DNA from: Rhodospirillaceae bacterium
GTDB lineage: Bacteria; Pseudomonadota; Alphaproteobacteria; Azospirillales; Azospirillaceae
Direction of reading: 5' to 3'
DNA: 36,008 bases
Assembly (NCBI GenBank): GCA_029267445.1
Contig: JAJUIU010000040.1
Span: 1 to 36,008 of the forward strand
The notes under the pieces are model-generated. The model did not search any database and was not told the origin of the DNA. It worked only from the letters and a program-made list of their open reading frames with translations. A program made the translations under genes and the position numbers. How positions within the stretch are numbered: position 1 is the stretch's first letter; every line of letters starts with the position of its first letter. This document shows, piece after piece, positions 1 to 36,008 of the stretch.

Positions 1-31
1 GGGGCGGGCGCCAGTCCTGCCGGGTGCCGCG

Positions 32-1432
32 GTGGCGGCCGCCTTCCGACGCCGGACGGCGTCGCGCCGGGCGCTGGCGGCGGCGCGCTGGCGTCGCGTG
101 CCGGCGGTCGTCGCCGTGCTGGGCGCACTCGTCTCCATCCTGGTGTCGCCGACGGCGCTGGTGCTGATGGGCATTCCCTACAACCTGCCCTTCGGCAACC
201 CGGTGCTGAAGATCCACCCGGGCAGCTACATCGTGCTGCTGGCGCTGATGCTGGCGCTGGCCGCGCGCAATCCCTTCAGCATCGTCACGCACTGGACGCG
301 CGCCTTTCCGGTTCCGGTCGCCTATGTCGGGGCCTGCGCGCTGGTCCTGGTTTATTCGCTCGTGCGCTACGGCAGCTCCGGCGTGGCCTTCATCGTCGAC
401 ACCCTGTTGGTGCCCGGCATCCTGCTGCTCCTGCTGCTGGACGCCCCGCCCACCCTGGCGCGCAGGGCGCTCGGTTTCGCCCTGACGGCCCTCGTCCTCA
501 ACGCCCTGATCGGCATCGGGGAGACGGTGACCGGCTCCCGCGTGATGCCCTACATCGTTGGCGACGAGCCGGTGATCGAGGTGCATTTCCGCGCCACCGC
601 CCTGATGGCGCATCCGCTGGCGAACGCGCTCGCCACCATGCTCGCCATCTTCGCGCTCGCGGCCTGGCCGGTTCGGCCTTGGCGCAAGGCGTTCCTCTAC
701 CTGCTGCTCGGCGTGGCGCTCGTGGGGTTCGGCAGCCGCACGGCCCTGGTCATCACGCTGGCGCTGGTGGTGGTCCTGGTCGTCGGCCGGTTCCTGCGCG
801 GCCTCGTCGCCAACGACCTGCTGCCCGCCCACATCGTCGGGGTGCTGGCGGCCATCGTGGTGATCCCGATCGTCGCCACGGCGGCCTACATCTGGTTCGA
901 CGCCGGCGTGCGCATCGTCGAGACCTTCTACTGGGACAGCAGCGCCAACGCGCGGCTGGAGGCGTTCCACATCTTCGACCTGCTGCGACCGGAGGAGCTG
1001 GTCTTCGGCATCAGCGCGGAAGCCATCGCCGAGAAGCTCGAACTCCTCTCCTTCTATTACGACGTGGAGGTGATCGAGAATGTGTGGATCCTGCTGCTGC
1101 TGCAGTTCGGCATGATCCTCTGCGCCATCTTCGTGGCGGCGTTGCTGGCCATGATCCTCTGGCTGGCCCGTTGGCAGCCCGCCGTGGGCTGGGCCATGAC
1201 GGTGGCCTTCCTGATCTCCATCTCCAGCAACAACAGCCTCGCCACCAAGTCGCCCGCCCTGACCTTGTTCGTGCTGCTGGCCGTGGGCATGGCGGCCCTG
1301 CACCAGATGGAGCGGGCGCGCCGCCGTCGCGCGCGGCCCGTGCTCCATCCGCCCCGGCCGGTGCCGGTGGGCAACGTCAGGGGCGGCGTCAGCGGCGGCT
1401 TGCGCGGTCTGCGCGGGCGGGTGCCGGCATGA
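32..1432 (+). CDS. VpsF-like polysaccharide biosynthesis membrane protein (O-antigen polymerase/ligase-like)
   Basis: A 466-residue polytopic inner membrane protein with about ten hydrophobic segments. The central stretch RATALMAHPLANALAT (about residues 187-202) followed by a GSRTAL motif near residue 235 is the pattern I associate with VpsF-type exopolysaccharide proteins, which resemble Wzy/WaaL polymerases and ligases. The likely role is polymerising or ligating lipid-linked sugar units at the periplasmic face. The C-terminal ~45 residues are Arg/Gly-rich and cytoplasmic-looking. The GTG at 32 is only a provisional start: the frame stays open to the window edge, so the gene may begin upstream. 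The stop overlaps the next start as ATGA, indicating translational coupling with the glycosyltransferase. Family assignment is by memory of motifs, not by search. Confidence 0.72.
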   Translation: MAAAFRRRTASRRALAAARWRRVPAVVAVLGALVSILVSPTALVLMGIPYNLPFGNPVLKIHPGSYIVLLALMLALAARNPFSIVTHWTRAFPVPVAYVGACALVLVYSLVRYGSSGVAFIVDTLLVPGILLLLLLDAPPTLARRALGFALTALVLNALIGIGETVTGSRVMPYIVGDEPVIEVHFRATALMAHPLANALATMLAIFALAAWPVRPWRKAFLYLLLGVALVGFGSRTALVITLALVVVLVVGRFLRGLVANDLLPAHIVGVLAAIVVIPIVATAAYIWFDAGVRIVETFYWDSSANARLEAFHIFDLLRPEELVFGISAEAIAEKLELLSFYYDVEVIENVWILLLLQFGMILCAIFVAALLAMILWLARWQPAVGWAMTVAFLISISSNNSLATKSPALTLFVLLAVGMAALHQMERARRRRARPVLHPPRPVPVGNVRGGVSGGLRGLRGRVPA

Positions 1433-2637
1433 CGGGCGGTGCGGACGGTCGGCCCTCGGTGCTGTTCCACCTGCCGCACATGCGGCCCGGCGGGGCCGAA
1501 CGGGTGACCGCCATCCTGGCCGGCTGGCTGGTGGAGCGCGGCTGGCGGGCGGGACTCGTCCTGAACCGCGCGGAGGGGGCGCTGCTCGACACGCTGCACC
1601 CGGCCGTGGCCGTCCACGACCTCGGAGCGGCGCGAACGGCAGCCGCCGTCACCCCGCTGCTGCGCACGCTGATGGCCGCCAGGACGGACATCGTCGTCGG
1701 CATGCTCCCCTACTGCAGCGTCAGCCTGCTGCTCGCCCGGCTCGCCGGCGCCACGGCGGCGCGGACGGTGGTGGCGGAGCATGGCGTCCTCTCGGCGGAG
1801 ACGGCCGAATCCCGCAGTCCCCGCCTGATCCGCGCCCTGATCCGGACGACGTACTCCCGGTCCGACGCGCTGGTCGCCGTCTCGCGCGGGGCCGCGCGCG
1901 ACATGGCCGCGCTCGCCGGGGTGCCGCCGTCGCGGGTGGCCGTCATCCACAATCCCGTGGCCGGGGACGCGGACACGGCACCGCCCCGTCCGGACGATCC
2001 CTGGTTCGCGGCGGGGGAGCCGCCGGTGCTGGTGGCGGCCGGGCGGCTGGTGCCGCTCAAGGGCTTCGACACGCTGCTCCAGGCCGTGGCGCTGCTGCGC
2101 GGACGGCTGCCGGTGCGGCTGGTGATCCTGGGGGAGGGGCCGGAGCGGAACCGCCTGCTCGCGCTGCGCGACCGGCTGGACCTCGCCGCCCATGTGCGGC
2201 TGCCCGGCCATGTCGCCGACCCGGCGGGGTACATGGCGGCGGCGGCGGCGGTCGTCGTCTCCTCCGTCCGGGAGGGGTTCGGCAACGTGCTCGTGGAGGC
2301 GATGGCCCTGGGCACGCCCGTGGTCAGCACGGACTGCCCGCATGGCCCGGGCGAGCTGCTGGAGGGGGGGCGTCTCGGCCCCCTGGTTCCCGTCGGCGAT
2401 GCGGCCGCCCTGGCCGGGGCGATCGCCGCCACGCTCGCCGCACCGCCCGATCCGGCCCCGCTGCGGCGGCGGGCGGCCGACTTCACGCCCGCGCGCTGCT
2501 GCGCCCGGTGGGAGGATCTGCTGCTGTCCCTGCTGCCCGGTGCGGCGGCGGTTCAGTCGCCGGCATCCCCCAGGCGGGTGGATCGGGTCGGGCCCGACCG
2601 CGCGTCGGGAAACGTGGCGGACACGTCGTCCACATAG
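1429..2637 (+). CDS. GT4-family glycosyltransferase
   Basis: A 402-residue GT-B fold glycosyltransferase. The N-terminal domain carries the GGAERV acceptor-side motif (about residues 20-25). The C-terminal domain has the AAGRLVPLKGF motif opening the donor domain and the EGFGNVLVEAMALGTPVVS segment, whose E-x7-E residues contact the nucleotide sugar in this family. It probably transfers a sugar during exopolysaccharide assembly in the cytoplasm. The ATG at 1429 overlaps the TGA of the VpsF-like gene, which fixes the start and implies an operon. The last ~30 residues read through the 3' end of the convergent lyase gene (85-nt antisense overlap) and look non-conserved. The sugar specificity cannot be read from the sequence. 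Confidence 0.9.
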   Translation: MTGGADGRPSVLFHLPHMRPGGAERVTAILAGWLVERGWRAGLVLNRAEGALLDTLHPAVAVHDLGAARTAAAVTPLLRTLMAARTDIVVGMLPYCSVSLLLARLAGATAARTVVAEHGVLSAETAESRSPRLIRALIRTTYSRSDALVAVSRGAARDMAALAGVPPSRVAVIHNPVAGDADTAPPRPDDPWFAAGEPPVLVAAGRLVPLKGFDTLLQAVALLRGRLPVRLVILGEGPERNRLLALRDRLDLAAHVRLPGHVADPAGYMAAAAAVVVSSVREGFGNVLVEAMALGTPVVSTDCPHGPGELLEGGRLGPLVPVGDAAALAGAIAATLAAPPDPAPLRRRAADFTPARCCARWEDLLLSLLPGAAAVQSPASPRRVDRVGPDRASGNVADTSST

Positions 2638-3413
2638 AGGTGGCCGATCCCGTAGTAGTGCCCGACGCCGAACACCCAGCCCTCCGACCGCTCGAAGAAG
2701 CGGCCCACCGGATAGGTCTCATGGCGCGAGACGTCCAGCAGCTCCCCGTCCACGTACCACTCGATCTGGTCGCCCTCGTGAAGCTCGGCGCGCACCTCGA
2801 ACCAGCGGCCGAGCGGCAGCGGCATCGTCCGGGGCGTGTAGCCCCAGTCGTTGGCCCAGTGGTTGACGAAGACCACCGGTCGTGAGCCTTCCCCGCCCCA
2901 GCGCGACGCAGGGGCGATGTTCAGCCACCAGCTCGGGTCCTGCCGCCAGGACCCGTCATGCCGGCCCTGTTCCTTGAACTGGAACAGGTTCACCCAGGAC
3001 CGGTCGGCCTCGTAGTCGGGCGGCAGGAGGAACCACGCCCGATAGGTGCCCGACGGGTCGCCGCCGTTGGGCAGGGGGGCGATCCGGCGGCCGAACTCGT
3101 CGCGCTTCCCGATGGACGACCACTCCTTGTAGATCTTCGCATGCGGGCGTTCGTCGGCCCAGCCCGGCCGCTCGAACCGGGCCGCGTAGCGCCCGCTGTG
3201 GGGCGCCACGCCAAGGGTCTCCGCCGTGCCGATCCGGTTTCCCGGCTGTCCCGGCCCCTGCCGGGGGTCCAGCGCCTGGACGAAGCTCCAGCCGCGGAAA
3301 TCCCCGCTCTCGAACCCGTCCTCGAACCGGGCCGCGTCGGATGGCCCGGCGCAGGCGCACAGCAGCGTGGGAATGGCGGCGAGGCCCAGGCGAAGGCGGC
3401 GCGTCCCGACCAT
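2553..3413 (-). CDS. Putative polysaccharide lyase-like lipoprotein (heparin lyase I/PL20-like jelly roll)
   Basis: A 286-residue exported protein. The N-terminus has Arg residues, a hydrophobic stretch and an LCAC lipobox with Cys21 as probable lipidation site. The mature part begins FEDGFESGDF and contains RAWFLLPPDY, WVNLFQFKE and GRWFEVRAELH, a pattern of beta strands with Trp/Phe that resembles concanavalin-like polysaccharide lyases often found in exopolysaccharide loci. The expected role is trimming or releasing the polysaccharide made by the neighbouring plus-strand genes. It lies 6 nt downstream of the histidine kinase on the same strand, so the two are likely co-transcribed. Catalytic residues were not identified with certainty; a non-catalytic carbohydrate-binding role is possible. 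Confidence 0.62.
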   Translation of the reverse strand: MVGTRRLRLGLAAIPTLLCACAGPSDAARFEDGFESGDFRGWSFVQALDPRQGPGQPGNRIGTAETLGVAPHSGRYAARFERPGWADERPHAKIYKEWSSIGKRDEFGRRIAPLPNGGDPSGTYRAWFLLPPDYEADRSWVNLFQFKEQGRHDGSWRQDPSWWLNIAPASRWGGEGSRPVVFVNHWANDWGYTPRTMPLPLGRWFEVRAELHEGDQIEWYVDGELLDVSRHETYPVGRFFERSEGWVFGVGHYYGIGHLYVDDVSATFPDARSGPTRSTRLGDAGD

Positions 3414-3419
3414 CGCGCC

Positions 3420-4598
3420 TTATGCTCCGTCGATCGTGAGATCGACCTCAGTCCGCCAGCCGCCATCCGTCATCGTCCGCAGATCGGCGCCGATCTGTCC
3501 GGCCAGCGCCTGGACGAGCAGGGTGCCCACGCCCTGGGCGGCCGGCGCGCCGTCCGGCCGACCCACCCCGTCATCCTCCACCGTCAGCGCGACCCTGTCC
3601 GGGGCCGGACGGCGCAGGGCGATGCGCAGATGACCGGTCCTGCCGTCGGGGAAGCCGTGCTTCAGGCTGTTGGACGCCAGTTCATTGACGATGAGCGCCA
3701 GCCGCATGGACAGCTCCGATTCCAGCGGCGACGGTTCCAGATCGAGCGAGATGCGGATCCGCTCCGGCGCGGGGGAAAGGCCCTCCAGGCCCTCCACCAC
3801 CGCCGCGATCTGGCGCGCGAGGTCGACCTTGCGCAGGTCGCCGGTGGCGTACAGCTCCTCGTGCACGCCCGCCATCACGGCCAGCCTCCGCCCGACCCGT
3901 TCGATGGCGTCGCGCGCCAGGCTTCCGACCGGCATGGTGGAGCACTCCACCTGGACGATGGCGGTCACCGCCTGCAGGGTGTTCTTGACCCGGTGGTGCA
4001 CCTCCCGCAACAGCACCTCCCGCTCGGCCAGGCTGTCGCGTAGGGTGGCGGCGGTCTGCTCATGGCTCGCGCTCTCCTCCCGCAGCGCGGCCACCAGGGC
4101 CCGGCTCTCGATCCGTTCCATCGCCATGACGGCGAGGCTGTGAAGCAGCTCCGTCTCCTCCCGCCCGAATTCGGGATGCGGGACCTGGTCGATGACGCAG
4201 AGCGTGCCGAGGGACAGGTTGTCCGCCGTCAGCAGCGGCGCGCCCGCGTAGAACCGGATGGCCGGCCCGCCGGTCACCAGCGGGTTGTCCTTGAACCGGG
4301 GATCGGCCGTGGCGTCCCGCACGATCAGCGGTTCGGTGTCGGCGATCGTGTGGGCGCAGAAGGCGATGTCCCGCGTCGTCCATTCGGTCGCCAGCCCATG
4401 GCGCGATTTGAACCATTGCCGCCGTTCATCCAGCAGGCTGATCAGCGAGATCGGCATGCCGAGAAGGCGGGCCGCGAGCCTCGTGATGCGGTCGAAGGCC
4501 TCCTCGGGCGGCGTGTCCAGGATCCGCATCCGACCCAGGGCCGCCAGCCGCTCGGGTTCCCGTGCGGGAACCGGCGGCATGGGATTCTGTCCAGCCAT
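3420..4598 (-). CDS. GAF-domain sensor histidine kinase, HisKA_2/HWE-like
   Basis: A 392-residue soluble kinase with no transmembrane segment. Residues about 15-165 form a GAF domain typical of sensors starting ERLAALGRMRILDTPPEE. The dimerisation/phosphoacceptor segment is REVHHRVKNTLQ (residues 199-209; His201/202), the hallmark of the HisKA_2/HWE group common in Alphaproteobacteria. The ATPase domain follows, with N-box VNELASNSLKHG and the G-boxes EDDGVGRPDG and GVGTLLVQALAGQI. No receiver domain is attached and no response regulator lies beside it, so the partner is encoded elsewhere. Kinases of this group often act in general stress or light/redox signalling. ATG at 4598. It is the first gene of a probable operon with the lyase-like lipoprotein. 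Confidence 0.9.
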   Translation of the reverse strand: MAGQNPMPPVPAREPERLAALGRMRILDTPPEEAFDRITRLAARLLGMPISLISLLDERRQWFKSRHGLATEWTTRDIAFCAHTIADTEPLIVRDATADPRFKDNPLVTGGPAIRFYAGAPLLTADNLSLGTLCVIDQVPHPEFGREETELLHSLAVMAMERIESRALVAALREESASHEQTAATLRDSLAEREVLLREVHHRVKNTLQAVTAIVQVECSTMPVGSLARDAIERVGRRLAVMAGVHEELYATGDLRKVDLARQIAAVVEGLEGLSPAPERIRISLDLEPSPLESELSMRLALIVNELASNSLKHGFPDGRTGHLRIALRRPAPDRVALTVEDDGVGRPDGAPAAQGVGTLLVQALAGQIGADLRTMTDGGWRTEVDLTIDGA

Positions 4599-4808
4599 TC
4601 ATGCCCCGCAAGCGATCACAGGCTTCTAATCTACGGGACCTACTGCCGTATTCGGATGATCATTTAAGGGTTACCCCAGCCCAACGGATCGCCGGTGCGG
4701 GGCGGGATGCGCCGCCCGTCACCCGCCCACCAGGGCATCTCATCCGGAGTAGGAGCGGCGCCGCTTGTCAGTTACCATCCGCACGACGGGCAAGGGTCGG
4801 ATGGCGGC
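4599..4808. other. Divergent intergenic region
   Basis: These 210 bases separate the minus-strand kinase from the plus-strand FrhB-like gene and must hold promoters for both. The part at about 4615-4680 is noticeably richer in A/T than its surroundings, which fits a promoter region. I could not assign convincing -35/-10 boxes or an operator. Confidence 0.4.
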
Positions 4809-6035
4809 ATGGACGGGGAAGCGAACGATACGGGGGTCTGGGCGCCGGCCATGGGGGAAGCCGCACCGCGCGGCCTTTGCACCGACTGCGGCATCTCCCG
4901 CACGGCCGAACCCAAGCGCTGCGGCACGGCCTGCCAGTTCATCAAGCCGGACTATGCCGGCATGGAGGCCCTGGTCCACGGCCGCGCCCGCGATCCGGCC
5001 CGGCCGGACGAGCTTTGGTTCGGGCCGTTCCGCCGCATGGTGCGGGCCTCGCTCGCCAGCCCGAAGCCCGGCGCCCAGTGGACCGGCATCACCACCCGCA
5101 TCGCCGAACGGCTGCTGGAGACCGGGGCGGTCGACGCCGTGCTCACCATGGCGCCCGACCCGCAGGACAAGTGGCGCCCGGTCCCGGTGATCGTCACGAA
5201 GGCGGAGGGGATGGCCTTCTGCCGCGGCATGCGGATGGGCTACGCGCCGCTGCTGGCCCTGCTGGAACCGGCGAAGGCCAAGGGGTACCGGCGCCTCGCC
5301 GTCGTCAGCATCCCCTGCCAGGTCTACGCCCTGCGGCGCATCGAAGCGGAGCTGGACCTCGAGCGGCTGTACGTCATCGGCACGCCTTGTTCCGACAACA
5401 CGACGACGGAACGCTTCCACCAGTTCCTGGCCCTGCTGTCGGACCGGCCGGAGACGATCACTTATCTGGAGTTCCGGGCCGACTATTACGTCGAGCTGCG
5501 CTTCGCCGACGGGCGGAAGAAGGAGGTGCCCTTCCTGCTGCTGCCCATCTCCAAGCTGCCGCCCGACTTCTTCCCCATGACCTGCCGGACCTGTGTGGAC
5601 TACACCAACGTCCTGGCCGACATCACCGTGGGCTACATGGGCGGCCAGGGGGAGCAGTGGCTGCTGGTCCGCAATGAGAAGGGCGAGGAGCTGCTGTCCC
5701 TGCTGGGGGACGAGGTGAGGCTGTCCGCCCCCGGCACCGGCGGCAAGCGGGCGGGCCCCGTGAAGGGCTTCCTGGAGAATACGAGGCTCGCGGCCGGCGG
5801 CCTGCCCCTGCGCCAGATGCCGGACTGGCTGCGGCCCATCGTCGGCTGGCTGATGCCCAAGGTGGGGCCCAAGGGTCTGGAGTTCGCCCGCGCGCGGGTG
5901 GAGATGAAGGCGATCGAGACGGTGCTGCACCTCCGCCGCGCCTTCCCGGCCCGCATGAAGACCATGATCCCGCCCCATGTCTGGACCCTGGTGGCCCAGT
6001 ACGGCGTGACGCCGGAGAAAGGCGAGCGGGAGTAG
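4809..6035 (+). CDS. FrhB/FdhB-family Fe-S flavoprotein (BciB/HCAR-like reductase)
   Basis: A 408-residue protein of the coenzyme F420 hydrogenase/dehydrogenase beta-subunit family, which includes bacterial divinyl chlorophyllide reductase BciB and plant 7-hydroxymethyl chlorophyll a reductase. Conserved cysteines are visible at the N-terminus (Cys24, Cys27, Cys38, Cys42), in the [12 protein letters not shown] and IGTPCSDN segments, and in [10 protein letters not shown] (Cys259, Cys262), consistent with FAD plus iron-sulfur clusters. The family moves electrons, usually from ferredoxin. No photosynthesis, F420 or hydrogenase genes are nearby, so the substrate is unknown. The frame is open upstream to 4695, but the upstream residues look untranslated. 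I chose ATG 4809; ATG 4851 is also possible. Confidence 0.75.
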
Positions 6036-6048
6036 GGCCCGAAAGTCA

Positions 6049-6074
6049 GGAACGACTGCCACCTCCACCTGTTC
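6049..6074 (+). promoter_or_regulatory. Candidate EcfG-type stress promoter upstream of the zinc dehydrogenase
   Basis: GGAAC at 6049-6053 is followed after 17 bases by GTT at 6071-6073. The consensus of the alphaproteobacterial general stress sigma factor EcfG is GGAAC-N16/17-cGTT, so the fit is good except for the base before GTT. It lies 35 nt upstream of the ATG at 6109, and an almost identical arrangement precedes the SRPBCC gene. Confidence 0.5.
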
Positions 6075-6108
6075 GGGTTACCGGACATGCAAGCGGCGGA
6101 GGACGACG

Positions 6109-7293
6109 ATGCGGGCGCTGGTCTGGCACGGCAAGGGGGACATCCGGTACGACACGGTCCCGGACCCCCGGATCGAGGAGCGGACCGACGCCATCGTGAA
6201 GGTGTCGAGCTGCGCCATCTGCGGCTCCGACCTGCACCTGATGGACGGCTACATCCCCTTCATGGAGTCCGGCGACGTGCTGGGCCATGAATGCATGGGG
6301 GAGGTGGTCGAGGTCGGGCCGGAGACGAAGGACCTGAAGGTCGGCGACCGGGTGGTCGTGCCCTTCACCATCACCTGCGGCAAGTGCGAGCAGTGCCGCA
6401 AGGGCAACTATTCCGTCTGCGAGAACAGCAACCGCAACGCGGCGCTCGCGTCCCGGATGTTCGGGCACACCACGGCCGGGCTGTTCGGCTATTCCCACAT
6501 CACCGGGGGCTACGCCGGCGGGCAGGCGGAGTATGTCCGCGTGCCGTTCGCCGACACCACCGTGATCAAGGCGCCGAAAAACGGCCTGTCGGACGAGCAG
6601 CTTCTGTTCCTGTCCGACATCTTCCCCACCGGCTGGCAGGCGGCCGTCCACTGCGACATCGAGGAGGGCGACGTGGTCGCCGTCTGGGGCTGCGGCCCCG
6701 TGGCGCAGTTCGCGATCAAGAGCTGCTTCATGCTGGGGGCCCACACGGTCATCGCCATCGACCGGGTGCCGGAGCGGCTGGAGATGGCGCGGCAGGCCGG
6801 CGCCATCACCATCGACTTCGAGAAGGAGTCGGTGCTGGAGCGGCTGAACGACCTCACCGGCGGGCGCGGCCCCGACAAGTGCATCGAGGCGGTGGGCATG
6901 GAGGCGCATGCCGGCCTCGGCTCCGCCCAGGGCCTCCAGGGCATGTACGATAAGGCGAAGGCGGCGCTCATGCTGGAGACGGAACGGCCGGCCGCGCTGC
7001 GCGAGGCGCTCTACGCCTGCCGTCCCGGTGGCATCGTGTCGGTGGCGGGCGTGTTCGGCGGCATGGCCGACAAGATCCCGCTGGGCGCCTTCATGAACAA
7101 GGGCCTGACCCTGCGCACAGGCCAGACGCATGTGAAGCGCTTCGCCGAGGACCTGCTGCGCCGGATCGAGGAGGGGGAGATCGACCCCACCTTCGTCATC
7201 ACCCACCGCCTGTCCCTCGCGGACGGGCCGGAGGCCTACCACACCTTCCGCGACAAGAAGGACGGCTGCATCAAGGTCGTCCTGACCCCCTGA
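6109..7293 (+). CDS. Zinc-dependent alcohol dehydrogenase, glutathione-independent formaldehyde dehydrogenase-like
   Basis: A 394-residue medium-chain dehydrogenase. Catalytic zinc ligands are Cys38 in CAICGSD and His60-Glu61 in LGHECMGE. The structural zinc lobe has Cys90, Cys93, Cys96 and Cys104. The Rossmann motif GCGPVAQFA lies near residues 194-202, and [10 protein letters not shown] supplies the acidic residue that favours NAD(H). The length and the insert around residues 270-310 match the subgroup often annotated as glutathione-independent formaldehyde dehydrogenase; the true substrate is uncertain. A GGAGGA ribosome binding site precedes the ATG. The small gene at 7304 follows after 10 nt and is probably co-transcribed. 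The EcfG-like box upstream suggests stress induction. Confidence 0.88.
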
Positions 7294-7303
7294 GGAGCGA
7301 AGC

Positions 7304-7528
7304 ATGACGACCGACAGCAAGCAGGGGCGGGGCGAACCGTCGCTCGAGGGCGCCCTTCATTCCGACCCCCACGCCAACGCCCGCGACGCCGAGCGTGACA
7401 TGGGCGACGAGGCCGCCAAGCGCCGTGAGACCGAGCAGGCGCAGGCTAACAAGCGCGCGGCGGAGAAGGATATCCGCAGCCCGGAACCCGGGGTCCGGCA
7501 GGGCACCACGCGCCAGCCGCCGGACTGA
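7304..7528 (+). CDS. Small highly charged hydrophilic protein, unknown function
   Basis: A 74-residue protein with no hydrophobic segment. It is rich in Asp, Glu, Arg, Lys, Ala and Gln, and residues about 20-60 would form an amphipathic or disordered helix. A GAGGAG ribosome binding site lies 5-6 nt upstream of the ATG, and the gene follows the dehydrogenase by 10 nt, so it looks genuine and operonic. The composition recalls small hydrophilic stress proteins, but I do not recognise a family. Confidence 0.65.
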   Translation: MTTDSKQGRGEPSLEGALHSDPHANARDAERDMGDEAAKRRETEQAQANKRAAEKDIRSPEPGVRQGTTRQPPD

Positions 7529-7559
7529 CGCGCCGCGCGTTCGCGCTATCCGAAAGACC

Positions 7560-7585
7560 GGAACGGTCGCGCGGCTCGCCTGTTG
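7560..7585 (+). promoter_or_regulatory. Candidate EcfG-type stress promoter upstream of the SRPBCC gene
   Basis: GGAAC at 7560-7564 is followed after 17 bases by GTT at 7582-7584, the same spacing and the same preceding T as the box at 6049. It sits 75 nt upstream of the ATG at 7660. The leader between them contains a 7-bp inverted repeat (CCGGCCC/GGGCCGG) and a GGGAGG ribosome binding site. Confidence 0.5.
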
Positions 7586-7659
7586 ACGGGCCTACGGTTT
7601 CCAACCTGACCCGGCCCGTTCCATCCAACCCAGGGCCGGTCTCCATCGGGAGGTCAGAC

Positions 7660-8637
7660 ATGACGGATTACGGCTCGTACGGACGCGGGGGCTCCAGCTA
7701 TGGCGCCGGCGGTTCCGCCCAGGGTGCCGGCGGCTATGGCGGCTACAGTGACGACGACGAGATGGGCTATGGCCGCGAAAGCTACGGCGGCGGCTATGGC
7801 GGCTACGGCAGCTTCGGCGGCCAGGGGTACGGCCAGTCCCAGGGTCAACGGGCCCAGGGCCAGCGTGGCGGCCAGGGCACGGGCAACGCCTACCAGATGG
7901 CGCCGCTCGTGGTTGGCGGCCTGATGGCGGCCCTTGGCCTGCGCCGGGGCGGCTGGCTCGGCTATGGCATCGCGCTGGCGGGCCTCGGCGTCATGCAGCA
8001 GAGCTTCAGCGGCAAGCCGGCCATCCAGGAATGGCTGGGCTATGGCGATGACGGCGATCATGAGGGCCGGGCGGTTACCGCTTCGCATTCGGTGACCATC
8101 AACCGGTCGGCCGAGGATCTCTACAAGTTCTGGCGCGACTTCTCCAACCTGTCGCAGGTGCTCTCCAATATCGAGCGCATCGACGTGATCGACGACCGCC
8201 ACTCGCATTGGGTCGCCAAGGCGCCAGGCGGCATGCACGTGTCCTGGGACGCCGAGGTCACCGACGACCAGGAGAACCGCCGGATCGCGTGGCGCTCGCA
8301 GCAGGGTGCGGACGTGCCGAACTGGGGCCATGTCGAGTTCCGCCCGGCCCCGGGCGGGCGTGGCACCGAGCTGCACGCCGTGATCCGTTACGAGCCGCCG
8401 GCCGGCGCCCTTGGCCGCATGGTCGCGAAGATGTTCATGCGCGAACCGCAGGAGCAGATGCGGATGGACCTGCAGAAGTTCAAACGCGAGATGGAGACGG
8501 GCGGGATGGGGACCTCCTCCAGCTCCATGGCGTCCAGCTCCACGGGCTCGACCGGCACCGGCACGGCGGCGACCGGCAGCACCGCCACCAAGGGTGCCAG
8601 CTCCACCAGCGGCCAGACTGTCACCGGCGACATCTGA
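7660..8637 (+). CDS. SRPBCC (polyketide cyclase/START-like) protein with Tyr/Gly-rich N-terminal tail
   Basis: A 325-residue protein in four parts. Residues 1-75 are low-complexity, dominated by Gly, Tyr, Ser and Gln with many YGG, SYG and GYG units. Residues about 80-125 hold one or two short hydrophobic segments (APLVVGGLMAALGL and GIALAGLGVM), possibly membrane-associated. Residues about 145-285 form an SRPBCC/cyclase-dehydrase domain beginning SVTINRSAEDLYKFWRDFSN, with VSWDAEV and IAWRSQQGADVPNWGHVEF. The last 40 residues are a Ser/Thr/Gly tail. Related proteins, often paired with dehydrogenases and small hydrophilic proteins, occur in stress-inducible clusters, but their ligand is unknown. 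The Tyr/Gly tail resembles prion-like regions of eukaryotic RNA-binding proteins in composition only. Confidence 0.82.
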   Translation: MTDYGSYGRGGSSYGAGGSAQGAGGYGGYSDDDEMGYGRESYGGGYGGYGSFGGQGYGQSQGQRAQGQRGGQGTGNAYQMAPLVVGGLMAALGLRRGGWLGYGIALAGLGVMQQSFSGKPAIQEWLGYGDDGDHEGRAVTASHSVTINRSAEDLYKFWRDFSNLSQVLSNIERIDVIDDRHSHWVAKAPGGMHVSWDAEVTDDQENRRIAWRSQQGADVPNWGHVEFRPAPGGRGTELHAVIRYEPPAGALGRMVAKMFMREPQEQMRMDLQKFKREMETGGMGTSSSSMASSSTGSTGTGTAATGSTATKGASSTSGQTVTGDI

Positions 8638-8660
8638 TCGTCGTCGCGTCCTGACGCTTC

Positions 8661-8710
8661 GGACCCGCGCCGCCGTACTGTCGGGGACGGGGGCGCGGGT
8701 CCGCCTGTTT
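8661..8710 (+). terminator. Probable Rho-independent terminator after the SRPBCC gene
   Basis: GGACCCGCGCC at 8661-8671 pairs perfectly with GGCGCGGGTCC at 8692-8702, giving an 11-bp GC stem followed by GCCTGTTT. The T tract is short, so termination may be partial. Confidence 0.6.
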
Positions 8711-8742
8711 CAGGGGTGACGCAACCCATGAAGGGGGTTCCC

Positions 8743-9372
8743 ATGCGCATCCGAACCGGCATCCTGGCGGTCGCCCTGGCCCTGTCCCCGGTCGTGGCGG
8801 CCCAGGCCCAGACCGGCGGCCAGGACACGTCGCGCGGCGCCGGCCAGCCCACCACGCCCAGCCCGCCCGGCATGGGTCTGCCCTCCCCGGAACGGCCGGA
8901 GGCGACATCCCTTCCGAAGGATGACGCGGCGTTCCTCGATCAGGCGCTGCGCATCGTCACCTTCGGGCTGGAGAGCAGCCGCATGGCGATCGCCCGCACC
9001 GACGACGAGGAGGCGCGGCTGCTGGCCGAGGGGCTGATCACCGACTTCACCGCCATGGGCGACGCCATCACCTCCGTCGCTTCCCTGGAGGAGTCGGCTC
9101 CCCCCGCCGAGCTGGACGCCGGCCGCGCGGCGGCCCTGGCGGAACTGCGGCTGGCCTCACCGGCGGAGTTCACCGACGTCTGGCTGTCGCAGCAGATCGC
9201 CGCGCACGAGGACGCCGTGAACCTGTTCCAGCAAGCGTCCAAGCCGACCCCGTCCGGCGACCAGAGCGTGGCGGACCTCGCCCGCTCCAGCCTGCCCAAG
9301 CTGCGGGAGAATCTGGCCGCGCTGAAGGCGGCGGGAACGGGGGTGGAGCAGGCGCAGGGCGCCCAGCGGTGA
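8743..9372 (+). CDS. DUF4142-like exported protein
   Basis: A 209-residue protein with a signal peptide (MRIRTGILAVALALSPVVA, cleavage likely near AAQAQ). The mature part has the layout of DUF4142 proteins, which are ferritin-like helical bundles: DDAAFLDQALRIVTFGLESSRMA, then a helix with LITDFTAMGDAI, then FTDVWLSQQIAAHEDAVNLFQQA, then SLPKLRENLAALKA. The usual conserved His residues are only partly present, so metal binding is uncertain. I chose ATG 8743 because AAGGGGG lies 5-6 nt upstream; GTG 8716 and ATG 8728 would lengthen the protein ahead of a clear signal peptide. The stop overlaps the next start as GTGA. A role in envelope stress is suggested only by neighbours. Confidence 0.72.
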   Translation: MRIRTGILAVALALSPVVAAQAQTGGQDTSRGAGQPTTPSPPGMGLPSPERPEATSLPKDDAAFLDQALRIVTFGLESSRMAIARTDDEEARLLAEGLITDFTAMGDAITSVASLEESAPPAELDAGRAAALAELRLASPAEFTDVWLSQQIAAHEDAVNLFQQASKPTPSGDQSVADLARSSLPKLRENLAALKAAGTGVEQAQGAQR

Positions 9373-9608
9373 GCGGCCGCCACCAGCTCGTCTACTCCTA
9401 TGCCGGCGAGGCGGACGCCGGCCTGGAGGAGAATGTGGCGCGCCTGTTCCCCGGCGCCCGCCGCACGGCCCGGCAGTCGGGCATGCAGGGGCTGACCGAG
9501 GTGACGCTCGAGCTGACGGAGGACCCGCCGGCCGACCAGTTGGACCGCCTGCGGGGCCTGCCTCGCATCGTGGACGCGGCCGTGGGATCGCTGGGCGAAG
9601 GGGTGTGA
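9369..9608 (+). CDS. Small conserved-looking protein, unknown function
   Basis: A 79-residue protein starting at a GTG that overlaps the TGA of the DUF4142-like gene, implying translational coupling. Predicted elements alternate strand and helix (HQLVYSY, LEENVARLF, GLTEVTLEL, ADQLDRLRGLPRIVDA), which could form a small ferredoxin-like fold. There is no signal peptide or membrane segment. I do not recognise the family. Confidence 0.6.
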   Translation: MSGRHQLVYSYAGEADAGLEENVARLFPGARRTARQSGMQGLTEVTLELTEDPPADQLDRLRGLPRIVDAAVGSLGEGV

Positions 9609-9777
9609 ACCGGGGCGCCGATCGCCCCGCGCCGAACATTCCATTACGAATAATGTGGTTTTTCAAGGTGTTCGGCGGTGCGCGGCGGGATGGCCCCTTG
9701 CCGATTTCCATTGAAACGCGGCGGCGGCCTCCCAATATGGAAGCCGTCATTCACAGACATCCGTGTCGAGGGACCCC

Positions 9778-10500
9778 ATGGCTTTCGGACAATACAATCG
9801 GTACGCGACCCAGGGCCGCGCCATCGATCAGGCCCAGTTCGACGAAGGCCTGCGGCAGCACATGCTGCGGGTCTACAACTACATGACCGTCGGCCTGGTG
9901 ATCACCGGGCTCATCGCCTTCTTCGGCTCCAGCTCGCAGGCGCTCGTCGCCGCGGTGTTCGGCACGCCGCTGAAGTGGGTGGTGATGCTGGCGCCGCTGG
10001 CCTTCATCATGGTCATCAGCTTCAACTTCCACAAGATGGCGTCCGGCACGCTGCAGATGCTCTTCTGGGCCTTCTGCGCGCTGATGGGCCTGTCGATGAT
10101 GAGCGTCTTCCTGGTCTTCACCGGGGAGAGCATCGCGCGGGTGTTCTTCATCACCGCCGCCACCTTCGCCGCCGCCAGCCTGTACGGCTACACGACGAAG
10201 GCCGACCTGACGAAGTTCGGCGCCTTCATGTTCATGGGGCTGATCGGCATCGTCATCGCCAGCATCGTGAACATCTTCCTGGGCTCCAGCGCGCTGCAGT
10301 TCGCGGTGTCCGTCATTGGCGTCATCGTCTTCACCGGCCTGACCGCCTGGGACACCCAGAACATCAAGGAGCAGTATGCCGAGGGCTGGGGTGAGGAGAG
10401 CAACAACAAGCTCGCCGTGATGGGTGCCTTGTCGCTCTACCTGAACTTCATCAACCTGTTCCAGATGCTGCTCCAGCTTCTGGGCCAGCGCGAGGAGTAG
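9778..10500 (+). CDS. Bax inhibitor-1/YccA family membrane protein
   Basis: A 240-residue inner membrane protein with seven predicted transmembrane segments. The sequence matches bacterial Bax inhibitor-1 proteins: an N-terminal FDEGLRQHMLRVYNYMTVGL segment, the LTAWDTQNIKEQY motif near the C-terminus, and the final helix LSLYLNFINLFQMLLQLLG. The family includes pH-dependent calcium leak channels and YbhL/YccA, which modulate FtsH proteolysis in Escherichia coli. ATG 9778 is preceded by GAGGGA at good spacing; an in-frame GTG at 9763 is less likely. The 169 bases upstream contain only a weak inverted repeat near 9640. Confidence 0.92.
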   Translation: MAFGQYNRYATQGRAIDQAQFDEGLRQHMLRVYNYMTVGLVITGLIAFFGSSSQALVAAVFGTPLKWVVMLAPLAFIMVISFNFHKMASGTLQMLFWAFCALMGLSMMSVFLVFTGESIARVFFITAATFAAASLYGYTTKADLTKFGAFMFMGLIGIVIASIVNIFLGSSALQFAVSVIGVIVFTGLTAWDTQNIKEQYAEGWGEESNNKLAVMGALSLYLNFINLFQMLLQLLGQREE

Positions 10501-10543
10501 TCCCGCCGGGTCCATGGTCCCGCACGGGATCGCCAGCTGATAT

Positions 10544-10582
10544 GAACCGCCCGGGGGCCACACCTTCGGGCGGTTCCGTTTT
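10544..10582 (+). terminator. Rho-independent terminator after the Bax inhibitor-1 gene
   Basis: GAACCGCCCG (10544-10553) pairs perfectly with CGGGCGGTTC (10567-10576) across a 13-base loop, followed by CGTTTT. It lies 44 nt after the stop codon. Confidence 0.8.
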
Positions 10583-10646
10583 GTGGAGGCCCCAATCGCC
10601 TTTCGGCGACGGGCCGGCGTGACGCGGCCGCAATTCCGCCGTTGTG

Positions 10647-11048
10647 ATGGTCGATCAAGACACGGCCATGGACAGCGTGAGCACACCTACCCGCAAATCC
10701 CACTGGCGGCGCAAGCAGGACCGCCGGCTCGACCGCCGTTTCGACAAGCTCGAGCAGGCGCTCCCAAACACGTTCAGCGACCGGCTGGCATGGCTGCGCA
10801 CCCGTCGCGCCCGCTGGGTGCGCGTACCCATCGGCCTCCTGTGCATTGTCGGCGGCGTGTTCAGCTTCCTGCCGGTGCTCGGCGTCTGGATGCTGCCGCT
10901 GGGCCTGCTGCTGCTGGCGATCGACATCCCGCTGCTGAAGGCACCGATGAACCGCTTCATGATCTGGGCGGAGCGCAAGGTCCAGGTCTGGCGCCGCTGG
11001 TGGCAGGGGCCGCGCAAGCGGCGGGCGGGCCGGCCCCGGCCGCGCTGA
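10647..11048 (+). CDS. Small inner membrane protein, unknown function
   Basis: A 133-residue protein with a basic N-terminus (RKSHWRRKQDRRLDRRFDKL), two closely spaced hydrophobic helices (VPIGLLCIVGGVFSFLPVLG and WMLPLGLLLLAIDIPLL) and a very basic C-terminal tail after a Trp-rich amphipathic helix. Similar short proteins occur in Alphaproteobacteria, some misannotated as tryptophan synthase beta-like; no function is established. ATG 10647 and GTG 10644 are both possible starts, and ATG 10668 is a third. It is separated from the upstream gene by a terminator and from ubiE by 97 nt. Confidence 0.65.
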   Translation: MVDQDTAMDSVSTPTRKSHWRRKQDRRLDRRFDKLEQALPNTFSDRLAWLRTRRARWVRVPIGLLCIVGGVFSFLPVLGVWMLPLGLLLLAIDIPLLKAPMNRFMIWAERKVQVWRRWWQGPRKRRAGRPRPR

Positions 11049-11145
11049 GCGTGTCCCCGCTCGTCGCGCCGCCCTGAGCGTCGCCTTACCCATTTCGCCG
11101 CGCCCGCTTCCAGCGGCGGCCCCCCTGCGCTAGGGTGCGGGCGCC

Positions 11146-11991
11146 ATGACCGACGATCGTTCCACGCCGCCGCCCTCCCCCCGACCCGCTTCGGGCGAAC
11201 CGCTCCGTCCGCCCCCGCCGGGGCAGGAGGGGCGCTTCTTCGGCGCCCGCGCCATCGATCCGGCGGAGAAGACGCCGCTGGTGCGCGGCGTGTTCGACAG
11301 CGTGGCCGCCAAGTACGATCTGATGAACGACCTGATGTCGGGCGGCGTGCACCGGCTGTGGAAGGACGCCTTCGTCGATCTTGTGCGTCCGCGCGCAGGC
11401 GAAACCTGCCTGGACGTGGCGGGCGGCACCGGCGACATCGCCTTCCGGCTGGCCGCCAAGGCGCCGGGCGCCAGCGTCGTCGTCTGCGATTTGACGGAGG
11501 CCATGGTCCGGGTCGGGCGCGACCGGGGCATCGACCGGGGCCTGATGCACGGGGCTGCTGGAGTTACTGGGGGCGGGCCCGCCATCCAGTGGACCGTCGG
11601 CAACGCCGAGGCACTGCCCTTCAAGGCGCGCAGCGTGGACGCCTACACCATCGCCTTCGGCCTGCGCAACGTGGCCACCCTGGACGCGGCCCTGGCCGAG
11701 GCGCGGCGGGTGCTGAAGCCGGGCGGGCGCTTCTTCTGCCTGGAGTTCAGCCACGTCACCCTGCCGGTTCTGAAGCAGGCCTACGACGGCTTCTCCTTCG
11801 GCCTGCTGCCCCGGCTGGGGGAGATGGTGGCCGGCGACCGGGAGAGCTACCAGTACCTCGTGGAAAGCATCCGCCGCTTCCCCGACCAGCAGGCCCTGAT
11901 CCGCCGGATCGAGGCGGCCGGGCTGGTCCAGGCGAAGGTGCGGAACCTCACGGGCGGCATCGCCGCCATCCATTCCGCCTGGCGGGTCTAG
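11146..11991 (+). CDS. ubiE: Ubiquinone/menaquinone biosynthesis C-methyltransferase UbiE
   Basis: A 281-residue class I SAM-dependent methyltransferase that methylates the benzoquinol ring in ubiquinone synthesis (and demethylmenaquinol where present). Diagnostic segments are VFDSVAAKYDLMNDLMS (residues 49-65), the SAM-binding DVAGGTGD (90-97), GNAEALPF, the AFGLRNV motif, and RVLKPGGRFFCLEFS. The C-terminus YLVESIRRFPDQ and ending HSAWRV are typical. It is longer than the usual ~250 residues because of a Pro-rich N-terminal extension of about 35 residues and a short Gly-rich insert near residues 135-145. The next gene, ubiB, starts 15 nt downstream, so both are probably one transcript. Confidence 0.96.
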   Translation: MTDDRSTPPPSPRPASGEPLRPPPPGQEGRFFGARAIDPAEKTPLVRGVFDSVAAKYDLMNDLMSGGVHRLWKDAFVDLVRPRAGETCLDVAGGTGDIAFRLAAKAPGASVVVCDLTEAMVRVGRDRGIDRGLMHGAAGVTGGGPAIQWTVGNAEALPFKARSVDAYTIAFGLRNVATLDAALAEARRVLKPGGRFFCLEFSHVTLPVLKQAYDGFSFGLLPRLGEMVAGDRESYQYLVESIRRFPDQQALIRRIEAAGLVQAKVRNLTGGIAAIHSAWRV

Positions 11992-12006
11992 GGCGGCGGA
12001 CCAGGC

Positions 12007-13557
12007 ATGATCCGGCATCTGCGCAATCTGGTGCGGCTGGTCGCCATCGCGCGCACCCTCGGCCGCTTCGGCGCCCTTCCGGCGGAGGAACTGCGGGCCG
12101 TCGCCCCCGGCCTCGCCTGGATCATGGCGCGGCTGAACCGCAAGGGCGTGCCCGGCCGCAAGGGCCAGCGTCTCGCCCGCGCGTTGACGGCGCTCGGTCC
12201 CAGCTTCGTCAAGCTGGGGCAGGCGCTGTCCACCCGAGCCGACCTCGTCGGCGACGCCGTTGCGGCCGATCTCGCCCAGCTCCGCGACCGGCTGGACCCG
12301 TTCCCCGGCGAACAGGCGCGCCGCACCGTCGAGGAGGCGCTGGGCCGCCCGATCGCGGAGCTTTACGCCGCCTTCGACGATCACGCCGTGGCCGCCGCCA
12401 GCATCGCCCAGGTCCATTTCGCCGAGACGCCGGATGGCCGCCGGGTGGCGGTGAAGGTGCTCCGCCCGGGGGTGGAGGCCGCCTTCGCCAAGGACCTGGA
12501 CCTGATGGACTGGCTGGCGCGTCTGGCGCTCGCCGTGCAGCCGCGCCTCGCCCGGCTGAAGCCGGTGGAGGTGGTCCGCACCGTGGCCGACAGCGTGGCG
12601 CTGGAGATGGACTTGCGCATGGAGGCGGCGGCCGCCTCCGAGCTGGCGGAGAACTTCCGGGGCGATGAGACCTTCCAAATCCCCGCCGTGGACTGGGACC
12701 GGACGGCCAAGCGCGTGATGACCATCGCGCGGGTGGACGGTGTCCCGGTGGACCGGGTGGACGCCCTGCGCGCGGCCGGGCACGATCCCGACGTGGTGCT
12801 CGGGCACGCGGCCAACGCCTTCTTCAACATGGTCTTCCGCGACGGCTTCTTCCACGCGGACCTGCACCCCGGCAACCTGTTCGTGGACGGGTCCGGGAAC
12901 CTCGTCGCGGTCGATTTCGGCATCATGGGGCGGCTGGACCGCCAGACCCGGCTCTACCTCGCAGACATGCTGGTGGGCTTTCTGAACCGGGACTACGACC
13001 TCGTGGCCCGGGTGCATTTCGAGGCGGGCTACGTCCCCGCCGACCAGAACCTGGAGCTGTTCCGCCAAGCCTGCCGCAGCATCGGGGAGCCCGTGCACGG
13101 CCGCCCCTTGCATGAGATCTCCGTTGGCCGGCTGCTGGCCCAGCTGTTCGCCACGACCGAGCGCTTCGCCATGGAGACGCAGCCCCAGCTCCTGCTGCTC
13201 CAGAAAAGCATGCTGACGGCGGAGGGGGTGGGCCGGGTGCTGAACCCCGTCATCAACATGTGGGAACTGGCCCGCCCCCTGATCGAACGCTGGATGATCG
13301 AGAACCGGGGGCCGGAGGCGCGGGTGGCGGAGGCGACGACGGCGCTGGCCAGCATCGCCGGCAAGCTGCCGCAGCTCCTGCGCGACGCGGAATCCGTCTC
13401 CGCCCAGCTCGCTGGCGGCGGCCTGAAGCTGCACCCCGACACGGTCCGCGCCCTCGCCGCCACCGAACTCGCCCAGACCCGCGAAAGCCTCCGCCCCGTC
13501 TGGTGGGCGGTGGGGGTGGCGGTGGTGCTGGGGCTGGTGGCGGTGGTGGCGGGTTAG
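12007..13557 (+). CDS. ubiB: Ubiquinone biosynthesis atypical kinase/ATPase UbiB
   Basis: A 516-residue member of the UbiB/ABC1/ADCK family, needed for ubiquinone synthesis and linked to the ring hydroxylation steps; it is an ATPase that may help extract lipid intermediates. Visible family marks are the KxGQ motif (FVKLGQALSTR, residues 68-77), the Ala-rich loop AAASIAQVH (129-137), the lysine in VAVKV (Lys150), the catalytic loop HADLHPGN (283-290) and DFG (303-305). The C-terminus WWAVGVAVVLGLVAVVAG is a membrane anchor. Length agrees with the family. It follows ubiE by 15 nt and ends 14 nt before a convergent gene. Confidence 0.97.
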   Translation: MIRHLRNLVRLVAIARTLGRFGALPAEELRAVAPGLAWIMARLNRKGVPGRKGQRLARALTALGPSFVKLGQALSTRADLVGDAVAADLAQLRDRLDPFPGEQARRTVEEALGRPIAELYAAFDDHAVAAASIAQVHFAETPDGRRVAVKVLRPGVEAAFAKDLDLMDWLARLALAVQPRLARLKPVEVVRTVADSVALEMDLRMEAAAASELAENFRGDETFQIPAVDWDRTAKRVMTIARVDGVPVDRVDALRAAGHDPDVVLGHAANAFFNMVFRDGFFHADLHPGNLFVDGSGNLVAVDFGIMGRLDRQTRLYLADMLVGFLNRDYDLVARVHFEAGYVPADQNLELFRQACRSIGEPVHGRPLHEISVGRLLAQLFATTERFAMETQPQLLLLQKSMLTAEGVGRVLNPVINMWELARPLIERWMIENRGPEARVAEATTALASIAGKLPQLLRDAESVSAQLAGGGLKLHPDTVRALAATELAQTRESLRPVWWAVGVAVVLGLVAVVAG

Positions 13558-13571
13558 GGGATCAGGCCGCG

Positions 13572-13865
13572 CTAAATCACCACCCCCTCGCGGTAGGCGA
13601 TGCGTTCGATCGGGCGCGGGGTGTCCGTGCCGGCGTGGATCAGCAGGTCCACCCGCTGGTCGCCCAGGGCCGCCTCCAGCGCCGCGTTCCGGCGCAGTTC
13701 CGCCATGCTTGGCACCGGCTCCGGCACCGTGACCAGCAGGTCGATGTCGCCGCCACGCACCCGGTCGTCCACGCGGGAGCCGAACAGGCGCACCTCCGCC
13801 CCGGCGCCCAGATGCTCGGCGACCAGGGACTTGATGGTGCGGATCTCGGCGTCGGTCAGGCGCAT
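13572..13865 (-). CDS. Minimal nucleotidyltransferase (MntA-like, NTP_transf_2)
   Basis: A 97-residue protein with the nucleotidyltransferase signature FGSRVDDRVRGGDIDLLV: the GS pair and the DxD of DID, separated as in the GSx10DxD motif of MntA antitoxins. In MNT-HEPN systems the MntA enzyme AMPylates and so inactivates the HEPN ribonuclease. Upstream on the same strand is a HEPN-like gene (14054-14506), but the two are separated by 188 bases containing a palindromic repeat pair, not overlapping as in classic systems. It could also work alone. ATG at 13865. Confidence 0.8.
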   Translation of the reverse strand: MRLTDAEIRTIKSLVAEHLGAGAEVRLFGSRVDDRVRGGDIDLLVTVPEPVPSMAELRRNAALEAALGDQRVDLLIHAGTDTPRPIERIAYREGVVI

Positions 13866-13932
13866 GGCTGCCAGTGTAGCGGGGATCGGCCGGGCTGTCA
13901 GGACGGGCGGCCCGCCCCGGTAACGGGCCGCC

Positions 13933-14041
13933 GTCCTCGCCCTTCGACAGGCTCAGGGAGAGGACGACTGATAGGGGTGTGCCGATCTTCTGTGTCAGCC
14001 TCTACTTTCCCCTCACCCTGAGCCTGTCGAAGGGCGAGGGG
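13933..14041. repeat. Paired REP-like palindromes (inverted, family A)
   Basis: Two units built on CTTCGACAGGCTCAGGG face each other. The arms at 13935-13958 and 14016-14039 are perfectly complementary over 24 bases and would form a long hairpin with a 57-base loop. Each unit also has its own short outer palindrome (GTCCTC/GAGGAC in the first, CCCCTC/GAGGGG in the second). A related pair lies at 19561-19665. This motif resembles intergenic repeats I know from many GC-rich proteobacterial genomes. It sits between the HEPN-like and MNT genes. Confidence 0.85.
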
Positions 14042-14053
14042 AGCTTCAGGCGC

Positions 14054-14506
14054 CTACCCCTCCACCCGCTCCAGCAGGGCGATCAGGTCCGGGGCCAGCT
14101 TGGCGCAGTGGTTGACCAGCTCCGCCTCCTCGCCCGGGTCGATGGGGAAGGCGTCGCGCAGCCGGTCGCGCAGGCGGGTCAGCGTATCGAAACGGGCGGC
14201 GTCCGGGATCAGGCCCATGGAGGCCAGCAGGTCCCCCAGCTCGCGCGGGGACTTGCCCCGGCTCTCGAACCCCTCCCGGTCCAGCACGGCCGGCAGGATG
14301 CGCCCGGTCAGCAGGCCGTGCAGGGTGCGGAAACGGTGGAGCAGGGCGTCCGCCTCCGTCCGGAACTTCTCCGGCATATGGGCGAGGCTGGTGCCGGTCA
14401 CCGGCAGCACCGCGCGCAACGCGTCGGCCGAATCGTGCAGGCGCCGCGCCACCTCCCGCGCCGATTTCAGGGCCGCCCCAAGGTCCGTTCCGCCGGTCTG
14501 CGCCAT
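14054..14506 (-). CDS. HEPN/HepT-like protein with degenerate catalytic motif
   Basis: A 150-residue all-helical protein. The N-terminal part (LHDSADALRAVLPV) and the segment LRTLHGLLTGRILPAVL-like around residues 60-77, then LASMGLIPDAARFDTLTRLRDRLRDAFPIDPGEEAEL, resemble HepT-type HEPN proteins, whose active site is RN-x3-H-x-Y followed by D/P residues. Here the equivalent reads RDRLRDAF, so the catalytic His and Tyr are absent. If the relationship is right, this is a non-catalytic or decaying HEPN toxin. The MNT-like gene lies downstream on the same strand. ATG at 14506. Assignment rests on visual motif comparison only. Confidence 0.6.
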   Translation of the reverse strand: MAQTGGTDLGAALKSAREVARRLHDSADALRAVLPVTGTSLAHMPEKFRTEADALLHRFRTLHGLLTGRILPAVLDREGFESRGKSPRELGDLLASMGLIPDAARFDTLTRLRDRLRDAFPIDPGEEAELVNHCAKLAPDLIALLERVEG

Positions 14507-14768
14507 GGCCGCCTCCCCGCCGCCGCCGCTCCGTCATAAGTCTACCGCCTGGCATGGCTTCTGTCGCGCGGGCGCGCGGGCACCGTGAAGGTTTCGAAAG
14601 GATGAAGCGGAGTCAGGTGCGGCGCGCGGATCAGCCATCCGAAATCGCCGGCATTTGTCGCCGCCGTTCCGTCACGATCCGGGTGTATCCATGCAGTGTC
14701 GGACGCGAAGTCGTTCGGCCGTCCGGGAAGCCTCGCTTCCGGGCGAACGCGAAACCCAGGGACCTTGC

Positions 14769-15116
14769 ATGTTTCCCGCGGTGGCGACCGGAGCCCACAA
14801 TCCGGCATCCCTTGGCCCGGAACCCGGCCTGGCAGCGGCCGTCCTGGCTGCCGAATCCAACCCGACCCTTCCCGCCAGCCCGCCCGACCCCGCCCTCGAC
14901 ATGGGGCTGATGACTGCGGCGATCCGCCTGTCCCGCCACATGGTGGAGGCGCTGGGCCAGTGCCGCCGCCTCGGCCACCGCGACCCGCGCGTCAGCCTGA
15001 CCCGTCCGCGCCAGCTCGGTGAGACCGTGCGTTGCCTCCTGGCCGAATCCGGCCTGGATGCCGCCGTCGCCCCCGCCGGCCTGCCGGGCTACGTGGTGCT
15101 GACCCTGCGGGGCTGA
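14769..15116 (+). CDS. Small protein of unknown function
   Basis: A 115-residue protein. The C-terminal half (from DMGLMTAAIRLSRHMVEAL onward) looks folded and conserved-like, ending GLPGYVVLTLRG, whereas the N-terminal 40 residues are Pro/Ala-rich and probably disordered. ATG 14769 is preceded by AGGGA six nt upstream; the frame is open further upstream to 14655 but without a better ribosome site. I do not recognise a family. No signal peptide or membrane segment is evident. Confidence 0.5.
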   Translation: MFPAVATGAHNPASLGPEPGLAAAVLAAESNPTLPASPPDPALDMGLMTAAIRLSRHMVEALGQCRRLGHRDPRVSLTRPRQLGETVRCLLAESGLDAAVAPAGLPGYVVLTLRG

Positions 15117-15140
15117 AGACCCGCAGGCGGTTTCCGGATC

Positions 15141-15175
15141 CCTCGCGCCGGTCTTCGATGGCGACCGGTGCGAGG
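15141..15175. terminator. Probable bidirectional terminator hairpin
   Basis: CCTCGCGCCGGTC (15141-15153) and GACCGGTGCGAGG (15163-15175) form a 13-bp stem with one G-T pair and a 9-base loop, between two convergent genes. There is no clear T tract on either side. Confidence 0.5.
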
Positions 15176-15191
15176 CCGGACGCGCGTCCGC

Positions 15192-15686
15192 TCAGTTGAA
15201 GACGTCCGTGATCACCTGGGCCACCACCTGTGTGGCGAGGTCGATCAGCACCAGCTCCGTGCCCACGCGGGTCCATTCATGCCCCTGCACGACCGGCAGC
15301 TTGCCCAGCAGGGTTGGCGGAACGGACTGCTTGGCGAGGCCCGGCGGAAGCGGCTTGCCGCGCGCCAGGTTCTTCTGGATGCCCGGCGGCAGGGGCTTGG
15401 CGCCGACGGACAGGGTCTGGGTCTGGCCGCCCAGCAACCCCTGGATCAGCGCGGCGGTGGCGCCGGCCGCCAGCAGCTCGCCCGTCCCGATCCCGCCGGC
15501 GTTTCCGCCGCCCTTGCCGGTGTTGCCCTTGTCATTGTCCTTGTTGCCCTTGTCGGGTTTGCCGCCGCCGGCATGCTCCGGCTTGCCCCCGCCCTTTTCC
15601 GCATGGGCGGGCAGGGCCGCGGGCACGGACAGGGCTGTCGCGAGCAGGGCCGCGAGGACGAGGCGGGCAGACGAACGGATGGTCAT
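15192..15686 (-). CDS. CigR-family (RcnB-like) exported protein
   Basis: A 164-residue protein with a signal peptide ending near PAHAEK. Next comes a Lys/Gly/Asn/Asp-rich low-complexity linker (residues about 31-65), then a hydrophobic Ala/Gly segment (GELLAAGATAALIQGLLGG), then the motif pair KPLPPGIQKNLARGKPLPPG and EWTRVGTELVLIDLATQVV. These two motifs match CigR-type anti-virulence regulator family proteins, which share the RcnB-like periplasmic domain. In Salmonella CigR is a membrane or secreted regulator; in environmental Alphaproteobacteria the role is unknown. The gene is convergent with 14769-15116 and divergent from the MFS gene. Confidence 0.72.
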   Translation of the reverse strand: MTIRSSARLVLAALLATALSVPAALPAHAEKGGGKPEHAGGGKPDKGNKDNDKGNTGKGGGNAGGIGTGELLAAGATAALIQGLLGGQTQTLSVGAKPLPPGIQKNLARGKPLPPGLAKQSVPPTLLGKLPVVQGHEWTRVGTELVLIDLATQVVAQVITDVFN

Positions 15687-15843
15687 GGCGGGACGCTCCC
15701 CGGGAGATGGGTCGTGACCGCGTTAACATACCCCATCGAAAGGGGCATCGGTAAGGCGGTCGTGGGACATCCCCGGGGTGCCGGGGCCTTGGCGCGGGCG
15801 CCGGCCGATGCCACTTTCGGGGAAACCGGGACCGGGGGGCGGG

Positions 15844-17190
15844 ATGGCGGAGCGGCGGACGGGCAGGGCGGCGATCGCCGGCTGGTGCCTTTACGACTGG
15901 GCCATGTCGGCCTTCAACACGGTCATCGGCACCTTCGTCTTCAGCGTCTATTTCGCCCAGGGTGTGGCCGCCGACCCGGAGGAGGGGACGGCCGTCTGGG
16001 GCTTCGCGCTGGGCCTGTCCGGCCTCGCCATCGCCATCCTGTCGCCGGTGCTGGGCGCCATCGCGGACCGGGGCGGCCGGGCCAAGCCCTGGCTCGCCGT
16101 CTTCACCACCGTCGCCGTGCTGGGTGCCGCCGTGCTCTGGTTCGTCAAGCCGGACCCGGCCTACGTGCCGCTGGCGCTGATCGCGGTCGCCGTCGGCAGT
16201 GCTGCGTTCGAGCTCTGCTACGTCTTCTACAACGCCCTGCTCACCCGCGTCGCGCCTCCGGGCATGCTGGGCCGGGTGTCCGGCTGGGGCTGGGGGGTGG
16301 GCTATTTCGGCGGCCTCGGCAGCCTGATCATCTGCCTCGTCCTGCTGATCCAGACCGACACGCCCCTGTTCGGCCTGCTGTCCAAGGAGGAGAGCGAGCA
16401 TGTGCGCGCCACCGCCCTGGTGGTCGCCGTCTGGTACGCGCTGTTCGCCCTGCCGCTGTTCCTGCTGGTGCCCGACCGTCCGCCCGTGGCGGCCAGTGCC
16501 GGGCAGGTGGTGCGCGACGGGCTGGCGACCCTGGCCAAGACGCTGTCCGGCCTCAGGCGTCAGGCCAACGTGGTCCGCTACCTGATCGCCAGCGCCCTCT
16601 GGCGCGACGGGATCAGCACCATCACCGCCTTCGGCGGCATCTTCGCCGCCACGCTGTTCGGGATGGAGACGGGGCAGGTGATCCTGTTCGCCATCCTGCT
16701 GAACGTGGCGGCGGGGTTCGGCTCGATCGGCTTCGCCTGGGTGGACGACCTGATGGGCGCCAAGCCGACGCTCGTCATCAGCATCCTTGGGCTGATCGGT
16801 TCGGGCGTCTGCCTGTTGCTGATCGGCACGCCCGCCTGGGCCTGGGCCCCGACGCTGAACCTCCCGCTCAGCGCCTTCGATGCGGACCAGCAGTGGCTGC
16901 TGGTGTTCGGCATGGTGCTGGGGATCTTCTTCGGCCCGGCCCAGGCCGCGGCCCGGTCGATGATGGCGCGGCTGGCGCCGTCAGGGCTGGAGACGGAGTA
17001 TTTCGGGCTCTACGCCCTGTCCGGCCGGGCGGTCGGCTTCATCGGGCCCATCGCCTATGGGGCCGCCGTGTCGGCCTTCGACAGCCAGCGCGCCGGCATG
17101 ATGACCGTGATGGTCCTGTTCGCCGTCGGGCTCCTGCTCCTGCTGACGGTGCGGGAGCCCGCCGGGCGTGACGGTCCCGCCTCAGCGTGA
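15844..17190 (+). CDS. UMF1-type (Atg22-like) MFS transporter
   Basis: A 448-residue membrane protein with about twelve hydrophobic helices. The opening AGWCLYDWAMSAFNTVIGTFVFSVYF is characteristic of the UMF1/Atg22 branch of the major facilitator superfamily, and SPVLGAIADRGGRAKPWL is the MFS loop 2-3 motif. The second half contains FGPAQAAARSMMARLAP and GLYALSGRAVGF, also typical. Fungal Atg22 exports amino acids from the vacuole; bacterial substrates are unknown. ATG 15844 starts just before the first helix; an in-frame ATG at 15778 would add a Pro/Gly-rich leader that looks untranslated. The last 9 bases overlap the convergent small gene. Confidence 0.88.
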   Translation: MAERRTGRAAIAGWCLYDWAMSAFNTVIGTFVFSVYFAQGVAADPEEGTAVWGFALGLSGLAIAILSPVLGAIADRGGRAKPWLAVFTTVAVLGAAVLWFVKPDPAYVPLALIAVAVGSAAFELCYVFYNALLTRVAPPGMLGRVSGWGWGVGYFGGLGSLIICLVLLIQTDTPLFGLLSKEESEHVRATALVVAVWYALFALPLFLLVPDRPPVAASAGQVVRDGLATLAKTLSGLRRQANVVRYLIASALWRDGISTITAFGGIFAATLFGMETGQVILFAILLNVAAGFGSIGFAWVDDLMGAKPTLVISILGLIGSGVCLLLIGTPAWAWAPTLNLPLSAFDADQQWLLVFGMVLGIFFGPAQAAARSMMARLAPSGLETEYFGLYALSGRAVGFIGPIAYGAAVSAFDSQRAGMMTVMVLFAVGLLLLLTVREPAGRDGPASA

Positions 17191-17391
17191 GGCGAGCCGG
17201 TCTTCGGGCAGGCCGAGGGCCTTCAGGTCGGCCTCCGCCTTGACGGCCCCGGCCGACGTCCCGGCGAGGGAACCCCCGCGCTTCTCAGCCTCGCGGTCGT
17301 GGGCGGCGTAGGCTCCGGCCCCGGCGATCAGGGTCGCGGAGGCGAGGGCGAAGGCCAGCATGGAACGGCGATAGCTGTTGGGCGCGGACAT
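17182..17391 (-). CDS. Small exported or membrane-anchored protein
   Basis: A 69-residue protein with a basic N-terminus followed by a hydrophobic helix (MLAFALASATLIAGAGAYAA), either a signal peptide cleaved after AYAA or an anchor. The remaining 40 residues are charged. It is preceded by a GGAGAGA ribosome site on the minus strand and overlaps the 3' end of the MFS gene by 9 nt. Family not recognised. Confidence 0.5.
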   Translation of the reverse strand: MSAPNSYRRSMLAFALASATLIAGAGAYAAHDREAEKRGGSLAGTSAGAVKAEADLKALGLPEDRLASR

Positions 17392-17692
17392 TCCCGGTCT
17401 CTCCTTCTCGTCGGTCGCCCGGCGGGCGGCGTCGGCACGATCAGGAAAGCCCCTGCGCGCGGCGGGGATTGGGACGGAATGTGGCGGGAAAGGGGTATTT
17501 GGGGCCGGTGCCCCGTGGTCACCGCAACTTCCCTCTCCCAGGGGGAGAGGGAGGGGCCCGTCGCGTCAGCGAAGGGAGGGTGAGGGGGTACGGTGCCCCG
17601 AATCCCAATCGCGTAACCCCTCTCCCTCCCGCTGTCGCGGGGCCCTCCCTCCCCCTCGGGGGGGCGGCAGGTGAAGGGATCGTCTCCTTCGC
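17392..17692. other. Gene-free stretch holding a palindromic repeat
   Basis: No plausible gene is present in these 301 bases. The first ~135 bases must include the promoter of the small minus-strand gene, without boxes I can name. The rest is filled by the palindromic element at 17529-17677. Confidence 0.6.
17529..17677. repeat. ~145-bp palindromic intergenic element (family B, copy 1)
   Basis: The element opens with TTCCCTCTCCCAGGGGGAGA and closes with a related imperfect arm. Its asymmetric core (17579-17621) contains CGGTGCCCCG and ATCCCAATCGCG flanked by GTGAGGGGG and AACCCCTC. The reverse complement of 35059-35194 aligns along its length, with the core differing at only a few positions. 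It carries no coding capacity and behaves like a small REP- or MITE-type repeat. Confidence 0.8.
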
Positions 17693-18466
17693 CTACTGCC
17701 GGGGCGCGGCGGGGGAGCGGGTGACGGCGCTCTCCTGCTCGAACTTGGCCAGCGCCTCAAGATTGGCGGCGGCGGCGCGTCCCGCGGCGGCATCTCCGCC
17801 GGACTGGCGCGCGCGGGTCCAGGCGGCGCGGGCACCGGCGTAATCCCGCCGCTCCGCCAGCAGGTTGCCCTGCAGCAGCAGCGCGTCCGGATGCTCCGGT
17901 GACAGCGCCAGGGCCGCCGCCACGTCCTGCATGGCGTCGGCGTCCTGCGCCAGCTCGCGCCGCGCCTCCGCCCGCAGCAGGTGGGCATCCACCGATTTCG
18001 GATCGGCGACGATGGCGGCGTCCAGGTCGGCTATCGCGTCCCAGAACCGCTCCTGCCCCGCCCGCACCGTGGCCCGGTCCAGCCTGTAGGACACGTCGCG
18101 CGGCGCCAGCCGGATCGCCTCGCCATAGGCGGCCTCGGCCTTGCCCGGTTCGTCCGCCTCCTGCCAGGAAAGGCCGGCGCGGGCCCACAGATTGGCCAGC
18201 ACGTCCGGCGACTCGCCCTTCATCTCCGCGATCACCGCCTCGAACGCCGTGCCCGCCTCCGTCCAGCTGCCCTGGAACAGCAGCGCGAAGGCGCGGCAGA
18301 GCCGGGCGTCGGTGCCCGCACCGTTCTTCTCCCACAGGGCGATCTCGGCCAGGGCGAAGTCCGGCGCCGCCTCCGCCTTGGCCAGACACTGGTCCCGCCC
18401 GGCGAACTGCGCCTGCGCGGGAATGGCGGCAAGGGTAACCGAAAGGAAAAGCAGGCAAGCAACCAT
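17693..18466 (-). CDS. Exported tetratricopeptide repeat (TPR) protein
   Basis: A 257-residue protein with an N-terminal hydrophobic signal-like segment (MVACLLFLSVTLAAIPAQAQ). It then has a run of helical hairpins with TPR-like spacing: WTEAGTAFEAVIAEM, DEPGKAEAAYGEAIRLAP, RFWDAIADLDAAIVADP, ADAMQDVAAALALSP and RDYAGARAAWTRAR. TPR proteins in the periplasm scaffold protein complexes; no partner is evident here. The start codon and its GGGAGAGGG ribosome site lie inside the terminal arm of a palindromic repeat (18463-18582). The signal segment lacks the usual basic residues at its front, so the original 5' end may have been replaced by the repeat. The frame is open far upstream, but that translation is repeat sequence. 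Confidence 0.7.
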   Translation of the reverse strand: MVACLLFLSVTLAAIPAQAQFAGRDQCLAKAEAAPDFALAEIALWEKNGAGTDARLCRAFALLFQGSWTEAGTAFEAVIAEMKGESPDVLANLWARAGLSWQEADEPGKAEAAYGEAIRLAPRDVSYRLDRATVRAGQERFWDAIADLDAAIVADPKSVDAHLLRAEARRELAQDADAMQDVAAALALSPEHPDALLLQGNLLAERRDYAGARAAWTRARQSGGDAAAGRAAAANLEALAKFEQESAVTRSPAAPRQ

Positions 18467-18582
18467 CCCTCTCCCCCCCGCGGAGAGGCGAGGTGAGGGG
18501 GTGGTCCCGCGCGCAGCGGTGGACCCGACGAAGACTGAAGCACCCCCTCTCCCAACCTCTCCCCGGGGGGGAGAGGGGATGG
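18463..18582. repeat. Palindromic repeat (family C) overlapping a gene start
   Basis: The ends CCATCCCTCTCCCCCCC (18463 onward) and GGGGGGGAGAGGGGATGG (ending 18582) are inverted copies with a one-base difference. Internal segments such as GTGAGGGGGTGGT and CACCCCCTCTCCCAACC show further inverted structure. It is related in style, but not in core sequence, to the family B elements. Confidence 0.75.
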
Positions 18583-18694
18583 ATGCTGCGACCTCGGGAA
18601 TGGCGGTCATCACGGCGGGCGTGCCGGGGTTGAGGGCGTGCGTCATGGCGCCTAGAGTCTCCATCAGGGTCCGACTGTCCAGGGTGAATCCCGC

Positions 18695-19555
18695 ATGGCG
18701 CCGCGTCTTTTCGTCTTCGGCATGGGTTACAGCGCGCTCGAACTGGCGCGGCTCGTCATGGCGGAGGGGTGGCGGGTGGCGGGAACCACCCGCTCGGCCG
18801 ACAAGGCGGCAGCACTGCGGGCGCAGGGGATCGAACCGTTCCTGTTCGACCGGGGCCGCCCGTTGGACGATCCGGCCGGCGCGCTGGCGGGCGCCACGCA
18901 TATCCTCTCCACCGTCCCGCCGGACGATGCCGGCGATCCGGTGCTGGACCATCACGGCGCCGATATCGCCGCCGTGGCGGGCTTGCAATGGGCGGGCTAC
19001 CTGTCCACCACCGGGGTCTATGGCGACACGGGCGGCGCCTGGGTGGACGAGGACAGCCCGCTGAACCCGATGAACGCCCGCAGTGCTGCGCGGGTGGACG
19101 CCGAACGGCGCTGGCTCGGGCTGCCGGGCGTTCCGGCCCATGTGTTCCGCCTGCCGGGCATCTACGGTCCGGGGCGCAGCGCCATTGATTCCCTGCGGTC
19201 CGGCACGGCCCGCCGCATCGACAAGCCGGGGCAGGTGTTCAGCCGCATCCATGTGGAGGATATCGCCGGGGGCTTGCGCGCCAGCATGGCGCGTCCGCGC
19301 GCCGGGGCCGTCTACAACCTGACGGACGACGAGGCGGCTTCCACCCCGGACGTCATCGCCTTCGCCGCCGACCTGATCGGCGCGCCGGTGCCGCCGCTGA
19401 TCCCCTTCGACCCGGCGGGCATGAGCCCGATGGCCGCCAGCTTCTATGCGGAGTGCAAGCGCATCCGCAACGACCGCATCAAGCGCGAGACCGGCTGGAC
19501 GCCCAAGTACCCCACATACCGCGAGGGCCTGCGCGCCCAGGCGGCGGCGGGGTGA
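18695..19555 (+). CDS. NAD(P)-binding SDR/epimerase-like protein, YeeZ-like
   Basis: A 286-residue Rossmann-fold protein. It opens with LFVFGMGYSALELARLV (a GxGxxA-type nucleotide site), followed by the GTTRSADK segment that would contact NADP(H). The YLSTTGVYGDTGGAWVDEDSP segment holds the Ser/Thr and Tyr expected of extended SDR enzymes, and RLPGIYGPGRSAID is a typical epimerase motif. The later part IHVEDIAGGLRASM and YNLTDDEA matches YeeZ-like proteins of unknown substrate. ATG 18695. It stands alone on the plus strand, bounded by repeats on both sides. Confidence 0.83.
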   Translation: MAPRLFVFGMGYSALELARLVMAEGWRVAGTTRSADKAAALRAQGIEPFLFDRGRPLDDPAGALAGATHILSTVPPDDAGDPVLDHHGADIAAVAGLQWAGYLSTTGVYGDTGGAWVDEDSPLNPMNARSAARVDAERRWLGLPGVPAHVFRLPGIYGPGRSAIDSLRSGTARRIDKPGQVFSRIHVEDIAGGLRASMARPRAGAVYNLTDDEAASTPDVIAFAADLIGAPVPPLIPFDPAGMSPMAASFYAECKRIRNDRIKRETGWTPKYPTYREGLRAQAAAG

Positions 19556-19560
19556 CATGG

Positions 19561-19665
19561 CCTCGCCCCTTGACAAGCTCAGGGTGAGGCCGAGTTCCAC
19601 GTTTAAACTTCATGCAGGGCACGATGATCCAGTAGCCCTCACCCTGAGCTTGTCGAAGGGCGAGG
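19561..19665. repeat. Paired REP-like palindromes (inverted, family A, second locus)
   Basis: Units at 19561-19589 and 19637-19665 are inverted copies of each other with two mismatches over 29 bases and are built on TGACAAGCTCAGGGTGAGG. The 47-base loop contains the AT-rich GTTTAAAC palindrome. Compared with the pair at 13933-14041 the centre reads AAGCT instead of AGGCT. It begins 5 nt after the stop of the YeeZ-like gene and lies before a convergent gene, where it may also act as a terminator. Confidence 0.85.
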
Positions 19666-19690
19666 GCGGCAAATGGGCTGGGAGCCGGCC

Positions 19691-20404
19691 TCACGGCTTC
19701 GGCGGCACCGCGAAGCTGGACAGCGTGACGCGGGCACTCAGGCGCAGCCTGTCCTGCACGCCCGGCTCCACCGGCATGGGTGCCCCGGCGGCCTCGGCCA
19801 TCATGGTGCGGGCATATTTCGGCTCGGGCACGGGCACGAACTCCTCCCCGAAATCGACACGGCCCACGCGATAGCCGCGATCCGGGAAAGCCTGCTTCAG
19901 CCGCTCCAGCTCGGCGTTCACCTGGCCGTAGATTCGGGCCCGCAGTTCGCCCCGGGCGGCCTCGATCTCCGCCAGGGTCGGGTCGAACGCCACCCCGCCC
20001 ACCTGCACCTGCAGGCCCGGGCGGCTCGCCTTCTTGGCGCGCTCACCCAAATTGGCGAGCAGCGCCTCCGGCAGCCGCGCCTCCAGCACGGCGCGCCAGC
20101 GGTCCAGCCCGGCGCTGTCCGGCTGCCGGTCCAGCGCCACGATGCGCCATTCCGCCTTCTCGGCGATGCCGCGCGCCACCTTCACCAGCTCCTGGCGCAG
20201 GGTGGCGGCCTCCGCCCCCTGGCCGGCGGCATCGACCACGAGGGAGACCTTCGCCGTTTCGCTGCGGACCCAGTCCTCCACCGTCAGCGACAGCGTCACC
20301 TGATCCTCGATGACGGGCGGTGGGACGATCGTCTGGGCGAGGGCCGGGGAAGCCGTGGCGAGCAGGGCGGCGATGGCGGCGACGGCCGGAAGCGTGCGGC
20401 GCAT
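19691..20404 (-). CDS. Periplasmic SIMPL-like (DUF541-like) protein
   Basis: A 237-residue protein with a clean signal peptide (MRRTLPAVAAIAALLATASPALA). The mature part opens with a strand VTLSLTVEDWVRSETAKVSLVV, then a helix with QELVKVARGIAEKAEW. Later it has RARIYGQVNAELERLKQAFPDRGYRVGRVDFGEE and a C-terminal strand RLRLSARVTLSSFAV. This order resembles SIMPL-domain proteins (periplasmic, oxidative or envelope stress), but the match is weak by eye. The frame is open upstream of 20404, but ATG 20404 directly precedes the signal peptide. It lies 95 nt downstream of fzlA on the same strand. Confidence 0.6.
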   Translation of the reverse strand: MRRTLPAVAAIAALLATASPALAQTIVPPPVIEDQVTLSLTVEDWVRSETAKVSLVVDAAGQGAEAATLRQELVKVARGIAEKAEWRIVALDRQPDSAGLDRWRAVLEARLPEALLANLGERAKKASRPGLQVQVGGVAFDPTLAEIEAARGELRARIYGQVNAELERLKQAFPDRGYRVGRVDFGEEFVPVPEPKYARTMMAEAAGAPMPVEPGVQDRLRLSARVTLSSFAVPPKP

Positions 20405-20499
20405 GGGTTGGGTCCCGTAGCTGTTGGTGTTCCCAGCATACAGGTCCGATGGCGGCGGAAATATGATGCGCTCCGGGCGCGATCGCGTCGGGCCCGGCC

Positions 20500-21168
20500 T
20501 CAGAAATCCAGGTCCGCGTAGTGCGCGGGCGGCGGGGCGCCGGGAATGTGGTCCGCCAGCAGCGGGCGGAAGCTCGGTCGGCACTTGATCCGCAGGTACC
20601 AGTCCTTGGCCTCCGGATGGTCGTCCCAGGGCACGTCGCCCAGATAGTCCAGCGCCGACAGGTGGGCGCCCGCCGCGATGTCGGCCAGGCTAAAATCGTC
20701 CCCCGCCAGCCAGGTCCGCCGCTCCGACAGCCAGGCGATGTAGTCGAGATGGTAATGGATGTTGGCGTGCCCGGCCCGGATGGCGGCCGCATGCGGCGTG
20801 CCCTGGCCGGAGAGGCGCTTGAACAGCTTCTCCCCCACCAGCATCTCCGTGACCTCGCGGTTGAACTTGTCGTCGAACCAGGCGCAGATGCGCCGCGTCT
20901 CCGCCCGCTGGGCCGGCGAGGTGCCCAGCAGTGTGTACCCTTCGGTCGTCTCCTCCAGATACTCGCAAATGGCGCCGTGTCCGGCCACGACGGTCCCGTC
21001 GGGTTCCAGAAGCACCGGCACCTCGCCCGCCGGGTTCAGCATCAGGAAGTCCTCCCGCCGATCCCAGGGCTTCTCGATCTCCAGGGCGAACTCCAGCCGC
21101 ATTTCGGCCAGCGCCACCCGCACCTTGCGGCAGAAGGCGGAGAGTGGATGATGGAACAGTGTGCGCAT
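20500..21168 (-). CDS. fzlA: FtsZ-binding GST-fold protein FzlA
   Basis: A 222-residue glutathione S-transferase fold protein. The N-terminal thioredoxin-like domain runs to about residue 78 with NPAGEVPVL (cis-Pro) and the AICEYLEE segment. The C-terminal helical domain has AGHANIHYHLDYIAWL, WLAGDDFSLADIAAGAHLSALDYLGDVPWD and RPSFRPLLADHIPG, ending HYADLDF. The last motifs and the C-terminus are the ones I know from alphaproteobacterial FzlA, which binds FtsZ filaments and is needed for cell constriction in Caulobacter; the C-terminal tail contributes to that binding. A generic GST is the alternative. ATG at 21166-21168; the divergent methyltransferase begins 137 nt away. Confidence 0.8.
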   Translation of the reverse strand: MRTLFHHPLSAFCRKVRVALAEMRLEFALEIEKPWDRREDFLMLNPAGEVPVLLEPDGTVVAGHGAICEYLEETTEGYTLLGTSPAQRAETRRICAWFDDKFNREVTEMLVGEKLFKRLSGQGTPHAAAIRAGHANIHYHLDYIAWLSERRTWLAGDDFSLADIAAGAHLSALDYLGDVPWDDHPEAKDWYLRIKCRPSFRPLLADHIPGAPPPAHYADLDF

Positions 21169-21305
21169 GGCGGAACCCGGAACCGCCCCGGGGACCGGAA
21201 CGGCCGGACGAAGGGCGCGCCCCGGGGTTACCTTCGTGTGCCATACCGGGCCGCGAAAGGAAAGCGCGGCCGGACACGGGCGGCGGTGGCGAAGGGGGGA
21301 CGGAC

Positions 21306-21992
21306 ATGGACCGGCATCCGCACCGGCACGATCACGGCCCTGGCGGGGCGCCCGCCATCGGCTGCGCGCCGATGGCGCGGTTCGGCTGGTACCGGCGGTT
21401 CCACGCCTGGGTGCTGGACGTCTATGCCGACCGCTACAACGCCCTGGTGGACGACCGCAAGCGGCGGCTGATCGGCGGCCTGCGCGGCGCGGTGCTGGAG
21501 ATCGGGGCGGGCTCGGGTGCGAACCTGGGCTATTACGACCCGTCGATCCGCTGGACGGCGGTGGAACCCAACCCGGCCGCCCATGCCTATCTGCGTGACA
21601 AGGCCGCCGCGCGCGGCCTCGCCGCCACGGTCATGGAGGGTGCAGCCGAGGCGTTGCCCGTCGCGGACACCAGCCAGGACGCGGTCGTGTCCACCCTGGT
21701 GCTCTGCACCGTGCGCGATCCTGCGGCGGCGCTGGCGGAGGTGCTGCGGGTGCTGAAGCCGGGTGGCCGATTCGTCTTCGTGGAGCATGTCGGCGCGCCA
21801 CGTGGCACCGCCCGGCGACGGCGGCAGGAGCTGGTGAAGCCCGCATGGCGCTGGATGGCCGACGGCTGCGAGCCCGACCGCGACACGGCCGACCGCATCG
21901 CCGGGGCGGGGTTCCGGGAGGTGGACATCGAACGGTTCCTGATGCCCTATCCCGTCGTCGGCCCGCATATCGCGGGCCAGGCCGTGAAGTGA
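21306..21992 (+). CDS. Class I SAM-dependent methyltransferase (METTL7-like)
   Basis: A 228-residue methyltransferase. The N-terminal 20 residues are His-rich (MDRHPHRHDHGPGG). The SAM site is VLEIGAGSGANLGYY, with the acidic residue of motif II in VEPNPAAHAYL; motif III-IV is QDAVVSTLVLCTVRDPAAALAEVLRVLKPGGRFVFVEH. This arrangement, with the STLVLCTV strand, matches METTL7-like enzymes that act on small or lipophilic molecules. ATG 21306 has AGGGGGGA upstream. The GNAT gene follows after 25 nt, so the two are probably an operon. The substrate is not known. Confidence 0.87.
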   Translation: MDRHPHRHDHGPGGAPAIGCAPMARFGWYRRFHAWVLDVYADRYNALVDDRKRRLIGGLRGAVLEIGAGSGANLGYYDPSIRWTAVEPNPAAHAYLRDKAAARGLAATVMEGAAEALPVADTSQDAVVSTLVLCTVRDPAAALAEVLRVLKPGGRFVFVEHVGAPRGTARRRRQELVKPAWRWMADGCEPDRDTADRIAGAGFREVDIERFLMPYPVVGPHIAGQAVK

Positions 21993-22017
21993 GCGGTGAC
22001 ATGAGGGGCTTGAACCG

Positions 22018-22473
22018 ATGGAGATCGTGATCGCGCCGGCCGGGCCGGCGGACGAGGCCGACTGGCGGCGGATGTTCGCCGGCTACTGCGCCTTCTACCG
22101 GGTCGACCTCGCCGAGGCGACGGTGGCGGAGACGTGGCGCCGCATCCTCGATCCGGCCGAGCCCACCCACGGGCTGATTGCCCGCGACGGTGTCGGCGGC
22201 CCGCCGCTCGGGCTCACCAACTACATCCTGCACCAGAACACCTGGAGCCCGCTGACCGACTGCTATCTGGAGGATCTCTTCACCCTGCCCGAGGCGCGGG
22301 GCAGGGGGGTGGGGCGGGCCCTGATCGAACGGCTGGCATCCATGGGCCGTGCGGCCGGATGGCGCCGCGTCTACTGGCTGACGGCGGAGGACAACACCAC
22401 CGCCCGCCGCCTCTACGATGCCGTCACCGGCGGCCGCGACGGGTTCATCCGTTATTCGATGCGGCTGGACTGA
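22018..22473 (+). CDS. GNAT-family N-acetyltransferase
   Basis: A 151-residue acetyltransferase. The acetyl-CoA binding signature is ARGRGVGRALIERL (about residues 95-108), preceded by the strand CYLEDLFTLPE and followed by WRRVYWLTAEDNTTARRLYDAV, the typical final strand-helix of the fold. Length is normal for the family. Acceptor substrate cannot be inferred. It follows the methyltransferase by 25 nt. Confidence 0.9.
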   Translation: MEIVIAPAGPADEADWRRMFAGYCAFYRVDLAEATVAETWRRILDPAEPTHGLIARDGVGGPPLGLTNYILHQNTWSPLTDCYLEDLFTLPEARGRGVGRALIERLASMGRAAGWRRVYWLTAEDNTTARRLYDAVTGGRDGFIRYSMRLD

Positions 22474-22573
22474 CGGTCAGCCGGGATTGACCCGTATCAA
22501 GGCGGCGGCGCCCGCGACCGCGTAGCCTGACCGGATATCGCTGAACTTCGATCGGTCAGGGGAGGTGCGGGTC

Positions 22574-23665
22574 ATGACCATGTATGGCGACACGTCCGCG
22601 ACGCGGGGGCCGGTCGGGCCGGCATCGGCACCGTCACCCGCCGACAGGGAGCCCTGGCAGGTCGATGCGGCCGAATTCCCCGCCGGTGGCGCCCCGCGCG
22701 ACCAGCTCCGCCACTGCCTGCGCTACGCCATACTGGCGCCGTCCGGCCACAATACGCAGCCCTGGCGCTTCGTCCTGCGGGACCGGAGCGTGGATCTGCG
22801 GGCGGACCGGAGCCGCGCCCTGCCCGTGGTCGACCCGGACGACCGCGCGCTTGCGATCTCCTGCGGCGCGGCGCTCGGCAATCTGCGCTTGGCGCTGGCC
22901 CGGTTCGGGCTCGAGCATGCGGTCGTTCCGGCACCGGACCCCCGCGACCCCGACCTTCTGGCGCGGGTCCATCTGACCGGGGGCGTGCGTCCGCCCGACG
23001 AGGACGCGCTGGCCCTGTTCGAGGCCATCCCGAACCGCCGCACCACCCGCCGCCCGTTCGAGGAGCGCATGCCCGCCGCGCGGGACCTGATGGCCTGTGC
23101 CGCCGCCGCCCTGGCGGAGGGGGCGTGCCTGCATCTGGTCACCGCCCCGGTGGAGCGTGACCGCGTCGCCGACCTCGTGGCGGAGGGCGACCGGGCGCAG
23201 ATGCACGACCCGGCCTTCCGCGCCGAACTGGCGCGCTGGATGAAGTCGCGGCGCGACCGGGACCATGACGGGCTGTCGGGTGCCGCCTTCGGCATGCCGG
23301 ACCTGCTGACGCCCGTGGGCGCGCTCGCCGTGCGCAGCGTCGACATGGGGGACAGCGTGGCGGAGAAGGACCGGGCGCTCGCCGCGTCCGGCCCGGTCCT
23401 GGCGCTGCTGACCACCCCCGACGACACGGTCGCCGACTGGCTGGCGGCGGGTCAGGCCCTGTCGCGCGTCCTGCTGACCCTGACCGCGCGGGATCTGACG
23501 GCCGCATTCCTGAACGAGCCGGTGGAGGTCGCCGCCCTGCGCGACCGTCTGCGCCTCACGCTGGGCGTGGGTGGCGTGCCGCAGCTTCTGCTGCGCGTCG
23601 GGTATGGTCCGGCCCTGTCGCCCGCCGCGCGCCGCCCCTTGTCCGAGGTGCTTACGGAGGCCTGA
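22574..23665 (+). CDS. Acg-type FMN-binding nitroreductase-like protein
   Basis: A 363-residue protein of the Acg/nitroreductase superfamily. The signature ILAPSGHNTQPWRF (about residues 52-65) provides FMN-contacting Ser, His, Asn and Gln; IPNRRTTRRPFEERM follows in the middle. The C-terminal part LLTTPDDTVADWLAAGQALSRVLLTLTARDLTAAFLNEPVE and PQLLLRVGYGP are typical. Acg of mycobacteria binds FMN without nitroreductase activity and may sequester flavin under dormancy. ATG 22574 is preceded by GGGGAGGT seven nt upstream; GTG 22565 overlaps that site. It is monocistronic by appearance. Confidence 0.86.
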   Translation: MTMYGDTSATRGPVGPASAPSPADREPWQVDAAEFPAGGAPRDQLRHCLRYAILAPSGHNTQPWRFVLRDRSVDLRADRSRALPVVDPDDRALAISCGAALGNLRLALARFGLEHAVVPAPDPRDPDLLARVHLTGGVRPPDEDALALFEAIPNRRTTRRPFEERMPAARDLMACAAAALAEGACLHLVTAPVERDRVADLVAEGDRAQMHDPAFRAELARWMKSRRDRDHDGLSGAAFGMPDLLTPVGALAVRSVDMGDSVAEKDRALAASGPVLALLTTPDDTVADWLAAGQALSRVLLTLTARDLTAAFLNEPVEVAALRDRLRLTLGVGGVPQLLLRVGYGPALSPAARRPLSEVLTEA

Positions 23666-23843
23666 GGCCCGCCCCCCCGTGTGCGCCGCTCGATTCCGCC
23701 AGTCGCGTTTCGCGAAGCGGGAACCGGCCTTCGCGCAAAGACTCTCGCCCGGACCCCCGGAACGCGCTTTTCAACGGCGCGGCGACGCACCACCATTAGG
23801 GCGGCCCGATAGGCCGAAGGGCGTAGGCGTGAGGGAAGGTGCG

Positions 23844-24896
23844 ATGAGCATGGGAGAGGACAAGGCGGCCCTGCTGCGGTCGCTCGAGATCGACCGGTCG
23901 ACCCCGCCGCCCGGGCGCGGGCCCTCCTGGGGCCTCGTCGCCGGTGTGGCCGTCCTCGTCGCCGCCGGTGCCGTCGGGCTCACCCTCTGGGCCGCGCCGG
24001 ACGCGACAGCCCCCGTCGCCGTGGCGCAGCCCGCCTCACAGCCCGCTGCGGCCGCCGCGCCGACGCCGGCCCAGCCCAACGACGCTCAGGCCGGCGCCCC
24101 CACCGCCCGGCCGCAGGGCCAGCTCGTCGCCAGCGGCTATGTCGTCGCCCGCCGCATGGCGACCGTATCGGCGGAAGTCTTCGGCCGCATCGTCGAGGTG
24201 CTGGTGGAGGAGGGCATGAAGGTCGAGGCCGGACAGGTCCTGGCCCGGCTCGACGACAGCGTCGCCGCGATCGAGCTGGACCTCGCCAAGGCCCGTGTCC
24301 AGACCGTGGAGGCGCAGCGCGCCGGCATCCAGGCGGACCTGGCCGAGGCGCAGCGCATCCTCGCCCGCATCCAGCGCCTGTCCGACCGCGACGTCTCCAG
24401 CGAGGCGTCGCTGACCCAGGCGCAGGCGCGCGTCGCCGTCCTGTCGGCCGAGATCCGGCGGATCGAGGCGAGCCTCGCCGTCTCGCGGCTGGAGGTCGCC
24501 CGCTTCCAGGAGCAGCTGGACAAGCTGACGATCCGCGCCCCCTTCGCGGGCGTCGTCGTCGACAAGAATGCCCAGACCGGGGAGATCATCAGCCCCAATG
24601 CGGCCGGCGGCGGCTTCGCCCGCACCGGCATCTGCACCATCGTGGACATGGACAGCCTGGAGGTGGAGGTCGACGTGAACGAGGCCTTCATCGCCCGCGT
24701 CCAGGAGGGCCAGAAGGTGGACGTGGCGCTCGACGCCTATCCCGACTGGCGCATCCCCGGCAGCGTCATCGCCGTGGTGCCCACCGCCAACCGCGAGAAG
24801 GCCACCATCAAGGTGCGCATCGGCTTCGACAGCCGCGATCCGCGCATCCTCCGCGACATGGCGGCCAAGGTCACTTTCCGCGACAGCGGCGCCTGA
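23844..24896 (+). CDS. HlyD/MacA-type periplasmic adaptor protein of an ABC exporter
   Basis: A 350-residue membrane fusion protein. A cytoplasmic N-terminus is followed by a transmembrane helix (about residues 30-52, GLVAGVAVLVAAGAVGLTLWA) and an Ala/Pro/Gln-rich periplasmic linker. Then come the first lipoyl half (ATVSAEVFGRIVEVLVEEGMKVEAGQVLARLDD), a long coiled-coil hairpin (about 120-205), the second lipoyl half (LTIRAPFAGVVVDKNAQTGEIISP) and a beta-barrel domain. It would connect the inner-membrane exporter encoded by the next three genes to the outer membrane. ATG 23844 has GGGAAGG upstream. The ATPase gene follows after 30 nt. No outer membrane factor gene is adjacent. Confidence 0.92.
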   Translation: MSMGEDKAALLRSLEIDRSTPPPGRGPSWGLVAGVAVLVAAGAVGLTLWAAPDATAPVAVAQPASQPAAAAAPTPAQPNDAQAGAPTARPQGQLVASGYVVARRMATVSAEVFGRIVEVLVEEGMKVEAGQVLARLDDSVAAIELDLAKARVQTVEAQRAGIQADLAEAQRILARIQRLSDRDVSSEASLTQAQARVAVLSAEIRRIEASLAVSRLEVARFQEQLDKLTIRAPFAGVVVDKNAQTGEIISPNAAGGGFARTGICTIVDMDSLEVEVDVNEAFIARVQEGQKVDVALDAYPDWRIPGSVIAVVPTANREKATIKVRIGFDSRDPRILRDMAAKVTFRDSGA

Positions 24897-24926
24897 GCCG
24901 CACCCGAACCAGCCCGAAGGCGCCCC

Positions 24927-25625
24927 ATGAGCAACGCACCGCTGATCCGCATCTTCAAGGCCTCCAAGCGCTTCACCAAGGGCAAGGAGACCATCACCAT
25001 CTTCGAGAACCTCAACCTCTCCATCCCCCAGGGCGACTTCGTCGCCATCATGGGGCCCAGCGGGTCCGGCAAGACCACGCTGCTGAACCTCTGCGGCGGG
25101 ATCGACCGGCCGACCAGCGGGGAGGTCCATGTCGCCGGTGCGAGGATCGACTCCCTGCCGGAGGGGGCGCTGTCCAAGTGGCGGGCGGCCAATGTCGGGT
25201 TCATCTTCCAGTTCTACAACCTGATGCCGATGCTGACGGCCGCCAAGAACGTCGAGCTGCCGCTGCTGCTGACCAAGCTCGGCGGGGCCGAACGGCGGAA
25301 GCGGGTGGAGACGGCGCTGAAGCTGGTCAACCTCGCCGACCGGCTGAACCATCTCCCGCGTGAGATGTCCGGCGGCCAGATGCAGCGCGTGGCCATCGCC
25401 CGCGCCATGGTGTCGGACCCGACCCTGCTGCTCTGCGACGAGCCGACGGGCGACCTCGACCGCACCACGGCGGACGAGATCCTGAAGACGCTGCAGCTGC
25501 TGAACCGGGAGCTGGGCAAGACCATCGTCATGGTCACCCACGATCCGGAGGCGGCGAAGTACGCGCGGCGCACGCTCCACCTGGACAAGGGCGTGTTCAC
25601 CGAGCGCGACGTGGCTGCGGCCTGA
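24927..25625 (+). CDS. ABC exporter ATP-binding protein (MacB/LolD type)
   Basis: A 232-residue ATPase with all catalytic motifs intact: Walker A GPSGSGKT (43-50), Q-loop Gln95 in FIFQFYNLMP, signature SGGQ (148-151), Walker B LLLCDEPT with Asp171-Glu172, and the H-loop His205 in VTHDPEA. The sequence and the two FtsX-like permeases downstream place it in the MacB/LolD group that drives mechanotransmission or lipid and small-molecule export. It sits in an operon, 30 nt after the adaptor gene and 11 nt before the first permease. The substrate is unknown. Confidence 0.95.
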   Translation: MSNAPLIRIFKASKRFTKGKETITIFENLNLSIPQGDFVAIMGPSGSGKTTLLNLCGGIDRPTSGEVHVAGARIDSLPEGALSKWRAANVGFIFQFYNLMPMLTAAKNVELPLLLTKLGGAERRKRVETALKLVNLADRLNHLPREMSGGQMQRVAIARAMVSDPTLLLCDEPTGDLDRTTADEILKTLQLLNRELGKTIVMVTHDPEAAKYARRTLHLDKGVFTERDVAAA

Positions 25626-25636
25626 CGGGGGCGGCG

Positions 25637-26800
25637 ATGGGCGATCTCTACCTCATCCGCAAGAACCTCTTCCGCAAGAAGACCCGCGCCGTCCTGATGA
25701 TGGTGGCGATCTTCGTCGCCTTCCTGCTGTTCGGCGTGCTGGGCAGCTTCGAGCGGGCCTTCAATTCCGGGGAGACTGGCGCCTCCGCTACGCGGCTGGT
25801 GGTGAACAACAAGATCAACTTCACCCAGCCCATGCCCATCGCCTATCTGAACCGCGTGCGCGCGGTGGAGGGGGTGCGGGTCGCCAGCCACTGGAACTGG
25901 TTCGGCGGCTATTTCCAGGAGCCGCGCAACTTCGTCATCTCCTTCGCGGTGGAGCCCGACACCTATCTGGACGTCGTCGGCACCGACTACGCCTTCGTGC
26001 CGGAGGAGAAGGCCGCCTTCCTGGCCGACCGGGGCTCCATCGCCGTGGGCGACGCGGTGGCCAAGAAGTTCGGCTGGCAGGTGGGGGACCGCATCCCGCT
26101 CACCAGCAACATCTTCACCAACCGGTCTACCGGCAACCGCACCTGGGATTTCACCATCGCCGCCATCTTCACCCCCGCCCGCGACCTCGTGGGCACGGAC
26201 GTGGTGTTCTTCCACTACGAATACTTCAACGAGACGCGCAGCTTCGGCCGCGACTTCATCGGCTCCATCGTGCTGGAGACGACGGACCCCGCCCTCAACG
26301 ACAAGGTCGCCGACGCCATCGACGCCCTGTTCGCCAACTCGCCCTTCGAGACGAAGACCGTGACCGAGGCGGCGTTCAACAAGGCCTTCGCGGAGCAGCT
26401 GGGCAACATCACCCTGATCGTCACGCTGGTCGTGGGGGCCGCCTTCGTCACCATCCTGATGATCGTCGGCAACACCATGGTGATGGCGATCCGGGAGCGG
26501 ACGCGGGAGATCGGGGTGCTGAAGACCCTGGGCTTCCCGAACGGCCGCATCTTCCGGATGGTGCTGGGGGAAAGCCTGCTGCTGTCCTTCATCGGCGGCG
26601 GCCTTGGCCTCGCCGCCGCCTATGGCGCCTGCATCTTCCTCGCCCCCCTGGTGGGCGGCTTCGCGCCCGGCCTGACGCTGGCCTTGCCGGTCGTGCTGGC
26701 CGGCGTGGGCTTCATGGTCCTGCTGGGGTTCGTGACGGGCGTGATCCCGGCCATGAACGCGCTGCGTCTCAACATCGTCACCGCGCTCGGGAGGGACTGA
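25637..26800 (+). CDS. ABC exporter permease (FtsX/MacB-like), first subunit
   Basis: A 387-residue permease. It has one N-terminal transmembrane helix (about residues 20-38), a ~220-residue periplasmic MacB-PCD-like domain, then three C-terminal helices (about 262-285, 315-340, 350-375). The cytoplasmic loop MAIRERTREIGVLKTLGFPNGRIFRMVLGESLLLS is the FtsX-family coupling motif that contacts the ATPase. Start ATG 25637 with GGGGGCGG upstream. The next gene begins 3 nt after the stop, implying that the two permeases form a heterodimer. Confidence 0.92.
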   Translation: MGDLYLIRKNLFRKKTRAVLMMVAIFVAFLLFGVLGSFERAFNSGETGASATRLVVNNKINFTQPMPIAYLNRVRAVEGVRVASHWNWFGGYFQEPRNFVISFAVEPDTYLDVVGTDYAFVPEEKAAFLADRGSIAVGDAVAKKFGWQVGDRIPLTSNIFTNRSTGNRTWDFTIAAIFTPARDLVGTDVVFFHYEYFNETRSFGRDFIGSIVLETTDPALNDKVADAIDALFANSPFETKTVTEAAFNKAFAEQLGNITLIVTLVVGAAFVTILMIVGNTMVMAIRERTREIGVLKTLGFPNGRIFRMVLGESLLLSFIGGGLGLAAAYGACIFLAPLVGGFAPGLTLALPVVLAGVGFMVLLGFVTGVIPAMNALRLNIVTALGRD

Positions 26801-26803
26801 CCC

Positions 26804-27991
26804 ATGAGCCTCGCCTCCCAGATCGTCACCGTGACGGCGATCAACCTGCGCAGCATCCCGCAGCGGATGTGGGTGTCGCTGTCCACGGTGGTGGCGGTCG
26901 CCCTCGTGGTGGCCGTTCTCCTGTCCTTTCTCGCCATGGCGAACGGCTTCCAGCAGACGCTGCGGGGCAGCGGTGCCCCCGATGTGGCGATCCTGCTGCG
27001 TGGCGGGGCGGGGGCGGAGATCAACTCCGGCGTCAGCCGCGACCAGCTCCGCCTGATCGAGGAGGCGCCGGGTGTGGTCCGCACCGCCGAAGGCAAGCCG
27101 TTGGTGTCGGGCGAGCTCTACGTCATCGTCGACGCCGTCAAGAAGGCCAGCGGGACCCAGGCGAACATCGCGTTGCGCGGCCTGGGGCCGGAGGGCTTCG
27201 CCATCCGCGACGGTTTCCGCCTCGTTGAGGGCAGGATGTACGAGCCCGGTGCGGCGGAGATCATCGTCGGCCGCTCGCTGCTGGACGAGTTCGCCGGGTT
27301 CGAGCTTGGCAAGCAGGTGAGGCTGGGCACCGCCACCTGGACCGTGGTCGGCGTGTTCGAGATGGGCGGCACCGTCTTCGAAAGCGAGCTCTGGGCCGAT
27401 GTCGGCGCGGTGCAGAGCCTGTTCCGCCGCACCAACTTCTTCCAGTCGATCCGCGCCCGGATGGAAAACCCTGAGGCGGTGTCGGCCCTGAACGACTACT
27501 CCCAGGCCGACACCCGCCTGAAGCTGGCGGTGAAGTCCGAGCAGGCCTATTTCGCCGACCAGGCGGGCGGGGCCGGCGGCTTCATCCAGAATCTCGGCTG
27601 GCCGCTGGCCGTGATCATGTCCATCGGCGCGCTGGCCGGGGCGCTCAACACCATGTACAGCTCGGTCGCCGCCCGAACGACGGAGATCGCCACCCTGCGG
27701 GCCATCGGCTTCGGCGGTATCCCGGCCTTCGTCGGCACCCTGACGGAAAGCCTGCTGCTCTCGGTTGTCGGCGGCACGGTGGGCGCCCTGCTGGCCTACG
27801 CCTTCTTCGACGGGCTCACGGCCAGCACCTTCGGCGGCAGCTTCACCCAGGTGGTGTTCAGCTTCCAGCTCACGCCCGAACTCGTGGTCCAGGGTGTCGT
27901 CCTCGCCCTCGTCGTCGGCCTGATCGGCGGCCTCTTCCCCGCCATACGCGCCGCCCGGGTCCCCCTCGTGGCCGCGTTCGGGGAGAAGTAG
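26804..27991 (+). CDS. ABC exporter permease (FtsX/MacB-like), second subunit
   Basis: A 395-residue paralogue in architecture of the preceding permease: helix 1 near residues 27-47, a periplasmic domain, then three helices from about residue 265 on. The coupling segment reads ARTTEIATLRAIGFGGIPAFVGTLTESLLLS. The periplasmic domain contains GLGPEGFAIRDGFRLVEGRMYEPGAAEIIVGRSL, a MacB-PCD-like pattern. It closes the adaptor-ATPase-permease-permease operon (23844-27991). Heterodimeric permeases with a HlyD adaptor are seen in DevBCA-like and related exporters. Confidence 0.92.
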   Translation: MSLASQIVTVTAINLRSIPQRMWVSLSTVVAVALVVAVLLSFLAMANGFQQTLRGSGAPDVAILLRGGAGAEINSGVSRDQLRLIEEAPGVVRTAEGKPLVSGELYVIVDAVKKASGTQANIALRGLGPEGFAIRDGFRLVEGRMYEPGAAEIIVGRSLLDEFAGFELGKQVRLGTATWTVVGVFEMGGTVFESELWADVGAVQSLFRRTNFFQSIRARMENPEAVSALNDYSQADTRLKLAVKSEQAYFADQAGGAGGFIQNLGWPLAVIMSIGALAGALNTMYSSVAARTTEIATLRAIGFGGIPAFVGTLTESLLLSVVGGTVGALLAYAFFDGLTASTFGGSFTQVVFSFQLTPELVVQGVVLALVVGLIGGLFPAIRAARVPLVAAFGEK

Positions 27992-28042
27992 GGACGGGGT
28001 TATAGGAAGAAAATCCTTGATTTTGGCCCTATCCACGTGCCA

Positions 28043-28068
28043 TCCTCCGGTTCCGAACAACCGGAGGA
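28043..28068 (+). promoter_or_regulatory. Perfect hairpin sequestering the ribosome binding site of the toxin-like gene
   Basis: TCCTCCGGTT (28043-28052) pairs without mismatch with AACCGGAGGA (28059-28068) across the 6-base loop CCGAAC. The 3' arm contains GGAGGA, the Shine-Dalgarno sequence, six nt before the ATG at 28075; the 5' arm carries the complementary TCCTCC. No T tract follows, so a terminator is unlikely. Translation of the gene should be low unless the hairpin is opened. Confidence 0.75.
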
Positions 28069-28074
28069 CGTGCG

Positions 28075-29412
28075 ATGTTCGACTGGCTCTGGCGGCGTGG
28101 TGACGGCAGCGGTGTTGATGGCGAGGAGCCGGGCGGCCTCGCCCTGCTGGACCGGGTCAATGACGAGCTGGAGCGGTTCGGCGCACCCCTGAACCCGTCC
28201 TGGGCCCGGGCGGGCGAGGAGGATGACGATCTGGCGCGGCTGGAGGACGCGCTGCGCGGCACGGTCGACATCGCCGAGACCTTGGGAACATTGTCCGATC
28301 ATGTGGGGCCCCGGCGGCGCAACCGGCGCGACGACGTCGCCAAGGTCGAGCTGATGCTGGGCGGCCAGGGCTATCTCGACCTCGCCCGCACCAACGGCCC
28401 CACCGGCTATTTCGGCGCCCCGCAGGAACAGGCGATCCGCCGCCTCCAGGCCGACCGTGGCCTGAGCGTGGACGGCTGGGCCGCCCCGGACGGGGAGACG
28501 GTCGCCTCCCTGCGCCAGGGCCTGCGCGCATCGCCGGGGGTGGGCGTCCTGCACGGCGGTGCGGGCGACGACCGGCCGGCCCCCGGCCCGGCGGGTCCGG
28601 TGCCGCCTGTATTCCCGCACTTACCGATCATGGGCCGGCGGCAGGCCGACGCGGTGCTGGAGGAGCTGGGCGGGGCGGCCCGCGCCATCGGCGACTTCGC
28701 CCTCCGCAATCAGCGCTTCGCCCCGCGCATCGGCTTCGGCCCGCCGCCTTTTATGCCGACCACGGGCATCGACGACGGCCCGCCACCCAGCGTTAGCGCG
28801 CCTCGCACCGACCCGGCCCTCCCTGGCCCTAGCGCCGACCCGCCGCCCCCGCCGGAGCCGGAGCACTTCCCGGCGGAGGAGAGCACGGGTTGGATCGAGG
28901 GTCTGATACCACCCGCGCTGGACCTTCCGCTCATCATCGAGCGACGGGGCAGCGAGCGTGTCAGACAGCTTAATGCGCAGGTGCGCGCCTACATTGAGGA
29001 GCGCATGGCCCATTACGGCGTGATTCTGACACACACGCATGGGGCACGGGACAAAGATGGCAACGAACTTAGCGAGCGCTATCTGAAGAACGTCGAGAGC
29101 CGGGGGCGATTGGGCTCATCCTATCCCGACATCACATTCAAGACAGAGGAGCCGAAAAGAAATCTACATGTCCAAACCGTGGATACGTATGCCGACGGGT
29201 CCCTGGATCGGCGGGAGCGGGCCAACGCCTTGAAGCTGTACAAGAATATGGGAAATGAGGATATTCAGTTGTCCATACCCAAGCCCAAACCTGGGCAGGA
29301 CCTTGACTGGGACGCGCTCGACGGGATCCTGCGGGAACTGGCGCACGAGATGAAGACTGGACGCAGCAAGATCCATTGGCAGCAGAGCCCACGGCTGCTG
29401 CCACGCAAGTGA
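28075..29412 (+). CDS. Putative polymorphic toxin: peptidoglycan-binding domain plus C-terminal nuclease-like domain
   Basis: A 445-residue modular protein without a signal peptide. Residues about 82-152 form a peptidoglycan-binding-1-like domain (VAKVELMLGGQGYLD, TGYFGAPQEQAIRRLQADRG, VDGWAAPDGET). Residues about 160-270 are a Pro/Gly-rich linker. Residues about 285-445 are a distinct domain with SYPDITF (Asp352), LHVQTVDT (Gln367, Asp370), then RRERANALKLY and a C-terminal helix DWDALDGILRELAHEM. The order helix, D in a strand, a second strand with QxxD, then an RE-containing helix resembles restriction-endonuclease-fold toxins, but the match is not certain. Codon use in the C-terminal half is less GC-rich than in the first half, as expected for an exchanged toxin tip. 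Two paralogous probable immunity genes follow. The export route (type VI or other) is not evident. Confidence 0.62.
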   Translation: MFDWLWRRGDGSGVDGEEPGGLALLDRVNDELERFGAPLNPSWARAGEEDDDLARLEDALRGTVDIAETLGTLSDHVGPRRRNRRDDVAKVELMLGGQGYLDLARTNGPTGYFGAPQEQAIRRLQADRGLSVDGWAAPDGETVASLRQGLRASPGVGVLHGGAGDDRPAPGPAGPVPPVFPHLPIMGRRQADAVLEELGGAARAIGDFALRNQRFAPRIGFGPPPFMPTTGIDDGPPPSVSAPRTDPALPGPSADPPPPPEPEHFPAEESTGWIEGLIPPALDLPLIIERRGSERVRQLNAQVRAYIEERMAHYGVILTHTHGARDKDGNELSERYLKNVESRGRLGSSYPDITFKTEEPKRNLHVQTVDTYADGSLDRRERANALKLYKNMGNEDIQLSIPKPKPGQDLDWDALDGILRELAHEMKTGRSKIHWQQSPRLLPRK

Positions 29413-29421
29413 GGACCGACC

Positions 29422-30060
29422 TTGGCCCGGTTGATGATCTGCTTGTTGCCAGAGGACGGTGACATCCTGACCGAGCGGCTGCGGGCCAAGTTCCCGACCA
29501 TCCGGTTCCTGCCCCTGGGCTATTCATCAGTGCAGGAAAGTCGGCATAAGTCGCGGCCGAAGCGATATGACGAGCTTGGGATCGATTACCTGCCGGGCTG
29601 CCATGACGAACGGCATTTCGCCGTGAGGGCCTGGGTGGAGCCGGAAGGCTGGACACCGTTCTGGATCGGCCCGAATGATGAAGGCTACTACCAGATCATC
29701 AACAAGCCGGAGTCCCGTGTGGTCATCCAGGGCATCCGCAAGCCGCACGAGACGGTGCGCCCGGACGAACTGGAATACGACATGATCTGGGAATGGACGA
29801 GCGAGTCGGCCGAGCGCAAGCGCTTCTTCGGGCAGGTGAAGCGCGTGGTCGCGTCGTTCTGCACGGACTGGCTCTGGTGCTTCGATCCGGAAACCGGCCT
29901 GGAGAGAAATGGGCTGAAGAACTACAATTTCTGGATGGGACCCCACGCCGTGGAGTGGTGCAACCAGCACCCGCTACGCCATTGCGATGGCCTGCGCCCA
30001 CCCCCACCCGGCTCCCCGCCCGATCCGCGCAGGACGGGCGGCCGGCCGGTGTCACCGTAA
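29422..30060 (+). CDS. Putative immunity protein A (paralogue of 30257-30907)
   Basis: A 212-residue soluble protein of a family I do not recognise. Shared blocks with the second copy are DGDILT, YLPGCH, EGWTPFWIGP, GYYQIINKPE, IWEWTSES, FGQVKRVVASFCTDWL, DPETGL, GLKN, WMGPHAVEWC and GLRPPPPGSPPDP. By eye about half of the residues are identical in the two. The start is an unusual TTG at 29422: GAGGA overlapping the stop of the toxin-like gene lies six nt upstream, which would be too far from the ATG at 29434. The 9-nt gap and this arrangement imply coupled translation with the toxin-like gene, as expected for a cognate immunity protein. No signal peptide or membrane segment. Confidence 0.65.
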   Translation: MARLMICLLPEDGDILTERLRAKFPTIRFLPLGYSSVQESRHKSRPKRYDELGIDYLPGCHDERHFAVRAWVEPEGWTPFWIGPNDEGYYQIINKPESRVVIQGIRKPHETVRPDELEYDMIWEWTSESAERKRFFGQVKRVVASFCTDWLWCFDPETGLERNGLKNYNFWMGPHAVEWCNQHPLRHCDGLRPPPPGSPPDPRRTGGRPVSP

Positions 30061-30099
30061 GCGTCAGTGGATCGTCAGCCCTGGCGCGGCCCGCCGCCC

Positions 30100-30247
30100 C
30101 TACACCATCCGGGCCCACCCAAAGTCACGGAACGGCATGGTCCACGATCGTGAAGCCTGGCACCGGATTTTGGACGAAATCGCATTGGAGGTTCAGAAGA
30201 AACCCAGCAGAATCAGGTGGCATAAACGTCCGGGTTGGAAACCATAA
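30100..30247 (+). pseudogene. Orphan remnant of a second toxin C-terminus
   Basis: The frame ending at TAA 30247 encodes, from about 30100, a peptide whose last ~45 residues line up with the end of the 445-residue toxin-like protein. HPKSRNG faces IPKPKPG, REAWHRILDEIALEV faces WDALDGILRELAHEM, and SRIRWHKRP faces SKIHWQQSP. The core ATG-initiated part is 36 residues (30137-30247). The similarity is at protein level with diverged DNA, so it is not a recent duplication. It directly precedes the second immunity-like gene by 9 nt, the same spacing as toxin to immunity gene A. I read it as the leftover end of a displaced toxin tip; a functional small protein cannot be excluded. Confidence 0.6.
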
Positions 30248-30256
30248 TCGGATCAG

Positions 30257-30907
30257 ATGGCCGGAAATCTCAGCTCATTTAGAATTGCTATGGTGGCCGC
30301 CGATGGTGACATCCTGACGGGCCTGCTGTTGCGAAAATTCCCGTCCATGCGCTTCGTTCCGTCAGAGTATTGCGTGATCTTCGACGAGAGGCGCCTGCGG
30401 CGGATGCGCCGGGCGGACGAACTGGAGCTCACATACCTTCCGGCCTGTCATCACCCCGACCACTATCATGTCCAAGGATGGCTTGTGCCGGAAGGCTGGT
30501 CGCCGATCTGGGTCGGGCCGTTCGAGAACGGCGGCTATCGCATTGTCAATAAACCGGAAGCGCACATCACATTCGGTGGAATTGAAGAAATCCGGACGGA
30601 TTCGAACCAGATGACAAGGAGCGAAGGCTCCATTTGGGAATGGACCATGAAGTCGAAGGAACGGCTTCGGCTGTTCGGTCAGGTGAAGCGGCTGGTGCAG
30701 TCCTTCTGCACGGATTGGCTTCTGCATGTCGACCCGGACACGGGTTTGCCCAAGGCCGGGTTGAAGAACTTCGCGACCTGGATGGGGCCGCACGCGGCAG
30801 AGTGGTGCCGCCAGCATTCGTTACGCTCGTTCGAGGGTCTCCGCCCACCCCCGCCCGGCGCCCCGCCCGACCCGCGCAAGACCACGGGCAAGCCGTTGCG
30901 GCCGTGA
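30257..30907 (+). CDS. Putative immunity protein B (paralogue of 29422-30060)
   Basis: A 216-residue protein sharing the full block pattern of the first copy: DGDILT, RFVP, YLPACH, EGWSPIWVGP, YRIVNKPE, IWEWTMKS, FGQVKRLVQSFCTDWL, DPDTGL, GLKNFATWMGPHAAEWC and GLRPPPPGAPPDPRK. Trp and Cys are unusually frequent. It starts at ATG 30257, 9 nt after the toxin remnant. Its most likely role is immunity against a toxin tip related to, but distinct from, the one encoded upstream, protecting against kin that still carry it. The family is unknown to me, and enzymatic function cannot be excluded. Base composition is less GC-rich than the flanking housekeeping genes. Confidence 0.62.
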   Translation: MAGNLSSFRIAMVAADGDILTGLLLRKFPSMRFVPSEYCVIFDERRLRRMRRADELELTYLPACHHPDHYHVQGWLVPEGWSPIWVGPFENGGYRIVNKPEAHITFGGIEEIRTDSNQMTRSEGSIWEWTMKSKERLRLFGQVKRLVQSFCTDWLLHVDPDTGLPKAGLKNFATWMGPHAAEWCRQHSLRSFEGLRPPPPGAPPDPRKTTGKPLRP

Positions 30908-31000
30908 GGGGGGCGGTGGCACCTCCGCCCCGCCGGGTTGCCAGGGCCGGCCGATCCGCGCACCCTGGGGCGGCGATCCCGTCTTGGTCCGGAGGCCCCC

Positions 31001-32617
31001 ATGCCCATCCGCGTTCTCGCACGCCCGCTGGCCCTGGCCGCCGTAACCCTGACCGCCGCCCTCGCCCTGGTGGGAGGCGGTGCGCCCGCGCGGGCGGACA
31101 CGCTGGTCTATTGCGCCGAGGGCTCGCCGGAGACCTTCAACCTGCAGCTCGTCAACACCGGCACCTCGCTGAACGCGGCCCTGCCGCTCTATGACCGGCT
31201 GCTGGATTACGACCCGGCGACGATGGAGCTGCGCCCGGGCCTCGCCGAGCGGTGGGAGGTCAGCCCCGACGGCCTGACCTGGACCTTCCATCTGCGCCGG
31301 GGCGTGCGCTTCCATGAGACGAAGGATTTCACGCCGACGCGGGAGATGAACGCCGACGACGTCCGCTTCTCCATCGAGCGGCAATGGAAGCGGGACCACC
31401 CCTACTTCGCGGTCAACGCCGCCAATTACGTGAACTTCGACGATTTCGGGCTGGCCGACCTGATCGCCGCCCTGGAGACGCCGGACGCGCGCACGGTCGT
31501 GTTCCGCCTGAACCGGCCCTTCGCCCCCTTCGCCGCCGTCCTGGCGCTAGAGACGGGGGCGATCCATTCGGCGGAGTACGCCGATGTCCTGCTGAAGCGC
31601 GGCACGCCGGAGCGCATCGACCTGGACCCGGTCGGTGCGGGGCCCTTCCAGCTGGTCCGCTATCTGAAGGACAACCAAATCCGCTACCGCGCCTTCCCGG
31701 ACTATTGGCGCGGGGAGCAGCCGGTCCGCACCCTGGTCTACAGCATCGTGCCCGACGCCACGGTGCGGCTGGCCAAGGTGCGAGCGGGGGAATGCCACCT
31801 GATGGGCTATCCGCTGCTGCAGGATCTGGCGGGGGTGGAGGCGGACCCGACCCTGACCCTCAGCTCCACCGCCGGGATGAACACCGGCTTCCTCGCCATC
31901 AACACGACCAAGGCGCCCTTCACCGACGCGCGGGTGCGCCGGGCGCTGCGCCTCGCCATCGACCGCAAGGCGATCCTGGACGCCGTGTTCGACGGCCGGG
32001 GCGAGCTGGCACGCGGGCCGATGCCGAACGGGCTGTGGCCGCTCCGGCCGGAGGAACCCGAAGCTCATGATCCTGCGGCGGCCAGGGCCCTGCTGGCGGA
32101 GGCGGGATTCCCGGACGGGTTCGAGACGGACTTGTGGGCCATGCCGGTCCAGCGCGCCTACAACCCCAACCCGCGCCGGATGGCGGAGATGATCCAGGCC
32201 GACCTCGCCAAGGTCGGCATCCGCGCCCGCATCGTCAGCTTCGAATGGGGCGAGTACATCCGCCGCACCCTGCAGGGGGAGCACATGCTGGCCCTGATCG
32301 GCTGGAACAGCTTCCCGGACCCGGATTTCTTCCTCTACCAGCAGCTCTCCTGCGACGCCGCGCGGCCGGGGGGCAGCAACCCGTCGCGCTGGTGCGACGC
32401 GGAGTTCGACGCGCTGGTCACCAAGGCGCGGCAGACCGTGGACCGGGCGGAGCGCGAACGGCTCTACCGCGCCGCACTGGCCGTGTTCGAGCGGGAGACG
32501 CCGTGGGTGCCGCTGACCCAGGGGCGGGCGCACGACGTGCTGCGCCGGGAGGTCCAGGGCTTCGTCAGCCAGCCGATCGCCGCCGTGCGGTTCGACGGGG
32601 TGCGGTTGGAGAAGTGA
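31001..32617 (+). CDS. ABC transporter substrate-binding protein, peptide/nickel family (DppA-like)
   Basis: A 538-residue periplasmic solute-binding protein with a signal peptide (MPIRVLARPLALAAVTLTAALALVGGGAPARA). The mature part opens TLVYCAEGSPETFNLQLVNTGTS and continues with LYDRLLDYDPATMELRPGLAERWEVSPDGLTWTFHLRRGVRFH, the classic SBP_bac_5 signature, and ends ETPWVPLTQGRAHDVLRREVQGF. This resembles DppA dipeptide-binding proteins. No permease or ATPase genes lie alongside, so it must share a transporter encoded elsewhere. ATG 31001 has GGAGG seven bases upstream; an in-frame start at 30938 lacks one and would precede the signal peptide. Confidence 0.93.
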   Translation: MPIRVLARPLALAAVTLTAALALVGGGAPARADTLVYCAEGSPETFNLQLVNTGTSLNAALPLYDRLLDYDPATMELRPGLAERWEVSPDGLTWTFHLRRGVRFHETKDFTPTREMNADDVRFSIERQWKRDHPYFAVNAANYVNFDDFGLADLIAALETPDARTVVFRLNRPFAPFAAVLALETGAIHSAEYADVLLKRGTPERIDLDPVGAGPFQLVRYLKDNQIRYRAFPDYWRGEQPVRTLVYSIVPDATVRLAKVRAGECHLMGYPLLQDLAGVEADPTLTLSSTAGMNTGFLAINTTKAPFTDARVRRALRLAIDRKAILDAVFDGRGELARGPMPNGLWPLRPEEPEAHDPAAARALLAEAGFPDGFETDLWAMPVQRAYNPNPRRMAEMIQADLAKVGIRARIVSFEWGEYIRRTLQGEHMLALIGWNSFPDPDFFLYQQLSCDAARPGGSNPSRWCDAEFDALVTKARQTVDRAERERLYRAALAVFERETPWVPLTQGRAHDVLRREVQGFVSQPIAAVRFDGVRLEK

Positions 32618-32698
32618 GGGCTTCCGATTTGCCGCGCGGGCCTATATGAGACGCGCGGGGTGGCGTAGGCTGGCCCCGGTCGGATTGAACGGCAGGCG

Positions 32699-35044
32699 AT
32701 GACCCAGACGCGCGACACCGCACCCCCGCGGGGGCCGGCCACGGCGCCGCCGAACCATGCGGCGTTGGCCCAAGGTGCGTCGGCCCAGGACCTCGCGGTC
32801 GGCGCGCGGCGGCTGCTGGCGCGCCTGCGCGACGTGATGGCCGGGTCGGGTGCGGCCCAGGACCGGCTGGACAAGATCGTCCGCACCATCGCGCACGAGA
32901 TGGGGGCCGATGTCTGCTCCTGCTACGTGATGCGGGCGGGCGAGGTGCTGGAGCTGTTCTCCACCATCGGTCTGAACCCGTCCGCCGTGCACAAGACCCG
33001 CCTGCGCGTGGGCGAGGGTCTGGTCGGCGACGTGGCCGCGCACGCCCGGCCCATAGCGCTGGCCAACGCCCAGAGCCATCCGAACTTCGCCTACCGGCCG
33101 GAAACGGGCGAGGACCCGTTCGACAGCTTCATGGCCGTGCCGATCCTGCGCGGCGGCCGGGTGCGCGGCGTGCTGGCGATCCAGCATATCGGCCGCCGCG
33201 ACTATGACGAGCAGGAGGTCGAGACCCTCCAGACCATCGCCATGGTGGTGGCGGAGCTGGTCGCGGCGGGCGAGCTGGTGGACAGCCGCGAGCTTTCGGT
33301 GGCGGCCGACCTCGTGCTGCTGCCGTCGCGCCTGGACGGGGTCAGCCTGAACCGGGGGGTGGCCATCGGGCACGCCGTGCTGCACCGGCCGCAGCTCACC
33401 ATCCGGCAAATGGTGGCCGACGATCCGGAGGCGGAGCTGCTGCGCCTGAAGGAGGCAGTGGACAGCATGCACTCCGCCATCGACCGGCTGCTGATCGCCG
33501 TGGGCGAGAGCGAGGGCGAGCATGCGGAGATCATGCAGACCTACCGCATGGTCGCCAACGACCGGGGCTGGCTGAACCGCATCCGCGAGGCCATCCGCAC
33601 CGGCCTGACGGCGGAGGCGGCGGTGCAGCGCGTGCAGAACGACACCCGCGCCCGCATGTCCCAGGCGGCCGACCCATACCTGCGCGACCGGCTGCTGGAC
33701 CTGGACGACATCACCAACCGGCTGCTGCAGCATCTGGCCGGCCGCACGATGGACACGCCGGGCGGCACCCTGCCGGACGAGGTGATCCTGGTCGCCCGCG
33801 ACATGGGCCCGGCCGAGCTGCTGGACTACGACCGCCGGCGCCTGAAGGGCTTGGTGCTGGAGGAGGGGTCGGGCCACAGCCACGTCTCCATCGTCGCCCG
33901 GGCGCTCGATATCCCCGTGGTCGGCCAGTGCGCCGAGGTGTTGAGCCGGGTGGAGCCGCTGGACACGCTGATCGTCGACGGCGACAACGGGCAGGTCTTC
34001 GTCCGGCCGGCGGAGGACATCCAGGAGGCCTTCGCCAAGAGCATGGCCGTCCGCCAGCAGCGCCGCCGCGATGCCGAGGCGCTGCGCGACCTGCCCAGCG
34101 TGACGCGGGACGGGGTCGCCGTGCGGCTGATGCTGAACGCCGGGCTGCACATCGACCTGCCGCAGCTGCGCGCCACCGGCGCCGACGGCATCGGCCTCTA
34201 CCGCACCGAGATCCCCTTCATGGTGCGGGCCACATATCCCGACGTGGCGGTGCAGCGGGACGTCTACGCCAAGGTGCTGGACGAGGCGGGTGGCAAGCCC
34301 GTGGTGTTCCGCACCCTGGATGTCGGCGGCGACAAGGCGCTGCCCTATTTCCCGGACCTCGAGGAGGAGAACCCGGCCCTCGGCTGGCGGGCGATCCGCA
34401 TCGGGCTGGACCGGCCGGCGATGTTGCGCAAGCAGCTGCGCGCCATGCTGCACGCCGCCTCCGGCCGCAGCCTCAGCGTCATGTTCCCCATGATCGCCGA
34501 GGTGGCGGAGCTGGAGAAGGCGAAGGCGGTGCTGGACCTGGAGCTGGACCGGCTGACGCGCGACGGTGTCGCCCCGCCGCGGGAGCTCAAGGTCGGCGTC
34601 ATGCTGGAGGTGCCCAGCATCCTGTTCCAGCTGGACACGCTGCTGCCGCGCGTCGATTTCGTCTCGGTCGGGTCGAACGACATGCTGCAGTACCTGTTCG
34701 CCAGCGACCGGGGCAACCCGCTGCTGAACGACCGCTACGACCTTCTGTCTCCGCCGATGCTGCGGATGCTGCGCATGCTGGCGCGCACCTGTGCCGAGGC
34801 CGGCAAGCCGCTGTCCCTGTGCGGGGAGATGGCGGGCCGCCCGCTGGACGCCATGGCGCTGATCGCGCTCGGGTTCCGCACGCTCTCCATGGCCCCGCCC
34901 AGCTATTTCGAGGTGAAGGCCATGCTGCGCAGCCTGGATGTGGGCGCCATCGCAGCCTATCTCGACACGCTGCTGGACCGGCCGGACCGCAGCCTGCGGC
35001 CCAAGCTGCGCGCCTTCGCCCGCGACCGGGGCGTGCTGGTGTAA
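32699..35044 (+). CDS. ptsP: Nitrogen-type phosphoenolpyruvate-protein phosphotransferase (enzyme I-Ntr)
   Basis: A 781-residue enzyme I of the nitrogen PTS, which takes phosphate from PEP and passes it to NPr. After a ~45-residue variable start comes a GAF domain (about 50-190) that in other bacteria senses glutamine. Then follow the HPr-binding helical domain, the phosphohistidine loop SGHSHVSIVARALDIPVVG with active His395, and the PEP-binding barrel with GIGLYRTEIPFM, GGDKALPYFP and SVGSNDMLQYLFASDRGN. The C-terminal catalytic Cys708 lies in SLCGEMAG. All key residues are present. NPr and EIIA-Ntr are not in the window. The gene is followed by a palindromic element and then the rodZ-like gene. 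Confidence 0.96.
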   Translation: MTQTRDTAPPRGPATAPPNHAALAQGASAQDLAVGARRLLARLRDVMAGSGAAQDRLDKIVRTIAHEMGADVCSCYVMRAGEVLELFSTIGLNPSAVHKTRLRVGEGLVGDVAAHARPIALANAQSHPNFAYRPETGEDPFDSFMAVPILRGGRVRGVLAIQHIGRRDYDEQEVETLQTIAMVVAELVAAGELVDSRELSVAADLVLLPSRLDGVSLNRGVAIGHAVLHRPQLTIRQMVADDPEAELLRLKEAVDSMHSAIDRLLIAVGESEGEHAEIMQTYRMVANDRGWLNRIREAIRTGLTAEAAVQRVQNDTRARMSQAADPYLRDRLLDLDDITNRLLQHLAGRTMDTPGGTLPDEVILVARDMGPAELLDYDRRRLKGLVLEEGSGHSHVSIVARALDIPVVGQCAEVLSRVEPLDTLIVDGDNGQVFVRPAEDIQEAFAKSMAVRQQRRRDAEALRDLPSVTRDGVAVRLMLNAGLHIDLPQLRATGADGIGLYRTEIPFMVRATYPDVAVQRDVYAKVLDEAGGKPVVFRTLDVGGDKALPYFPDLEEENPALGWRAIRIGLDRPAMLRKQLRAMLHAASGRSLSVMFPMIAEVAELEKAKAVLDLELDRLTRDGVAPPRELKVGVMLEVPSILFQLDTLLPRVDFVSVGSNDMLQYLFASDRGNPLLNDRYDLLSPPMLRMLRMLARTCAEAGKPLSLCGEMAGRPLDAMALIALGFRTLSMAPPSYFEVKAMLRSLDVGAIAAYLDTLLDRPDRSLRPKLRAFARDRGVLV

Positions 35045-35058
35045 GGGCACATCACTCC

Positions 35059-35194
35059 TTCCCTCTCCCAGGGGGAGAGGGTGGCGCGCAGCGCCGGGTG
35101 AGGGGGTACGCGATTGGGATACGGGGCACCGTAACCCCTCACCCTCCCGAGCCTTTCGGCTCGGGCCCCTTCCTCTCCCTCTGGGAGAGGAAAG
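35059..35194. repeat. ~136-bp palindromic intergenic element (family B, copy 2)
   Basis: This is an inverted copy of the element at 17529-17677. Its core (35098-35140) contains GCGATTGGGAT and CGGGGCACCGT, the reverse complement of the first copy's core with few changes. It includes a perfect 8-bp hairpin, CCCGAGCC (35146-35153) with GGCTCGGG (35158-35165) around TTTC, which could terminate or stabilise the ptsP transcript. The other copy has a different hairpin at that place. Confidence 0.8.
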
Positions 35195-35334
35195 TTTCAG
35201 GCGCGTGTGCCGGTTCCACGCCTGTACGTCAGGGCGGTTGCGCCGCCGCATGCGTGTTTGGTAAATGAACCTGACCAAGAGTATGGGTTTCCGTCCTCGC
35301 CGGACGCCCTCACCGTGGCAGCGGACCCGTCCCG

Positions 35335-36008
35335 ATGGCCGAGCGCAAGCGCAGGTATTTCGACGTGATCGAGGGCGATGGGGACAAGGGCGGACAGCCC
35401 GGCCCCATGCCGATGCGCGTCGGCGACATGCTGCGCGAGCGGCGCGAGGAGCTGGGTCACGAGCTGCCGGTGATGGCGCGCAGCCTGCGCATCCGCCTGC
35501 CCTACCTGGAGGCGATCGAGCAGTGCCGCTACGGCGACCTGCCGGGCCAGGCCTACGTCACCGGCTTCCTGCGCACATACGCCCTGGCCCTGGGCCTCGA
35601 TTCCGGTCAGATCCTCCGCCGCTACAAGGAGGAGACGGCCAACATCCCGCAGTCGGCGGAGCTTTATTTCCCCGAGCCGGTGAACGAGAACCGGGTGCCG
35701 GCGGGGGCCGTGATGCTGATCGCGGTGCTGCTGGCCGTGGTGGTCTATGGCGGCTGGTACGTCACCTCCTCCAGCGACCGCGGCATGGCCGATCTGGTGC
35801 CGGCCCTTCCCGACCGGCTGGCCCGCCTGATCCAGGGGGGGGAGCCCGCCCCCGCCGCCCCGGCCCCGGCCGGCGTGCTGGCCCCCGGCGAGGCGGAGCG
35901 GCTGGTCGGAGTTGTCACCAATGGTGACGTGAGGCGCTTCCTACTGGAGGGCGGACAGACCACCGCGAGCGTGCGGCTATGCATGAACCGCTCCTTCCGA
36001 GCTGCACC
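35335..36008 (+). CDS. rodZ: RodZ-like helix-turn-helix membrane protein, partial and probably chimeric at its end
   Basis: The first 185 or so residues match RodZ/DUF4115-type proteins. A Xre-like helix-turn-helix spans about 27-95 (GDMLRERREELGHELPVMARSLRIRLPYLEAIEQ, then GLPGQAYVTGFLRTYA-like text), followed by a cytoplasmic linker, a transmembrane helix at about 123-145 (AGAVMLIAVLLAVVVYGGWYV) and a Pro/Ala-rich periplasmic stretch. RodZ links MreB to the elongation machinery. The gene order ptsP-rodZ is one I expect in this group. From about residue 187 the frame reads LVGVVTNGDVRRFLLEGG, then CMNRSF, which is a CBS-domain pattern and not RodZ. The codons there (GGA, GTT, CTA, CGA, GCA) are rare upstream. 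The frame is open at the window end. Confidence 0.75.
   Translation, partial: MAERKRRYFDVIEGDGDKGGQPGPMPMRVGDMLRERREELGHELPVMARSLRIRLPYLEAIEQCRYGDLPGQAYVTGFLRTYALALGLDSGQILRRYKEETANIPQSAELYFPEPVNENRVPAGAVMLIAVLLAVVVYGGWYVTSSSDRGMADLVPALPDRLARLIQGGEPAPAAPAPAGVLAPGEAERLVGVVTNGDVRRFLLEGGQTTASVRLCMNRSFRAA

Follow-up and report, generated by a model that had tools for sequence, protein, structure and literature searches.

The closest known protein with the domain considered here is DR_A0006 of Deinococcus radiodurans, an SRPBCC/cyclase-dehydrase-like protein. In excerpts from the relevant reports, DRA0006 is directly bound by CRP, lowered in a CRP mutant and called adenylate-cyclase-like (PMC4868304), and a Deinococcus homologue is upregulated 7.2-fold after gamma irradiation (PMC7314050). 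Because the domain is SRPBCC, the 'cyclase' in that name is better taken as polyketide-cyclase-like, and the cAMP link drawn for DRA0006 in the excerpted paper looks doubtful. The SWFGD/BON proteins (NF033157) provide a second point of comparison, combining a Tyr/Gly-rich N-terminal region and a Gly/Ser/Thr-rich C-terminus with a different folded domain. In the low-complexity domains of the FET type (FUS, TAF15), Tyr residues are spaced in Gly/Ser/Gln-rich sequence. Finally, promoters of the EcfG (sigma-T) regulon have the consensus GGAAC-N16-18-CGTT. Two reports name EcfG as the factor in charge of the general stress response in Alphaproteobacteria (PMC5898713, PMC5964349).

Here, we analyze a gene of a Rhodospirillaceae bacterium (assembly GCA_029267445.1, contig JAJUIU010000040.1, positions 1 to 36,008; this stretch of 36,008 nucleotides is referred to as the window) that encodes an SRPBCC protein with a Tyr/Gly-rich N-terminal tail. 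The gene, the parts of its product and its neighborhood are as follows.

6049..6073, + strand: second EcfG-like site, GGAAC-N15-CTGTT, 60 bp before the dehydrogenase gene
6109..7293, + strand: zinc-dependent alcohol dehydrogenase, of the kind paired with SRPBCC genes elsewhere
7304..7528, + strand: 74-aa hydrophilic ORF between the dehydrogenase and SRPBCC genes (from the ORF list)
7560..7584, + strand: EcfG-like (general stress response) promoter site, GGAAC-N15-CTGTT, 100 bp before the start codon
7648..7653, + strand: likely ribosome-binding site GGGAGG, just 5' of the ATG (from sequence)
7660-8637, + strand: gene for the SRPBCC protein with N-terminal tail (ORF, ATG start, 325 aa)
7660..7887, + strand: Tyr/Gly-rich N-terminal tail, residues 1-76, with a DDDE cluster at 31-34 (composition counts)
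7888..8013, + strand: hydrophobic hairpin-like segment, residues 77-118 (conservation, hydropathy)
8071..8499, + strand: SRPBCC domain (Polyketide_cyc/Polyketide_cyc2) of the DR_A0006 type, residues 138-280 (Pfam, PDB matches)
8500..8634, + strand: Ser/Thr/Gly-rich C-terminal tail, residues 281-325 (composition count)
8743..9372, + strand: DUF4142 protein (Pfam, E=2.1e-20), found at 2 of 4 other tailed loci
9369..9608, + strand: 79-aa protein, 49-61% identity at 3 of 4 other tailed loci
9778..10500, + strand: Bax-inhibitor-1 family membrane protein (Pfam, E=1.8e-62)

The window protein belongs to the SRPBCC / Polyketide_cyc family, with profile scores above the curated cut-offs: over residues 139-279, it matched Polyketide_cyc (PF03364; E=2.5e-15, 57.3 bits vs cut-off 23.4) and Polyketide_cyc2 (PF10604; E=2.9e-12, 47.5 bits vs cut-off 27.4). 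The nearest solved structures are those of DR_A0006 (PDB 3ggn and 2kcz; E about 7e-40 over 136 residues), followed by TTHA0849 (PDB 2d4r; E 3.9e-5). The match to DR_A0006 is limited, however, to the domain, and the three plasmid relatives read for tails show no Tyr/Gly tail. An NCBIfam scan of the protein returned LIC10604_fam alone, far below its cut-off, and did not place the protein in the SWFGD family NF033157. A role as a defence gene was ruled out by the lack of a PADLOC match, and no paper naming this protein was found in the open-licence literature searched.

The hydrophobic segment that the earlier note had recognized was confirmed at residues 77-118: two short hydrophobic stretches, with 15-residue hydropathy maxima of 2.0 and 1.43, flank the sequence RRGGW. 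This segment has no Pfam match; in particular, DUF2892, a YgaP-like transmembrane hairpin, was unmatched in the window protein and in any of 7 members (Pfam, E up to 1). The Ser/Thr-rich opposite end was likewise borne out, with 12 S, 11 T and 10 G (33 of 45 residues S/T/G). An AlphaFold model built on three sequences was poor (mean pLDDT 45.3, pTM 0.39); it places helices at 83-90 and 101-109 and shows an SRPBCC-like order of elements, with one helix, strands and a long C-terminal helix. The N-terminal tail has pLDDT 26-35, which says little about disorder because the whole model is poor.

The composition of the tail is distinctive. Residues 1-76 include 30 Gly, 10 Tyr, 8 Ser and 8 Gln, with 9 YG and 6 GY dipeptides. 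Against a background of seven gene stretches from the window (1,898 residues in all), the excess is strong for Gly (P=4e-11) and Tyr (P=5.7e-6) and weak for Gln (P=0.0064) and Ser (P=0.047). Its densest 60 residues contain 48 G/Y/S/Q and 10 Tyr, where the background never exceeds 26 and 5. The 60 residues richest in YG/GY dipeptides contain 10 of them; the runner-up among stop-free stretches in all six frames of the window contains 3. These comparisons rule out chance or a wrong frame as the source of the tail and confirm the description of the first ~75 residues as rich in Tyr, Gly, Ser and Gln. Two other parts of that description, given in the earlier note, hold in part. The tail has few charges overall (13%, net -2), the exception being the DDDE cluster, and the label 'FUS-like' fits the high Tyr and Gly contents and the spacing of Tyr in Gly/Ser/Gln-rich sequence but is loose otherwise, the tail being Gly-dominated (39%, with Ser and Gln at 11% each), only 76 residues long and without an RNA-binding partner domain. 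When the tail alone was searched against the PDB, two weak antibody matches were obtained (best E 0.17). Its Tyr codons are TAC and TAT in the ratio 6/4, and 24 of the 30 Gly codons are GGC. Repeats found with TRF are short, 9 bp in 3.8 copies at 7788-7821 and 12 bp in 1.9 copies, which rules out mass repeat expansion as the origin of the tail.

The phyletic distribution of the tail was followed by several searches. A family search of 82 genomes yielded 57 SRPBCC places in 52 genomes; an order-labelled search covered the same 82 genomes and added no places; a class search of 385 genomes gave 11 matching at 1e-20, nine of them new; and a scan of 84,980 species returned two loci, in Aerophototrophica crusticola and Oleisolibacter albus. 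Upstream regions were read at 69 places, namely all 57 from the family, the 9 new ones from the class and 3 on plasmids (from 97 matching plasmid records). The tail is present in 5 of these 69, the window included (the others are designated G066, G065, G076 and G054), and these five genomes span four GTDB genera. The distribution tracks body identity exactly: the tailed relatives are 73-78% identical to the window protein in the body, with every tailed protein at or above 73% (the window itself being 100%), and in the remaining 64 the region upstream of the match has 0-1 YG/GY per 60 residues. Genus g13 comes next (48-51% body identity), and its protein begins just before the hairpin; in genus g3, a tail of this kind is found on BON but not on SRPBCC. 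The earlier note had regarded orthologues lacking the tail as evidence against its proposal; the four nearest relatives carry the tail, and the 64 more distant ones that were read do not. A search of the window's own genome with the tail sequence recovered only the tail itself.

We consider the tail to be a clade-specific, probably disordered extension found in one small group of Azospirillaceae-type genomes. So narrow a range, five genomes alone with low tail identity, might be expected if the tail were functionless and kept by drift among related genomes. We consider such persistence highly unlikely, given that the tail is kept across four GTDB genera with its Tyr content maintained, in proteins whose bodies are 73-78% identical.

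The five tailed proteins evolve very unevenly along their length. Mean pairwise identity is 91% in the hairpin, 74% in the SRPBCC domain, 46% in the linker and 23% in the C-terminus, where both length and sequence vary; in the N-terminal tail, it is 42% over aligned positions and 31% when gaps are counted. The tails are 49-78 residues long and contain 20-39% Gly, 8-13% Tyr and 13-27% charged residues, with no Lys. For comparison, Tyr accounts for 2.2% of the window background, and 1.1% is expected from base composition at 70.5% GC. When whole tails were aligned, the score was reached by 0-5 of 300 shuffles in all 10 pairs; after removal of both ends, only 2 of the 10 pairs still outscored all 300. 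At its first and last residues, the tail is conserved among the five. Therefore, what is kept is the composition and both ends, not the inner positions or the spacing. The evenness of aromatic spacing is not clearly beyond that of shuffles (5-69% of 2,000 shuffles were equally or more even), and [GS]Y[GS] counts run from 9 in the window tail to 4, 2, 2 and 0 in the other four. Thus, conservation of Tyr spacing among orthologues, which had been suggested as a check, was not found in the five tails; free variation of composition, named as grounds for rejecting the idea, was not found either, with Tyr and Gly confined to the above ranges in all five and charge more variable.

These observations bear on the possibility that the tail is an entropic spacer, a Gly-rich tether that distances partners or the membrane, partly grown by slippage and devoid of self-association. 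Gly at 38-39% in four of the five tails, mostly encoded by GGC, the short 9-bp repeat, the variable length and the drift of positions would all fit such a spacer. A plain spacer, however, has no need of Tyr, which is kept at its observed level despite GC pressure against TAY codons, nor would it account for the conserved first and last residues. We rank this explanation second and regard it as somewhat unlikely. Ranked first, and preferred tentatively, is the view that the tail, borne by an SRPBCC protein that is probably under stress regulation and attached to the membrane, works by weak multivalent contacts.

The genomic neighborhood offers a partial parallel to that of the DR_A0006-type genes. 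The SRPBCC gene and a dehydrogenase gene form a pair in 5 of 5 annotated plasmid records, from Sphingobium, Sphingomonas, Roseomonas and two Deinococcus, that were hand-picked for opening among the 97 matching. In the window, too, the SRPBCC gene has a neighboring dehydrogenase, 60% identical to the partner gene of D. gobiensis. It lies two genes upstream; in the two Deinococcus plasmids, the dehydrogenase follows the SRPBCC gene. No tblastn match to the dehydrogenase was obtained at the other four tailed genes, in 15-17 kb cut around each. The intervening 74-aa ORF has no Pfam or NCBIfam match and no tblastn match in the same four loci. The dehydrogenase might belong to the same stress regulon, because it has an EcfG-like site of its own at 6049-6073. 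Downstream, a Bax-inhibitor-1 gene lies near the SRPBCC gene at all four other tailed loci (72-79% identity). The 79-aa protein, which has no Pfam match, is conserved as well, accompanying the Bax-inhibitor-1 gene in 3 of these 4 genomes.

The succession of DUF4142 and Bax-inhibitor-1 genes after the SRPBCC gene would be compatible with a role of the tail in the envelope, for example in Tyr crosslinking or wall contact, if the hairpin were reversed so that the tail faces the periplasm or the surface. By the positive-inside rule, the hairpin loop, which carries RR, is placed inside, and this would put the tail and the domain outside. On the other side, no signal peptide was noticed when the window protein sequence was read by eye, and the homologue DR_A0006 lacks such a context. 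An outward-facing tail therefore seems quite improbable.

The canonical form of the EcfG promoter, which was sought first, is absent from the window. The likeness consists in the GGAAC half-site and the spacing; the difference is in the second half, where the sites carry CTGTT, that is, TGTT in place of CGTT. The GGAAC-N15-CTGTT site is found upstream of the gene in all five tailed genomes, 65-100 bp before the start (82, 77, 91 and 65 bp in the other four). A looser form (N15-18, [CT]GTT), sought within 700 bp of the match, is present in 1 of 51 untailed family relatives (L018, twice), and a reversed control pattern in 0 of 51; the difference between 5 of 5 and 1 of 51 gives a Fisher P=1.6e-6, computed ignoring descent. 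The untailed sample comprises 25 + 26 family places, leaving out a second copy in G066 (L060) and the class and plasmid loci. The loose pattern matches 14 times across 100,012 bases (the window and the four other loci), as against twice for the reversed control. Of 100 dinucleotide shuffles of the window, 23 contained two or more loose sites and 0 contained as many strict ones, the strict form having been chosen after the sites were seen. The missing near site in genus g3 is weak evidence because the g3 SRPBCC gene may sit downstream in an operon. No sigma-70 promoter was found upstream within 7200-9800. The suggestion that the protein is stress-induced gains indirect support from the presence of the EcfG-like site in all five tailed genomes together with the excerpted reports on the Deinococcus homologues. 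Most likely, the tailed SRPBCC gene is switched on by the general stress sigma factor EcfG. The promoter-like GGAAC-N15-CTGTT site upstream of the tailed genes is new here.

Regions of similar composition are also found on unrelated proteins. Two are encoded in the window's own genome: an SWFGD/BON protein (L119; NF033157 E=5.6e-12, 45.2 bits vs cut-off 35; BON E=9e-22) and a protein with a hydrophobic segment and no Pfam or significant NCBIfam match (L126; G000:C160:54394-54687). Both have Tyr/Gly-rich regions, Gly/Ser/Thr-rich C-termini and EcfG-like sites upstream. Among 31 BON loci that were read, part of a longer list of places, 30 show 4 or more YG/GY per 60 residues ahead of the domain, G/S/T make up 45-81% of the C-termini, and 10 have the loose site upstream (reversed control, 0). 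Within the five tailed genomes, the site precedes the BON gene in 2 of 5 and is absent within the 1,500 bp searched in the other 3. The BON tail differs from that of the SRPBCC protein in being longer and richer in Arg and Asp (RDYG units); the proteins at L117-L121 and L129-L153 have long N-terminal regions of this RDYG type and Gly/Ser/Thr-rich C-termini. Copying of the tail from the BON gene was ruled out: alignment z scores within the same genome are 0.1-2.4, with one cross-genome pair at 5.7, and because of the low same-genome scores the two kinds of tail are considered alike in composition alone.

For the hydrophobic-segment protein, 30 of 57 places were read, all 30 with a loose EcfG-like site upstream (reversed control, 1). 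YG/GY per 60 residues amounts to 2-6 in the tailed genomes, 3-5 in five g13 genomes, 0 in three g11 genomes that have neither SRPBCC nor BON matches and, at 17 g3 loci, 0-1 in sixteen and 3 in one. Across L126 and its 29 relatives, a helix and the hydrophobic segment are conserved, and the Tyr/Gly region comes and goes by lineage.

The SRPBCC and SWFGD/BON genes tend to occur together: with cut-offs of E at most 1e-10 and at most 1e-15, respectively, 44 of the 82 genomes have both, 8 SRPBCC alone, 1 BON alone and 29 neither, counts that relatedness inflates. The same caveat of relatedness applies to the figures inside g3 (37/3/1/4, P=0.001) and outside it (7/5/0/25, P=8e-5).

A YG-triplet pattern search in six relatives recovered the BON protein (G066), a protein with one hydrophobic segment (G054) and a double cold-shock-domain protein (G079:C1, around 679882; L098) whose linker is YGG/DRG-rich; in further matches, such as peptidase-like and Wzc-like proteins, the triplets look incidental. 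In Oleisolibacter (L100; G065:C1:586508-586572), a perfect 15-bp tandem repeat reads YGSGQ in one frame and looks like a slippage array. The own genome has 6 matches to the YG-triplet DNA pattern vs 26 for the reversed control, that is, no enrichment: two in the tail, two overlapping in a Wzc-like Tyr-rich end, one in a peptidase-like protein (both names given by reading the sequence) and one without an in-frame YG cluster. This result, together with the tail search that found only itself, rules out a tail module spread through the genome.

The cold-shock-domain protein invites the idea that the tail binds RNA or another polyanion in the manner of YGG/RGG-like regions, so that the protein would hold nucleic acid at the membrane under stress. 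The other tails of the group have 8-12% Arg, with RGG/RG pieces, and an excerpt from the literature ties Arg/Gly-rich low-complexity regions and YGG motifs to RNA binding (PMC6821194). The window tail, in contrast, has 4 Arg against 6 Asp/Glu, and Pfam and NCBIfam scans of the window protein found no RNA-binding domain. A nucleic acid-binding role thus appears improbable.

Returning to weak multivalent contacts, several features are seen in the sequences themselves: the tail, its distribution, its kept composition, the conservation of the hairpin, the promoter-like site and the similar regions on two proteins. The mechanism we envisage is the following. Under stress, EcfG would turn on the tailed SRPBCC gene; the hydrophobic hairpin would probably attach the product to the membrane, and the SRPBCC domain would probably hold a lipid-like or hydrophobic ligand. 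The tail would make Tyr-Tyr, Tyr-Arg and Gly-rich backbone contacts, which need composition rather than exact sequence, and would thereby raise local clustering of the SRPBCC protein. Perhaps it also promotes encounters with further stress proteins in that cell that carry tails, the SWFGD/BON protein among them. A bolder version, which we regard as unlikely, holds that structurally unrelated proteins (SRPBCC, SWFGD/BON and the hydrophobic-segment protein), alike in having a Tyr/Gly-rich region and a Gly/Ser/Thr-rich end, are induced together in the general stress response of this group of Alphaproteobacteria and co-assemble as a membrane stress body, a condensate that would be built by convergent tails, not by shared domains.

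If the tails act together, this would be a bacterial stress regulon that organizes its proteins by means of shared low-complexity tails. Near relatives in which this SRPBCC protein either has or lacks the tail offer a clean natural comparison, and the long-discussed question of whether bacterial Tyr/Gly-rich tails act as they do in eukaryotes becomes directly testable in bacteria of soil and water that are not pathogens.
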